Shown: piece by piece, positions 1 to 38,566 of the stretch
How the letters are laid out: every line of letters starts with the position of its first letter
Numbering within the stretch: position 1 is the stretch's first letter
Origin: Alphaproteobacteria bacterium
Lineage (GTDB): Bacteria; Pseudomonadota; Alphaproteobacteria; Micavibrionales; CSBR16-224
Assembly: GCA_021775895.1 (NCBI GenBank)
Contig: JAJFGX010000099.1
Location: 1-38,566 of the forward strand
Reading direction: 5' to 3'
Length of the DNA: 38,566 nucleotides
Notes under the pieces: generated by a model
Database searches by the model: none
What the model saw: the letters and a program-made list of their open reading frames with translations, nothing else
Told to the model about the DNA's origin: nothing
Made by a program: the position numbers and the translations under genes

Positions 1-659
1 GACGTAAACATCCACAACAGGAATTCTTACAAGTTGATACTACGAATATTCTATTTATTTGTGGTGGTGCTTTTGCTGGATTAGATAAAGTTATTTCTGA
101 GAGAGGGCGTGAAACAACAGTTGGCTTTGGTGCTGATGTTCAAGGGCCTGATGAACGCAGAGTTGGTGACGTTTTAAAAGAGGTTCAGCCTGAAGATTTA
201 ATGCGCTTTGGTTTAATACCTGAGTTTATAGGTCGTTTGCCTGTTATTGCAACGCTAGAAGACCTTGATGAAGATGCTTTAATTCAAATTTTAACAGAGC
301 CAAAAAATGCTTTAATCAAGCAATATCAGCGTTTATTTGAAATGGAAGGCTCCAATCTAACTTTTGAAGATGATTCATTAATGGAGATTGCAAAATTAGC
401 CATTGAACGCAAAACTGGTGCTCGTGGACTTCGTTCAATAATGGAAAAATTATTGCTAGATACAATGTTTGATCTTCCTGGAACTGAAAATGTTGAAGAA
501 GTCATCGTTAGTGGTGCTAATGTAAAAAATGGAACAAGCCCAGTCTTTGTTTATGGCGACAAAAAGAAAAGCAAGAAGAAGGATAGTAAGTCAAAGTCTT
601 CTAAGCAAAAAGTAGGTAATGATGATGATACTGAAGTTGAAAAGGACGTTGCTTCTTAA
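1..659 (+). CDS. clpX: ATP-dependent Clp protease ATP-binding subunit ClpX, C-terminal part (5' end outside window)
   Basis: ClpX is the AAA+ unfoldase that feeds tagged proteins into ClpP. The gene is open from the left edge (first complete codon at position 3). The visible part begins at the RKH pore loop (RKHPQQEF) and runs through the [11 protein letters not shown] segment, the [14 protein letters not shown] segment with the arginine finger, and the sensor-2 motif [15 protein letters not shown], all hallmarks of ClpX. After the family's usual end there is a lysine-, serine- and aspartate-rich tail of about 35 residues ([14 protein letters not shown] onward), which looks disordered. A hairpin terminator follows, so any lon gene, which often follows clpX in this class, is not in the same place here. 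Confidence 0.97.
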
Positions 660-686
660 TTGTAACAAACATATATAATTAGATTA

Positions 687-712
687 GGGCAGGATTAAAT
701 TCTGCCCTTTTT
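687..712 (+). terminator. Rho-independent terminator after clpX
   Basis: GGGCAG and CTGCCC form a 6-bp GC-rich stem around a 9-base loop and are followed directly by TTTTT. It lies 28 bases after the clpX stop. Confidence 0.85.
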
Positions 713-736
713 CTTTAAGTCTTATTTCGTTATATG

Positions 737-838
737 TTAGAGTAGTTTCGGCTTTATAGTTATGCCTTTTTTAGGAATTGACTTCCTGCCATCAAAAGAT
801 AATTCTAATGCAGATTCAGTAAGTTTCATTCCAAGCAT
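737..838 (-). CDS. Possible small protein, 33 aa
   Basis: A short minus-strand frame begins with MLGMKLTESALELSFDG and ends in the basic stretch IKPKLL. GGAGAG stands 7 bases before this ATG, which is good spacing for a ribosome site. An in-frame ATG five codons further upstream lacks one. It lies between the clpX terminator and the end of the diguanylate cyclase gene. I recognise no family, and chance cannot be excluded for a frame this short. Confidence 0.2.
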   Translation of the reverse strand: MLGMKLTESALELSFDGRKSIPKKGITIKPKLL

Positions 839-916
839 TGCCCTTCTCTCCATGAAAGTGATTTATACAATTACTTGCACAAATTTATAACACATGAATT
901 CTGTTTTTAATAAGTT

Positions 917-1567
917 CTACATAAGGCTAAATTGAGCTTTATCAGAGTACAAGGCAACATCAGATGTGCAGTAAACATCTGCAAAAGAAGTGTCTGCATT
1001 ACAGTAGCCAAAACCCATACTGGTTTTTATTTCTATAGTTTTATCTTGTAGTTTTAAAGATAGGTTATTAATTTTTTCATGAATTATATTAGCTTTTTTA
1101 ATTGCATCTTCTTGATTTATTTCAGAAAGAAGCAGGGCAAATTCATCGCCTCCAAATCTTGATGCTGTATCACTACTTCTAATTACACCCATAATAGTGT
1201 TTGACACTAGTTGCAAGCACTTGTCGCCAACCATATGACCATATGTATCATTAATTTGTTTGAACTTATTAAGATCAAGCAAGATAAATAAACTACCTAA
1301 GCTATTATCGTGACGTTTCATACGTGTTATATTTCGTTCAAACTCCATTAAGAAGCCACGTCTATTATAAAGTCCTGTTAGCTCATCTGTTGAGGCTAAT
1401 TTTTCAAGTGCTTTAATACGGTTTTCTTGTGTAGCAATTTCTTCTTCTGCATCATCAATTTTTTTATATGCATGCTTTAGTAGTGCCATTGTTGCACTTT
1501 GTGTACGCCACCAAGTTTCAGTTTTTTGTCCATTATTATTAGCTTCTATTTGTGTATTTTGTTCCAT
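917..1567 (-). CDS. Diguanylate cyclase (GGDEF domain), 216 aa
   Basis: The protein should make cyclic di-GMP from two GTP. An N-terminal stretch without membrane segments (residues 1-57) includes a short predicted coiled coil (about 35-57), then comes the GGDEF domain. The hallmark DELTGLYNRRGF starts at residue 61, the metal-binding DLNKFKQIND near 98 and the intact active loop FGGDEF at 138-143. RSSD at 130-133, five residues before GGDEF, matches the RxxD inhibitory site, so product feedback is likely. The C-terminus (DVALYSDKAQFSLM) ends earlier than the usual ALYxAKxxGRNxV motif. No sensory domain is recognisable. GGGG is correctly placed before the ATG, and a good promoter lies 88 bases upstream. 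Confidence 0.92.
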   Translation of the reverse strand: MEQNTQIEANNNGQKTETWWRTQSATMALLKHAYKKIDDAEEEIATQENRIKALEKLASTDELTGLYNRRGFLMEFERNITRMKRHDNSLGSLFILLDLNKFKQINDTYGHMVGDKCLQLVSNTIMGVIRSSDTASRFGGDEFALLLSEINQEDAIKKANIIHEKINNLSLKLQDKTIEIKTSMGFGYCNADTSFADVYCTSDVALYSDKAQFSLM

Positions 1568-1654
1568 ATTTTAACCCCATTTATATATTGTAGATAGAAA
1601 GCTCTTTCCAATTATTATCTTGCAATTGTTATGCCAACTCTACCGCCGAATTGA

Positions 1655-1683
1655 AATATATGTAAATTTAGCTTGTGAGTCAA
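1655..1683 (-). promoter_or_regulatory. Sigma70-like promoter of the diguanylate cyclase gene
   Basis: On the minus strand TTGACT is followed after 17 bases by TATATT. Transcription would start near 1648 and leave a leader of about 80 bases before the ATG at 1567. Confidence 0.6.
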
Positions 1684-1751
1684 GCATTTAGTTGCTTTTT
1701 TATATACTTTTAAACCATAGGTAGAGTAATGGGTGTTATAGAAAATACAAA

Positions 1752-2744
1752 CTATGCATCTATTACTAGGACAATTTTGCCTATATGTTTAGAGCTTTGC
1801 ATTAATTCATGTGCTTGCTCGACATTATCTAGTGAAAATGTTTGATGTATAAGGGGTTTAATAGCCTTGTTATTTAATAAAGGCCATATGTTGTCGTAGA
1901 TGCCTTTTGTTAGCTCAGCTTTTTCTTCCATGCTACGTGGGCGTAGGGTCGATCCTGTTAGAATTAAACGCTTACTCATAATATCAAAAATATTAATTTC
2001 AGTAGTCCAACCACGTTGCCCTGCAATACTTACGTGTCGCCCTTTATCCTTCATGATTTTGATGTTGCGTGGTACATAGTCTCCGCCAATCATATCAAGC
2101 ACTACATCTGCTTTGTTTTCTGAAAGAGCTTCTACAAAATCCTCTGCTTTGTAGTTTATGGCAATATCTGCCCCAAGAGTACGGCATACTGCACATTTTT
2201 CATCAGATCCAGCTGTTACAGCTACTTTTGCTCCAAAAGCTTTTGCTATTTGAATTGCTGTAGTACCAATCCCTGAGCTACCACCATGTATAAGTATAGT
2301 TTCATCTTGTTGTAATTTTCCATGATTAAAAAGATTATACCATACGGTCATAAAATTCTCTGGTAGGGCGGCGGCTGAAATATAATCATAATTATTTGGT
2401 AGGGGTAGACATTGAGATATAGGAACAGTACAGTATTCTGCATATCCTCCGCCACTAACTAAGGCACATATGTCATCATTGATAGAGAAAGTACTATCAC
2501 CATTAAGAGCAACTATACTACCAGATATTTCAAGTCCAAGAATATCTGTTACTCCTGTTGGAGGATTATACCGCCCAGCTTTTTGTGCCAAATCAGGACG
2601 ATTAACCCCTGCGGCATGCACCTTGATTAAGGCTTCGCCTTTTTTTGGTGTCGGCACAGCTTGTTCAGTAATTTCAATAGTTGCATCTTTGCCAGCATTA
2701 ATGACTTTTGCGGCACGCATAGTTTTTGGTATATTAGAAAGCAT
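1752..2744 (-). CDS. NAD(P)H:quinone oxidoreductase, zinc-independent MDR family (PIG3-like), 330 aa
   Basis: This medium-chain dehydrogenase/reductase lacks zinc ligands and probably reduces quinones or other enones with NADPH in the cytoplasm. The N-terminal GroES-like domain contains AAGVNRPDLAQKAGRY (44-59), diagnostic of the quinone reductase/PIG3 branch. The Rossmann domain has the nucleotide motif HGGSSGIG (153-160) followed by AIQIAKAFGAKV. Length is typical. AGGG lies 9 bases before the ATG. The gene is divergent from the DUF1192 gene across a gap of about 60 bases that probably holds both promoters. The substrate cannot be told from sequence. Confidence 0.9.
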   Translation of the reverse strand: MLSNIPKTMRAAKVINAGKDATIEITEQAVPTPKKGEALIKVHAAGVNRPDLAQKAGRYNPPTGVTDILGLEISGSIVALNGDSTFSINDDICALVSGGGYAEYCTVPISQCLPLPNNYDYISAAALPENFMTVWYNLFNHGKLQQDETILIHGGSSGIGTTAIQIAKAFGAKVAVTAGSDEKCAVCRTLGADIAINYKAEDFVEALSENKADVVLDMIGGDYVPRNIKIMKDKGRHVSIAGQRGWTTEINIFDIMSKRLILTGSTLRPRSMEEKAELTKGIYDNIWPLLNNKAIKPLIHQTFSLDNVEQAHELMQSSKHIGKIVLVIDA

Positions 2745-2807
2745 TTGATAATCCCTTTTCTAGTGTTTAATATATTGAAAATATAACAGTAAACAGGAGT
2801 TAATAAT

Positions 2808-2999
2808 ATGGTTTTTAGTTCTGATGAAGAAGAAAATAAACAACATAAAACAGAATTCCCACGTATTTTGGACAATATGTCTGTTGATGAGTTAAAAGAA
2901 TATATTGCTGAAATGAAGCTAGAGATAGAGAGAGTTGAAGCAAATATTGAAAAGAAAGAAGCCTCAAAATCTATGGCTGATGCTGTGTTTGGGGGGTAG
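2808..2999 (+). CDS. DUF1192 family small protein, 63 aa
   Basis: A small cytoplasmic protein made mainly of one helix. The core MSVDELKEYIAEMKLEIERVE (about residues 24-44) followed by IEKKEASKSMADAVF matches the DUF1192 pattern found mainly in Alphaproteobacteria, whose function is unknown. AGGAG precedes the ATG at good spacing. Its stop codon overlaps the first recognisable codons of a tatC fragment in another frame, so its extreme C-terminus (FGG) could have been altered by the rearrangement that put the fragment there. Confidence 0.8.
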   Translation: MVFSSDEEENKQHKTEFPRILDNMSVDELKEYIAEMKLEIERVEANIEKKEASKSMADAVFGG

Positions 3000-3169
3000 C
3001 AGAAGGGTTAAAGGCAAAGCGTAGATATGCTATTGTGATTTCGTTTATTGTGGCAGCTGTAATGACTCCACCTGATATTATAAGCTAAATTGCCTTAGCT
3101 GTTCCTGTGATGTTGCTTTATGAAGTTTCTATTTTCTTAGTTCAGATTAATAATAAGAAAAAATCTTGA
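2993..3169 (+). pseudogene. tatC: 3' fragment of tatC (twin-arginine translocase subunit)
   Basis: Reading from 2993 (clearest from 2999) gives AEGLKAKRRYAIVISF, then VAAVMTPPDIIS, a TAA stop at 3086-3088, then IALAVPVMLLYEVSIFLV and a natural-looking TGA at 3167-3169. This is the C-terminal end of TatC: the K-R-R-Y-A-I-V segment, the T-P-P-D-x-x-S-Q loop and the last helix with its conserved glutamate. The TAA sits where TatC usually has glutamine, consistent with CAA to TAA. Roughly the first three quarters of the gene are absent, and the fragment begins inside the end of the DUF1192 gene, so a deletion or rearrangement is implied. No tatA or tatB is in the window, and an intact copy may exist elsewhere. 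Confidence 0.85.
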
Positions 3170-3191
3170 CCTTGCGTATTAATTTGTAATA

Positions 3192-3511
3192 ATGCACCTC
3201 TTTATTCTTTTTGGGTTTGGAAAAAATTCAAGAAAAACGAAGAAAAGTTAGCTAGCCCTGAAAATAAAATTATCAATCAGGCAGAAAAAACTTCTGCTGG
3301 TATTCTAACAAATCTTAACAAAGGTGCTTGTTTTATATGGAATTTATTTATAAAGGCATTTGATAAATGGCCAATAGTAACTGTCATTGCATCTTTTTTT
3401 GCTATCGCCATTTTTTCGCCTGTTATGACGATATTATTCGTATTAGGTGTAATAGCATTTATGAATGGAGCTAGTGCTGAAACAAACTATTTTGTGCCTA
3501 AAGAAAAATAA
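3192..3511 (+). pseudogene. Frameshifted small membrane protein gene
   Basis: ATG at 3192 opens MHLFILFGFGK but reaches a stop at 3249. From the A6 run at 3221-3226 a second frame stays open to TAA at 3509, reading KKFKKNEEKLASPENK and then a hydrophobic region (WPIVTVIASFFAIAIF onward, then ILFVLGVIAF) before the polar end FVPKEK. One extra A in the A6 run would join both into a protein of about 106 residues with a charged N-terminal part and one or two membrane segments. The open frame has no ATG, GTG or TTG start of its own before its hydrophobic part, and there is no clear ribosome site before 3192. It may be a decayed gene, a slippage-dependent gene or a sequence error. The family is not recognised. 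Confidence 0.5.
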
Positions 3512-3522
3512 CGGCGCTGACA

Positions 3523-3544
3523 GCTAACATTGTTTAATGTTAGC
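3523..3544 (+). repeat. Perfect 9-bp inverted repeat (hairpin)
   Basis: GCTAACATT and AATGTTAGC are separated by four bases. No T run follows on either strand, so it is not a standard terminator. It lies just after the frameshifted ORF. The remaining bases up to tRNA-Tyr hold nothing else I can support apart from a doubtful 18-codon frame. Confidence 0.6.
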
Positions 3545-3641
3545 CATCATTCCCTAAATAATTTTTAAAATACACTTATAGAACACACGTAATTACAAGC
3601 ATCTTTGTGAAATTTGAGGTAGGTTTTAAATTTTTTATGCT

Positions 3642-3698
3642 CTAACCGTACTCAAAGGATAATTCTACACCGCCTAAGTACTGGCGATTTTCAGGCAT
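3642..3698 (-). CDS. Doubtful 18-aa frame downstream of tRNA-Tyr
   Basis: GGAG seven bases before an ATG opens an 18-codon minus-strand frame ending in GGVELSFEYG. It is listed because its ELSFE stretch (TAGAATTATCCTTTGA) matches the small frame at 737-838 in 15 of 16 bases. It may well be chance. Confidence 0.12.
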   Translation of the reverse strand: MPENRQYLGGVELSFEYG

Positions 3699-3732
3699 AA
3701 AAAATCTCCATAAGGGAAATTTGTATTTTAAA

Positions 3733-3817
3733 TGGTGGAGGGAGAAGGATTCGAACCTTCGTACGCTATGCGGGCAGATTTACAGTCTGCTGCCTTTAAC
3801 CACTCGGCCATCCCTCC
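3733..3817 (-). tRNA. tRNA-Tyr (GTA)
   Basis: On the minus strand a class II tRNA of 85 bases runs from GGAGGGA to TCCCTCC plus A and an encoded CCA. The anticodon loop CTGTAAA gives anticodon GTA. A long variable arm, as expected for bacterial tRNA-Tyr, and the TTCGAAT T loop are present. Confidence 0.97.
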
Positions 3818-3925
3818 ACATGATATTTATGTATTAATTTATATGAAATAAATATATACATACATATAGCGTATAGATTAGGTACATTGTATTGACTATA
3901 ATTGTCAAGTTTAGAAAGAGAAAAA

Positions 3926-4759
3926 ATGCAAAAAAATCGTAAAAACATGCCTAAAGGCAATAATAAAGATAAAACTAAAGAACCAAAAATAAGACAAAGA
4001 ACCTGTGATTTGTTTGGTGTACATGCTGTTGGCGAGGCTATTTTGAACCCAAAACGTCATATACATGAAATTTTAGTAACGACGCAAGGTGAAAAGCAAA
4101 TAATGCCTATTTTAAGAGAATCGGAAGCTTTGAATTTACAACGTCCAGAGCCTATAATAGTTGAAAAACACAATTTGGAGGATATGCTTCCAGATGGTGC
4201 TGTGCATCAGGGTATGGCTTTGCGTGTGCAAGGACTCTACGCACCAAGCCTAGATAAGTTTTGCAGTGAGTTAGAAAAAAACAATAATATAAAAGATAAT
4301 ATTTTTGTCGTTTTAGACCAAGTTACAGATACACACAATGTTGGTGCTATTTTGCGTTCATCGGCCTTTTTCTCAGTAAAAGGCATGATTGTACAAGAAC
4401 GCCATACGCCAGAAATTAAAGGCGTTATAGCAAAAGTTGCTTGTGGTGGAGTGGAGCATGTTCCTGTTTTCCGTGAGACCAATCTATCCAGAGCTTTAGA
4501 AGTTCTACAGAACAATGACATTCTATGTATGGGACTTGATGAGCGTGGTCGAATGACATTGCCTGAAGTCATGGAAGATAAAAACTTGTCTTCATATTCA
4601 GGAATTGCCCTTGTGCTTGGTGCTGAAGGTGAGGGGCTAAGAAGATTAACAGCAGAGAATTGTGATGTTTTGGTTCAACTCCCATCATCAGGTGGAGCGA
4701 TTAAAAGCTTAAATGTTTCCAATGCGGCCGCTGTCGCTCTTTATGAGCTTAATAGATGA
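3926..4759 (+). CDS. rlmB: 23S rRNA (guanosine-2'-O-)-methyltransferase RlmB-type, TrmH/SpoU family, 277 aa
   Basis: This SPOUT-fold enzyme uses S-adenosylmethionine to methylate a ribose 2'-OH of RNA, most likely in 23S rRNA. A basic tail is followed by a substrate-binding domain starting at LFGVHAVGEAIL, then the catalytic domain with motif 1 (DTHNVGAILRSSAFF), motif 2 (LVLGAEGEGLRRL) and motif 3 (SLNVSNAAAVALYE), which form the trefoil knot. I chose the ATG at 3926, preceded by AGAAAGAG, over an in-frame TTG at 3902, because TATAAT at 3897-3902 would put the transcript start after that TTG. The exact rRNA position follows family knowledge and is not proven here. The stop lies 4 bases from the end of the convergent sdhE. 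Confidence 0.9.
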   Translation: MQKNRKNMPKGNNKDKTKEPKIRQRTCDLFGVHAVGEAILNPKRHIHEILVTTQGEKQIMPILRESEALNLQRPEPIIVEKHNLEDMLPDGAVHQGMALRVQGLYAPSLDKFCSELEKNNNIKDNIFVVLDQVTDTHNVGAILRSSAFFSVKGMIVQERHTPEIKGVIAKVACGGVEHVPVFRETNLSRALEVLQNNDILCMGLDERGRMTLPEVMEDKNLSSYSGIALVLGAEGEGLRRLTAENCDVLVQLPSSGGAIKSLNVSNAAAVALYELNR

Positions 4760-4763
4760 TTTT

Positions 4764-5027
4764 TTAACTGTAAAAAGCAATTATTTTTTGCAGTACATCA
4801 GAGTCAAGGTTAGCAGGGGGAGCTTCTTTTCCTGAAATCCAGCTGTAAATATCAGGGTCATTATTGGTTAATAGCTCTTCATATTGCAGCACTTCTACGT
4901 CTGTAAGTTTTGAGATATACTCATCGGCAAAGCGACCTAGTAAAAGATCTATTTCTCTAGTACCTCTGTGCCAGCTTCTAAAAAGCATTTTTTTACGCAG
5001 GTTGTTTTGTTCTTTATCCTGTGCCAT
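4764..5027 (-). CDS. sdhE: FAD assembly factor SdhE (succinate dehydrogenase assembly factor 2), 87 aa
   Basis: SdhE is a small helical protein that promotes covalent attachment of FAD to the succinate dehydrogenase flavoprotein. The signature RGTREIDLLLGRFAD begins at residue 21 and contains the RGxxE motif essential for the function. The following YEELLTNNDPDIYSWISG matches the family's second conserved block. Length is normal, and AAGGA precedes the ATG. In many Alphaproteobacteria this gene stands back to back with recG. Here two membrane protein genes lie between them. Confidence 0.92.
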   Translation of the reverse strand: MAQDKEQNNLRKKMLFRSWHRGTREIDLLLGRFADEYISKLTDVEVLQYEELLTNNDPDIYSWISGKEAPPANLDSDVLQKIIAFYS

Positions 5028-5073
5028 AGTAATTAATCCTTGTAATTTTAAGTGAACGTTTGGAGAGTAGCAT

Positions 5074-5727
5074 ATGGCATTTAAGAATTTTATAAAAGAA
5101 AATATTGTTTTGGTGATTGGTCTATTATTACCTTTATTATTGGTTTTTCTCTTTATTTTATCGAGTGCTATTCCAAGAATGATGGCAACAGCACCTGCAT
5201 ATGATTTTCTTTTTTCTATTAATCAATATGATAACACCCAAAATGCAAAACTTGCTGTAAATTTAAAAGTTGATAAAAATGGTAAAGTTATTGCCGTGGT
5301 TAGAAATACTGAAACTGCGCATAGATATTACCCTGAATTATATCGCTATAGAGCAAAAGATGGTTATGCCACTGCAGTAAAATCAAAGCACTTTCTTGAT
5401 GAAATTCTGGATAATGAGTCATCTATAAAATCAACAAAAACTATAGGTGTTCCAAATTCAGTTGCTAGGCTTGAATTAAATGATGACAGTGTTTCTCCAG
5501 ATGGTTATACCCTGGATACCTCACGTAATTATGGTTCAAATGGTATAGCTGGAGAAATATTCTACGGGCGTAAAAGAGGCTGCTCATATCGTTTGATTAA
5601 AGGCAACGCAGTTTTTTCATTTGAAGTTCATAATACAAATAATAACTATCGTCATTGTTCTTATTATTCTAATTCAAGTTTTAAATTATTGGGCTGGGTT
5701 ATTCCTAATAATAAAGCAGGAGAGTAA
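5074..5727 (+). CDS. Membrane-anchored protein of unknown function, 217 aa
   Basis: One strong membrane helix near the N-terminus (IVLVIGLLLPLLLVFLFILS, about residues 11-30) precedes a polar domain of about 180 residues rich in Asn, Tyr and Ser, which probably faces the periplasm. Two cysteines near the C-terminus (RGCSYRL and YRHCSYY) could form a disulfide. GGAGAG stands at good spacing before the ATG. The stop is 2 bases before the next start, so it is probably co-transcribed with the DUF2157 protein gene. Such N-anchored proteins are often encoded next to DUF2157 proteins, possibly filling the place of the GDYXXLXY proteins, but I cannot assign a family. Confidence 0.75.
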   Translation: MAFKNFIKENIVLVIGLLLPLLLVFLFILSSAIPRMMATAPAYDFLFSINQYDNTQNAKLAVNLKVDKNGKVIAVVRNTETAHRYYPELYRYRAKDGYATAVKSKHFLDEILDNESSIKSTKTIGVPNSVARLELNDDSVSPDGYTLDTSRNYGSNGIAGEIFYGRKRGCSYRLIKGNAVFSFEVHNTNNNYRHCSYYSNSSFKLLGWVIPNNKAGE

Positions 5728-5729
5728 AG

Positions 5730-6674
5730 ATGACCGAAATTTCATCGCATAAAGAAGATGCATTATCTCAAATTCTTTCAATTGCTAAACACAATGAAAT
5801 TACTTTAAAAGAGCTTGAGCAAGCATTTAAAACAATCAATCAAGCTAATAATGTGAGTGGTACTAGTATACTGCAAAAGTTATTTAGCTACTTGGGTGGA
5901 ATTTTTCTATTTGCTGGTGTTGCTACTTTTATAGGTATGCATTGGGAAGATATGAACCTTGCAGGGCATTTAATTGTAACTTTGGGTGCTGGTTTTGTTG
6001 CTTTTATTATGGCTTTAACCTGCTTGAGTAAAGAAAGATTTATACATGCTGCAACACCTCTGTTTTTGATTGCGGCACTATTAGAAAGCACTGGAATTGG
6101 AATTATGCTAGATGCTTTTTCAACCAGTAAAAATATACATCATGGTGCAATATTTATTTCTGTTGTTATGCTGATACAACACGGTGTAACTTTTTTTGTT
6201 AAGAAAAGAACTGTTTTAGCTTTTATTAGCATAGGTTACTTATTCCTTTTGTATTTAACACTGATGGATATGGTCGATGTAGATGGTGACATTATGAGTA
6301 CAACACTTGGTGGAGCTATGTTGTTTATAAGTTATTCATTAAGTAATAGTCGTCATGTTGCGCTTTCTCCATTTACTTATTTCTTTGGCTCTATAGGCTT
6401 TCTTGCAGGAAGCTTTGAAATCATGGAAGGCTCTATTTTTGAGCCTGTGTATCTTGGTGTTACAGCTTTGCTTATATATCTTAGCACCGCCATACGCAGC
6501 AGAACTCTATTATTTGTAAGTTGTACAGCAATGCTTTGCTATATTGGTTATTATACAGTTGAGCATTTTAAAGATTCATTGGGTTGGGTGTTGTCTTTAA
6601 TATTAATAGGCTTGATTATGCTTGGCATGGGGTCATTTGCCTTTAAACTAGATCGTAAAATGCAAGCAAGGTAG
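5730..6674 (+). CDS. DUF2157-like multi-pass membrane protein, 314 aa
   Basis: A cytoplasmic N-terminal region of about 50 residues with a helix (LSIAKHNEITLKELEQAF) precedes about eight predicted membrane helices. The first one (YLGGIFLFAGVATFIGMHWEDM) has the small-residue-rich helix followed by W-x-D/E typical of DUF2157 proteins. The function of the family is unknown. AGGAG precedes the ATG, and the stop is only 5 bases before recG, so the upstream gene, this gene and recG look like one operon. Assignment rests on the pattern of the first helices. The rest is generic membrane protein. Confidence 0.75.
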   Translation: MTEISSHKEDALSQILSIAKHNEITLKELEQAFKTINQANNVSGTSILQKLFSYLGGIFLFAGVATFIGMHWEDMNLAGHLIVTLGAGFVAFIMALTCLSKERFIHAATPLFLIAALLESTGIGIMLDAFSTSKNIHHGAIFISVVMLIQHGVTFFVKKRTVLAFISIGYLFLLYLTLMDMVDVDGDIMSTTLGGAMLFISYSLSNSRHVALSPFTYFFGSIGFLAGSFEIMEGSIFEPVYLGVTALLIYLSTAIRSRTLLFVSCTAMLCYIGYYTVEHFKDSLGWVLSLILIGLIMLGMGSFAFKLDRKMQAR

Positions 6675-6679
6675 ATATA

Positions 6680-8764
6680 TTGCGTCCATTTATTCTTGAT
6701 CCAATTTTTACTTCAGTGCGTTCATTGGCTGGAATAGGTCCTAAGACAGCAAAGCTTATTGAGAAATTAACAGGTAATGAAAAGCTAGTTTCCATGCTTT
6801 GGCACTTGCCTGTTCGTTTTATTGACCGTAGGTATAATCCAAAGGTTGCTAATGCCACTTCTGGAGCTATTGTTACCTTAACTGTTAAGGTAGATGCTCA
6901 TAGCCCATCTAAAATACGTTCACGCCCTTATCGTATTCATTGCAGTGATAGTAGTGGTTCTGTTGATTTAATATATTTTAATGCAAAAACATCGTGGCTT
7001 GAAAATCAGTTTCCTATTGGGCAAACACGTATTATTAGTGGTGAGGTTGAATATTATCATGGGACATTGCAAATGCCACACCCTGATATGGTCGGCACAG
7101 AAGATGAACGTGATAAGATTGAAATTGTTGAGCCTGTGTACCCAATGACTGCAGGTGTGACGCATAAAACTATGCATAAGATTATTAGCCAAGTGTTGCC
7201 TCGTGTTCCAAGTTTACCTGAATGGCTGGATAAAGCCTTGATTGAACGTGAGCATTGGGTTTGTTGGCATGAAGCTATAAATGAAGTACATACTCCAGAA
7301 CAAGAAGATGACTTGATGCCATCGTCAAAAATACGTCAACGTTTGGCATATGATGAATTACTTGCTAATCAACTGGCAATAGCCCTTGTGCGTAATCATA
7401 ATAAGAAACAAGATGGACGAGTATTTATTCCTGAGCCAGCTTTAATTAAAAAGGCTTTGGCTTCTCTGCCTTTTACTTTAACTAAGGCTCAAGAGCTAGC
7501 GGTGGCAGAGATTGCAAAAGATATGGGTGAGCCTTATCGAATGCTCCGTTTATTACAAGGCGATGTTGGAAGCGGTAAAACCATTGTTGCTTTTTTTGCT
7601 GTATTAAATGCAGTGTCGAATAATGCACAAGGAGCATTGATGGCTCCAACTGAAATTCTAGCTCAGCAGCATGCAAAAAATATAACACCATTTGCGGAAG
7701 CATTAGGTATTAAGGTGGTATTATTAACAGGTAGGCATAAAGGAAAAATACGTGCAGAGATTTTAGAGCAGATTGCGAGTGGAGAGGCTCAAATAATTAT
7801 TGGTACACATGCTTTATTTCAACAAGATATTATTTTTAAAGATTTAGGACTTGCTGTTGTTGATGAGCAGCATCGTTTTGGAGTGCATCAACGTCTTGAG
7901 CTAGCTCAAAAAGGTGTTGGTACAGATGTTTTGGTTATGACGGCAACTCCTATACCAAGGACTCTAACATTAACGGCTTATGGAGATATGGACGTTAGCC
8001 GTTTAAATGAAAAGCCAGCAGGGCGTATGCCAATTGAAACCAGTATTATACCAAAAAATCGATTGGCTGAGGTTGTTGAAGGATTGAAACGAAAAATAGA
8101 CTCTGGCTCTAGGGCTTATTGGGTATGCCCATTGATTGAAGAGTCAGAAGTCCTTGACCTTGCAGCAGCAGAAGAAAGATTTATTGAGTTGCAAACAATA
8201 TTTGGAGAAAGAGTAGCATTACTCCATGGTCGAATGAAAGCAGATGAAAAAGAGCAAATAATGCAAAGCTTTGCTGCGGGGGAATTGGATTTACTTATAG
8301 CAACCACGGTTATTGAAGTTGGTGTAGATGTGCCAGAGGCTACACTTATAATTATAGAGCATGCAGAACGTTTTGGCTTATCACAATTGCACCAGTTGCG
8401 TGGACGAGTAGGTAGAGGAAAGGAGCAATCAAATTGTATTTTAGTGTATAACAGTAAAATAGGTGAGAATGGTCGTAAAAGGCTGCAAACAATTCGCTCT
8501 ACTGAAGATGGTTTTATTATTGCTGAGGAGGATCTAAAGCTTCGTGGAGCAGGCGAGATATTGGGTACAAGGCAAAGTGGCTTGCCTGAATTTAAACTTT
8601 CTAACTTGAATGAACATGCTCACCTTTTGCGCATGGCAGGCGATGATGCAAAGCTAATTATAAGTAAAGACCCAAACCTGCAATCAGAACGAGGTAAAGC
8701 ATTACGCATACTGTTATATCTATTTGAAAGGGATCACGCCATTCAGTACCTGCATTCTGGATAA
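6680..8764 (+). CDS. recG: ATP-dependent DNA helicase RecG, 694 aa
   Basis: RecG remodels stalled replication forks and branched recombination intermediates. The N-terminal part has the MRPFILDPIF-like start typical of alphaproteobacterial RecG and the helix-hairpin-helix-like LAGIGPKTAKLIEKL, then the OB-fold wedge domain (about 60-150). The helicase core has Walker A GDVGSGKT (294-301), the DEQH box (395-398), the TATPIPRT motif and, in the second half, TTVIEVGVDVPEAT and QLRGRVGRG. Translation starts at TTG (6680), preceded by AAGG. No ATG, and only one poorer GTG/TTG option, occurs in the first 38 codons, and the family N-terminus matches this start. Length is normal. Confidence 0.96.
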   Translation: MRPFILDPIFTSVRSLAGIGPKTAKLIEKLTGNEKLVSMLWHLPVRFIDRRYNPKVANATSGAIVTLTVKVDAHSPSKIRSRPYRIHCSDSSGSVDLIYFNAKTSWLENQFPIGQTRIISGEVEYYHGTLQMPHPDMVGTEDERDKIEIVEPVYPMTAGVTHKTMHKIISQVLPRVPSLPEWLDKALIEREHWVCWHEAINEVHTPEQEDDLMPSSKIRQRLAYDELLANQLAIALVRNHNKKQDGRVFIPEPALIKKALASLPFTLTKAQELAVAEIAKDMGEPYRMLRLLQGDVGSGKTIVAFFAVLNAVSNNAQGALMAPTEILAQQHAKNITPFAEALGIKVVLLTGRHKGKIRAEILEQIASGEAQIIIGTHALFQQDIIFKDLGLAVVDEQHRFGVHQRLELAQKGVGTDVLVMTATPIPRTLTLTAYGDMDVSRLNEKPAGRMPIETSIIPKNRLAEVVEGLKRKIDSGSRAYWVCPLIEESEVLDLAAAEERFIELQTIFGERVALLHGRMKADEKEQIMQSFAAGELDLLIATTVIEVGVDVPEATLIIIEHAERFGLSQLHQLRGRVGRGKEQSNCILVYNSKIGENGRKRLQTIRSTEDGFIIAEEDLKLRGAGEILGTRQSGLPEFKLSNLNEHAHLLRMAGDDAKLIISKDPNLQSERGKALRILLYLFERDHAIQYLHSG

Positions 8765-8790
8765 TTAGGTATAACATTCCTACATAATCA

Positions 8791-8818
8791 TTGACATGCA
8801 TTTGCAATATTGTTATTT
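8791..8818 (+). promoter_or_regulatory. Candidate sigma70 promoter for the small basic protein gene
   Basis: TTGACA is followed after 16 bases by TTATTT. Transcription would start near 8825, upstream of the ATG at 8855 but after an in-frame start at 8810, which supports the shorter protein. Confidence 0.45.
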
Positions 8819-8854
8819 ATTCATTTTAGAGTTAACGTAAATAGGAAAATAGAA

Positions 8855-9082
8855 ATGTCTAAGTCAAAATTATCTAAACAACAGGAAAAATTAAAAAAAT
8901 TATTTGCTAAAGAAAACCCTAAGCATGTGCATGATATGATGCTAAAATTTGGAAATGACACAAAAGCAATAGATGGTATTATTAATGCATTTGAAGCAAA
9001 CAAACGGTTTAATAAAGAAGTATCACATAATAATTCTAAGTGTAAAAAATCAATTAAACGTAAGAACAAACACAAGAAATAG
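8855..9082 (+). CDS. Small very basic protein of unknown function, 75 aa
   Basis: The protein begins MSKSKLSKQQEKLKKLF and ends in a run of lysines and arginines (KKSIKRKNKHKK). The middle (HVHDMMLKFGNDTKAIDGII) could form two helices. The high charge suggests nucleic acid binding, but no motif identifies a family. AGGAAA lies before the ATG at 8855. An in-frame upstream start at 8810 has no ribosome site and would precede the predicted transcript start. The gene stands alone between recG and tRNA-Met. Confidence 0.6.
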   Translation: MSKSKLSKQQEKLKKLFAKENPKHVHDMMLKFGNDTKAIDGIINAFEANKRFNKEVSHNNSKCKKSIKRKNKHKK

Positions 9083-9127
9083 TTATTTTCTTATCTAATG
9101 CTGATGAGATTGTGTTAAATATATGAT

Positions 9128-9204
9128 TGGTAGCGGGAGAGGGACTTGAACCCCCGACACATGGATTATGATTCCACTGCTCTAACCACCTGAGCTACCC
9201 CGCC
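9128..9204 (-). tRNA. tRNA-Met (CAT), probably the elongator
   Basis: On the minus strand a 77-base cloverleaf starts GGCGGGG and ends TCCCGCT, A, encoded CCA. The anticodon loop ATCATAA gives CAT. The body (GGCGGGGTAGCTCAG and GTCGGGGGTTCAAGTCCC) resembles alphaproteobacterial elongator tRNA-Met. A lysidine-modified tRNA-Ile2 also reads CAT in the gene and cannot be fully excluded. Initiator tRNA is unlikely because the GGG/CCC anticodon-stem pairs are absent. Confidence 0.9.
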
Positions 9205-9291
9205 ATATTTGAGATTATTATCATATTTATATATCTTTGGCTAGTCTTTTATGGAGTATTTTTTTATATTTATAGTCATTTTTTAAAATAG

Positions 9292-9319
9292 TTGACAATA
9301 TAGTATCTATGAGTATATT
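9292..9319 (+). promoter_or_regulatory. Sigma70 promoter of tRNA-Val
   Basis: A perfect TTGACA is followed after 16 bases by TATATT. The predicted start lies about 10 bases before the mature tRNA end. Confidence 0.7.
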
Positions 9320-9334
9320 TCTTAAATTAGATGT

Positions 9335-9409
9335 GGGTGTATAGCTCAGCGGGAGAGCACTTCGTTGACATCGAAGGGGTCACTGGTTCAATCCCAGTTA
9401 CGCCCACCA
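9335..9409 (+). tRNA. tRNA-Val (GAC)
   Basis: A 75-base cloverleaf has acceptor GGGTGTA paired with TACGCCC, then discriminator A and encoded CCA. Anticodon stem CTTCG/CGAAG encloses the loop TTGACAT, giving anticodon GAC. The T loop is TTCAATC. Confidence 0.96.
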
Positions 9410-9454
9410 TTTGTTTTTCATTTTTAATTTTGTGATTATGCTTGAGGTTATATA

Positions 9455-9613
9455 ATGGCTAGTAAAACCTATGTAGTGCGTGTGGTGTATAAAAATGAAA
9501 CTATCGAAGTTCATGAATTTAAGAATAAGAAAAAAGCCCTATATGCTAGAGATAAATTTCGAAAACTAGAAACCGTTGAATCAGCAAAGATGCGTCTTGC
9601 TGCTGATGAGTAG
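9455..9613 (+). CDS. Small protein of unknown function, 52 aa
   Basis: The frame begins MASKTYVVRVVYKNETIEVHE and ends MRLAADE. GAGG stands 7 bases before the ATG. The pattern suggests two beta strands followed by a lysine- and arginine-rich helix (NKKKALYARDKFRKL), as in a small compact domain. It starts 45 bases after tRNA-Val and may be read from the same promoter. I recognise no family. Confidence 0.55.
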   Translation: MASKTYVVRVVYKNETIEVHEFKNKKKALYARDKFRKLETVESAKMRLAADE

Positions 9614-9658
9614 AAAAAGCTCATTAATTGTTACTTTATGTCTCAAATGATAAAAATC

Positions 9659-9687
9659 TTGACATTATGTTGTTTTTATAGTATATT
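9659..9687 (+). promoter_or_regulatory. Sigma70 promoter of the beta-carbonic anhydrase gene
   Basis: TTGACA and TATATT are separated by 17 bases. The start is predicted near 9694, about 23 bases before the ATG. Confidence 0.7.
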
Positions 9688-9716
9688 TCACGTAATATTG
9701 TTTATTTTTAGGGTGT

Positions 9717-10331
9717 ATGTTAATGGTATCTAGTAACGTTTTGAAGAAGCTAACAGATGGATTCGAAGTATTCCGTAAGGAAAATTATGAAGTGAATCCA
9801 GAGCGTATGGCAAGGCTTATTAAAGATGGGCAAAGCCCAGAAGCTTTGGTCATTGCATGCAGTGATTCTAGAAGTTGCCCTGAAAGTGTCTTTGATACTG
9901 AGCCTGGTGATATTTTTGTTAGTCGCCATATTGCCGCTTTAGTGCCACCCTACGATGCCTCTGATAATGATAATACTATTGCCGCCAGCATTGAGTTTGC
10001 TGTAATGACTTTAGAGGTTAAGCATATTATAGTTGTTGGGCATACCCATTGTGGAGGAATACAGGCTCTTGCTCAAAACGTGCAAAGTGGTGCTGTTGGT
10101 AGCTTAATACAGCGGGCTCGTGAGATTAGAGAGATAGTCCAGCAAAAATCTGATAAACCACTAGATAATGCTGATACTATAAAAAAAATGGAATTGGAAA
10201 GCATAATTTGGAGCTTCAATAACTTAAAAAACTACCCATGCGTAAAAAAAGCAATAAAAAATGATAAATTATCAATACATGGCTGGCAATTTGATATGGA
10301 ATATGGTACAATGTTAGAGTATGCTCCGTAA
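9717..10331 (+). CDS. Beta-class carbonic anhydrase, 204 aa
   Basis: The enzyme interconverts CO2 and bicarbonate using one zinc. The zinc ligands are visible as C48 in CSDSR, and H109 and C112 in GHTHCGG. The catalytic Asp-Arg pair is D50/R52. The LVPPY and AASIEFAVMTLEVKHIIVVGH segments also fit the beta family. The usual R-N-A-x-N stretch reads RHIAALVPP here, a small departure. Length is normal. ATG at 9717 follows AGGGTG, and a second in-frame ATG lies two codons later. The paralogue gene at 10358 follows after 26 bases, so the three genes up to 11951 may be co-transcribed. Confidence 0.93.
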   Translation: MLMVSSNVLKKLTDGFEVFRKENYEVNPERMARLIKDGQSPEALVIACSDSRSCPESVFDTEPGDIFVSRHIAALVPPYDASDNDNTIAASIEFAVMTLEVKHIIVVGHTHCGGIQALAQNVQSGAVGSLIQRAREIREIVQQKSDKPLDNADTIKKMELESIIWSFNNLKNYPCVKKAIKNDKLSIHGWQFDMEYGTMLEYAP

Positions 10332-10357
10332 ATACTTAAAATTAGAGTTGTAAAGTG

Positions 10358-11143
10358 ATGGAAACAAACAAGAATTGGAAAATCGAACTGTGTGAAGAGA
10401 AGCTTGAAATATTAGGTTCTAGTTTACTTTTTGCTGGCAAAAAGCCGTCTCATTCTTTTTTGAGGTTAAAAAATGATCAGGATGAAGTCGTTGGTGAGCT
10501 GCATGGCGGAGCTTTAGATCAAGCAACTGGAGACTTTGGAGAAATGAAGTTTAAGTTATCTACTGTTTTTGACCAGTTAGCAGAAAATGCTATGGCACAT
10601 GTAGAAGAGAATTTAATGGATATTTTTAAACCTATGGCAAAAAATAAAATAAGAAAAGCTGTTGATAAAATAAGAAAACGTAGCCAATCAGAAGAGAGTA
10701 AATTAAGGGTTTCTAGTAGATTTGGAGATTTTATTGAGAGTCGCAATGTTGATGCGGTTATGGAACTTAAAAGCCTACCTGAAAAAGAAATTATGGTTTT
10801 ATGGGATCAGGCCTTAGGCTTTGCTGAGGAGATTAATCATGCAGATATTGAATATAGACCAGTATCACTTGCAGCTATAGCACAGAATTGTCACTCTGTT
10901 TCAATACTTTTGGCTCAAGTTATTTCAGGAAAGAAAATAACACCAGAATCAAGAACAGATAGAACTTTTGCAATGCCAGGGGCTGATAATGATATTAAGG
11001 AGAAGATATACGGTAATAAAAATCGAACTCTTCAAAAAGACACACCTAATTTACTGGTTACGTCTATAGAACACTCTATCTTAATGAAACATGATAAAGT
11101 TAATAGTAGCATAAGAAGATCATCCATAAGAAATCAGCCTTAA
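10358..11143 (+). CDS. Unrecognised protein, first of a tandem pair (SHSFLRL/NCHS family), 261 aa
   Basis: No signal peptide or membrane helix is seen. Blocks shared with the next gene are NWKIELCEE (residues 6-14), PSHSFLRLKN (30-39), VVGELHGGALDQATGDFG (44-61), INHADIEYRPVSL (about 156-168), QNCHSVS (C178) and a TFAMPGAD tail. The middle (about 80-120) is lysine-rich and helical. A conserved His in a strand-like N-terminal segment and a C-terminal N-C-H-S resemble the His-first, Cys-last order of permuted NlpC/P60 (LRAT-like) papain-fold enzymes. That is inference from motif order only, and a non-enzymatic role is equally possible. A GTG directly precedes the ATG. The ribosome site is weak. 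Confidence 0.8.
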   Translation: METNKNWKIELCEEKLEILGSSLLFAGKKPSHSFLRLKNDQDEVVGELHGGALDQATGDFGEMKFKLSTVFDQLAENAMAHVEENLMDIFKPMAKNKIRKAVDKIRKRSQSEESKLRVSSRFGDFIESRNVDAVMELKSLPEKEIMVLWDQALGFAEEINHADIEYRPVSLAAIAQNCHSVSILLAQVISGKKITPESRTDRTFAMPGADNDIKEKIYGNKNRTLQKDTPNLLVTSIEHSILMKHDKVNSSIRRSSIRNQP

Positions 11144-11234
11144 ACTTAAAAATATATTAATATCTATTTGATATAATTTAGGTATAGAAAAAGAGCAGAA
11201 CTGGAAAATCGAACTATGTGAGGAGGGGCTAGAT

Positions 11235-11951
11235 GTGCCCGGCTCTGGATTGATGTTTGGAGGTAAAGAGCCTTCACACTCTTTCTTACGTTTAAAAAAT
11301 CATCTTGGACAAGTTGTCGGGGAAATACATGGAGGTGCCTTAGATCAAGCAACTGGCGATTTTGGACAGATGAAAATTAAGTTATCTTCTTTATTTAGTC
11401 AGCTTGCTAAATATGTCAAGGTTGGATTAGAGAAAAACTTGTCTAATAGTCTTGATCCAAAAATGAAAGCTAAAATATATGAAGTAGCAAGTAAGATTGA
11501 AATAGGCGCCAAAAAAGAAGAAAATAAATTAAAAGTTGGCAGCAAGTTCGGTTTATGTATAAGTCCATCTAGAGCTGATGTTACTATGGAATTGGCCAGT
11601 AAATCTGAAGAAAAAGTTATGAAAGTATGGAAAAAAGCCTTAGATAGAGCGGATAAAATTAATCATGCAGATATAGAGTATAGGCCTATATCACTTGTAG
11701 ATTTGGCACAAAATTGTCATTCCGTTTCAATGCTTTTGGCTAAAGTGGTTACAGGCAATGTAGTGACAGCAGAATCAAGAGTTGACCAGACATTTGCAAT
11801 GCCTGGTGCAGATACTAATATAGAAACTAGTTTTGCTAGTTCTAGTAGTCGTTTCTACAATACAGAAGCCACTGAAGAAAAAAACAATCTTAGCGAGTTG
11901 CATGACAAGGTAAATTTCAGTATAAGAAAAAGCATGTCACCTTCTTTTTAA
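11235..11951 (+). CDS. Second tandem paralogue of the SHSFLRL/NCHS family, start region altered, about 238 aa
   Basis: It is collinear with the upstream gene: EPSHSFLRLKN, VVGEIHGGALDQATGDFG, INHADIEYRPISL, QNCHSVS (C161) and TFAMPGAD are all kept, while the region after the last block diverges (SFASSSSRFYN). Homology extends 5' to 11184 through NWKIELCEE, but the codon aligned with the first copy's ATG is ATA (11184-11186), and no ATG, GTG or TTG lies between the upstream in-frame TGA and 11235. GTG at 11235 follows GAGGAGGGG with 6-base spacing, so I choose it. This drops 17 N-terminal residues. Starting at ATA is the alternative. TATAAT at 11172-11177 may be a -10 box. Confidence 0.7.
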   Translation: MPGSGLMFGGKEPSHSFLRLKNHLGQVVGEIHGGALDQATGDFGQMKIKLSSLFSQLAKYVKVGLEKNLSNSLDPKMKAKIYEVASKIEIGAKKEENKLKVGSKFGLCISPSRADVTMELASKSEEKVMKVWKKALDRADKINHADIEYRPISLVDLAQNCHSVSMLLAKVVTGNVVTAESRVDQTFAMPGADTNIETSFASSSSRFYNTEATEEKNNLSELHDKVNFSIRKSMSPSF

Positions 11952-12012
11952 TTAATTATATTTCTTTTTATTAATATCAGCTATAGTGGCTATTATTAAT
12001 GGAGAGAAAGTA

Positions 12013-12258
12013 ATGGATTTAGTAACAGCGCTTGCAACATATTTTTTAATTTGGTGGATAACTTTATTTCTAGTCTTGCCTAGAGGCGGGGTTGAACCGT
12101 TAGATAAGCCTGAGGCTGGTCATGAAGTTGGAGCACCTGCCTCTCCAAAAATTAAGCAGAAATTTATTTGGAATAGTATACTAGCAGGAATAGTCTGGGG
12201 TATTGCTTATAGCTTGATTTTATTGTTTGATTTTAATCTGAGAGATGCTTTGCCATGA
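12013..12258 (+). CDS. DUF1467 family membrane protein, 81 aa
   Basis: This small inner-membrane protein has two predicted helices: TALATYFLIWWITLFLVLP (about residues 5-23) and an SILAGIVWGIAYSLILLF segment near the C-terminus, joined by a polar loop with GHEVGAPASPKI. The layout and the WW-x-x-LF-x-x-LP-x-G and G-A-P motifs match DUF1467, an alphaproteobacterial family of unknown function often encoded just before proS, as here. ATG at 12013 follows GGAGAG. An in-frame GTG at 11986 has no ribosome site. Its TGA overlaps the next ATG (ATGA). Confidence 0.85.
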   Translation: MDLVTALATYFLIWWITLFLVLPRGGVEPLDKPEAGHEVGAPASPKIKQKFIWNSILAGIVWGIAYSLILLFDFNLRDALP

Positions 12259-12794
12259 TTAAATATTACATTATATACCCAATATTTTTTATTTTGTTGA
12301 TGATGTTTTCATTTAAGGTTTTTGCAACTGAGATTGAAAAAAAGGCGGATTTATTCTCTGGTGATATGTGGCAGAGTTTCTGTGCTAAGTATTCAAAAAT
12401 TGGACAAGATAGCGTAGCTTATCAAGCTGGGGTTGATGCTTATGGTAGGCCAGTTGTCGGGGCAAACATCGGAGATGTTGCTGTAGAAACACCAATAGTG
12501 CCAGCAGTAATTCAACTTGATTTAGATGTTAATTTAATGGAGTATTTAGGAATCTCTATGCCTAAAGGTATATTGGGAGAGGCTAAAATAGGACATGTAC
12601 GTATTGAAAATGGGCAAGTATATTTTAATGATAAACAAGTTGCGGTGACAGAACATGGTGCTTTGCCCGATGTTTGTAAACGTATTAATCAGAATAAAAC
12701 GGAAATAGAAGATAAAGCAAGTTATACAGATTTAGAGATTTTAAAAAATAATGGAGCAGAAAATGACAGTACAACAAGCAAAGCAGAAGAATAA
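12255..12794 (+). CDS. Secreted protein of unknown function, 179 aa
   Basis: A signal peptide (IIYPIFFILLMMFSFKVFA, cleavage probably after FATE or nearby) directs the protein to the periplasm. The mature part has two cysteines (SFCAKY and PDVCKRI) that could pair and a central stretch (VPAVIQLDLDVNLMEYLGIS) that looks beta-rich. The polar C-terminus (ENDSTTSKAEE) overlaps the start of proS by 32 bases. The start overlaps the DUF1467 stop as ATGA, so translation is likely coupled. I recognise no family. Similar small exported proteins are sometimes found between DUF1467 and proS, but I cannot confirm orthology. Confidence 0.7.
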   Translation: MIKYYIIYPIFFILLMMFSFKVFATEIEKKADLFSGDMWQSFCAKYSKIGQDSVAYQAGVDAYGRPVVGANIGDVAVETPIVPAVIQLDLDVNLMEYLGISMPKGILGEAKIGHVRIENGQVYFNDKQVAVTEHGALPDVCKRINQNKTEIEDKASYTDLEILKNNGAENDSTTSKAEE

Positions 12795-14265
12795 CCAGCA
12801 GCAAGGCAAAAAAGCTAAAAAGCCAAAGACTGCAATTACTCCAACTAGAGCAGAAAACTTTCCAGAGTGGTATCAAAGTGTAATTTCATCGGCTGATATG
12901 GCAGAAAACTCGGCTACTCGTGGCTGCATGGTAATTAAGCCTTACGGTTATGCAATATGGGAGCATTTTCAGCAAGAACTGAATAGCCGTATTAAAAAAC
13001 ATGGTGTAAAAAATGCGTATTTTCCTTTGTTAATACCATTACGTTTTTTTGAAAAAGAGGCTGAACATGTCGATGGTTTTGCTAAAGAGTGTGCGGTTGT
13101 GACTCACCATAGGTTAGAACCTGATTCAGAAAATGGCGGATTGAAACCTGCGGGAGAATTAACCGAACCTATGATAATACGTCCAACTTCTGAAACCATC
13201 ATTGGTGAGAGTTTCTCTAATTGGATTAATTCATACAGAGATTTACCATTGAAAATTAACCAATGGGCAAATGTTATGCGTTGGGAGATGCGTCCTCGTA
13301 TGTTTTTAAGAACATCAGAATTCATGTGGCAAGAGGGGCACAATGCTTTTGCAACAGCTACTGAAGCAGATGAAGATTCTAGGAAAATGCTGGCTATGTA
13401 TGAAGAATTTGCTAAAAATGTCATGGCAATACCAATGATTGCTGGAGAAAAAACAGCTGACGAGCGTTTTCCAGGGGCTGTGGCGACTTATACAATTGAG
13501 GCTATTTTACAAGATGGTAAAGCCTTGCAAAGTGCGACATCTCATAATTTGGGGCAGAATTTTTCAACCTCAGCAAATATTAGTTTTCAATCGCAAGATG
13601 GTGAAGAAAAACTTGCATGGACAACCTCATGGGGTATGACTTCTAGAATGATTGGTGCAATGATTATGATGCATGCTGATGATGATGGCTTGATTGTTCC
13701 GCCTAAGGTTGCTCCGCACCAAGTTTATATTATACCTGTAATTCATGATGATGCTGATAGAAGCGATATATTAAACTATTGCGAAAACCTAAGTAAGCGT
13801 CTGCAAGACCAAGATATTAGAGTTGAGCTTGATGCTAGTGAAAAACGTACTCCTGATAAAATGTGGGGCTGTATTAAACAAGGCGTACCATTGCGTGTTG
13901 AAATTGGTAAGCGTGAGATGGAGGCAGGAAACATTACGCATACTAGAAGAGATATAGGTCGTGATAGTAAAACTACAGAAACTGTAGATGCTTTTTGTGG
14001 CAAAGTTACTGGAATTCTAGATGATATGCAGCAATCTATGTATGATGTTGCCTATGCTCGTACTATGAGTATGATACATGATGTAAAAACACTAGACGAA
14101 GCACACGCATTTTTTGCAGATAAAAATAACGTAGGGCAGGTTAGATTTGATGCTAGTTTATTGCAAGATGAAGCTTTTGCAGACTTGATGAAAGAATTTT
14201 CAGTTACTCCACGTTGCTTGATTTTTGCGAATGAAGGTAAAGTTCTGGTTGGGAGATCGTATTAA
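12763..14265 (+). CDS. proS: Prolyl-tRNA synthetase, archaeal/eukaryotic type, 500 aa
   Basis: This class II synthetase charges tRNA-Pro. The sequence follows the archaeal/eukaryotic-type (type 3) ProRS: NFPEWYQSVISSADMAENS, RGCMVIKPYGYAIWE, YFPLLIPLRFFEKEAEHV, motif 2 RWEMRPRMFLRTSEFMWQEGH, GKALQSATSHNLGQNF, TTSWGMTSRMIGAMIM, the anticodon domain from APHQVYIIPV, and the C-terminal tyrosine (GRSY) typical of this class. It lacks the bacterial N-terminal motif 1 layout and the inserted editing domain of E. coli ProRS. The usual EGHTAHAT reads EGHNAFAT. I chose ATG 12763, which has GGAG 6 bases upstream, over ATG 12751. Confidence 0.93.
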   Translation: MTVQQAKQKNNQQQGKKAKKPKTAITPTRAENFPEWYQSVISSADMAENSATRGCMVIKPYGYAIWEHFQQELNSRIKKHGVKNAYFPLLIPLRFFEKEAEHVDGFAKECAVVTHHRLEPDSENGGLKPAGELTEPMIIRPTSETIIGESFSNWINSYRDLPLKINQWANVMRWEMRPRMFLRTSEFMWQEGHNAFATATEADEDSRKMLAMYEEFAKNVMAIPMIAGEKTADERFPGAVATYTIEAILQDGKALQSATSHNLGQNFSTSANISFQSQDGEEKLAWTTSWGMTSRMIGAMIMMHADDDGLIVPPKVAPHQVYIIPVIHDDADRSDILNYCENLSKRLQDQDIRVELDASEKRTPDKMWGCIKQGVPLRVEIGKREMEAGNITHTRRDIGRDSKTTETVDAFCGKVTGILDDMQQSMYDVAYARTMSMIHDVKTLDEAHAFFADKNNVGQVRFDASLLQDEAFADLMKEFSVTPRCLIFANEGKVLVGRSY

Positions 14266-14289
14266 TTTATTTTTAAAAGGAGAAAAAAC

Positions 14290-14484
14290 ATGGAGCCACT
14301 ATCAAATATTTTTAATGAAATGGTTGGAAAAAAGCTAGATATTGATGAAGTAAATAAACATCATAAAGGTAGAGTTCGTGTCTTTGATCCAGTAAATTGT
14401 ATTGGGACATGTGATTATGATCCTACTAGATTGAATATTTACCTTGATGACAAGAAAGTAGTGCAACGCTTTAAGTTGGGTTAA
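14290..14484 (+). CDS. I78 peptidase-inhibitor-like small protein, 64 aa
   Basis: The second half (GRVRVFDPVNCIGTCDYDPT then RLNIYLDDKKVVQRFKLG) follows the pattern of the I78 inhibitor family: VRVxxP, a short loop, DYxPxRLNIxLD, then a strand ending in G. Members form a small beta-wedge that inserts a loop into serine proteases, but most are exported and this one has no signal peptide, so a cytoplasmic role or a diverged function is possible. Two cysteines flank the reactive loop position. AGGAG precedes the ATG at ideal spacing. The gene is 24 bases after proS and probably co-transcribed. Confidence 0.6.
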   Translation: MEPLSNIFNEMVGKKLDIDEVNKHHKGRVRVFDPVNCIGTCDYDPTRLNIYLDDKKVVQRFKLG

Positions 14485-14513
14485 ATTTTAACTTATTCTA
14501 AGCCAATATTTTA

Positions 14514-14541
14514 TTGACATATTTTATAAAGATGGTATAGT
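14514..14541 (+). promoter_or_regulatory. Sigma70 promoter of the gene at 14596
   Basis: TTGACA is followed after 16 bases by TATAGT, with a predicted start near 14548, about 48 bases before the ATG. Confidence 0.65.
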
Positions 14542-14595
14542 TCCTCAATAGATCATGCTTGATGTGATTCTTTGTATAAAATTAGGAGATAAAAT

Positions 14596-15435
14596 ATGGG
14601 TGTTATAAAAGTGGATGGTTTAAGCCATATGGATAGCTATCTGGATAAGGGGGAGAATGAAAGTGAAGTGAAAGTTAGTAGCCTCACCTACCCACTGCAC
14701 AAGGCAAAACATGAATTTGCCAAGCATGCAGTACGTAATGATTTTCCTACAGCTTTTAAATTAGCCTTATTAAGTGCTTTTATAGTAGGTGGTGGAGTAT
14801 ATAGCTCCTTTGACAAAATGGAAGATAATATAAGTTCTGCACAAGCACCACAGGCTTTGGAGCGTATTGCAAATGAAATGACTTCTTTATCTAAACAAAA
14901 AGCTGATATTGATAATATTAGAATAGTGCAAGACTCGTTGGAGTTTGATTCTGGTCAGAGTGAGTTTTCTATGTCTGAGCTAGAAACTCTTGAAGATCGT
15001 GCTATTGATTCCTTTGAGAGAAGCGCTGGAAAAACACTAGACTATATTTTAGCAAGTAAACATTTATCAGAGACACAAATTAGTGATGCTTGGCATGATT
15101 TTTCTGAGAGAGTAGTAGAACCTGAAGATGTTCGTTTTAGATCGTTTAACAATAGCGATGATTATGATTTTGGCTTTGTGAAAGAGTGCAGGGCAGAGGC
15201 AACCTCATCATATACTGATAATCTATCAGATTGGAAGCTTGCGAGAAAGATAGATAGATGTATATCCTATGATAGTGGTTCTAATAGAGACATGGTATAC
15301 TATTCAGTAATGTCTGGTTTGTTTTCTACTCTCTCATTTATTCCTATTCTTGCTTCACTTGAAAGCGGCACAATGAAAAAATGGGCAAGAGAAAAGCCGA
15401 CTAAAAACAAGAAGCATAAATATGGCAAATACTAA
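14596..15435 (+). CDS. Membrane protein of unknown function with two end helices, 279 aa
   Basis: A cytoplasmic N-terminal stretch precedes a first helix (FKLALLSAFIVGGGVYSSF, about 54-72). A polar, acidic middle of about 165 residues follows, with a coiled-coil-like start (LERIANEMTSLSKQKADI), then a second helix (YYSVMSGLFSTLSFIPILASL, about 237-257) and a basic tail (KKWAREKPTKNKKHK). The middle probably lies in the periplasm and has two cysteines. GGAG precedes the ATG, and the gene has its own promoter. It overlaps the next gene by 14 bases, so the two are translationally coupled. No family is recognised. Confidence 0.7.
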   Translation: MGVIKVDGLSHMDSYLDKGENESEVKVSSLTYPLHKAKHEFAKHAVRNDFPTAFKLALLSAFIVGGGVYSSFDKMEDNISSAQAPQALERIANEMTSLSKQKADIDNIRIVQDSLEFDSGQSEFSMSELETLEDRAIDSFERSAGKTLDYILASKHLSETQISDAWHDFSERVVEPEDVRFRSFNNSDDYDFGFVKECRAEATSSYTDNLSDWKLARKIDRCISYDSGSNRDMVYYSVMSGLFSTLSFIPILASLESGTMKKWAREKPTKNKKHKYGKY

Positions 15436-15853
15436 TACAAAAATGATAGATGGCAAGCTTCATGAGTGCTTTAGTAGCGACATGGGGATTTTTGAATGGT
15501 ATGTTCATGAGCTTGGAGCAGAGAGCATTAATCATAAAAACATACATATTTTAGCAGATGGAGACTTTCTACGAGTTTTTAATGATTCTGCAAAAAAAGA
15601 AATTTTATATGAAGGCACTATAGATATGGCAGGCATTTATTGCACTGATGGCCCTTATTTGTTAACTGATGACTATGCTAAAAAAAGGGAAATGGATCAT
15701 GAAATCTGGCAGAGTTTATTTTCAGACAATAAGTTATCAACCTTGATAAGGGCAAAGGATTATCAAGAAATGCTGCAAGATAAAATTAAAGAAGAAAAGC
15801 TTACAAAGAAGCAAAATATGCGTGCATATATAAAAATGCGTAATTCTAAATAA
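15422..15853 (+). CDS. Soluble protein of unknown function, 143 aa
   Basis: The protein starts MANTNTKMIDGKLHECFSSD. It has no signal or membrane helix. A mixed alpha/beta N-terminal part (IFEWYVHELGAESINH, then ILADGDFLRVFNDSAKKEIL) is followed by a strongly charged helical C-terminus (YQEMLQDKIKEEKLTKKQNM). Its start lies inside the end of the preceding membrane protein gene, so the two are probably made together and may interact. I cannot assign a family. Confidence 0.65.
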   Translation: MANTNTKMIDGKLHECFSSDMGIFEWYVHELGAESINHKNIHILADGDFLRVFNDSAKKEILYEGTIDMAGIYCTDGPYLLTDDYAKKREMDHEIWQSLFSDNKLSTLIRAKDYQEMLQDKIKEEKLTKKQNMRAYIKMRNSK

Positions 15854-15865
15854 TTTCAGTTGGTT

Positions 15866-15894
15866 TTTACTCGCCTCTTATACTATTATATAAT
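15866..15894 (+). promoter_or_regulatory. Sigma70 promoter of fba
   Basis: TTTACT is followed after 17 bases by a perfect TATAAT. The start is predicted near 15901. Confidence 0.65.
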
Positions 15895-15921
15895 TACAAT
15901 TAAATTTAAAAACTGTAATTA
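15891..15921 (+). promoter_or_regulatory. Inverted repeat overlapping the fba promoter, candidate operator
   Basis: TAATTACA and TGTAATTA form a perfect 8-bp inverted repeat with a 15-base centre. The left arm overlaps the TATAAT box and the centre spans the predicted transcript start, the position expected of a repressor site. AT-richness makes chance possible. Confidence 0.35.
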
Positions 15922-15943
15922 AAATATAGAAAGGGATAAAACC

Positions 15944-17044
15944 ATGAGCAATACTATATTAGAGGCTGGAGTTGTCACTGGCGATAATTATAAAATCCTA
16001 TTAGAAGCATGTAAAGATGGTGGATATGCTCTGCCTGCTGTAAATGTTGTTGGTACAGATTCCATTAATGCGGTTATGGAAGCGGCAGCAAAAAATAAAT
16101 CAGATATTATAATTCAACTTTCAAATGGCGGAGGACAGTTCTATGCAGGGGCTGGCATGCCAGATAGTTTTGAAGCAAAAGTTTTAGGCACAGTTTCTGC
16201 TGCTCAACACGTACATTTACTTGCAAAACACTATGGCATTTGTGTTGTTTTGCACACTGATCATGCAAATAAAGAGCTGATACCTTGGGTTGAAGCTTTA
16301 ATTACGCATAGTGAGCGTCATTTTGAATGTACAGGTGTTCCGCTTTACAGCTCGCATATGTTGGATCTTTCAGCTGATGATATTGATTTTAATTTATCTG
16401 AATCTGCTCGTTTATTGAAACGTATGGCTCCTTTGGGTATGAGCCTTGAGATTGAGCTGGGTGTTACTGGCGGTGAAGAAGATGGTGTAGGCTCTGATGA
16501 TGATATTGGAGCGGATAATCCATTGCTTTATACACAGCCAGAGGATTGCCTGCGGGCTTATGAAGAGTTATCACCAATTGGACATTTCACGCTAGCAGCC
16601 TCTTTTGGTAATGTGCATGGGGTGTATAAACCTGGGAATGTGAAATTGCGTCCTGAGATTTTGAAAGCATCTCAAGAATTGGTACAGAAAACACATAATA
16701 CAGGTGTTAATCCATTAGACTTAGTGTTTCATGGTGGTTCAGGCTCTGATAAAGCTAAAATTGAAGAATCTTTGCTTTATGGAGTATTTAAGATGAATAT
16801 TGATACAGATACTCAATTTGCTTTTGCTAAGGCTGTTGGTGAATATGTAGAGAATAACAGTAAAGCTTTTAAACATCAAATTGATCCTGATGATGGCACT
16901 CCATATAAAAAGCTATATGACCCTCGTAAGTTCTTAAGGGCTGGGGAGTTATCAGTAGTTGCTCGCTTAGATGAGGCATGCAGAGACTTAGGTTCTACAG
17001 GTAAATCATTGGCTTTAAAAAAAAGTGAAGAATTAGCAGCTTAA
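15944..17044 (+). CDS. fba: Class II fructose-bisphosphate aldolase, 366 aa
   Basis: The zinc-dependent aldolase cleaves or forms fructose 1,6-bisphosphate in glycolysis and gluconeogenesis. The catalytic aspartate and first zinc histidine are in VVLHTDHANK (D106, H107). Further hallmarks are LEIELGVTGGEEDG, the zinc histidine in FGNVHGVY and the phosphate-binding FHGGSGS. Length and the insert pattern fit the class IIA (E. coli FbaA) subtype. AAAGGGA precedes the ATG. With the class II fructose-bisphosphatase gene glpX further on, the window holds both gluconeogenic steps around this metabolite. Confidence 0.95.
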   Translation: MSNTILEAGVVTGDNYKILLEACKDGGYALPAVNVVGTDSINAVMEAAAKNKSDIIIQLSNGGGQFYAGAGMPDSFEAKVLGTVSAAQHVHLLAKHYGICVVLHTDHANKELIPWVEALITHSERHFECTGVPLYSSHMLDLSADDIDFNLSESARLLKRMAPLGMSLEIELGVTGGEEDGVGSDDDIGADNPLLYTQPEDCLRAYEELSPIGHFTLAASFGNVHGVYKPGNVKLRPEILKASQELVQKTHNTGVNPLDLVFHGGSGSDKAKIEESLLYGVFKMNIDTDTQFAFAKAVGEYVENNSKAFKHQIDPDDGTPYKKLYDPRKFLRAGELSVVARLDEACRDLGSTGKSLALKKSEELAA

Positions 17045-17055
17045 ATTATGATTTT

Positions 17056-17071
17056 TAGGGTCTTGACCCTA
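17056..17071 (+). terminator. Weak terminator-like hairpin after fba
   Basis: TAGGGT and ACCCTA form a 6-bp stem with loop CTTG, followed by GTTTTGG. It overlaps the stop codon of the converging gene. The T run is short, so efficiency is doubtful. Confidence 0.4.
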
Positions 17072-17359
17072 GTTTTGGATTTGGCAAGGGGTGCAACGCA
17101 CAACCTCTTCATCTTCTAGCTCATAGAACATAATGAATCCACGTTCTTTGGCTTCATCTAAGTAGTCTTGTTGTAGGTCTTTGATTATAAGTCTATAATT
17201 TTCTATCTCTACTAAGATGTCGTGTGCAGATTGAATTTGGAAAGCAATATTGCCTGTAGGAGTTTTGTCAAGAATATCAGTTTTTGGTATCAATACTGTT
17301 ACTCCAGTATGTATGGTGAACATTACTTGATAATCTGTGATTGTTGTTTCTTGCACCAT
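17069..17359 (-). CDS. Protein of unknown function, 96 aa
   Basis: The protein begins MVQETTITDYQVMFTIHTGV, has a helical acidic middle (DLQQDYLDEAKERGFIMF) and ends VVRCTPCQIQN, where the CxxC pair could bind a metal or be redox active. It has no signal or membrane helix. It converges on fba with about 24 bases between the stops and diverges from the winged-helix regulator gene across 82 bases. No family is recognised, but the composition and isolated position look like a real gene. Confidence 0.6.
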   Translation of the reverse strand: MVQETTITDYQVMFTIHTGVTVLIPKTDILDKTPTGNIAFQIQSAHDILVEIENYRLIIKDLQQDYLDEAKERGFIMFYELEDEEVVRCTPCQIQN

Positions 17360-17441
17360 GGGCTTTTAAATTCCATAAAGTTTTTGTATTATATCTATAG
17401 GATAACAGACACTTTATTAAGAAAGTATTGATGAAAGCAAA

Positions 17442-17993
17442 ATGATTAAAAAGAAAATTGCTATAATTGTAAAAAACAAGGCTCTGGCAGAGGTTTTGAA
17501 AGAGGAGTTGAGTTCAGATGAAAATGTGATTTCATTTGATGCTAATGCTGAATATCATCTTTGCTTAACCGATAGTGATGATTTATCTGTTGATAATGTT
17601 GTTTTTCTTAAAATACCATTACGTATAGGTGAGGTATTAGATAAAGTAAGTAGCTTTTTTCTTAAGCAGGATAATTTAGATATTTCAGATGAAATAAATT
17701 TAAATGAATTTATTTTTAAACCGAAAATAAAACTGCTAAAACATGGCAATAATAAAGTTTCTTTAACTGAAAAAGAAACAGATATGTTGCTGTATTTATA
17801 TGGTAGGCAAGGTAAGACCGTATCTCGTGAAGAGCTTTTAAAACACGTATGGCGACATAATGTAGAAATTAATACTAGAACATTAGAGACGCACGTATAT
17901 AGGTTACGTCAAAAAATCGCAGAGATTTCAAATAATATTTCATTAATAGTCACAGAAGATTCTGGCTATAGCCTACTTGTTGTAAATAATTAG
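17442..17993 (+). CDS. OmpR-type winged-helix regulator with a degenerate receiver region, 183 aa
   Basis: The C-terminal half is a clear OmpR/PhoB DNA-binding domain: KVSLTEKETDMLLYLYGRQG, VSREELLKHVWRHN, the recognition helix in NTRTLETHVYRLRQKI and the wing ending DSGYSLLV. The N-terminal 90 residues replace the usual receiver. They start like one (KKIAIIVKNKALAEVLKEEL) but are short, and I see no conserved phospho-aspartate or switch residues, so activity is probably independent of a sensor kinase. No kinase gene is nearby. Similar orphan regulators occur in other Alphaproteobacteria. Confidence 0.82.
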   Translation: MIKKKIAIIVKNKALAEVLKEELSSDENVISFDANAEYHLCLTDSDDLSVDNVVFLKIPLRIGEVLDKVSSFFLKQDNLDISDEINLNEFIFKPKIKLLKHGNNKVSLTEKETDMLLYLYGRQGKTVSREELLKHVWRHNVEINTRTLETHVYRLRQKIAEISNNISLIVTEDSGYSLLVVNN

Positions 17994-18078
17994 TAGAATT
18001 TATAATTAATGCTTGTGTTTCTTGCTTTGCTGTATTATAAAGCATGAAAGCAAAGGTATTTTAAGAAAGGATAAGAAA

Positions 18079-18258
18079 ATGGCAGTTCCAAAGAAAAAAA
18101 CTTCAAAGTCAAAACGTAACATGGGTCGTTCGCATCATGCGTTAAAGAACCCTGTATATGCAGAAGATAAAAACACAGGTGAATTTGTACGTCCTCATCA
18201 TGTTTGTTTAAAGACAGGTATGTATAAAGGCGAGCAAGTTATCAATATTGCAGAATAA
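18079..18258 (+). CDS. rpmF: 50S ribosomal protein L32, 59 aa
   Basis: Starts [20 protein letters not shown], the standard L32 N-terminus. The C-terminal half keeps the alphaproteobacterial [20 protein letters not shown] form with a single cysteine instead of a zinc ribbon. I use the ATG at 18079 with AAAGGA upstream. An in-frame start at 18013 would add 22 residues foreign to L32. The leader contains the interrupted repeat TTGCTTT/AAAGCAA (18022-18053). The rpmF-plsX-fabH order is conserved in many bacteria and links ribosome and lipid synthesis. Confidence 0.96.
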
Positions 18259-18277
18259 TAGCTTTTAATTTGGTTGG

Positions 18278-18308
18278 AGCAGCACGATATTTTATTTGTG
18301 CTGTTTTT
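18278..18308 (+). terminator. Terminator or attenuator between rpmF and plsX
   Basis: AGCAGCAC pairs with GTGCTGTT (8 bp with one G-U) around a 12-base loop and merges into TTTTT. It stands 20 bases after the rpmF stop and 18 before the plsX start, so it may reduce read-through into the lipid genes. Confidence 0.65.
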
Positions 18309-18325
18309 GACGTTAGGGGAAATTT

Positions 18326-19372
18326 TTGAAAAGAAAATGTATAATTGCTCTTGATGCTATGGGTGGGGACAACGCACCTAATAGTGTAGTTGATGGCGCA
18401 GCAATTTCTTTGAAGCAATATCCCGATATTAATTTTATTTTTGTTGGTGACAAGAACAAAATTGAAGCTTTAATTGCTAGGCATAAAAAACTAGCTAAAA
18501 TTTCAAAAATTATACATACAGAAGAATTTGTCACAGCTGATGATAAACCTAGCATTGCTCTGCGTAAAAAACGTCAGTCGAGCATGAGCCTTGCAATCAA
18601 AGCGGTTGCCGATGGTGATGCAGATTGCGTGGTTTCCGCTGGCAACACAGGGGCATTGATGTTGATGGCTTTGTTTGGTTTGAAGACTTTACCTAATGTG
18701 TCAAGACCTGCTATTGCAGCCTATTATCCAACAATGAAAAAAAATCAATATACAGTTTTATTGGATATGGGGGCAAACCTACAATGCTCAGCTAAAAACT
18801 TGGCGGAGTTTGCTTTTTTAGGCACTACTTTTGCGCAGGTAGTTTTGGGTGTTAAAAAGCCTAGTGTTTGCCTACTTAATATTGGCTCCGAAGAAATGAA
18901 GGGCAAAGATGAAATTAAGGAAGCCGCAACTTTGCTATCAAACTCAAAGTTAGCAGGGGAATTTAAAGGTTTTGCAGAGGGTGACAACATCATGGATGGT
19001 AATGTTGATGTGGTCGTAACTGATGGCTTTACAGGCAATGTGACGCTTAAGGCTTCGGAGGGAACGGCGAAAATGATATCATCTATGTTGAAAGAATCAT
19101 TTAAATCATCACCACTATCTTGGCTTGGCTATCTTTTTATGTTGCCAGCACTTTATAGTTTAAAAAGACGAATTGACCCAAGGCTTTATAATGGTGGAGT
19201 TTTTATGGGGTTAAAAGGTTTGTGTGTTAAAAGCCATGGAGGCACAGACGCTCTTGGATTTTCTAATGCCATTAATGTAGGTGTTAAAATGTCGATAGGA
19301 GATTTTAACAAGCATCTTGCGGAAACATTAGAAAAAGCTAACTTAGATTCAATAAATAATGATAAAGGATAG
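18326..19372 (+). CDS. plsX: Phosphate acyltransferase PlsX, 348 aa
   Basis: PlsX makes acyl-phosphate from acyl-ACP, the first step toward phosphatidic acid by the PlsX/PlsY route. The N-terminal motif IALDAMGGDNAP, the ADCVVSAGNTGALM segment, LLDMGAN, LLNIGSEEMKG and VVTDGFTGNVTLKASEG are all family hallmarks. Translation starts at TTG, with GGGGA 6 bases upstream. The next in-frame ATG falls inside the conserved motif and is too late. Length is normal. It is close enough to fabH for coupled expression. Confidence 0.96.
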   Translation: MKRKCIIALDAMGGDNAPNSVVDGAAISLKQYPDINFIFVGDKNKIEALIARHKKLAKISKIIHTEEFVTADDKPSIALRKKRQSSMSLAIKAVADGDADCVVSAGNTGALMLMALFGLKTLPNVSRPAIAAYYPTMKKNQYTVLLDMGANLQCSAKNLAEFAFLGTTFAQVVLGVKKPSVCLLNIGSEEMKGKDEIKEAATLLSNSKLAGEFKGFAEGDNIMDGNVDVVVTDGFTGNVTLKASEGTAKMISSMLKESFKSSPLSWLGYLFMLPALYSLKRRIDPRLYNGGVFMGLKGLCVKSHGGTDALGFSNAINVGVKMSIGDFNKHLAETLEKANLDSINNDKG

Positions 19373-19376
19373 TCTT

Positions 19377-20348
19377 ATGAATAAAAAATCTCATATCATT
19401 GCTACTGGTGCTTACTTACCGCAAAAAATAATGACTAATAATGACTTAGCTAAAGTTGTTGATACTTCAGATGAATGGATCAGGCAAAGAACTGGTATTA
19501 TATCTAGGCATATAGCTGAGGGCGAAGAAACTACTTCTTATATGGCTACAAAAGCAGCTATGCAAGCTTTGAATAATGCTGGGCTAACGGGAAGAGATAT
19601 TGATGGTATAGTTTTAGCGACCGCAACACCTGACATGACTTTTCCTGCATCGGCGACAACGGTTCAAGATAATATAGGTATGGGGGATCATGGCTTTGCT
19701 TTTGATATACAGGCCGTCTGCTCTGGTTTTATTTATGCCTTATCCGTTGCAAATAACTTTATAGTGTCAGGTCAAGGAAAACGTATGCTGGTTATAGGCT
19801 CGGACTGTTTGACTAAATTGTTGGACTGGGGCGACCGTACAACTTGTGTTTTATTTGGTGATGGTGCAGCGGCCGTTATTTTAGAGGCTCATGAAGATGA
19901 TGGTAGTGGCAGAGGTATTTTGTCCACTCATTTACATTCAGAGGGTAAGCATTGCAAATTATTATATACTGATGGCGGTGCTTCATCTACTGGAACAATA
20001 GGTCATATAAAGATGGCAGGGCAAGATATATTCCGTCAGGCTGTTACTCGTATGAGTCAGGCTGTGGTAGAGGCGTTGGAGACGAATCATTGTTCAGCTA
20101 CTGATATTGATTGGTTAGTTCCTCATCAAGCTAATATTCGCATCATTGAAAGCGTCGCCAAAAAACTTAAGCTTCCAATTGAAAAAGTTGTCGTAACCCT
20201 TTCTAAACATGGGAATACATCTGCTGCCTCAATACCTCTGGCTTTGCATGAAGCTGTTGAAGATGGACGAATCAAGCAGAATGATTTACTGTTAATGGAG
20301 GCAATGGGCGGTGGTTTAACATGGGGATCTGCTCTTGTTCGCTGGTAA
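19377..20348 (+). CDS. fabH: 3-oxoacyl-ACP synthase III (FabH), 323 aa
   Basis: FabH starts fatty acid synthesis by condensing acetyl-CoA with malonyl-ACP. The catalytic triad is visible: cysteine 115 in AVCSGF, histidine in LVPHQANIRI and asparagine in KHGNTSAAS. The C-terminal MEAMGGGLTWGSALVRW is characteristic. I use ATG 19377, which has AAGGA at good spacing and lies 4 bases after the plsX stop. An in-frame ATG six codons upstream overlaps plsX and has no ribosome site. Confidence 0.96.
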   Translation: MNKKSHIIATGAYLPQKIMTNNDLAKVVDTSDEWIRQRTGIISRHIAEGEETTSYMATKAAMQALNNAGLTGRDIDGIVLATATPDMTFPASATTVQDNIGMGDHGFAFDIQAVCSGFIYALSVANNFIVSGQGKRMLVIGSDCLTKLLDWGDRTTCVLFGDGAAAVILEAHEDDGSGRGILSTHLHSEGKHCKLLYTDGGASSTGTIGHIKMAGQDIFRQAVTRMSQAVVEALETNHCSATDIDWLVPHQANIRIIESVAKKLKLPIEKVVVTLSKHGNTSAASIPLALHEAVEDGRIKQNDLLLMEAMGGGLTWGSALVRW

Positions 20349-20493
20349 AAAAACATGTGAAACTAAGCATGAAACTGCGATATTTAGCCTTAGCTATTTT
20401 TTTTAACTCTTTGTTATTGACTGTTTTAGATAGCTTGGGTAGCTTACATATATGATTAAAATCAGAACCATTAAATATTAAGGGAGTAATTTT

Positions 20494-20796
20494 ATGAATA
20501 CAGAGACAGCAACGGTAACTAGAGCAGATCTTAGCCAAGCAGTTTATGAAGAAGTTGGATTGTCTAGAAACGAATCAGCTGAATTAGTTGAAATGGTTTT
20601 AGAAGAGATGTGCGGAGCTTTAGAGCGAGGCGAAGTAGTAAAAATATCTTCTTTTGGTACATTCTCTGTGCGTCAAAAAGCTCAACGAATAGGCAGAAAT
20701 CCAAAAACAGGAGAAGAAGTGCCAATTCTTCCACGTCGTGTTTTAAGCTTCCGTGCTAGCAATACATTGAAAGAGCGAGTTGATAGTAGCAACTAA
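20494..20796 (+). CDS. ihfA: Integration host factor subunit alpha, 100 aa
   Basis: IHF bends DNA sharply at specific sites and acts in transcription, replication and recombination. The protein shows the HU/IHF fold: [37 protein letters not shown] and the DNA-binding arm [19 protein letters not shown] with the intercalating proline in the RNPKTG loop. The alpha assignment rests on its place after fabH and before the merR-like gene, the usual alphaproteobacterial order. GGGAG precedes the ATG. The 145-base gap from fabH has TTGACT at 20417 but no convincing -10 box. Confidence 0.93.
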
Positions 20797-20847
20797 ATAT
20801 AACGGCTATTAATTTGAAAAATAAAATAATTCTTAAAGGAGTACTTC

Positions 20848-21402
20848 ATGTCACAAAATCTGCACCAAGATAGCTTGGATAAGAAAAATAATAGTGATGT
20901 ATCTAATGAAGGTGAAACTACAGTTAAAGTTTCTAAAAAAGCTACTCGTAGTAAAAAATCAGTCAGTGCATTTAGGACAATTAGTGAAGTTGCTTCAGAA
21001 TTGGGAGTTCAACAACATGTTCTACGTTTTTGGGAGAGTAAGTTTTCACAAATAAAACCTTTGAAACGTGGTGGTGGTCGTAGATATTATAGACCAGAAG
21101 ATGTGCAGTTATTACAACGGATACATAATTTACTCTATGGAGAGGGTTATACTATTCGTGGAGTGCAGAAACTTTTGAAATCTACTAGAGGCAGTGTTGT
21201 TGCTTTGGATAAAAAAGTTAAAGACACATCGTTAGCAGGAGCAGAAGAGCTTGCTAAAAGCGTAGCTATCGTAGATGGTGAGAATAAAACTGATAAAGAA
21301 GATGTCTCAGAAACAGTTAATTCAGCTATGTTGGCTCGTAGAGAAGTTATGAAAGCAATGCTAAATGAGCTTAAATCTATGCGAAAGCTTATTGATGCAT
21401 AG
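20848..21402 (+). CDS. MerR-family transcriptional regulator, 184 aa
   Basis: After a polar, lysine-rich N-terminal tail of about 40 residues comes a MerR winged helix-turn-helix: [40 protein letters not shown] and [17 protein letters not shown]. The C-terminal part is acidic and lacks the cysteine pattern of metal sensors. This MerR subgroup is regularly encoded after ihfA in Alphaproteobacteria, but its targets are not known to me. AAGGAG precedes the ATG. tRNA-Pro begins 11 bases after the stop, so the two may share a transcript. Confidence 0.9.
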
Positions 21403-21413
21403 ATTCTGACTGT

Positions 21414-21490
21414 CGGACTGTGGCGCAGTCTGGTAGCGTGCTCGTCTGGGGGACGAGAGGTCGTGGGTTCGAGTCCCATCAGTCCGACCA
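21414..21490 (+). tRNA. tRNA-Pro (GGG)
   Basis: A 77-base cloverleaf has acceptor CGGACTG paired with CAGTCCG, discriminator A and encoded CCA. The anticodon stem CTCGT/ACGAG encloses CTGGGGG, giving anticodon GGG. The T loop is TTCGAGT. Confidence 0.97.
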
Positions 21491-21530
21491 TTTTTTAATT
21501 AACTTTGAATTTAGTAGGATATAAAAATCT

Positions 21531-22694
21531 ATGTCTCAACACTTTCCACTTATACAAAATAAAGTTCTAAAACCTGCGATTAAAGTACTTACAGATTATC
21601 CTAGGGATGATTTGGCTAGTGATGAGGTGTATCAGGCTATGATTGTCGCCTGTGCGAAAGAAAATGTTGAGTGCTTTGCTTGTGATGTTGGGGCTATTCC
21701 TGCTATGGATACAGTTGTTGCGACTTTTAAGACAGCTCAGCTTGCTCTCAATTCACAGCTTGGCTATGGACATGTTTTCTTAACTAATTGCGCTCCACGT
21801 AAAAATATTATTAGTGCTAAAAGTAAAGGAGAAGGGGTTGTTATTGGTATTTTACCGAATGGTGTTACTTTGTTAACTGTGAATTCTGGCTATGCTCTTG
21901 CTCCTTTTGTTAAAATGATTAAAGAAGGAAAAGCACACTTCTTTGAAAGTTGTATTCCAGATGAAGGTTCACAATTTCGGTCACGAGATTTTTTTCCGCT
22001 GGCAGCGGCTCAACTTGCATCTTTTTTGTGTAAGCGTTTACATGAATTGGGAGAACAAGCAATTATGGAGATGTTAAAACATGATCAATTACCTAGAATA
22101 TTAGAAGGCTTTTCTTTGTTGGGCGATGCAATTGATGTGGATAGTGTCTCTGAGATGCCTTCAGGATGTGCATGGTATGTTGATAATTTTGGCAATGTTA
22201 AATTAAATATTCTACATGATGACTTATTGAGAACTTATGATTCAGGTAGCAATTTAGTTGTGGCTGTCGGTGGCTCAATTGCTGATGCTATTGTCGGAAG
22301 TGCGGGCTTTAGCCAAGGTGAGGGGATATTAGCTCTAACTTGTGGTTCATCTGGTTGGGACGATGGCACTGGAAAAGTTGTTCGCTTTACAGAAGTTTTC
22401 TTAAGAGGCGGTAGTGCCGCTAATCTTTTGTCCGATGTTTCTGCGGGAGAGCAATTTTATATAATGTCTAAAGAGGATTTAAAATCAGCTCAAGGAGTAT
22501 TAAGAGACTCAGGGGTTCAATATATTGGATCTCATAATTTATTTATGATGTCAGAAGCTAAATTAATACAAATGTTTGCTCATTATGGATTAATTAGAAA
22601 TGGTTATGATAGCCGTGTTCTACGCAAACGTTTAAAAGATAATAGTTTAGTGAGCTTCTTGCAAGAGCATGTCTCTAGGCAAGATGTTGCGTAA
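21531..22694 (+). CDS. SAM-hydroxide adenosyltransferase/hydrolase-like protein (DUF62 superfamily), 387 aa
   Basis: The family to which fluorinase and chlorinase belong splits S-adenosylmethionine, in most members with water to adenosine and methionine. Matching segments are LTDYPRDD near the N-terminus (20-27), LLTVNSGYALAPF in place of the family's F-V-x-P-D-N-G block, FRSRDFFPLAAAQLA (149-163; family G-R-D-x-F-x-P-x-A-A) and YVDNFGNVKLNI (216-227; family D-x-F-G-N), followed by a beta-barrel-like C-terminal part with TCGSSGWDDG. The early aspartate and the VVDPGVG motif are not well kept and the protein is longer than usual, so the exact reaction is uncertain. It stands alone between tRNA-Pro and rplM. 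Confidence 0.7.
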   Translation: MSQHFPLIQNKVLKPAIKVLTDYPRDDLASDEVYQAMIVACAKENVECFACDVGAIPAMDTVVATFKTAQLALNSQLGYGHVFLTNCAPRKNIISAKSKGEGVVIGILPNGVTLLTVNSGYALAPFVKMIKEGKAHFFESCIPDEGSQFRSRDFFPLAAAQLASFLCKRLHELGEQAIMEMLKHDQLPRILEGFSLLGDAIDVDSVSEMPSGCAWYVDNFGNVKLNILHDDLLRTYDSGSNLVVAVGGSIADAIVGSAGFSQGEGILALTCGSSGWDDGTGKVVRFTEVFLRGGSAANLLSDVSAGEQFYIMSKEDLKSAQGVLRDSGVQYIGSHNLFMMSEAKLIQMFAHYGLIRNGYDSRVLRKRLKDNSLVSFLQEHVSRQDVA

Positions 22695-22731
22695 GGCTAA
22701 AAAATTACTTGTATATCAAGCGCCTAATCAA

Positions 22732-22749
22732 GCGGTATTACAATACCGC
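22732..22749 (+). repeat. 7-bp hairpin downstream of the SAM hydrolase-like gene
   Basis: GCGGTAT and ATACCGC form a perfect stem with loop TACA. The T-rich stretch follows only after 9 bases (GTTTTTATTTT), so it could be a poor terminator. Confidence 0.45.
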
Positions 22750-22783
22750 AATGTAAGTTTTTATTTTATATAGCTTTTTATTG

Positions 22784-22812
22784 TTGACAGACTAGATAAA
22801 AGCAGGCATAAA
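22784..22812 (+). promoter_or_regulatory. Sigma70-like promoter of rplM-rpsI
   Basis: TTGACA is followed after 17 bases by CATAAA. The predicted start near 22819 gives a leader of about 57 bases before rplM. Confidence 0.55.
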
Positions 22813-22875
22813 GGCATTGAATTTTAATGTTAAGATTTATATTTGATTAATTTTGATTGATGATGGAGAAAAATA

Positions 22876-23334
22876 ATGAAAACCTATTCAATGAAACCTA
22901 CTGAGGTTGAAAAGAAATGGTGGATTGTTGATGCTGAGGGAGTTGTCCTTGGTCGTTTAGCAAGCCAAATAGCACTACGTTTACGAGGAAAGCATAAACC
23001 GGGTTTTACTCCGCATGTTGATTGTGGTGATAATATTATAGTTATAAATGCAGATAAAATACGTTTAACTGGACGTAAGCGTCAGTTTCATACGCATTAT
23101 TGGCATACAGGTCACCCTGGTGGAATTAAAAGCCGTACAAAAGAACAAATTCTTGATGGTAAGTACCCAGAGCGTATAGTTATGATGGCTGTACAACGTA
23201 TGTTACCAAAAAGTACTTTGGGACGTAGACAAATGACTAATCTTCGTGTTTTTGCAGGCACTGAGCATTCTCATGAGGCTCAACAGCCTGAAGTATGGGA
23301 TATTGCGGCAATGAACCCAAAAAATAAACGCTAG
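22876..23334 (+). CDS. rplM: 50S ribosomal protein L13, 152 aa
   Basis: L13 is an early-assembling large-subunit protein. Family blocks include [48 protein letters not shown] and [20 protein letters not shown] near the C-terminus. TGGAG stands before the ATG. It is followed 17 bases later by rpsI, the universal bacterial pairing. Confidence 0.97.
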
Positions 23335-23351
23335 AAGGGGTATATAGAACA

Positions 23352-23876
23352 ATGGCAGAAGATAAAAAAACATTAGCTGATTTAAAAGATACAATGAAAG
23401 TTGAAAGTAAATCTGCGAAAAAAGAAGCAACAGAAGATAAAGCTGTTGCAACAACAGAAGTTGTAAAGCTTGAGCCTAAATTAGACAAACAAGGACGTGC
23501 TTATGGCACAGGTCGTCGTAAGGATTCGATTGCTAGGGTTTGGATTTTTCCAGGAACAGGTAAAGTAACAGTGAATGGTCGTGATCAGGAACAATATTTT
23601 GCTCGTGCAACGCAACGTTTGGTTTTAAATCAGCCTTTTGGTTTGATTGAGAATGCTGGTAAATTTGATGTAATGTGTACTGTAAAAGGTGGCGGATTAT
23701 CTGGTCAAGCTGGTGCTGTGCGTCATGGTATTTCCAGAGCATTAGTAAACTTTAACCCAGAGTTTCGCCCTAATTTGAAAAAAGCAGGAATGATGACACG
23801 TGATAGTCGTATGGTTGAGCGTAAAAAATACGGTCGTCGTAAAGCTCGTCGTGGTATGCAGTGGGCTAAGCGTTAA
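23352..23876 (+). CDS. rpsI: 30S ribosomal protein S9, 174 aa
   Basis: The S9 core begins near residue 51 with [20 protein letters not shown] and continues through [20 protein letters not shown] to the basic tail. The charged N-terminal extension of about 48 residues is common in Alphaproteobacteria. The tail that reaches the P-site tRNA ends RRGMQWAKR instead of the usual RR-x-x-QFSKR, keeping the last Lys-Arg but changing Phe-Ser to Trp-Ala. A strong terminator follows. Confidence 0.96.
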
Positions 23877-23900
23877 TATTTATAATGTTATAATCTTTAT

Positions 23901-23938
23901 AAAAAGGCATCGTTATTTTAGCGGTGTCTTTTTTTTTT
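23901..23938 (+). terminator. Rho-independent terminator after rpsI
   Basis: AAAAAGGCATCG pairs with CGGTGTCTTTTT (two G-U pairs) around a 9-base loop, followed by a run of ten T. Confidence 0.85.
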
Positions 23939-23955
23939 AACTAATGGAGTTTTAA

Positions 23956-24510
23956 ATGATTGGTAAAATTAAAGATAAAGAAGAGTTTTATAAAACTGTT
24001 AAAAACCGTATTCACAATATAAATCCTAAGATTAGAGAAGGTGTTTATGTAGCTGATAATGCAGTAGTTATTGGTGAGGTAAGTATTGATGAAGGTAGTA
24101 GCGTATGGTTTAACTGTTTAATCCGTGGTGATGTTAATGATATTAAAATTGGTAAACGTACAAATATTCAAGATGCTACGGTTGTTCATGTTTCATCAAC
24201 TTTGCAAGGTACATATATTGGTGATGATGTAACAATTGGGCATGGAGCTTTAATCCATGCTTGCACTATTGATAATGGTGCTTTTATTGGCATGCAAGCT
24301 TGTATAATGGACGGCGCACATGTTGAAGCTGGTGCAATGGTTGCGGCTGGAGCATTGGTTTCTCCAAGAAAAACTATACCCTCTGGAGAATTGTGGGGCG
24401 GAACTCCTGCACGTTATATGCGTGATTTAACGCCTGAGGAGAAACAGAATATTACTTCATCGGCAGAGCATTATGTGCGTCTCTCGCAAATATATTTGCA
24501 AAAACCATAA
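23956..24510 (+). CDS. Gamma-carbonic anhydrase family protein (left-handed beta helix), 184 aa
   Basis: Hexapeptide repeats from about residue 30 to 145 build a trimeric left-handed beta helix. The three metal-binding histidines are kept: H78 in VVHVSS, H96 and H101 in IGHGALIHACTI. The conserved WFNCLIRGDV (strand with R57 and D59) and LWGGTPARYMR motifs match the YrdA/PaaY-type branch. Members may hydrate CO2 or only bind metal, and activity is not shown by sequence. It starts 17 bases after the rpsI terminator. TGGAG precedes the ATG. Confidence 0.9.
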   Translation: MIGKIKDKEEFYKTVKNRIHNINPKIREGVYVADNAVVIGEVSIDEGSSVWFNCLIRGDVNDIKIGKRTNIQDATVVHVSSTLQGTYIGDDVTIGHGALIHACTIDNGAFIGMQACIMDGAHVEAGAMVAAGALVSPRKTIPSGELWGGTPARYMRDLTPEEKQNITSSAEHYVRLSQIYLQKP

Positions 24511-24565
24511 TATAAGATTACTCTTTAGTAGGTGTTTTTGATTGTTTAAGATGACGGAGAAAAAG

Positions 24566-25234
24566 ATGAAAATTAAGGCATTAGGAATTGTACTATGTGT
24601 GGCATTTTTTGCTGTGAGCTGTGTAAAAAGTGGTACGGTTATTAAACCTCCCAAGTCTTCGATGGCTTCACAACAAGAAGAGTTGCTTTTCTCTGCTCAG
24701 CCAACTTACGTAAAAAATTCAAAACCTGTAGACAGAGAGATAACTTACAGTCAAGGTGGAGTTACTGTATTTGCTTTAGATGATGATACTACTGCTAGAG
24801 GAAAAACTGGTCAGCCAAGATATACTAGACAGAATCAATACCCTATTTATGACGATATGGCTCCAATTACCAGTTATCAGCAATCCAAGCAATCTAATAC
24901 ATCTAATAGCAACGCTATTTATTTTAATCATGGTTCATCAAAATTAAACAAACAAGATAAAAAAATTATACGTAGCCTTGCAAGCCAGCTGAAGGCATCA
25001 GGTCGTTCTGCCAATATTGTTGGCTATGCTAGTAATTCTGTTTATACAACTAAAGATCCAATGCAAAAAAATATTATTAACCTTCATATGGGCATTAAGC
25101 GTGCGATTGCTGTAACTGAAGAGCTTTACAAATATGGTGTGTCTCCTACTAGTTTAAAGACTTACTCGCAAGGAGATGCACATAGTCGCGGTAATGATAA
25201 TAAAGATCGTAGAGTAGAGTTTGAAATTGAATAG
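24566..25234 (+). CDS. Lipoprotein with a C-terminal OmpA-like domain, 222 aa
   Basis: From ATG 24566 the protein begins MKIKALGIVLCVAFFAVSC, a lipoprotein signal with cysteine 19 as the lipid anchor. GGAG lies 6 bases before this ATG, while in-frame starts at 24542 and 24551 would spoil the signal. A disordered Ser/Gln/Pro-rich linker leads to an OmpA-like domain starting near NAIYFNHGSSKLNKQDKKII, with VGYASN and the closing SHSRGNDNKDRRVEFEIE-like segment (here HSRGNDNKDRRVEFEIE). Such domains bind peptidoglycan, so it probably tethers a membrane to the wall. The end overlaps hom by 14 bases. Confidence 0.82.
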   Translation: MKIKALGIVLCVAFFAVSCVKSGTVIKPPKSSMASQQEELLFSAQPTYVKNSKPVDREITYSQGGVTVFALDDDTTARGKTGQPRYTRQNQYPIYDDMAPITSYQQSKQSNTSNSNAIYFNHGSSKLNKQDKKIIRSLASQLKASGRSANIVGYASNSVYTTKDPMQKNIINLHMGIKRAIAVTEELYKYGVSPTSLKTYSQGDAHSRGNDNKDRRVEFEIE

Positions 25235-26510
25235 TTTTTTACGCATTGGAATAGCTGGGCTGGGAACTGTAGGCAGTGCTACGGCTAAAATAATTCAAGA
25301 ACAAGCGGATATGCTATCACATCGTTGTGGCAAACAGATTGAAATTACTGCGGTAACTGCTAGAGATAAAAGCAAAAATCGTAAAATTGATTTATCTGGT
25401 GTTAAATGGCTGGATAGACCTATGGATTTGGCGACTGACCCAAATATAGATGTTGTAGTTGAAATGATTGGTGGAGAAGATGGCGTTGCCCTTGAATTGG
25501 TTAGAGCCTCTTTAGAAAATGGCAAACATGTTGTAACAGCTAACAAAGCGATGCTTGCTCATCATGGAGCAGAGCTTTTTGCTTTAGCATCAGAGAATGA
25601 TAAAATTCTAGCATTTGAAGCAGCAGTTGCTGGTGGAATACCAATTATTAAGGCTGTTCGTGAGGGGTTATCTGCAAATCATTTTTCAGCTATATACGGT
25701 ATTCTTAATGGAACTTGTAATTATATTTTGACAGAAATGTGGCAAAATGGTTTGGATTTTGAAACTGCCTTGCAACAAGCTCAAGATGCTGGTTATGCTG
25801 AAGCTGACCCTAGTTTTGATATTGATGGAGTTGATGCTAGTCATAAACTTGCTCTGTTAACTGCTCTTGCTTTTACTGGTGACCCTGATTTTGATAAGCT
25901 TGAAACTGAGGGTTTGCGTTCTATAACTGCTCTTGATATTGATTATGCCACAGAGCTTGGCTATAGAATTAAACTACTTGGAATTACACAAAATACAGAA
26001 CATGGAGTTATACAAACAGTTTCACCATGTATGATACCAGAAACCGCCAGTTTGGCTAGTGTTGAAGGCTCTTTAAATGCCGTGTTCGTTGATGGCGATC
26101 AAGTAGGTACAACTATGTATGTAGGAGCAGGGGCTGGAGGTAGTGAAACAGGCTCAGCCGTTGTTGCAGATATCATAGATATTGCAAGAGGTCATAGATG
26201 GCAACATAAGCCATATGTAGAAACAACAACTTATGCACCTAAAGAAGCTCGTACTGGGAAATTTTATCTTCGTTTAATGGTAAATGATGTTTCTGGTGTT
26301 ATGGCTGATGTTACAGCTATTTTACGAGATCATAATGTTTCTCTAAAATCTATATTACAGTATGGACATAGTGTTGAAGAAAGTGTACCTTTGGTATTAA
26401 CAACACATGAGACTAAAGAGTGCGGAATACGTGATGCAATAATATCTTTGCGAAAGCTTGATAGTGTGTTGACAGAACCTTGCTTACTACGTATTGAACT
26501 CTTAGATTAG
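25221..26510 (+). CDS. hom: Homoserine dehydrogenase, 429 aa
   Basis: The enzyme reduces aspartate semialdehyde to homoserine on the path to threonine and methionine. The Rossmann motif GIAGLGTVGSATA is at the N-terminus. The catalytic region shows VTANKAMLAHHG, AAVAGGIPIIKAVREGL, GILNGTCNYILT and AQDAGYAEADPSFDIDG DASHKL-type sequence. A C-terminal ACT domain (LRLMVNDVSGVMADVTAIL) suggests feedback control by an amino acid, usually threonine. Translation starts at TTG, overlapping the lipoprotein gene. The next in-frame ATG would cut into the Rossmann fold. Confidence 0.95.
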   Translation: MKLNSFLRIGIAGLGTVGSATAKIIQEQADMLSHRCGKQIEITAVTARDKSKNRKIDLSGVKWLDRPMDLATDPNIDVVVEMIGGEDGVALELVRASLENGKHVVTANKAMLAHHGAELFALASENDKILAFEAAVAGGIPIIKAVREGLSANHFSAIYGILNGTCNYILTEMWQNGLDFETALQQAQDAGYAEADPSFDIDGVDASHKLALLTALAFTGDPDFDKLETEGLRSITALDIDYATELGYRIKLLGITQNTEHGVIQTVSPCMIPETASLASVEGSLNAVFVDGDQVGTTMYVGAGAGGSETGSAVVADIIDIARGHRWQHKPYVETTTYAPKEARTGKFYLRLMVNDVSGVMADVTAILRDHNVSLKSILQYGHSVEESVPLVLTTHETKECGIRDAIISLRKLDSVLTEPCLLRIELLD

Positions 26511-26542
26511 AAAACAACACTATAAAATAGAAAGCTTTAACC

Positions 26543-27556
26543 ATGCCACAAGCAGCTACAAATAATATTAATTCTCTTGAAACAAACCCACTTCACGATC
26601 GTAACTTAGCGATGGAAGTTGTACGAGTAACTGAGGCCGCTGCCTTGGCCGCATCAAGATTGATGGGGCGAGGTGATGAGAAAGCTGCAGATCAGGCGGC
26701 TGTAGATGCTATGCGTAGAGTGCTGAACAGCATGGAAATACAAGGCACCGTAGTGATTGGAGAAGGTGAACGTGATGAAGCTCCAATGCTTTATATTGGT
26801 GAAGAAGTTGGATTAGGCACTGGGCTTACAGTTGATATTGCTCTTGATCCTTTGGAAGGAACTACATTAACCGCTAAAGGTGGCCCTAATGCCTTGGCTG
26901 TGATTGCAATGGCAGAGCAGGGTGGTTTTCTAAATGCACCTGATGTTTATATGCAGAAAATAGCAGTGGGAGTACCAGTACTTAATGGCGAGATTGATAT
27001 GGACGCAAGCCCCGCTGAAAATGTTAAGGCTTTGGCTAAATTAAAAGGCGTAGATGTTGATGAATTAGTCGTTTGTATAATGGACAGACCACGTCATGAA
27101 GAATTGATTGCCAAAACTAGAGAAGCAGGGGCTAGAATTACTTTAATTACTGATGGAGATGTTAGTGCAGTGATTGCAACTACTGACCCTCTAGCTGGTG
27201 TTGATATGTATGTTGGTATTGGTGGAGCTCCTGAAGGTGATTTAGCTGCCGCTGCTTTGCGTTGTGTTGGTGGTTTTATGCAAGGTAGATTATTATTTAG
27301 AAATGATGATGAAAAAGCTCGTGCTAATAGATGGGGTATTACTGATTTAGATCGTAAATATGAGTTATTGGATCTAGCCTCTGGCGATGTAACATTTTCT
27401 GCAACTGGTGTTACTGATGGTGCGATGTTAAGAGGTGTACGCAAGTTTAATGGTGGTGCTAGCACTCACTCTGTGGTTATGAGGTCAAAATCTGGTACAG
27501 TGCGCCGTATTGAAGCTGTACATAACTTTGATAAGAAAACATGGTACTCACTTTAA
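26543..27556 (+). CDS. glpX: Class II fructose-1,6-bisphosphatase GlpX, 337 aa
   Basis: GlpX removes the 1-phosphate of fructose 1,6-bisphosphate in gluconeogenesis. Family signatures are RNLAMEVVRVTEAAALAASR, VVIGEGERDEAPMLYIGEE (metal site), DPLEGTTLTAKGGPNALAV and the IGGAPEGDLAAAALRC block. Length is normal. The hom-glpX-recJ order is common in Alphaproteobacteria, and gaps of 32 and 9 bases suggest one operon. Confidence 0.95.
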   Translation: MPQAATNNINSLETNPLHDRNLAMEVVRVTEAAALAASRLMGRGDEKAADQAAVDAMRRVLNSMEIQGTVVIGEGERDEAPMLYIGEEVGLGTGLTVDIALDPLEGTTLTAKGGPNALAVIAMAEQGGFLNAPDVYMQKIAVGVPVLNGEIDMDASPAENVKALAKLKGVDVDELVVCIMDRPRHEELIAKTREAGARITLITDGDVSAVIATTDPLAGVDMYVGIGGAPEGDLAAAALRCVGGFMQGRLLFRNDDEKARANRWGITDLDRKYELLDLASGDVTFSATGVTDGAMLRGVRKFNGGASTHSVVMRSKSGTVRRIEAVHNFDKKTWYSL

Positions 27557-27565
27557 GAGTTTAAA

Positions 27566-29389
27566 ATGCTAGAAATTCAAAAAAAACAAGTATCAGATTA
27601 CCAAAATAATTCTGATGTTTTAAATGTTGAAAAATCTGCTATGGGCAAAACTTGGATTTTTCCTGAGGTTGATGAACGTATGGCTCTGGCTATTGCACAA
27701 ACTTATGAATTACCTAGTTTTATCGCAAGAATCTTAACATCACGAGATATTGACTTTGATGATGTACCTGATTTTCTTGAGCCATCTTTAAAAAATCAAT
27801 TACCTGATCCTTATGTGCTTAAAGATATGCAAAACGCAGCAGAACATATTGCCGATGCTATTATTAAAGATAAAAAAGTTGCTGTTTTTGGTGATTATGA
27901 TGTTGATGGTGCAACATCTAGTGCATTATTGAAGCTTTTCTTTCAAGCAATAAATAAAGATATTCTAGCCTATATTCCAGACCGTTTGAAAGAGGGATAT
28001 GGGCCAAACTCTGAAGCTATGCTACACCTAAAAAATGATAAAAATATTGATTTATTAATAACTGTCGATTGTGGCATTTCTGCCTTTGAACCTTTGGAAG
28101 TAGCTAAAAAAACAGGGCTTGATGTGATTGTGTTAGATCACCATACGGGAGAACCAAATATGCCTCCAGCCATAGCGATAGTTAATCCTAATCGCTTTGA
28201 TGAAGATGGAAAACTTGGACATTTGGCGGCTGTTGGCGTGACATTCCTTGCTCTGATTGCTGTTAATCGTGTGCTTAGGGAGCGTGGTTGGTATAAGGCA
28301 GAAAACATAGCAGAGCCAAAATTACTGAGGTGGCTTGATATTGTTGCTCTTGGTACTGTTTGTGATGTCGTGCCGCTTAAAACTGTTAATAGAGCATTTG
28401 TTGCCCAAGGCCTAAAAGTTATGGCTATGCGTCAAAATATGGGTATTAGGACATTATCTGATGTTGCTGGTATTGATAGTTTTCCTACAGGATTTCATTT
28501 GGGTTTTATGTTAGGGCCTCGCATAAATGCAGGCGGTAGAGTTGGTGAAGCGAGTACTGGTACAAGGCTATTATCAACTGAAAACCTTGAAGAGGCTAAA
28601 GAGCTATCACATCGCTTAAATTTTCTTAATCAAGAGCGAAAGGAAATCGAAGCGGATATTTTAGAGCAAGCAATTGAACAGGTAGAACAGCAAAAAGACA
28701 ATAAATGGTGTGTGGTTGCTCATGGAAAGAATTGGCATGCAGGGGTTATTGGTATTGTCGCATCAAGATTAAAAGAGCGTTATAACTTGCCAGCATGTGT
28801 AATAGGTTTTGATGATGATGGAGTGGGCAAAGCGTCTGCTAGGTCAGTAAATACAGTTAATCTTGGTAGTGCTATTATTTCAGCACGTCAAAATGATTTA
28901 TTAGTTGCTGGCGGTGGTCATAAAATGGCAGCAGGTTTCACCGTGTTGGAAGATAAGCTTGAAGAGTTTAAAGCTTATCTAAGTGAGCATATTAAAACGC
29001 AATGTCAGTCCATGCTAATTATTCCAACAATGACGGTTGACGCTGTTTTATCGGCTTCAAGTGTTAATATGGAGCTGTTAAAGAAGATTGAAACTCTTGC
29101 ACCTTTTGGCACATCTAATCCAGAGCCACGCTTTGTCCTTTCATCAGTTCAGGTAGTGAAAACAAAAATTGTTGGTGAAAACCATATTCAATGCTTTATT
29201 AAGGATAGTGGAGTTAGTGGCTCGACAATTAAAGGCATTGCTTTTAGGGCATTAAATACGGAGCTTGGAGACTTATTAATGGGTAGCAATGATAGACCCA
29301 TACACCTAGCAGGGCATCTTAACATTAATCATTGGAATGGTAATGAATATATTAACTTCCAAGTCGTTGATGGTGCGGCTCTGAAATAA
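27566..29389 (+). CDS. recJ: Single-stranded-DNA-specific exonuclease RecJ, 607 aa
   Basis: RecJ degrades single-stranded DNA 5' to 3' in recombination and mismatch repair. The DHH phosphoesterase motifs are intact: VFGDYDVDGATSSALL (DYDVDG at 110-115), VDCGIS (168-172), LDHHTGEPN with DHH at 191-193, and ALGTVCDVVPL. The DHHA1 part has NAGGRVGEAS and the GGGHKMAAGFT motif, and a C-terminal OB domain starts near LAPFGTSNPEPRFVL. It begins 9 bases after glpX. Its last 38 bases overlap the end of the convergent protease gene. Confidence 0.96.
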   Translation: MLEIQKKQVSDYQNNSDVLNVEKSAMGKTWIFPEVDERMALAIAQTYELPSFIARILTSRDIDFDDVPDFLEPSLKNQLPDPYVLKDMQNAAEHIADAIIKDKKVAVFGDYDVDGATSSALLKLFFQAINKDILAYIPDRLKEGYGPNSEAMLHLKNDKNIDLLITVDCGISAFEPLEVAKKTGLDVIVLDHHTGEPNMPPAIAIVNPNRFDEDGKLGHLAAVGVTFLALIAVNRVLRERGWYKAENIAEPKLLRWLDIVALGTVCDVVPLKTVNRAFVAQGLKVMAMRQNMGIRTLSDVAGIDSFPTGFHLGFMLGPRINAGGRVGEASTGTRLLSTENLEEAKELSHRLNFLNQERKEIEADILEQAIEQVEQQKDNKWCVVAHGKNWHAGVIGIVASRLKERYNLPACVIGFDDDGVGKASARSVNTVNLGSAIISARQNDLLVAGGGHKMAAGFTVLEDKLEEFKAYLSEHIKTQCQSMLIIPTMTVDAVLSASSVNMELLKKIETLAPFGTSNPEPRFVLSSVQVVKTKIVGENHIQCFIKDSGVSGSTIKGIAFRALNTELGDLLMGSNDRPIHLAGHLNINHWNGNEYINFQVVDGAALK

Positions 29390-30047
29390 AGCCAATGGCA
29401 TGAGCTTCTGTGACAGGCTTTCTAGTCGCTGATTTGTCATTATCAAGCTCATACATTCCATCTTCGAGTGTTATAAATAGATTAACATGTTTAGTATGGT
29501 AAGCAATTCTCATGTTTTTTTCAGGAAAACCTAGGTGCTTTAAAGCGAATTGTTTTAGTATTGCATGATCTTCGCAATCACCTTTTTTATTAACGATGGT
29601 TTCATATGGTGTGGCAAAATAATCCATTGCTCCATAAAAATCTTTATCTTTCTTATACTCGATCGTATTGTTGATATACCAGTCAACTTCAAAGACAAAT
29701 TCTTTACCTGATAGAGTGTATCCCAAGGTATCTTCTCGTAATTTAATAAATTCTTCTATCGTATCTAAAAAATCATTCATGACCGCAACTTTTGAAGAAA
29801 TTTGCTGAGTTTTAGCTTGCCTATAAGACATATTATTGAAGCTATCGCTTACATACTGACCATATATTTCTATTTCTAATGAAGATGGTGGTGTTGATTG
29901 TATAGCGGTTTCTACAATATTGCTTTCTGGCTGTAGGGGAGCTTCTGGCTCAGTATCAATCATATTATACGCCTGCAAGCAAAAGATTGCAGAGAGGGAG
30001 AAAAGAACAGCTTTTTTATAAAATGGTGCTTTCATTTTTAAATCCAT
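29352..30047 (-). CDS. Periplasmic transglutaminase-like cysteine protease (BTLCP/LapG-like), 231 aa
   Basis: After a signal peptide (YKKAVLFSLSAIFCLQAYN) the C-terminal domain carries a transglutaminase-like triad: C158 in KKGDCEDHAILKQFAL, H187 in YHTKHVNLFI and D202 in YELDND. The fold order and the GDCEDHA-x-x-K motif fit the bacterial transglutaminase-like cysteine proteases, whose best-known member LapG cleaves a surface adhesin when c-di-GMP is low. No LapD-like receptor or large adhesin is in the window, so the substrate is unknown. The start could be ATG 30047 or the ATG four codons later, which has GGA upstream. The end overlaps recJ by 38 bases. Confidence 0.8.
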   Translation of the reverse strand: MDLKMKAPFYKKAVLFSLSAIFCLQAYNMIDTEPEAPLQPESNIVETAIQSTPPSSLEIEIYGQYVSDSFNNMSYRQAKTQQISSKVAVMNDFLDTIEEFIKLREDTLGYTLSGKEFVFEVDWYINNTIEYKKDKDFYGAMDYFATPYETIVNKKGDCEDHAILKQFALKHLGFPEKNMRIAYHTKHVNLFITLEDGMYELDNDKSATRKPVTEAHAIGFISEPHHQRLGS

Positions 30048-30162
30048 ATAATTATTTACAATATATTTAATTATATGTCAAATTGATTGCTTTGTCAATT
30101 ACTATAGGCTGGCTTACTAAAAACAATAGCCTAACCAGCTGATTTTAAAGTTTAAATTTAAA

Positions 30163-31785
30163 TTATTTTTTTGCGGATAGCTGCATTATACCTGAGGCAT
30201 AATTATCTAAAGTGCTAGAAATACAACCTTTCTCAATAATTATATCTAGCAAATGAAATTGACTATCATCAGCTATAGCTTCGTCCATAGCTGCTTGTAG
30301 CTCTGCTCTTGTTTTAACTAAATGACCTTTTCCACCAAGATCGTTGGCTAGTTTTGCAAAGCTCCATTTTCCTATTTCACAGTAATGCTCATCTGGTTGA
30401 AATGTTCGTAGCATTTCCCAACCATCATTATTGAATAATAAAATAATTGGTTTTAGGTTGTGACGACGACAATGACCTAACTCCCAGCCTGTCATTTGGA
30501 ATGCTCCATCACCGACAAGTATTAAAGGGCGAGTGCCACTTGAAAGCTCAATTCCCATCCCTGCTGGCACAGCAAAGCCCATGGTTACATAGTATGCAGA
30601 GGCGATTAGTTCGGCATCTTTTATATTCATTGCAGTAAATAGGCAGTCTCCAACATCAGATGTTATTGGCATTGTGCCATGTTTTACAAATAAGTCATTG
30701 ATTGCACAAGCTATATCATCGGGAGATACTTTCTCTTCATCTATAATTAATGGCTCTTGTTGTAAAAAGCGTCTTTCTATATCTGTCGTATGAATTGGCT
30801 CAGCTATAGATAATAGTTTATCAACTAATTCCGTTATTGGAATTTCAGGGTAGAGGTGGGAGCCAAATTTAACTTGTCCATCGGTTGCATGAATAGCTTT
30901 ACGCATGTCTATACGTTTGCTTGATATACCAAAATTTGTATCTGATAATATTACTCCTAAAAGTAATAAACCATCAGAATTCTCGACTAAATTTGTAACT
31001 TCATCTTGCCCTGCAAGTCCTAGATATGTTCCTAAAAACTGACAGTCTAGCTCAGCTAAAAGCCCGCTACCCATGAATGATGTCACTACAGGAACACCTA
31101 ATTTTTTTGCTAGTTCAGCAATTTTATCTTCTAATCCATAGCGTCTAGTTTCTACGCCAACCATCATTATTGGATTCTTGGCCTGTTTTAAGGTTCTAAT
31201 AATTTCCTCAGCACTTTCCTTTAAAGAGTCTGGCATAGCTGTTTTTATAGGTAGCATAGGCACGGGTTGTGATTCTTCTGAGACCATGTTTCTTGGGAAC
31301 TCTATATATACAGGGCGACTTTCCTCTAAGCAGATACGCAATATTTTAGCGATTTCCTCATGTGCTGTTCTAGGGTCGTTCAGTATAAGTTGAGCGACAG
31401 TCACTTCTTTATAGATTTCTAGTTGAGAATCTAATGTTTTAGTTTGATGATGTAGTAAATAACCTGATTTATTTTCTTCTGTACCAGGAGCTCCAGAAAT
31501 AACAACCACGGGAGATTTCTCAGAGTATGCGCAAGCAACAGCATTAACCATGTTTAATGCTCCAGCACCATATGTGACGACAGCAACGCCAAGCCCTGAA
31601 TTATATCTGGCCGACGCATCAGCAGCAAAACCAATAGCAGGTTCATGGCTGAAAGTATAGAATGGTAAAATGTTACTTTCTTCCATCACTTTAAAGAATG
31701 GCAGGATAAAATCCCCAGGGAGAGCAAAGATCTCTTTTGCTCCATATAGTTTTAAGCCATGCAATAGTGTTTCTGCTAGTTTCAT
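30163..31785 (-). CDS. Thiamine diphosphate-dependent 2-keto-acid decarboxylase (indolepyruvate/phenylpyruvate type), 540 aa
   Basis: The enzyme decarboxylates an aromatic or branched 2-keto acid to an aldehyde. The N-terminal domain has the cofactor-activating glutamate E48 in FSHEPAIGFAADA and the twin histidines H112-H113 in YLLHHQTKTLDSQL that mark true keto-acid decarboxylases rather than acetolactate synthases. The ThDP motif GDGAFQMTGWELGHCRR ends in FNNDGWE. Length is typical. The sequence resembles the phenylpyruvate/indolepyruvate branch (Azospirillum IpdC-like), but the substrate is not decided by these motifs. AAGGAG precedes the ATG, with a perfect 13-bp hairpin directly upstream. 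Confidence 0.88.
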   Translation of the reverse strand: MKLAETLLHGLKLYGAKEIFALPGDFILPFFKVMEESNILPFYTFSHEPAIGFAADASARYNSGLGVAVVTYGAGALNMVNAVACAYSEKSPVVVISGAPGTEENKSGYLLHHQTKTLDSQLEIYKEVTVAQLILNDPRTAHEEIAKILRICLEESRPVYIEFPRNMVSEESQPVPMLPIKTAMPDSLKESAEEIIRTLKQAKNPIMMVGVETRRYGLEDKIAELAKKLGVPVVTSFMGSGLLAELDCQFLGTYLGLAGQDEVTNLVENSDGLLLLGVILSDTNFGISSKRIDMRKAIHATDGQVKFGSHLYPEIPITELVDKLLSIAEPIHTTDIERRFLQQEPLIIDEEKVSPDDIACAINDLFVKHGTMPITSDVGDCLFTAMNIKDAELIASAYYVTMGFAVPAGMGIELSSGTRPLILVGDGAFQMTGWELGHCRRHNLKPIILLFNNDGWEMLRTFQPDEHYCEIGKWSFAKLANDLGGKGHLVKTRAELQAAMDEAIADDSQFHLLDIIIEKGCISSTLDNYASGIMQLSAKK

Positions 31786-31804
31786 ATTAATATACTCCTT
31801 TATA

Positions 31805-31834
31805 GTAGTTTGTAATAAAAATATTACAAACTAC
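31805..31834 (-). promoter_or_regulatory. Perfect 13-bp inverted repeat in the leader of the decarboxylase gene
   Basis: GTAGTTTGTAATA and TATTACAAACTAC are separated by AAAA. On the minus strand the stem ends 5 bases before the AAGGAG of the decarboxylase gene. No T run follows in that direction. It could be a DNA operator or an RNA hairpin acting on ribosome access. Confidence 0.6.
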
Positions 31835-31850
31835 GTTCAAACGCCACTTA

Positions 31851-31885
31851 AGGCTTCGGGCAAAGCCCGCTTCGCAGTCGCTCGT
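31851..31885. repeat. GC-rich palindromic element
   Basis: In an AT-rich gap the stretch from AGGCTTCGGG to CAGTCGCTCG is strikingly GC-rich and contains the palindrome CGGGC-AAA-GCCCG (31857-31869) flanked by GCTTCG-like repeats. It resembles small dispersed intergenic palindromes. No second copy is in this window. Confidence 0.4.
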
Positions 31886-31951
31886 TATACTATGAAGTTA
31901 TTAATATTCCATCTATAGCTATATATCCTTGATTTCGGTCAATATAGGGCT

Positions 31952-32446
31952 TTATAAGAGTGGATTTAATTGCTCTTTTGCAGCCGTCAGCAAAGCTTTT
32001 TTATTCTCGACGACTTTTACACCGTATTTAGTGGCAACAATATCTATGTTACCTTTACGCCAGAACCCATCAGGGCAACAAACTATAAGCTTTTCTGGGT
32101 TTGCTTTGGCATGAATACCAAACTCCAACATACTAATAGGAGATTTTGTATCAGGCTGTAGATACATTAATATTATAGTTGCATCTTCTAGGGCTTGTAA
32201 TTCCCATTCAACCTGTTCTCTAAAATATGGGTTGTCTATGCTTTGCTCTACAGACATTGAGCCAGATTGACTCCAGTTTTCACGACGTGGATTTAAAATT
32301 AGCACATCATAGCCTGCCATTTCTTCTACAAATGCATCTTGCCATTTTTCTGCTTTGCCCATTTCAATAGATCCTGCTAGAAATATAGATGGACGGCTTT
32401 CTGATAAATGGTCTTGGTAGGAATTTGGCGCTTGAATATGTACCAT
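31952..32446 (-). CDS. Nucleoside 2-deoxyribosyltransferase-like protein, 164 aa
   Basis: The fold signature is SIFLAGSIEMGKAEKWQDAF near the N-terminus, followed by LNPRRENWSQS, the YFREQVEWELQALEDATIIL helix-strand and SPISMLEFGIHAKA, whose glutamate matches the catalytic residue of the family. Members swap bases between deoxynucleosides or hydrolyse nucleotides. Here the substrate is unknown. A single base separates it from the upstream CigR-like gene, so the two are co-transcribed. No signal peptide is present. Confidence 0.8.
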   Translation of the reverse strand: MVHIQAPNSYQDHLSESRPSIFLAGSIEMGKAEKWQDAFVEEMAGYDVLILNPRRENWSQSGSMSVEQSIDNPYFREQVEWELQALEDATIILMYLQPDTKSPISMLEFGIHAKANPEKLIVCCPDGFWRKGNIDIVATKYGVKVVENKKALLTAAKEQLNPLL

Positions 32447-32447
32447 T

Positions 32448-32999
32448 TTATTGTCCTTTTATAACGTCATAAATTATATCTAGTACAACTTCTGTTGCTT
32501 CATCAATCAGTACTATATCTTTGCCAGATATAATACGTTTTATGCCTTTACTCAATGGTGGAAGTTTATGGTTTAAGCCATAGGGAATATTGCGTTTTTC
32601 TAATCCAGCTGGTAGCTTGCCATGTTTTTCTATGTGTTTTTGTAAACCTGGTGGTAAGTGTTTTTTCTTTGCAAGACCTGGAGGAGTTTTTTTATGTTTA
32701 TTTTTTGCTTTGTGTTTTTTGTGCTTCTTATGCTTACGACTATGCGTACGTTTTTCATAGTCATCTCTGTCTTCATCATATTTTTTACTTATTGAGTTTG
32801 CTTTGTTGTAATATTTCTTAATGATATCTTTTTCAGATTCTGAAAAAACGTGATTAATAACACTCTGTACTATGACATCAGTTTTATTTGTTTGTTTATC
32901 CTTATATGCATGAGCATCTTGTATATGGGTAAAAAATAAAACATTAAAAATTGATAATATAAAGATATAATATATATATGTATTTCTTGTTAATTTCAT
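32448..32999 (-). CDS. Exported CigR-like protein with PPGL repeats, 183 aa
   Basis: A signal peptide (IFILSIFNVLFFTHIQDAHA) is followed by a very basic His/Lys-rich stretch (KHKKHKKHKAKNKHKK) and then repeats of the form P-P/A-G-L-x-K: TPPGLAKKKH, LPPGLQKHIEKHG, KLPAGLEKRN and IPYGL. A C-terminal block (KDIVLIDEATEVVLDIIYDV) closes the protein. This layout matches the CigR/RcnB-like periplasmic proteins, including a Salmonella anti-virulence factor. The molecular role is not clear, and the His/Lys stretch might bind metal. It starts 20 bases after valS. Confidence 0.75.
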   Translation of the reverse strand: MKLTRNTYIYYIFILSIFNVLFFTHIQDAHAYKDKQTNKTDVIVQSVINHVFSESEKDIIKKYYNKANSISKKYDEDRDDYEKRTHSRKHKKHKKHKAKNKHKKTPPGLAKKKHLPPGLQKHIEKHGKLPAGLEKRNIPYGLNHKLPPLSKGIKRIISGKDIVLIDEATEVVLDIIYDVIKGQ

Positions 33000-33019
33000 A
33001 TCAGTACTCCTGTTGCTAT

Positions 33020-35680
33020 CTATGTTGCATCAAGTTGTTTTAGTGCTTGATTAAGCTTGCTTATAGCTATTTCGGCATCTTCTTTACGTTTCTTTTGTTC
33101 TGTTATTACTTCTGCTGGAGCTTTAGCAATAAAATTCTCATTTGATAGCTTTTTATCTACTTTATCAATGTCTTTTGATATTTTATTAATTTCTTTCTCA
33201 AGCCTTTGCCTCTCTTCTCCGATATCAATAATATCTGCGATAGGGAGAATAATTGTAGCCTCATCAATTATTGTTTGGATTGAACCTTTTGGCGCTTCAC
33301 CCGTGAACTCTTCTATCGTTTCTAGTCTTGCTAGACGCTTAATTATTTCTTCATTGTTATTTATACGGTCTTTAGTTACGCTTGAGGCATCACGAAGTTT
33401 CATATGAATAAAAGCAGCAGGTGGAACATGCATATCTGCACGTACACTTCGAACAGTAGTAATAAAACGAATAACCCAGTTCATTTCATCAGTTTTATTT
33501 TGGTCTATAGCGCTTTCTTCAAACTGAGGCCATGATTGTGTCATTAACCATTCATCTTTAGTTGTTTCTGCTGGATTTTTATCATGTAAATGAGCATGAA
33601 GTTCCTCAGAAATAAATGGCATTATAGGATTAAGCATTAGAATGATTTGATTGAATGTGTAGGCTGCGGTCGCTCTAGTTTCTGCCTTTGCACTCTCATC
33701 TTCACCACTTAACAAAGGTTTTGTGATTTCAATGTACCAGTCACAAAAAGTACCCCATGCAAATTGGTATAGTAAATTAGCCGCGTCATTAAACTTAAAA
33801 CTATCTAGAGCAGTCGCACATTTCTTACTTAACACGGCAAGCTCGCTAATAATCCAGCGATTAACAGTATGGGTTGTTGTTGATGGATTAAACTCTGGAA
33901 TAGGTTTACATTCATTCATTTCGCAATACCTAGCAACATTCCAAAGTTTTGTTGCAAAATTGCGGTAGCCTTCGATACGATCTTTAGATAGTTTTATATC
34001 TCGACCTTGGGTTGCTAACGCAGCTAGTGTAAAACGTAGAGCATCAGTGCCGTATTCATCAATGATATCAAGAGGGTCTACAATATTACCTTTAGTTTTA
34101 GACATCTTTTGTCCATGTTCATCTCGAATAAGGCCATGTATATAAACTTTTTTAAATGGAACATCGTCCATGAAATGAATTCCCATCATCATCATTCTGG
34201 CAACCCAAAAGAATATAATGTCAAAGCCTGTAATTAATGTATCAGAAGGGTAGTAGCGTTGTAATTCTTTGGTGTCATCTGGCCAACCAAGCGTAGAAAA
34301 TGGCCATAAAGCAGATGAAAACCATGTATCTAGCACATCTTCATCTTGAGTTAGTTTTATATTTTCGCCAGCTTCGGCTTGAGCTTCTTCTTTGGTTTCA
34401 GCAACGTAAACTCCGCCATTTTCATCGTACCATGCAGGAATTCTATGTCCCCACCATAATTGACGAGAAATACACCACGGTTGAATATTTCTCATCCACT
34501 CAAAATAAGTATTTTCCCAGTTTTTAGGCACAAATTCAGTCTTGCCAGTTTCCACAGCTTCAATAGCAGGCTTTGCCAGAGTTTCTGCATCACAGTACCA
34601 TTGATCGGTAAGCCATGGTTCAAGTACAACAGATTTACTTTTTTCATCATAGGGAACAGCATGCGTAATATTTTCAATTTTACTTAGCAGTCCAAGTTCT
34701 TCAAACTCGGCAACAACTTTTTTACGAGCCTTGAAACGATCTAAGCCTTGATACTCTTCTGGAGCATTTTCATTTATTTGTGCATTAGCATCAAGAATAT
34801 TTATAACTTCAAGATTGTTACGTTTACCAACTTCAAAATCATTAAAATCATGGGCAGGTGTAATCTTTACAGCCCCTGTACCTTGTTCAGGGTCAGCATA
34901 TTCATCAGCAACGATTGGAATTTCTCGCCCAACAATCGGAAGTTTAACCATTTTACCAATAAGGTCTTTATAACGGTCGTCATCAGGGTGTACAGCAATG
35001 CCAGTATCACCAAGCATGGTTTCTGGTCTTGTTGTACCAACTTCAACAAATTTTGTAGGGTCTTCAACTAATGGGTACTTAAAATACCACATATTCCCTT
35101 GTTTTTCGATAGATGTAACTTCTAAATCAGAAACTGAAGTGTGTAGAATAGGGTGCCAATTTACAAGTCGTTTATCTTTATATATTAAGCCTTCTTTATA
35201 AAGCTGAATAAAAACCTTAGAAACAGCCTTAGACATTCCATCGTCCATTGTAAAGCGTTCACGCTTCCAATCTGGTGTTCCACCTAGGTGACGAAGTTGT
35301 GTCGTAATCGTACTTCCATACTGTTCTTTCCATTGCCACACACGATCTAAAAATTTTTCACGCCCTAAATCATGTCTGCTAGTGCCTTCAGTATTTAACT
35401 GTTTTTCAACCATCATTTGCGTAGCTATTCCAGCGTGGTCAGTTCCAGGTTGCCAAAGAACATCATCTCCACACATACGGCGATATCTGGTTATAATATC
35501 TTGAAGAGTAATTGTAAGAGCATGACCAACATGTAAAGAGCCTGTAACATTTGGTGGAGGCATCGGGATTGTGTATGCTGTTTTACTGCTTTCTATATCA
35601 CAAGCAAATACACCACTATCTTCCCAACGTTTGTAATGTTTAGATTCTACGGCTTTTGGGTCAAATGTTTTATCCAGCAT
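33020..35680 (-). CDS. valS: Valyl-tRNA synthetase, 886 aa
   Basis: This class I synthetase charges tRNA-Val. The HIGH motif is HVGH (50-53) in PPPNVTGSLHVGHAL and the KMSKS motif reads KMSKTKGN. The editing domain shows VGTTRPETMLGDTGIAVHP, and further hallmarks are WCISRQLWWGHRIPAW and DVLDTWFSSALWPF. The C-terminal coiled-coil (RQRLEKEINKISKDIDKV onward) is typical of ValRS. It is 24 bases after infC and probably read with thrS and infC. Confidence 0.97.
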   Translation of the reverse strand: MLDKTFDPKAVESKHYKRWEDSGVFACDIESSKTAYTIPMPPPNVTGSLHVGHALTITLQDIITRYRRMCGDDVLWQPGTDHAGIATQMMVEKQLNTEGTSRHDLGREKFLDRVWQWKEQYGSTITTQLRHLGGTPDWKRERFTMDDGMSKAVSKVFIQLYKEGLIYKDKRLVNWHPILHTSVSDLEVTSIEKQGNMWYFKYPLVEDPTKFVEVGTTRPETMLGDTGIAVHPDDDRYKDLIGKMVKLPIVGREIPIVADEYADPEQGTGAVKITPAHDFNDFEVGKRNNLEVINILDANAQINENAPEEYQGLDRFKARKKVVAEFEELGLLSKIENITHAVPYDEKSKSVVLEPWLTDQWYCDAETLAKPAIEAVETGKTEFVPKNWENTYFEWMRNIQPWCISRQLWWGHRIPAWYDENGGVYVAETKEEAQAEAGENIKLTQDEDVLDTWFSSALWPFSTLGWPDDTKELQRYYPSDTLITGFDIIFFWVARMMMMGIHFMDDVPFKKVYIHGLIRDEHGQKMSKTKGNIVDPLDIIDEYGTDALRFTLAALATQGRDIKLSKDRIEGYRNFATKLWNVARYCEMNECKPIPEFNPSTTTHTVNRWIISELAVLSKKCATALDSFKFNDAANLLYQFAWGTFCDWYIEITKPLLSGEDESAKAETRATAAYTFNQIILMLNPIMPFISEELHAHLHDKNPAETTKDEWLMTQSWPQFEESAIDQNKTDEMNWVIRFITTVRSVRADMHVPPAAFIHMKLRDASSVTKDRINNNEEIIKRLARLETIEEFTGEAPKGSIQTIIDEATIILPIADIIDIGEERQRLEKEINKISKDIDKVDKKLSNENFIAKAPAEVITEQKKRKEDAEIAISKLNQALKQLDAT

Positions 35681-35704
35681 TTTTATTACCTTAAATTTAA
35701 TAAA

Positions 35705-36241
35705 TTAAACTGTTGCTTCAGGGCCAACTATCATAATCATTTGGCGACCTTCCATTTTGGCATCTGTTTCAATTTTAATTATATCAGCAAGCTCTTCTTT
35801 TAAGCGGTTGAATATTTTCATTCCAACGTCAATATGAGCCATTTCACGCCCTCTAAAACGCATAGTAAATTTTACTTTATCACCTTTTTCTAAGAATTTA
35901 TGAGCATTTCTTAGTTTTACTTGGTAATCATGCTCTTCAATTGTTGGACGCATTTTAAGTTCTTTTAAATGTACAATTTTTTGTTTTTTGCGAGCTAAAT
36001 TTGCCTTTTTTTGTTGATCATACCTATGTTTACCGTAGTCTATGATTTTACAAACTGGTGGCTCTGCATTTGGAGAAACCTCAAGTAAGTCAAGTCCTGC
36101 ACTAGAAGCTCTAGATAGAGCATCTTCTATAGACAATACACCAAGCATCTCTCCTTCTTCATCAATTAATCTAACTTGGTTGTTTGTAATGTCTTTATTT
36201 ATTCGAGGACCTTGTGGGCCTCTTTTAGGTGGGTGTGCTAT
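35705..36241 (-). CDS. infC: Translation initiation factor IF-3 with an ATA start codon, 178 aa
   Basis: IF-3 checks the start codon on the 30S subunit. The N-domain begins RINKDITNKQVRLID and continues EDALSRASSAGLDLLEVSP. The linker is lysine-rich and the C-domain shows KMRPTIEEHDYQVKLRNA, KVKFTMRFRGREMAH and the closing MIMIVGPE. No ATG, GTG or TTG exists between the in-frame TAA at 36256-36254 and the ATG at 36148, which would remove 31 residues of the N-domain. ATA at 36241-36239 follows AAGGAG with 8-base spacing and gives a normal N-terminus. A non-canonical start is typical of infC and lets IF-3 repress its own translation. Confidence 0.93.
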   Translation of the reverse strand: MAHPPKRGPQGPRINKDITNNQVRLIDEEGEMLGVLSIEDALSRASSAGLDLLEVSPNAEPPVCKIIDYGKHRYDQQKKANLARKKQKIVHLKELKMRPTIEEHDYQVKLRNAHKFLEKGDKVKFTMRFRGREMAHIDVGMKIFNRLKEELADIIKIETDAKMEGRQMIMIVGPEATV

Positions 36242-36335
36242 GGTGTTTTCTCCTTATTTTATTAAAACTAATCATCAACTATTGCAAGATGAACGAATCA
36301 TCATGCATTAGATATATCACAGATTACGCATATCA

Positions 36336-38333
36336 TTATGTTTTTTCAAGAGGCGAGCGTGTTTCATTGTGCAGAAACTCTATAGTTTCATCAAAACTTA
36401 AGAATTTTTGCTCTTTTTGCCCTAATGTACGTATAGCTGTTTTACGTTCATCTTTCTCTCTAGCACCAACAACTATTATATGTTGCACTTTCGCAAGGCT
36501 ATGCTCTCGAATTTTTCTGTTAATTTTCTCATTACGCAAGTCGAGTTCAACACGCATTCCTTTGGATTTTAGAGTGTCATAAACTTCCTCTGCATAATCA
36601 TCAGTCTCGCCAGTAATTGTGGTGACAACTGCTTGGACAGGAGCTAACCATAAAGGGAATTTTCCAGCATAATTCTCAATTAAAATGCCTATGAAACGTT
36701 CCATAGAGCCTAAAATAGCTCTATGTAGCATAACAGGGCGATGTTTTTGTCCATCTTCACCAATATAATTGGCATCTAATCTTTCTGGCAGGACAAAGTC
36801 TAGTTGTAAAGTTCCGCACTGCCAGTCACGACCAATTGCATCTTTGAGAACAAATTCAATTTTTGGGCCATAAAATGCACCTTCACCAGGGTTTATACTA
36901 AAAGTTAACCCTGCTTTTTCCAGAGCTTGACCAAGTGCATCTTCAGCTTTGTTCCATGTTTCATCTTCACCCGCTCTCACATCAGGACGAGTAGATAGTT
37001 TTACTGCAACGTCTTCAAATCCGAGATCTTTATAGACAGATAAAAGTAAATGACAAAAGCTTAAGGTTTCTTCTAGGATTTGATCCTCACGAACAAATAT
37101 ATGAGCATCATCTTGGGTCATTTGTCTAACACGCATAATGCCGTGCAATGCACCGTGAGGTTCATTGCGGTGACAGCAACCAAATTCAGCCATGCGTATA
37201 GGTAAGTCACGATAGCTTTTAATTCCTTGCTTGAATATTTGCACATGTGCAGGACAGTTCATTGGTTTAATTGCCATGTAGTTTTTAGGCTCTTCATTAA
37301 AAATAGAGCCATCATCTTCAATATTTGGCACAACATCAGGTACAACAAACATGTTCTCACGAAATTTTGACCAGTGACCTGATTGTTCCCAGAATTTACT
37401 ATCTAACAGCTGAGGAGTTTTAACCTCTTGATATCCAGCATCTTGCAGACGACAACGAATATATTTCTCTAATTCTAGCCAAATTGTATAGCCTTTATCA
37501 TGCCAAAATACGCTACCTTGAGCCTCTTCTTGCAAGTGGAACAAATCCATCTCACGACCAAGTTTACGGTGGTCACGTTTTTCTGCTTCATCTAGCATGG
37601 TTAGGTAGGCTTTAAGCTCTTTATCATTTCGCCATGCAGTGCCATAAATCCTATGAAGCATTGCATTTTTACTGTCGCCACGCCAATAAGCTCCCGCAAC
37701 TTTCATAAGTTTAAAGGCAGTGCCAATATGTTTGGTTGAGGGTAGGTGAGGGCCACGACAAAGGTCATACCAATCACCTTGTTTATATACAGTAACATCT
37801 TCATTTGCAGGCAAGTCATAGATTATTTCAGCTTTGTATTTTTCACCTTTATCGCTGAAGTGCTTTATGGCTGTTTCTCTATCCCAAACTTCACGAATGA
37901 ACGGTTCGTTTCGCTCAATTATTTGACGCATTTTTTTTTCTATAGCAGTTAAATCCTCTGTGGAGAATGGAATTTCACGAGCAAAGTCATAGTAAAAACC
38001 ATTTTCAATAGATGGGCCTATAGTGACTTGAGCATCAGGAAACAGTTCTTGTACAGCCTCCGCCATCACATGAGCGGTATCATGACGTATCAATTCAAGA
38101 GCTTCATCAGAATCTCGTGTGATAATATTAACGCTAGCATTTTCTGTAATTTTAGCCGATAGATCAATTAAACTATCATTTTTAATTATAGCAAGTGCTG
38201 CTTTAGCAAGGCTGGAGCTTATAGTTTTGGCTATTTCCAAGCCAGTTGTGCTATTACTAAATTCCATTTTTTTGCCATCAGGCAGAGTAATTACAATCAT
38301 TTTTTGTGTCTGTTTTTCCAATTGAGAGGACAT
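36336..38333 (-). CDS. thrS: Threonyl-tRNA synthetase, 665 aa
   Basis: This class II synthetase charges tRNA-Thr. An N-terminal TGS domain ([20 protein letters not shown]) is followed by the editing domain with [12 protein letters not shown] and [15 protein letters not shown], then the catalytic core with the zinc ligands in [17 protein letters not shown] and [11 protein letters not shown]. The anticodon domain starts near [12 protein letters not shown]. The start is taken at ATG 38333. An internal ATG 11 codons later opens directly at the TGS domain and is possible. thrS-infC adjacency is widely conserved. Confidence 0.96.
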
Positions 38334-38420
38334 TATTATCTATCCATTTTTAATTAATTTTAAACCTAGTTTTTATATTAGCACGGTATATTATTATTAT
38401 CATCTTAAATAATCATATTA

Positions 38421-38449
38421 TTGACATAATACCCCATATGTGTTAGAGT
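38421..38449 (+). promoter_or_regulatory. Candidate sigma70 promoter for the gene at the right edge
   Basis: TTGACA is followed after 17 bases by TAGAGT. The start would lie near 38456, 25 bases before the ATG. The thrS promoter should face the other way from the same gap, but I see no clear boxes for it. Confidence 0.5.
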
Positions 38450-38480
38450 TATTCTTTATATATAACGAAGAGTAATTTTA

Positions 38481-38566
38481 ATGGTCAAAGAGACAGTAAA
38501 TAATAAGGGTATTCCAAAGCCAGTGCTAATAGCACAAGAGGTTTTAGATGGCTTTAAGAATGATCC
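38481..38566 (+). CDS. Start of an unidentified gene (cut by the window end)
   Basis: ATG with GAAGAG upstream opens MVKETVNNKGIPKPVLIAQE and stays open to the last base (28 codons seen). It is divergent from thrS and has its own promoter. Too little is visible to name it. Confidence 0.6.
   Translation, partial: MVKETVNNKGIPKPVLIAQEVLDGFKND

Follow-up and report, generated by a model that had tools for sequence, protein, structure and literature searches.

The stretch of DNA analysed here, 'the window', is 38,566 nucleotides long and comes from an alphaproteobacterium of the order Micavibrionales. It carries two adjacent genes of the same orientation, A and B, whose products are 53% identical over nearly their full length (E = 3e-80 in a sequence search). 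The first-pass annotation of this DNA described the pair as tandem paralogues with conserved motifs, lying behind a beta-carbonic anhydrase gene. That description holds: both open reading frames are in place, the upstream gene has a Pfam match, and every motif quoted there (PSHSFLRLKN, VVGE(L/I)HGGALDQATGDFG, INHADIEYRP and QNCHSVS) occurs in both proteins. The drift that it noted in the middle and in the C-terminal tails is also found, the two proteins varying at residues 63–115 and in the tail. The genome of the window (G000; 2.0 Mb, 98.7% complete) was searched for further paralogues, and A and B are its only copies; the N-termini of both proteins were inspected for secretion signals, and no hydrophobic signal was seen in either. 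The features of the locus are collected in Table 1.

Table 1. Genes and predicted active-site features at the A–B locus (positions in the window; residue numbers refer to A)
Feature	Position	Strand	Evidence and remarks
Beta-carbonic anhydrase gene	9717–10331	+	PF00484 match (E = 4.6e-44); separated from A by 26 bp; locus context only
Gene A	10358–11143	+	ORF with ATG start, stop included, 261 aa; homologues; model
Gene A, layout			Predicted permuted papain-like core, about residues 5–210, then variable C-terminal tail; model pTM 0.65
His32 codon (CAT)	10451–10453	+	Predicted general base; family alignment; start of strand beta-2 in the model
Glu47 codon (GAG)	10496–10498	+	Predicted third (polar) residue, His +15; invariant in alignment A7; C92-like spacing
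Drifting helical insertion, residues 63–115	10544–10702	+	Between strands 3 and 4; A and B identical at 21 of 53 residues
Tyr166 codon	10853–10855	+	12 before Cys; invariant in alignment A7; most members have Tyr or Phe 12–14 residues ahead of the Cys
Asn177-Cys178 (NC motif)	10886–10891	+	Predicted nucleophile; N-terminus of helix 178–189; family alignment, model
Gene B, paralogue of A	11184–11951	+	ORF from GTG 11235; frame open from 11172
His32-equivalent of B (CAC)	11277–11279	+	Sequence; alignment with A
Cys178-equivalent of B (TGT)	11715–11717	+	Sequence; alignment with A
DUF1467 gene	12013–12258	+	Downstream of B; opens a conserved DUF1467–small secreted protein–proS block

Codon comparison of A and B gives dN = 0.40 and dS = 1.49 over the whole of the genes (61 synonymous codon differences), and dN = 0.28 and dS = 1.37 over the core, a dN/dS of about 0.2. 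Because dN is so far below dS, we regard both genes, on the evidence of their codons, as being under purifying selection. The first-pass annotation had taken strict conservation of the motifs to suggest an active site. Codon constraint and the presence of all the motifs in both proteins bear out the conservation for the pair, but most of the motif residues are common to the pair only. Family-wide, the residues that persist are His32, Glu47 (in the Cys branch, defined below), Tyr or Phe at 166, Asn177, and Cys178 or a Ser in its place. The beginning of gene B is irregular. The codon opposite the ATG of A is ATA (11184–11186), and the frame contains no ATG, GTG or TTG between the stop before 11172 and the GTG at 11235, which is the first ordinary start. 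The codons on the 5' side of this GTG match those of A (NWKIELCEE, with synonymous changes only), and translation from it would remove strand 1 of the modelled fold. Either gene B starts at ATA, or it has recently lost its start, or the assembly is in error at this point.

The family to which A and B belong was suspected from the outset to be unrecognised, and this is borne out: neither protein matches any model in Pfam, NCBIfam or PADLOC, or any sequence in the PDB. Two candidate matches were discarded. A sortase, the best PDB profile match (E = 0.003), was rejected because the aligned residues exclude the motifs; phrog_9208 ('integrase'), which matches residues 137–221 of A (E = 9e-4), was set aside as it matches no other member and has no relative in phage records. 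Viral contigs contained no relative of A, A3 or the Ser branch. Among cellular genomes, a single-sequence search finds relatives in four others of the order, 31–43% identical over the matched stretches and 19–27% over the full-length alignment. A first profile search located the family in 17 of 142 genomes, and a second, wider profile found it in 38 of 135 genomes within the order (more than a quarter), in 8 of 385 across the class, and in 4 of 398 across the phylum; all of these counts include the genome of the window. MAGs labelled Micavibrio are among the sources of relatives. The distribution is thus patchy, comprising one order and scattered other proteobacteria.

The fold was modelled with AlphaFold for A (pTM 0.65, pLDDT 65) and for a trimmed homologue, L074 (pTM 0.71, pLDDT 69), both models resting on eight sequences. 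In the model of A, strands at residues 7–15, 31–38, 44–53, 115–122 and 133–140 are followed by helices at 142–162 and 178–189, and two further helices (67–85 and 92–110) form an insertion between strands 3 and 4. The order is the same in both models—strands 1–3, helical insertion, strands 4–5, long helix, Cys helix—and in both the His is at or beside the start of strand 2, the Glu in strand 3, and the Cys at or beside the start of the late helix. Structure prediction had been proposed as a check on the first-pass annotation; the two models place His and Cys as they are placed in permuted NlpC/P60 enzymes. When the L074 model is compared with known structures by VIA-align, the highest Z-scores are those of PPPDE1 (3ebq; Z 7.3, rmsd 5.0, 125 residues aligned), DeSI (2wp7; 7.0) and TseH (6.9), followed by CLN5 (6.6), Aichivirus 2A (6.4), the Bacillus cereus protein 3kw0 (5.5) and parechovirus 2A (3.8). 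Unrelated chains drop to 2.5, and everything above that value is permuted papain-like. For the A model the leading matches are TseH (7.2), PPPDE1 (6.3), DeSI (6.3) and CLN5 (5.8), and the other rows mostly match the helical insertion alone. All of these scores are below 8, and each is modest. VIA-align re-ranks Foldseek candidates only, so that nothing can be concluded from LRAT not appearing among the structural matches. Foldseek itself puts DeSI, CLN5 and TseH first for the L074 model, with non-significant E-values (best 0.036); plain Foldseek with the A model returned noise only, and a library of viral structures gave no significant match.

The predicted catalytic residues are spaced in a recognizable way. 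In most members of the Cys branch, the Glu follows the His by 14–16 residues, and an aromatic residue precedes the Cys by 12–14; in some distant members the latter is Phe. Of ten YiiX/C92 proteins measured from this order, nine have Glu at +15/16 and all have Tyr at -13, and the B. cereus enzyme BcPPNE has His49, Glu64 (+15), Tyr127 and Cys154 (PMC3142127). From its position, Tyr166 is the predicted equivalent of the conserved NlpC/P60 Tyr. What makes a permuted papain-like fold persuasive is that the structural lists converge on a single class of fold and that this residue pattern accompanies it, and we consider it very probable that A and B have both the fold and its catalytic set. The first-pass annotation had likened the His-first, Cys-last order to permuted NlpC/P60 (LRAT-like) proteins. 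The fold matches, the C92-like spacing of His, Glu, Tyr and Cys, and the joint loss of His and nucleophile described below support the permuted NlpC/P60 part; the likeness to LRAT is one of layout only, with no link in sequence.

The nearest known counterparts differ from A and B in various ways. The YaeF/YiiX-like proteins (Peptidase_C92, PF05708; e.g. 3kw0) share with A the order His, Glu, Tyr, Cys, and a five-stranded sheet followed by helices (PMC3142127), but there is no similarity to the A/B family at the sequence or profile level, and A has its long helical insertion, such that His and Cys are separated by 146 residues, rather than the 77–79 of C92. The 'GD' motif given for strand 1 of NlpC/P60 cluster II (PMC10318531) is likewise absent from A, in which strand 1 is WKIELCEE. 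The models for Peptidase_C92, LRAT (PF04970) and PPPDE (PF05903) match none of 22 members examined, hhalign against ten C92 proteins does no better than its reversed control, and neither LRAT nor C92 genes were found in G000. The PPPDE/DeSI isopeptidases resemble A and B in predicted fold, with His first and Cys last; they differ in lacking any sequence match, and A and B have Glu where PPPDE1 has Phe (PMC3142127). LRAT/PLAAT and the picornaviral 2A H-NC proteins share the order H ... NC. The A/B family, unlike LRAT/PLAAT, has 'NCH(S/A/T)'; the motif typical of LRAT/PLAAT is 'NCEHF'. Human CLN5 (6r99), which has an acyl-transfer role, is alike in fold and unlike in being a lysosomal glycoprotein with no similarity to A or B in sequence. 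TseH (of the DUF6695 clade) and Tox-Act1 have the fold and the His–Cys pair; they are permuted NlpC/P60 effectors of type VI secretion systems (T6SS) with phospholipase activity (PMC12994826). Here, by contrast, no T6SS sheath gene was detected in the 135 genomes of the order that were scanned, the pair is without signal or immunity gene, and the proteins are without a Pfam match. Sequence searches and models together mark A and B as a new family of a known, predicted fold, with no sequence tie to LRAT, C92 or PPPDE.

Within the family, members differ at the position of the nucleophile. The residue following the conserved Asn is Cys in 19 of 44 distinct members, Ser in 16, and neither in 9. 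Among the 44 examined, the His is retained without exception in Cys and Ser members with an alignable N-terminal half; the acidic residue is mostly missing from the Ser branch. Profile comparison indicates that the Cys and Ser branches are homologous (profile–profile E = 4e-13, against 0.73 for the reversed control; pairwise E down to 2e-7). In a clade of nine members, Ser-Pro replaces Asn-Ser, and Tyr stands at the position of the His (the assignment being partly by eye). A quick tree unites all nine (support 90), so that the loss of His and nucleophile counts as one event rather than nine. They are probably dead versions that have been conserved. The clade consists of the short relatives L043, L061–L067 and L069 (central ORFs), which are spread across several genera of the order. 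In other alphaproteobacteria, Ser-branch domains are joined to additional modules: in L036 (1267–2346) to RTX calcium-binding repeats (E = 1.1e-21), and, weakly, in L035 (1411–2679) to a Hint domain (E = 9e-6, below the curated cut-off). These fusions hint at secreted uses of the Ser-branch relatives, some of which (L025, L024) begin, by eye, with Tat-like or lipoprotein-like signals. A single family, expanded in this order, might then hold working Cys enzymes such as those of the window, working Ser enzymes (the QNSNSV branch, mostly without the acidic residue and in some cases with export signals or the RTX fusion), and a conserved dead clade. We offer this picture tentatively. Were it correct, a change of nucleophile could be traced inside one family, and with Cys, Ser and dead forms side by side, the catalytic consequence of the substitution could be tested between relatives. 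Papain-like proteins with Ser in place of Cys were called 'especially intriguing and poorly explored' in a 2023 survey (PMC10318531). In addition, a testable active site can now be named for a family that the searched libraries do not contain.

What might A and B do? We favor the interpretation, to which we assign a probability of roughly 60%, that both are cysteine enzymes built on a circularly permuted, papain-like domain of the NlpC/P60 type and act as acyl hydrolases or transacylases. By analogy with the fold class, His32, oriented by Glu47, would activate Cys178 at the head of its helix. The thiolate of Cys178 would attack an acyl carbonyl to form an acyl-cysteine intermediate, whose acyl group could then be released, as in YiiX, LRAT/PLAAT, TseH and CLN5: to water if the proteins are acyl hydrolases, amidases or thioesterases, and to an acceptor if they are transacylases. 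Candidate substrates include a lipid ester, a fatty-acyl amide, or an acylated protein. Lipid acyl groups are the substrates of the permuted LRAT, PLAAT, Tox-Act1 and TseH proteins (PMC12994826), whereas DeSI, also permuted, acts on isopeptides (PMC10318531). The predicted fold alone does not separate the two activities; acyl substrates are favored, being those on which the majority of known permuted members act. As to location, A and B probably act inside the cell, and we regard a cytoplasmic role in acyl transfer or hydrolysis as about an even bet. It is favored because neither protein has a signal sequence, and because secretion machinery of the kinds sought was not detected: the T6SS sheath (PF05591) is over the cut-off in none of 135 genomes of the order, with E. 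coli as a positive control, and VirB4 (PF03135), the marker used for type IV secretion systems (T4SS), is absent from G000 and its family.

These same observations weigh against the foremost alternative, that A and B are effectors exported by a route that we have not recognized, with targets in the membranes or among the proteins of competitor, prey or host cells, in the manner of TseH or Tox-Act1. TseH is the best structural match of A, relatives have RTX repeats, possibly a Hint domain, and Tat-like or lipoprotein-like starts, and patchy distribution combined with tandem duplication would suit such a role. But these fusions belong to the distant Ser branch, and no conserved immunity-like neighbor accompanies the Cys members, so that with signal, T6SS and VirB4 all missing we think export unlikely. 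Less likely still is that A and B are DeSI (PPPDE)-type isopeptidases, or similar deconjugating enzymes, that act on a ubiquitin-like tag or some other protein modification. DeSI and PPPDE1 do head the VIA-align matches of the L074 model, and DeSI comes first in Foldseek; the Z-scores of DeSI, TseH and CLN5 are tied, however, leaving the fold with no choice to offer, and no ubiquitin-like, E1-like or JAB gene occurs among the scanned neighbors of the pair. Equally improbable is a chance look-alike, some other alpha/beta fold whose conserved His and Cys have a structural or metal-binding role: modest model confidence, the want of any sequence-level link to a papain-like family, and the missing 'GD' motif would allow it, but the loss of His and nucleophile together in one clade, the exchange of Cys and Ser at one site, the spacing of the tetrad, and the exclusively permuted papain-like identity of the domain-wide matches of both models speak against it.

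The acyl-enzyme interpretation receives no help from a conserved partner gene, as none was found: the homologous loci L003, L004, L005 and L077 have other neighbors. In the window (9300–12300), the DUF1467–proS block is preceded by a tRNA, the carbonic anhydrase gene, A and B. In relatives, the block instead has nuo genes, birA and an RNase J-like gene before it, the last two seen in G003 and G004 (genes named by eye). Since the 5' neighbors of the block differ in this way, the pair lies at a rearranged junction. Further along the window (14596–15853), between proS and a class II aldolase gene, are two adjacent ORFs of 279 and 143 aa with no significant Pfam or NCBIfam match. In two relatives, proS or its block is adjoined by serpin-like (by eye) and ankyrin-repeat-like proteins (L079, 3834–5216, minus strand; L082, 4074–5507, plus strand). 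Serpins are unusual in such bacteria.
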